The notes under the pieces were generated by a model. That model was not told the DNA's origin, did no database searches, and saw only the letters and a list, made by a program, of their open reading frames with translations. 5,698 nt of DNA, from NCBI GenBank assembly GCA_030040475.1, contig JASHTQ010000408.1, forward strand, positions 1 to 5,698, in the 5' to 3' direction. The stretch comes from Streptosporangiaceae bacterium (lineage in GTDB: Bacteria > Actinomycetota > Actinomycetes > Streptosporangiales > Streptosporangiaceae). The translations under genes and the position numbers were made by a program. Positions 1-5,698 of this stretch are shown one piece after another (the first letter of the stretch is position 1; the number at the start of each line of letters is the position of its first letter).

Positions 1-690
1 CCTGCCGAGCCCGGCATGGTGCTCGAGGTCGCGGCGAGCTTCGGCTACGTGCGGGAGACGAACTACGGCCGGCTGTTCGACGTCCGGGTCGAGCCCTCGC
101 CGGGCAACCTCGCCTACACCAGCCGCGAGATCCTGCCGCACACCGACAACCCGTACCGCGACCCGGTGCCGACGATCCAGCTGCTGCACTGCCTGCGCAC
201 CGCGGCCGACGGCGGGGACACCGGCCTGGTGGACGGGTTCTGCGCCGCGGCGGCACTGCGCGCCGCCGACCCCGCGGCCTTCGGCCTGCTGACGGGCACC
301 GACGTGTCGTTCGGCTACCAGGACAAGGGCGCGGAGCTGCGGGCCAGCAGGCCGCTCATCGAGCTCAGCCCGGGCGGCCGGGTCCGCGGCGTCCGGTTCA
401 ACAACAGGTCGGCGCTGCCGCTGCTGCTGCCGCACGCCGAGATCACCCGCTTCTACGCCGCCTACCGGCGGTGGGCCGAACTGCTCGCCGCGCCGGAGCG
501 GCGGCTGAACCTGCGCCTGGCACCCGGCGACTGCCTGGTCTTCGACAACACGAGGATCCTGCACGCCCGCACCGCCTTCGGCAGCAGCGAGAACTCGGCG
601 GGACGGCACCTGCAGGGCTGCTACGCCGACCTGGACGGGCTGGCGAGCACGCTGGCCGTGCTGAGACGGACCACAGGAGGACCACCATGA
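1..690 (+). CDS. tmpA: TmpA-type Fe(II)/2-oxoglutarate dioxygenase, (2-trimethylamino)ethylphosphonate hydroxylase (5' partial)
   Basis: The frame is open from base 1, so the N-terminal part is outside the window. The visible 229 residues are the C-terminal part of a protein in the gamma-butyrobetaine hydroxylase branch of the TauD/TfdA dioxygenases, whose members are usually about 370-400 residues. The iron-binding HxD is His47-Thr-Asp49 in the block LPHTDNPYRDPVP, followed by the family-typical QLLHCL. The distal iron ligand is His188 in RILHARTAF, and Arg202 in GRHLQGCYAD is the likely 2-oxoglutarate carboxylate binder. Positions count from the first visible codon. By homology alone this could be a betaine or carnitine-precursor hydroxylase. 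The ATGA overlap with a PhnZ/TmpB-like gene makes TmpA the best call: cytosolic 1-hydroxylation of TMAEP. The family is certain; the substrate is inferred from context. Confidence 0.82.
   Translation, partial: PAEPGMVLEVAASFGYVRETNYGRLFDVRVEPSPGNLAYTSREILPHTDNPYRDPVPTIQLLHCLRTAADGGDTGLVDGFCAAAALRAADPAAFGLLTGTDVSFGYQDKGAELRASRPLIELSPGGRVRGVRFNNRSALPLLLPHAEITRFYAAYRRWAELLAAPERRLNLRLAPGDCLVFDNTRILHARTAFGSSENSAGRHLQGCYADLDGLASTLAVLRRTTGGPP
675..680 (+). promoter_or_regulatory. Ribosome binding site of tmpB
   Basis: AGGAGG lies six bases before the ATG at 687, inside the end of tmpA. It fixes the tmpB start and, with the ATGA overlap, indicates coupled translation of the two oxygenases. Confidence 0.85.
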
Positions 691-1220
691 CCGCGCTTGC
701 GGAGATCGGGGCGCTGTTCGCCGGGCCCGGCGCGCGGGACTATCTCGGCGAGCCGGTGACCATCGGCACCCACATGCTGCAGGCCGCGGCGCTCGCCGAG
801 GCCGCGGGCGCGGACCCGGCGCAGGTGGCCGCCGCCCTGCTGCACGACATCGGCCACCTGCTGGGCGAGACCGACGCCCGGCACGGCCCGGCGGGTGCCG
901 ACTGGCTGAGCCAGTGGTTCGGCGAGCAGGTGACCGAACCCGTCCGGCTGCACGTCAGCGCCAAGCGATACCTGTGCGCGGCCGAGCCCGGCTACTTCGG
1001 GCTGCTCTCGGCGGAATCGGTGCGGACGCTGGCGCGGCAGGGCGGCCCGATGACCGGGGCGCAGGCCGCCGCGTTCGAGGCGCTGCCGTTCGCGCGGGCG
1101 GCGGTCGCGGTACGCCGCTGGGACGACGAGGCCAAGGACCCGGCGGTCACGCCGCCGGGTTTCGCGCACTTCGAGCCGCTACTGCGCGGCCTGCTCCGGG
1201 CTGGCCTGGTCCGCTCCTGA
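687..1220 (+). CDS. tmpB: TmpB/PhnZ-type HD-domain diiron oxygenase, C-P bond cleavage
   Basis: This 177-residue protein matches the 'phosphonate degradation associated HDIG domain' family, which uses a mixed-valent Fe(II)/Fe(III) pair and O2 to cleave 1-hydroxyalkylphosphonates. For TmpB the products are glycine betaine and phosphate. Visible features are His29 in GTHMLQ, His53-Asp54 and His57 in LLHDIGH, His66, His89 and Lys93 in LHVSAKRY, QGGPM at 118-122, and Asp146 in RRWDDEAK. Tyr19 and Glu22 precede His29 with the spacing of the PhnZ gating/substrate loop (Tyr24/Glu27/His34, from memory). The spacings His29-His53, His89-Lys93 and His89-Asp146 also equal those I recall for PhnZ. The full metal and phosphonate-binding set therefore looks intact. 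The ATG at 687 is backed by AGGAGG and overlaps the tmpA stop. The last 42 bases overlap the 3' end of the convergent gntR. PhnZ-like activity on 2-aminoethylphosphonate is the main alternative; a TauD-type rather than PhyH-type partner favours TmpB. Confidence 0.87.
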   Translation: MTALAEIGALFAGPGARDYLGEPVTIGTHMLQAAALAEAAGADPAQVAAALLHDIGHLLGETDARHGPAGADWLSQWFGEQVTEPVRLHVSAKRYLCAAEPGYFGLLSAESVRTLARQGGPMTGAQAAAFEALPFARAAVAVRRWDDEAKDPAVTPPGFAHFEPLLRGLLRAGLVRS

Positions 1221-1997
1221 CCCGTGGTGACGTCCCTGCCCGGGGGTCCTGGACAGGGCGTTGACCGCGATCGAGTTGTGCACGCTGAACGCGACCGCGC
1301 TGCCCAGGTAGCGGTCGTCGGACCACTCGACGGGCACCCCGGCCAGGTCCATGGTGAGGCGCCGCTCGCGCAGCAGCGGGACCCGCGGCTGGACCCGGAG
1401 CAGCCTGGCATCGGCGGCGGTGGCGGGCACCGCGTCGATGACGTGCTCCGCGTCCGCGAACACGATCCCGAGCTCCTCGAGGCGCTCGGTGATCGAGTCC
1501 CGTTCCAGGTTCATGCCCGCCACCAGGATGCCCACCCGGTCCGGATAGGCGCCGCGCTCGATCATCACCGGGTTTCCCGACAGCAGCCGCACCCGCGTGA
1601 GGTGGTAGATCGGCGCGCCGGGCGCGACGGCGAGCTGCCCGGCTTCCAGCGGCTTGGCGGGGCGCCGCTCCATCCGCACGACCTGGCCGGCCGGCACCTC
1701 GCCCATGGCCCTGGCCCAGCGGGAGAACGACAGCAGCTCGCCGAAGCTCTGCACCCTCGGGCCGCCGATGACCACCCGGCGGGCTCCCCGCCGCGACGCG
1801 ATCACGCCGTCCGCGCGCAGCGCGGCGAACGCCTGCCTGACGGTCCCCCGGGACACCGAATAGCGCTCGGCAAGTTCGCTCTCCGACGGCAGCCGGGTAC
1901 CCATCGCGTAGCCGCCGCCCGCGATGGCGGCCTTGATGTCCTCGGCCACCTTCCGGTACAGCGAAAGCGATCCGGGTACCTGGTGATCTACCGCCAT
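1179..1997 (-). CDS. GntR family (HutC/UTRA) transcriptional regulator
   Basis: With the ATG at 1997 the protein has 272 residues. Residues about 12-76 form a GntR winged helix: YRKVAEDIKAAI, then LPSESELAERYSVSRGTVRQAF (the recognition region) and the DGVI wing. Residues about 97-245 form a UTRA ligand-binding domain of the HutC subfamily, ending near YLGSAVAFSVHNS. UTRA regulators sense small metabolites and often control amino-acid, sugar or phosphonate uptake and breakdown; PhnF is the phosphonate example. The residues after about 248 are a polar tail outside UTRA, and its last 13 codons are antisense to the 3' end of tmpB. The frame also has ATG at 2018 and GTG at 2033. None has a clear Shine-Dalgarno, and 1997 is preferred because a promoter-like element would start the transcript almost at this ATG. 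The gene is divergent from the NHL-phospholipase gene and convergent with tmpB, so either could be its target. The ligand is unknown. Confidence 0.9.
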   Translation of the reverse strand: MAVDHQVPGSLSLYRKVAEDIKAAIAGGGYAMGTRLPSESELAERYSVSRGTVRQAFAALRADGVIASRRGARRVVIGGPRVQSFGELLSFSRWARAMGEVPAGQVVRMERRPAKPLEAGQLAVAPGAPIYHLTRVRLLSGNPVMIERGAYPDRVGILVAGMNLERDSITERLEELGIVFADAEHVIDAVPATAADARLLRVQPRVPLLRERRLTMDLAGVPVEWSDDRYLGSAVAFSVHNSIAVNALSRTPGQGRHHGSGADQASPEQAAQ

Positions 1998-2005
1998 GAC
2001 TGATG

Positions 2006-2033
2006 AGCGTAGCGTCATGTCGGTGCTCGTCAC
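2006..2033 (-). promoter_or_regulatory. Putative near-leaderless promoter of gntR
   Basis: On the - strand GTGACG (2033-2028) is followed after 16 bases by TACGCT (2011-2006, fits TANNNT). A start seven bases past the -10 falls near 1999, two bases before the ATG at 1997. No Shine-Dalgarno is visible, which agrees with leaderless translation, common in actinobacteria. This is inferred from pattern only. Confidence 0.4.
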
Positions 2034-2071
2034 GGGCTGCCGCGTGCCGCCGCCGGGCGCCGCGGGCAGCC

Positions 2072-2089
2072 CCGCGGTGTACAGCGCGG
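2072..2089. promoter_or_regulatory. Candidate GntR operator, 18-bp near-palindrome
   Basis: CCGCGGTGTACAGCGCGG is an inverted repeat with one mismatched pair, centred between 2080 and 2081 on TGTACA. Its core GTGTACAG matches the HutC-subfamily operator consensus GTNTANAC at five of six defined bases and shares its centre. It lies in the gntR/NHL-phospholipase divergent region and covers the inferred -35 of the latter. Binding there would be expected to repress the phospholipase gene. Direct regulation by the adjacent GntR protein is inference. Confidence 0.5.
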
Positions 2090-2106
2090 CCTGGATGGGT
2101 TAATTT
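2078..2106 (+). promoter_or_regulatory. Putative leaderless promoter of the NHL-phospholipase gene
   Basis: TGTACA (2078-2083) is followed after 17 bases by TAATTT (2101-2106), in the only A/T-rich patch of this spacer. The expected start near 2113 is two bases before the ATG at 2115, and no Shine-Dalgarno precedes that ATG. The -35 is the core of the candidate operator, the arrangement expected for repression by occlusion. Confidence 0.45.
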
Positions 2107-2114
2107 CCTGGTCG

Positions 2115-4616
2115 ATGGCCCCTCTGTTTTGGCGGCGCGGGCGTCGGTGGCCAGGGATCGTCGCCCCCTGCTTTCTGCTAGCCGCTGTATCGCTCACACC
2201 GGGCCCGCTCGCGCACGCGCCAGGGTTCCGGCTGGCCTTCGGGCAGCAGGTGCTGGCCGGCCCCTACGGCGTGGCCCTGGACCCGAACGGCGACGTCTGG
2301 GTGGCCGATACCGGGCATGACCGGGTGGTCGAGTTCGCCCCGTCCGGCCGGCTGATCATCGGCTTCGCCGGAGGCCTGGAGCAGCCCGAGGGCATCGCCG
2401 TCGACGCGACCGGGCACGTCTGGGTGGCCGACACCGGCCATGACCGGGTGGTCGAGTTCTCACCGTCCGGCCGCAAGATCAGGGCGTTCGGCTCGGCCGG
2501 GAGCGGACGCGGCGAGCTGGACCAGCCGGTCGCGCTGGCGATCTCGCCCTTCGGCGACGTCTGGGTCGCCGACCAGGGCAACAACCGGGTGGAGGAGTTC
2601 TCCGCGTTCGGCCGCTACCACGCGTCGATCTCCGTGCCGACCCCGGCCGGCGTCACGCTGGATAACCATGGCGACGTCTGGGTGTCCAGCCCCAGCTACG
2701 CGGCGGGCAACTCGGTCTACGAGTTCTCCCCGGCGGGGATGCCGCTGCGGTCGTTCGGCACCACCCAGGCGGGCTTCGGCGACCTCGGCGACACCGGCGG
2801 CATCGCGGTCGGCCCGGCCGGGAGGATCTTCGTCGCGCAGCCTGACTACGGCCTGGTGTCGGTGTTCAGCCCGGCCGGGAGCTTCTATACCGAGTTCGGC
2901 CTGCAGCAAAGCGCCGGGAAGGCGGGCGAGGACCTGGAGTTCCCGCAGGGCCTCGCGGTCACGGCCAGGGGCCAGGTATGGGTGGCGGACAGCGGGCACA
3001 ACAGGATCGCCGAGTTCGGCTCCGCCCCCGGGTCCGGCGCGCCCGCCGCGCCGGCCGCGCCGAGCAGCCCGTGGATCCCGCTGATCGTCGGCGAATGCCT
3101 GCTGGCCCTCCTGCTCGTCGCCCTCGGCTGGTACCTCGCCCGCCGTCCGCGGGGCTCCGCCGAAGGTCCGCGGGGCTCCGCCGAAGGAGCGCCGCCCCCC
3201 GCCGAGTCGGCGCAGTTCAGCCGGCGCCGGGTGCTGGCCACCGCCACCGCCCTGTCCGGCGTCGCGGTCGGCGGCGCGGTGCTCCCCGTCAACCTGCGCA
3301 AGGCGCTGGCTGCCACCGCGAAGCTGCAGCCCGCGGGCGCGCTCGGCGACATCGAGCACATCGTGATCCTGATGCAGGAGAACCGCAGCTTCGACCACTA
3401 CTTCGGCACCATGCCCGGCGTCCGCGGCTTCGCCGACCCCGCCGCGATCAGGCTGCCGAACGGAGACCCGGTCTTCCGCCAGCCGTTCGATGGTCACGCG
3501 CAGGGCTTCCTGACGCCGTTCCGCTACGACACGTCGACGACGAGCGCGCAGGCCACGCCGGGCACCGACCACTCGTGGCCCACGCAGCACCAGGCCTGGA
3601 ACAACGGCAAGATGGACCAGTGGATCGCGGCCAAGGGCCCGTACACGATGGGCTACTTCACCCAGGCCGATATCCCGTTCCAGTGGGCGCTGGCGCGGGC
3701 GTTCACGGTCTGTGACAACTACCACTGCTCGGTGTTCGGGCCGACGAACCCCAACCGGCTGTACATGTGGACAGGGACGATCGACCCGGGCGGCACCGCC
3801 GGCGGCCCCGTCATCGACGACAGCCCCGCCTACGACAACGTCATCCTGTCCTGGACCACCTACCCGGAGCGCCTGCAGCGCGCGGGCGTCAGCTGGCAGG
3901 TCTACCAGGAGGAGGACAACTACGACGACAACGCGCTGGCCTGGTTCAAGCAGTTCGCCGGCGCGGCACCGTCGTCGCCGCTGTGGCAGCGGGGGATGCA
4001 GAAACGGGCGGCGGGCTGGTTCGAGGCTGACGCCGCGGCCGGCCGCCTGCCCCAGGTGTCCTGGATCGTCGCGCCCACCGCCCAGTCCGAGCACCCGGAC
4101 TACTTCCCGGCTGCCGGCGCCGAGTACGTCGCGAGCAAGCTGGACGCGATCGCCTCGAACGAGGACCTCTGGCACAAGACGCTGTTCATCTTGACCTACG
4201 ACGAGAACGACGGGATCTTCGACCACGTGCCGCCGCCGGTCGCGCCGCAGGGCACCAAAGGCGAGTACGTCGGCGGCGAGCCGATCGGCCTCGGGTTCCG
4301 GGTGCCCGCCATCGTGGTCTCGCCCTGGTCGGTGGGCGGCCGCGTCTACTCAGGCGTGCTCGACCACACCTCGCTGATCCAGGTCATCGAGCGGAGGTTC
4401 GGCGTCAGGGAACCGAACATCACCGGCTTCCGCCGCCGCACCTGCGGCGACTTCACCGGCGCGCTGAACTTCGGGCGGCAGGCCAGCTACCCGCGGTCCA
4501 ACAGGGCCATCAGCCTGGCCGCCGCCGACGCGGGCCTGCTCACCGCCCAGCAGGAGGTCTACGGCAACCCGCCGCCGCTGATCCCCGCGACCAACCAGCC
4601 GGTCCCGCGCCAGTGA
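2115..4616 (+). CDS. NHL beta-propeller / transmembrane / internal Tat signal / phospholipase C fusion protein
   Basis: This is an 833-residue protein. Residues 1-35 are a basic stretch (RRGRR) plus a hydrophobic segment, a Sec-type signal or anchor with a possible cut after AHA. Residues about 47-302 hold six NHL repeats with pre-motifs such as PEGIAVD and cores at about 61, 102, 149, 188, 238 and 288 (e.g. VWVADTGHDRVVEF), a six-bladed propeller. Residues 320-342 are a transmembrane helix followed by RR. Residues 343-367 are a linker with PRGSAEG twice. Residues 369-399 look like a Tat signal: SRRRVLA, a hydrophobic run and an ALA site. Residues about 410-833 are a phospholipase C of the PlcA-D/AcpA superfamily: metal-binding Glu422-Asn423 in QENRSFDHYFG, candidate nucleophile Thr544 in FGPTNPNR, SEHP at 658-661, Asp696-Glu697 in TYDENDG, and Asp750-His751. 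The C-terminal DUF756 modules of Pseudomonas enzymes are absent. The expected reaction is extracytoplasmic hydrolysis of phospholipids to diacylglycerol and phospho-head group. The ATG at 2115 is the first start in frame. No ATG, GTG or TTG lies in frame between about 2981 and 3231, so a separately started Tat-PLC is unlikely. Confidence 0.88.
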   Translation: MAPLFWRRGRRWPGIVAPCFLLAAVSLTPGPLAHAPGFRLAFGQQVLAGPYGVALDPNGDVWVADTGHDRVVEFAPSGRLIIGFAGGLEQPEGIAVDATGHVWVADTGHDRVVEFSPSGRKIRAFGSAGSGRGELDQPVALAISPFGDVWVADQGNNRVEEFSAFGRYHASISVPTPAGVTLDNHGDVWVSSPSYAAGNSVYEFSPAGMPLRSFGTTQAGFGDLGDTGGIAVGPAGRIFVAQPDYGLVSVFSPAGSFYTEFGLQQSAGKAGEDLEFPQGLAVTARGQVWVADSGHNRIAEFGSAPGSGAPAAPAAPSSPWIPLIVGECLLALLLVALGWYLARRPRGSAEGPRGSAEGAPPPAESAQFSRRRVLATATALSGVAVGGAVLPVNLRKALAATAKLQPAGALGDIEHIVILMQENRSFDHYFGTMPGVRGFADPAAIRLPNGDPVFRQPFDGHAQGFLTPFRYDTSTTSAQATPGTDHSWPTQHQAWNNGKMDQWIAAKGPYTMGYFTQADIPFQWALARAFTVCDNYHCSVFGPTNPNRLYMWTGTIDPGGTAGGPVIDDSPAYDNVILSWTTYPERLQRAGVSWQVYQEEDNYDDNALAWFKQFAGAAPSSPLWQRGMQKRAAGWFEADAAAGRLPQVSWIVAPTAQSEHPDYFPAAGAEYVASKLDAIASNEDLWHKTLFILTYDENDGIFDHVPPPVAPQGTKGEYVGGEPIGLGFRVPAIVVSPWSVGGRVYSGVLDHTSLIQVIERRFGVREPNITGFRRRTCGDFTGALNFGRQASYPRSNRAISLAAADAGLLTAQQEVYGNPPPLIPATNQPVPRQ
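2293..2473 (+). repeat. Near-identical NHL blade repeats 1 and 2
   Basis: Bases 2293-2350 and 2416-2473 (123 bases, 41 codons apart) match at 54 of 58 positions by hand count. They encode the blade cores that read VWVADTGHDRVVEF in both copies. The other four blades are much more diverged, so these two look like a recent blade duplication or a gene-conversion pair. Confidence 0.8.
3146..3187 (+). repeat. Perfect 21-bp tandem duplication in the linker
   Basis: Bases 3146-3166 are repeated exactly at 3167-3187. In frame this gives PRGSAEG twice (residues 345-358), between the transmembrane helix and the internal Tat signal. The copies are identical, so the event is recent or the unit is prone to slippage. 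It lengthens the predicted cytoplasmic loop by seven residues without breaking the frame. Confidence 0.9.
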
Positions 4617-4642
4617 CGCCCGCTTTTCCAGCCGAACGGGCG
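4617..4642 (+). terminator. Weak hairpin directly after the phospholipase stop codon
   Basis: CGCCCG (4617-4622) and CGGGCG (4637-4642) can form a six-pair GC stem with a 14-base loop that contains TTTT. It begins immediately after the TGA. No T tract follows, so a role in ending transcription or protecting the 3' end is only possible. Confidence 0.3.
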
Positions 4643-4667
4643 GTGGTACCAGCGCACCCGTACCCGT

Positions 4668-4688
4668 GCTCCGCCACCGTGGTGGAGC
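4668..4688 (+). terminator. Strong GC hairpin between the phospholipase and the small Cys-rich gene
   Basis: The arms GCTCCGCCA and TGGTGGAGC pair over nine positions (one G-T wobble) around a three-base CCG loop. No T tract follows, as is frequent for terminators in very GC-rich actinobacteria. It could end the phospholipase transcript, or act as a leader structure if transcription continues into the gene at 4711. Confidence 0.45.
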
Positions 4689-4699
4689 GCCGGGAGAGT

Positions 4700-4705
4700 T
4701 AGGCT
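4700..4705 (+). promoter_or_regulatory. Putative -10 element of the small Cys-rich gene
   Basis: TAGGCT fits TANNNT and would place the transcript start at about 4711-4712, on the GTG at 4711. This supports a leaderless start there. No convincing -35 is visible. Confidence 0.3.
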
Positions 4706-4710
4706 GGCCC

Positions 4711-4869
4711 GTGCCTGAAATCCGCCACTGCCGCCACTGCTACGGCGACTGCCCGGGCGACTGCCTGCTCCCCGGCCAGGACGTGTGGTGCATTCACCGG
4801 ATGCCCAGGCTTCCGTTCCGCCAGCGGGTTCGGCTGATGCTCACCAGGCTCTGGGGCGCTCGGCCGTGA
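4711..4869 (+). CDS. Small Cys/His-rich protein of unknown function (52 aa)
   Basis: I do not recognise a characterised family. With GTG at 4711 the product is 52 residues. Its N-terminal half has five cysteines and three histidines: His6, Cys7, His9, Cys10, Cys14, Cys18, Cys27 and His29 (CRHCYGDCPGDC, then WCIHR). The C-terminal half (31-52) is basic and amphipathic, with RQRVRLMLTRLW. The C-x2-C-x3-C-x3-C-x8-C-x-H layout suggests a zinc or iron-sulphur site with a basic tail that could touch nucleic acid or membrane; this is inference. An upstream in-frame GTG at 4666 lies beside a hairpin and adds residues without the motif, so 4711 is preferred. The last 29 bases overlap the convergent DAHP synthase gene. 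Codon choice stays G/C-rich at third positions, as in real genes here. Confidence 0.65.
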   Translation: MPEIRHCRHCYGDCPGDCLLPGQDVWCIHRMPRLPFRQRVRLMLTRLWGARP

Positions 4870-5698
4870 CGTGCTGGCGGTACATATCCGCGACGCGGAA
4901 GGCCAGGTCGAGGGACTGGCTGCGGTTGAGCCTCGGGTCGCACGCGGTCTCGTACCGCTCCCGCAGGTCGCTTTCCGCGACGTGATGGCCCCCGCCGACG
5001 CACTCGGTGACGTCGTCGCCGGTGAACTCGATGTGGATGCCGCCCGGGTTGGTACCGAGCGAGCGGTGTACCTCGAAGAAGCCGGCCACCTCGTCGAGCA
5101 CGTCGTCGAAGTACCGGGTCTTGTGCCCGGTCGCCGCCTCGACCGTGTTGCCGTGCATCGGGTCGCACACCCACACGACCTCGGCGCCGCTCGCCGTGAC
5201 CTTCTGCACCAGCGGCGGCAGCGCGTCGCGAATCCGCCTGGCGCCCATCCGGGTGGTCAGCGTGAGCCTGCCGGGCTCGCGGTCGGGGTCCAGGGCCGCG
5301 ATCAGCGTCAGCACGTCCGCCACGCCGGTCGCCGGGCCGATCTTGACCGCGACAGGGTTGGCGATCTGGCGCGCGAACTCGATGTGGGCGCCGCCGGGAT
5401 CACGGGTGCGCTCGCCGATCCACAGCAGGTGCGCCGACAGGTCGTAGGCACGCCCGCTGCGCGAGTCGGTCCTGGTCAGCGCCCGCTCGTAGTCAAGGAG
5501 CAGGGCCTCGTGGCTGGAGTAGAACTCGACCGCGCGGAACTCCTCTGGATCGGCGCCGCAGGCGTGCATGAACGCGATCGCCCGGTCGATCTCGCCCGCC
5601 AGCCGCTCGTAGCGCTGCCCGGCCGGGCTGCCGGCCACGAAGTCCTGGTTCCAGGCGTGCACCTGGCGCAGGTCGGCGTACCCGCCGCTGGCGAAGGC
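4841..5698 (-). CDS. aroG: Class II 3-deoxy-D-arabino-heptulosonate 7-phosphate (DAHP) synthase, C-terminal part
   Basis: The frame is open to the right edge (FASGGYADLRQVHAWNQDF), so about 285 C-terminal residues of an enzyme of some 450-470 are present. It condenses phosphoenolpyruvate and erythrose 4-phosphate, the committed step of aromatic amino-acid synthesis, in the cytosol. Counted from the GTG codon at 5662 (internal, not the start), metal ligands are His170 in DPMHGNT, Glu212 in HIEFTG and Asp242 in ACDPRLN. The 42 and 30 residue spacings equal His369/Glu411/Asp441 of the M. tuberculosis enzyme. Trp81, Glu84, Arg85, Lys107 and Arg138 fall on its substrate-binding Trp280, Glu283, Arg284, Lys306 and Arg337 (numbers from memory). 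The metal cysteine and any regulatory N-terminal extension lie outside. Naming varies (aroF, aroG, aroH) among actinobacteria. A secondary-metabolism paralogue cannot be excluded. It converges on the small Cys-rich gene. Confidence 0.93.
   Translation of the reverse strand, partial: AFASGGYADLRQVHAWNQDFVAGSPAGQRYERLAGEIDRAIAFMHACGADPEEFRAVEFYSSHEALLLDYERALTRTDSRSGRAYDLSAHLLWIGERTRDPGGAHIEFARQIANPVAVKIGPATGVADVLTLIAALDPDREPGRLTLTTRMGARRIRDALPPLVQKVTASGAEVVWVCDPMHGNTVEAATGHKTRYFDDVLDEVAGFFEVHRSLGTNPGGIHIEFTGDDVTECVGGGHHVAESDLRERYETACDPRLNRSQSLDLAFRVADMYRQHVTAERPRAW

Follow-up and report, generated by a model that had tools for sequence, protein, structure and literature searches.

An actinobacterial fusion of an NHL propeller with a phospholipase C that carries an internal twin-arginine signal and is probably assembled by Sec and then by Tat

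Proteins that use first the Sec and then the Tat translocase are described as membrane proteins in which, for the most part, a cofactor domain remains anchored (PMC5449189, PMC7317946). Besides the actinobacterial Rieske protein, these dual-targeted families comprise the MoCo protein Sco3746, a polyferredoxin and a long YkuE-like phosphoesterase, and further families were found in searches for twin arginines in front of the last helix, carried out first for N-in and then for N-out topologies (PMC5449189). For the hand-over from Sec to Tat, a low hydrophobicity of the Tat segment, positive charges C-terminal to it and a loop of approximately 8 residues or more are needed (Tooke 2017, PMC5449189). 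Phospholipases C are represented among experimentally identified Tat substrates by PlcH and PlcN (PMC6085387). Here, we analyze a gene in which a propeller precedes a phospholipase C (PLC), and we consider it likely, judged from the sequences of the protein and its relatives, that the product is a dual Sec-Tat membrane preprotein, with the propeller exported by Sec and the PLC subsequently exported by Tat.

Architecture and distribution of the fusion gene

The window, i.e., the whole stretch of 5,698 nucleotides that was analyzed, contains on its plus strand a soil actinobacterial gene (2115..4616) encoding 833 amino acids plus stop in an uninterrupted frame. The chain consists, in this order, of a basic and hydrophobic N-terminus, a six-bladed NHL propeller, a transmembrane helix with arginines behind it, a linker predicted to be disordered, a twin-arginine signal in mid-chain and a PF04185 PLC. 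PF01436 and PF04185 occur together within one protein of 725-1106 residues in 120/120 listed homologues, which are the best 120 of 2039 in a database clustered at 90% identity; being top scores against a fusion query, they under-represent shorter or split relatives, and for three of them the source gives the name Streptosporangiaceae MAGs. The single frame with both domains, as read in the earlier note, is borne out, and the same domain order was found not only in all these homologues but also in two further genomes. The opposite situation considered there, that close homologues always encode two proteins, does not hold, since the 120 closest listed are one protein and two proteins were seen only in a sister clade. 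Such two-gene versions in relatives might suggest that a misassembly or a missed frameshift has joined two genes in the window; this is practically out of the question and already refuted by the one-protein state of the clustered homologues and by the single frame in the two further genomes. The joined frame did not arise through an error of the assembly.

Although genuine, the fusion is seldom encountered in the genome sets examined. Of 200 genomes from the family to which G001 belongs, at least 120 contain a match of some kind; four candidates per genome were scored here, and all counts are lower bounds. Among the listed rows of this family, the full fusion in one frame is present in at least two genomes (G173 and G021), a PLC part cut by a contig end in at least two others (G001 and G128), and in the remaining rows the match begins at query residue 272 or later. 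Class-wide, 394 genomes gave four matches at 1e-160, namely G001 and three that begin at residue 343-356. TatC is present in three of the four genomes tested and was not found in the fourth, the 3.4-Mb MAG G001.

The propeller (residues 37-302; 2223..3020, plus strand) is defined by profile matches, predicted structure and structural relatives, and its NHL repeats form a closed six-bladed fold; the Pfam match and the model thereby agree with the six repeats counted in the earlier note. In the structure prediction proposed there, propeller and PLC fold separately with the helix, at 321-342, sitting between them, the pLDDT of the PLC being 63.0 (poor) from fusion rows alone and 83.9 once free PLCs were added. 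The propeller would most likely serve as a surface binding or scaffold module that is present 1:1 with the enzyme. PknD joins an NHL propeller to a cytoplasmic kinase; the window protein is not a receptor kinase of this type, as no kinase model was found among its Pfam matches at E 0.01.

The PLC (phosphoesterase) domain (residues 408-833; 3336..4613, plus strand) lacks the C-terminal part of the PC-PLC model and belongs to PF04185 with 394.7 bits against a cut-off of 23. E422, N423, T544, D696, and E697 are invariant across 78 aligned rows and are putative catalytic residues, a role which we presume from AcpA. The enzyme presumably acts outside the cell, where it would cleave off the head groups of phospholipids. 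With the model for phosphocholine-specific PLCs, TIGR03396, it reaches 577.6 bits over model positions 2-485 of 688 and thus stays below the equivalog cut-off of 580.25, which is passed by its relatives L078 (581.3) and Kutzneria (598.0). Phosphocholine specificity cannot be assumed, because the structural relative 8yk5 bears a different substrate in its entry title.

Probable routing of the chain through two translocases

Signals and helices were judged by 19-residue hydrophobicity means plus a simplified TATFIND-like pattern in an alignment of 121 sequences, i.e., the query and the 120 listed homologues. Residues 1-35 (2115..2219, plus strand) form a putative Sec-type signal or signal anchor with a basic n-region (R7, R8, R10, and R11) and a hydrophobic stretch at 15-33. 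The hydrophobicity of the N-terminus is at least 1.3 in 112 of the 119 testable members and an A-x-A site follows it in 103 of the 119, while a TATFIND-like motif occurs at this position in only 2/121; the N-terminus of the query is without a clean cleavage site. The transmembrane helix (residues 320-342; 3072..3140, plus strand), identified by hydrophobicity and in the model, is followed by R343 and R344. Its 19-residue mean is at least 1.6 in 120/121, and K/R are in excess behind the helix (343-356) compared to the residues before it (305-320) in 118/121, in agreement with the helix and trailing arginine pair of the earlier note. The sole member without both helix and hydrophobic N-terminus, P0104, keeps the Tat motif and perhaps has a shifted frame.

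It is quite improbable that the N-terminal segment is not a functional signal, which would leave the propeller in the cytoplasm and only the PLC to be exported by Tat. The two-gene sister lineage, with a propeller devoid of signal and helix, would fit such an arrangement, as would the missing clean cleavage site in the query; it is opposed by the hydrophobic N-terminus and the A-x-A site that most testable members have, and by the helix, which would have to run from inside to outside with its basic end and the twin arginines placed outside, contrary to the charge bias.

The region behind the helix combines a variable part with a strongly conserved one. The disordered linker (residues 343-368; 3141..3218, plus strand) has a mean column identity of 0.35 over 345-368, versus 0.82 in the Tat region 369-399. 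The linker of the query also contains a perfect in-frame 21-bp tandem duplication at 3145-3187, where the 99% identical homologue P0001 differs. The internal signal (residues 369-399; 3219..3311, plus strand) is composed of SRRRVLA, a weakly hydrophobic stretch, LRK and an ALA site. The twin arginines R370 and R371 (3222..3227, plus strand) and the leucine L374 are found in 121/121, and within residues 303-412 only these three and G382, L390, P391, and G408 are invariant (n = 121). A TATFIND-like motif is likewise found internally in 121/121, so that the internal SRRRVLA signal noticed earlier is well founded. The conservation of the twin arginines alone could partly reflect inheritance, free PLCs carrying the same signal; this explanation is disfavored because the neighboring linker is scrambled.

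The hydrophobicity of the helix exceeds that of the Tat stretch in 120/121 (medians 2.23 and 1.55), positive charge C-terminal to the Tat segment (K/R at 393-397) amounts to at least one residue in 121/121 and at least two in 106/121, and the shortest loop before the motif, counted from 343 to the residue preceding R370, comprises 16 residues (n = 121). Moreover, an N-terminal segment plus one helix is predicted to place the twin-arginine motif in the cytoplasm. Since the protein has the properties demanded by Tooke 2017 for a hand-over, we read it as a substrate of Sec and then Tat. This topology, put forward in the earlier note, is further supported by the invariant twin arginines, the nearly invariant helix and the charge bias, by the query having no start codon between residues 300 and 372, and by the sister clade, where a gene of its own encodes the PLC and begins with a Tat signal.

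As a different origin of a separate Tat-PLC, an internal start was considered and rejected for the query, in which no ATG, GTG, or TTG codon occurs across residues 300-372. Possible internal starts are present elsewhere, namely a GTG two codons before the motif serine in L079 and an ATG/GTG approximately 32-34 codons upstream in L078.

The internal Tat signal could also be a relic; the whole chain would then pass via Sec, and a hairpin would be formed by the helix together with the Tat stretch. Both segments are in principle hydrophobic enough for insertion, and more than half of the E. coli Tat signals can use Sec given a suitable passenger (PMC5449189, PMC7317946). We nevertheless regard a relic as unlikely, as the twin arginines and the basic residues of the c-region are invariant next to a scrambled linker and the Tat stretch is, with one exception among the 121, less hydrophobic than the helix.

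For the favored order of Sec and then Tat, the sequence suggests the following routing and cleavage. The N-terminal hydrophobic segment would route the chain to Sec, and the propeller would be threaded out and fold outside. Helix 320-342 would then halt the transfer and bring the chain back to the cytoplasm, where the trailing arginines would remain. Behind the flexible linker the PLC would fold in the cytoplasm, the weakly hydrophobic and positively ended Tat stretch not being inserted by Sec, and TatC would recognize R370-R371 and export the folded enzyme. In most members signal peptidase could finally cut after ALA (399/400), leaving the PLC free and the propeller anchored, while in members without an A-x-A-like site the enzyme would stay tethered.

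With an A-x-A-like site defined as A/V/S/T/G, any residue, and A/G/S without proline next, residues 397-399 comply in 101/121 (97 with a literal A-x-A) and 20/121 have an unfavorable residue at -3 or -1. Release of the PLC from the anchored propeller is thus likely in most members. A variant of the same Sec-Tat assembly, with a probability that overlaps with that of the favored explanation, leaves ALA uncut, so that propeller and PLC would stay one membrane-bound chain in which the propeller positions the enzyme on the target surface. We take this to be possible but would not expect it: the members unfavorable for cleavage speak for it, as does the Sec-Tat Rieske protein, of which the final helix stays integrated in the membrane (PMC7317946, in the part available), and against it stand the retention of the site in the large majority of members, the resemblance of LRKALA in the query to LRRALA in PlcH, where an asterisk behind the last residue is taken as the cleavage point (PMC6085387), and the release of a reporter via a signal-peptidase site engineered after the last helix (Tooke 2017, PMC5449189).

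Origin of the fusion and gene neighborhood

When the sequence ahead of the catalytic motif was tested loosely for twin arginines, 88 of 91 PLC frames, taken from loci of several phyla and including four fusions or contig-cut fusion relatives (L001, L078, L079, and L080), gave a match; L051, L057, and L106 failed, and the match of L095 lies only in its RRALA stretch. Free PLC enzymes therefore usually begin with a Tat signal. An upstream segment of at least 1.6, a value computed only where enough upstream frame exists, was found among the 91 frames exclusively in the fusions L078 and L079, the next highest value being 1.49. In Kutzneria viridogrisea (L002), the stop codon of the propeller gene is TGA at 6790-6792; after a gap of 5 nt follows the most likely start of the PLC gene, ATG at 6798 (MLTRRRVLAAG). 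In G595 (L116), the only other genome with such a propeller at 1e-60 among 297 genomes of the Kutzneria family (Pseudonocardiaceae), propeller stop and PLC start overlap in TGATG. In neither of the two propellers is the N-terminus hydrophobic, the best means over 19 residues being 0.66 and 0.41, and neither contains a helix-like segment anywhere (maxima 1.1 and 0.85). These separate propellers (L002 5656-6792; L116), which lack a signal beside a Tat-PLC, may be cytoplasmic or ride out with the PLC through Tat.

All trees were computed from frames with the exact QENRSFDH motif only. In a careful tree of 59 PLC domains, 28 fusions form one clade (99/95), the two two-gene rows are its sister (100/98), and both are joined with 100/100 against 29 free PLCs; this tree omits ten long-branched free PLCs of an 83-row tree, P0106 and 15 further fusion rows, and two free PLCs were added. 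A quick tree of 117 rows, 46 of them labeled fusion, with L001 and L080 cut at contig ends and labeled by kinship, gave one fusion clade (SH-aLRT 93) with Kutzneria as sister (98). In the quick 83-row tree, in which some branches are extremely long, P0106 grouped with the free PLCs, so that with all rows considered the fusions did not form a single clade; the position of P0106 thus differs from tree to tree. The basal fusion rows P0113, L078, L079, P0110, P0114, and P0118 are longer, and L078 has an extra pre-propeller domain, which shares 46% identity across 106 columns with the beginning of the propeller protein from Kutzneria. Only 11 of the 121 rows have more than 100 residues before the propeller, and most members, including the query, are thus without this domain. 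At E 0.01, no Pfam match covers the pre-propeller domain (L078 976-3960, residues about 82-182; L002 5656-6060) with its best stretch.

The fusion probably arose once, from two neighboring genes. The Sec signal and the helix were probably gained with it, because the propellers of the sister clade have neither, and the PLC's own Tat signal was probably kept in the middle of the chain. A direction from operon to fusion is favored over an early fusion that was later split in Pseudonocardiaceae; the latter is less likely, as a split would require that both the helix and the Sec signal disappeared and that a new start arose precisely in front of the Tat signal. Combined with cleavage, this origin might make the protein the first natural Sec-Tat polyprotein, a single chain served by two translocases and cut by signal peptidase at its internal Tat signal, so that the propeller stays anchored in the membrane and the enzyme becomes free, both in strict 1:1 ratio. 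Its ancestor would be two neighboring genes at whose junction a Sec signal and a stop-transfer helix were acquired. We put this reading forward tentatively, the balance tipping slightly against it.

The gene neighborhood in the window starts on the plus strand with a TauD-family dioxygenase followed by an HD oxygenase (1-1220). The former is cut by the window start and has TmpA as best NCBIfam match (309.3 versus a cut-off of 400), and the latter is Phn-HD/TmpB-like, under the cut-offs. TmpA and TmpB convert trimethylated aminoethylphosphonate into phosphate and glycine betaine (PMC10574752, in the part available), which is suggestive of a choline-type phosphorus theme beside the PLC gene. A GntR/UTRA regulator (1179-2033, minus strand) with PhnF and HutC as best NCBIfam matches, both under cut-off, is divergent from the fusion gene with 81 bp between, and an ordinary class II DAHP synthase (4841-5698, minus strand) is cut by the window end. 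The TmpA/TmpB-like, GntR, and DAHP-synthase proteins of the window gave no match at 1e-3 in the surroundings of the two complete fusions, L108 (18.5 kb) and L109 (13.2 kb); because the neighborhood is not conserved there, no operon role is claimed.

Comparison with known systems

The earlier note knew of no phospholipase C built in this way, and this holds among the literature matches listed, from which subscription literature is largely outside the scope: they contain no paper on an NHL-phospholipase or a Sec-Tat phospholipase. The main text of PMC5449189 does not contain the words "phospholipase," "NHL," or "propeller." The fusion would be a variant of the Sec-then-Tat proteins already known, in a propeller-PLC form that was not found described. 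If the proposed routing is true, Sec hands the chain over to Tat when an entire folded domain is already outside, and this in a hydrolase whose internal signal is probably cleavable. More than 100 natural family members, which differ in linker length, in the signal and in the cleavage site, could then be used to test the requirements of the hand-over, and the two-gene sister state suggests how a Sec-Tat fusion protein can arise.

The single parts of the protein have separate counterparts. The extracellular NHL propeller of PknD (1rwi) is comparable, the window protein being without the kinase. Pseudomonas PlcH and PlcN (9gye and 9gy2) are also Tat-exported PLCs, but their signal is N-terminal and their C-terminus is longer, and the glycerophosphoethanolamine ethanolaminephosphodiesterase of Streptomyces sanglieri (8yk5) is a close structural relative with a different substrate by its entry title. 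The pair in Kutzneria viridogrisea and G595 has the same two domains in the same order, but as two adjacent genes without hydrophobic N-terminus and helix. Sco2149/QcrA, the three-helix Rieske protein of actinobacteria, and the remaining Sec-Tat families (PMC5449189) resemble the fusion in having hydrophobic Sec segments first, a twin-arginine motif immediately ahead of a weakly hydrophobic last segment, positive charges behind it and a globular domain outside. Unlike these families, the fusion would export a whole folded domain of approximately 265 residues between its first segment and the helix, and in most members its Tat segment can probably be cleaved.
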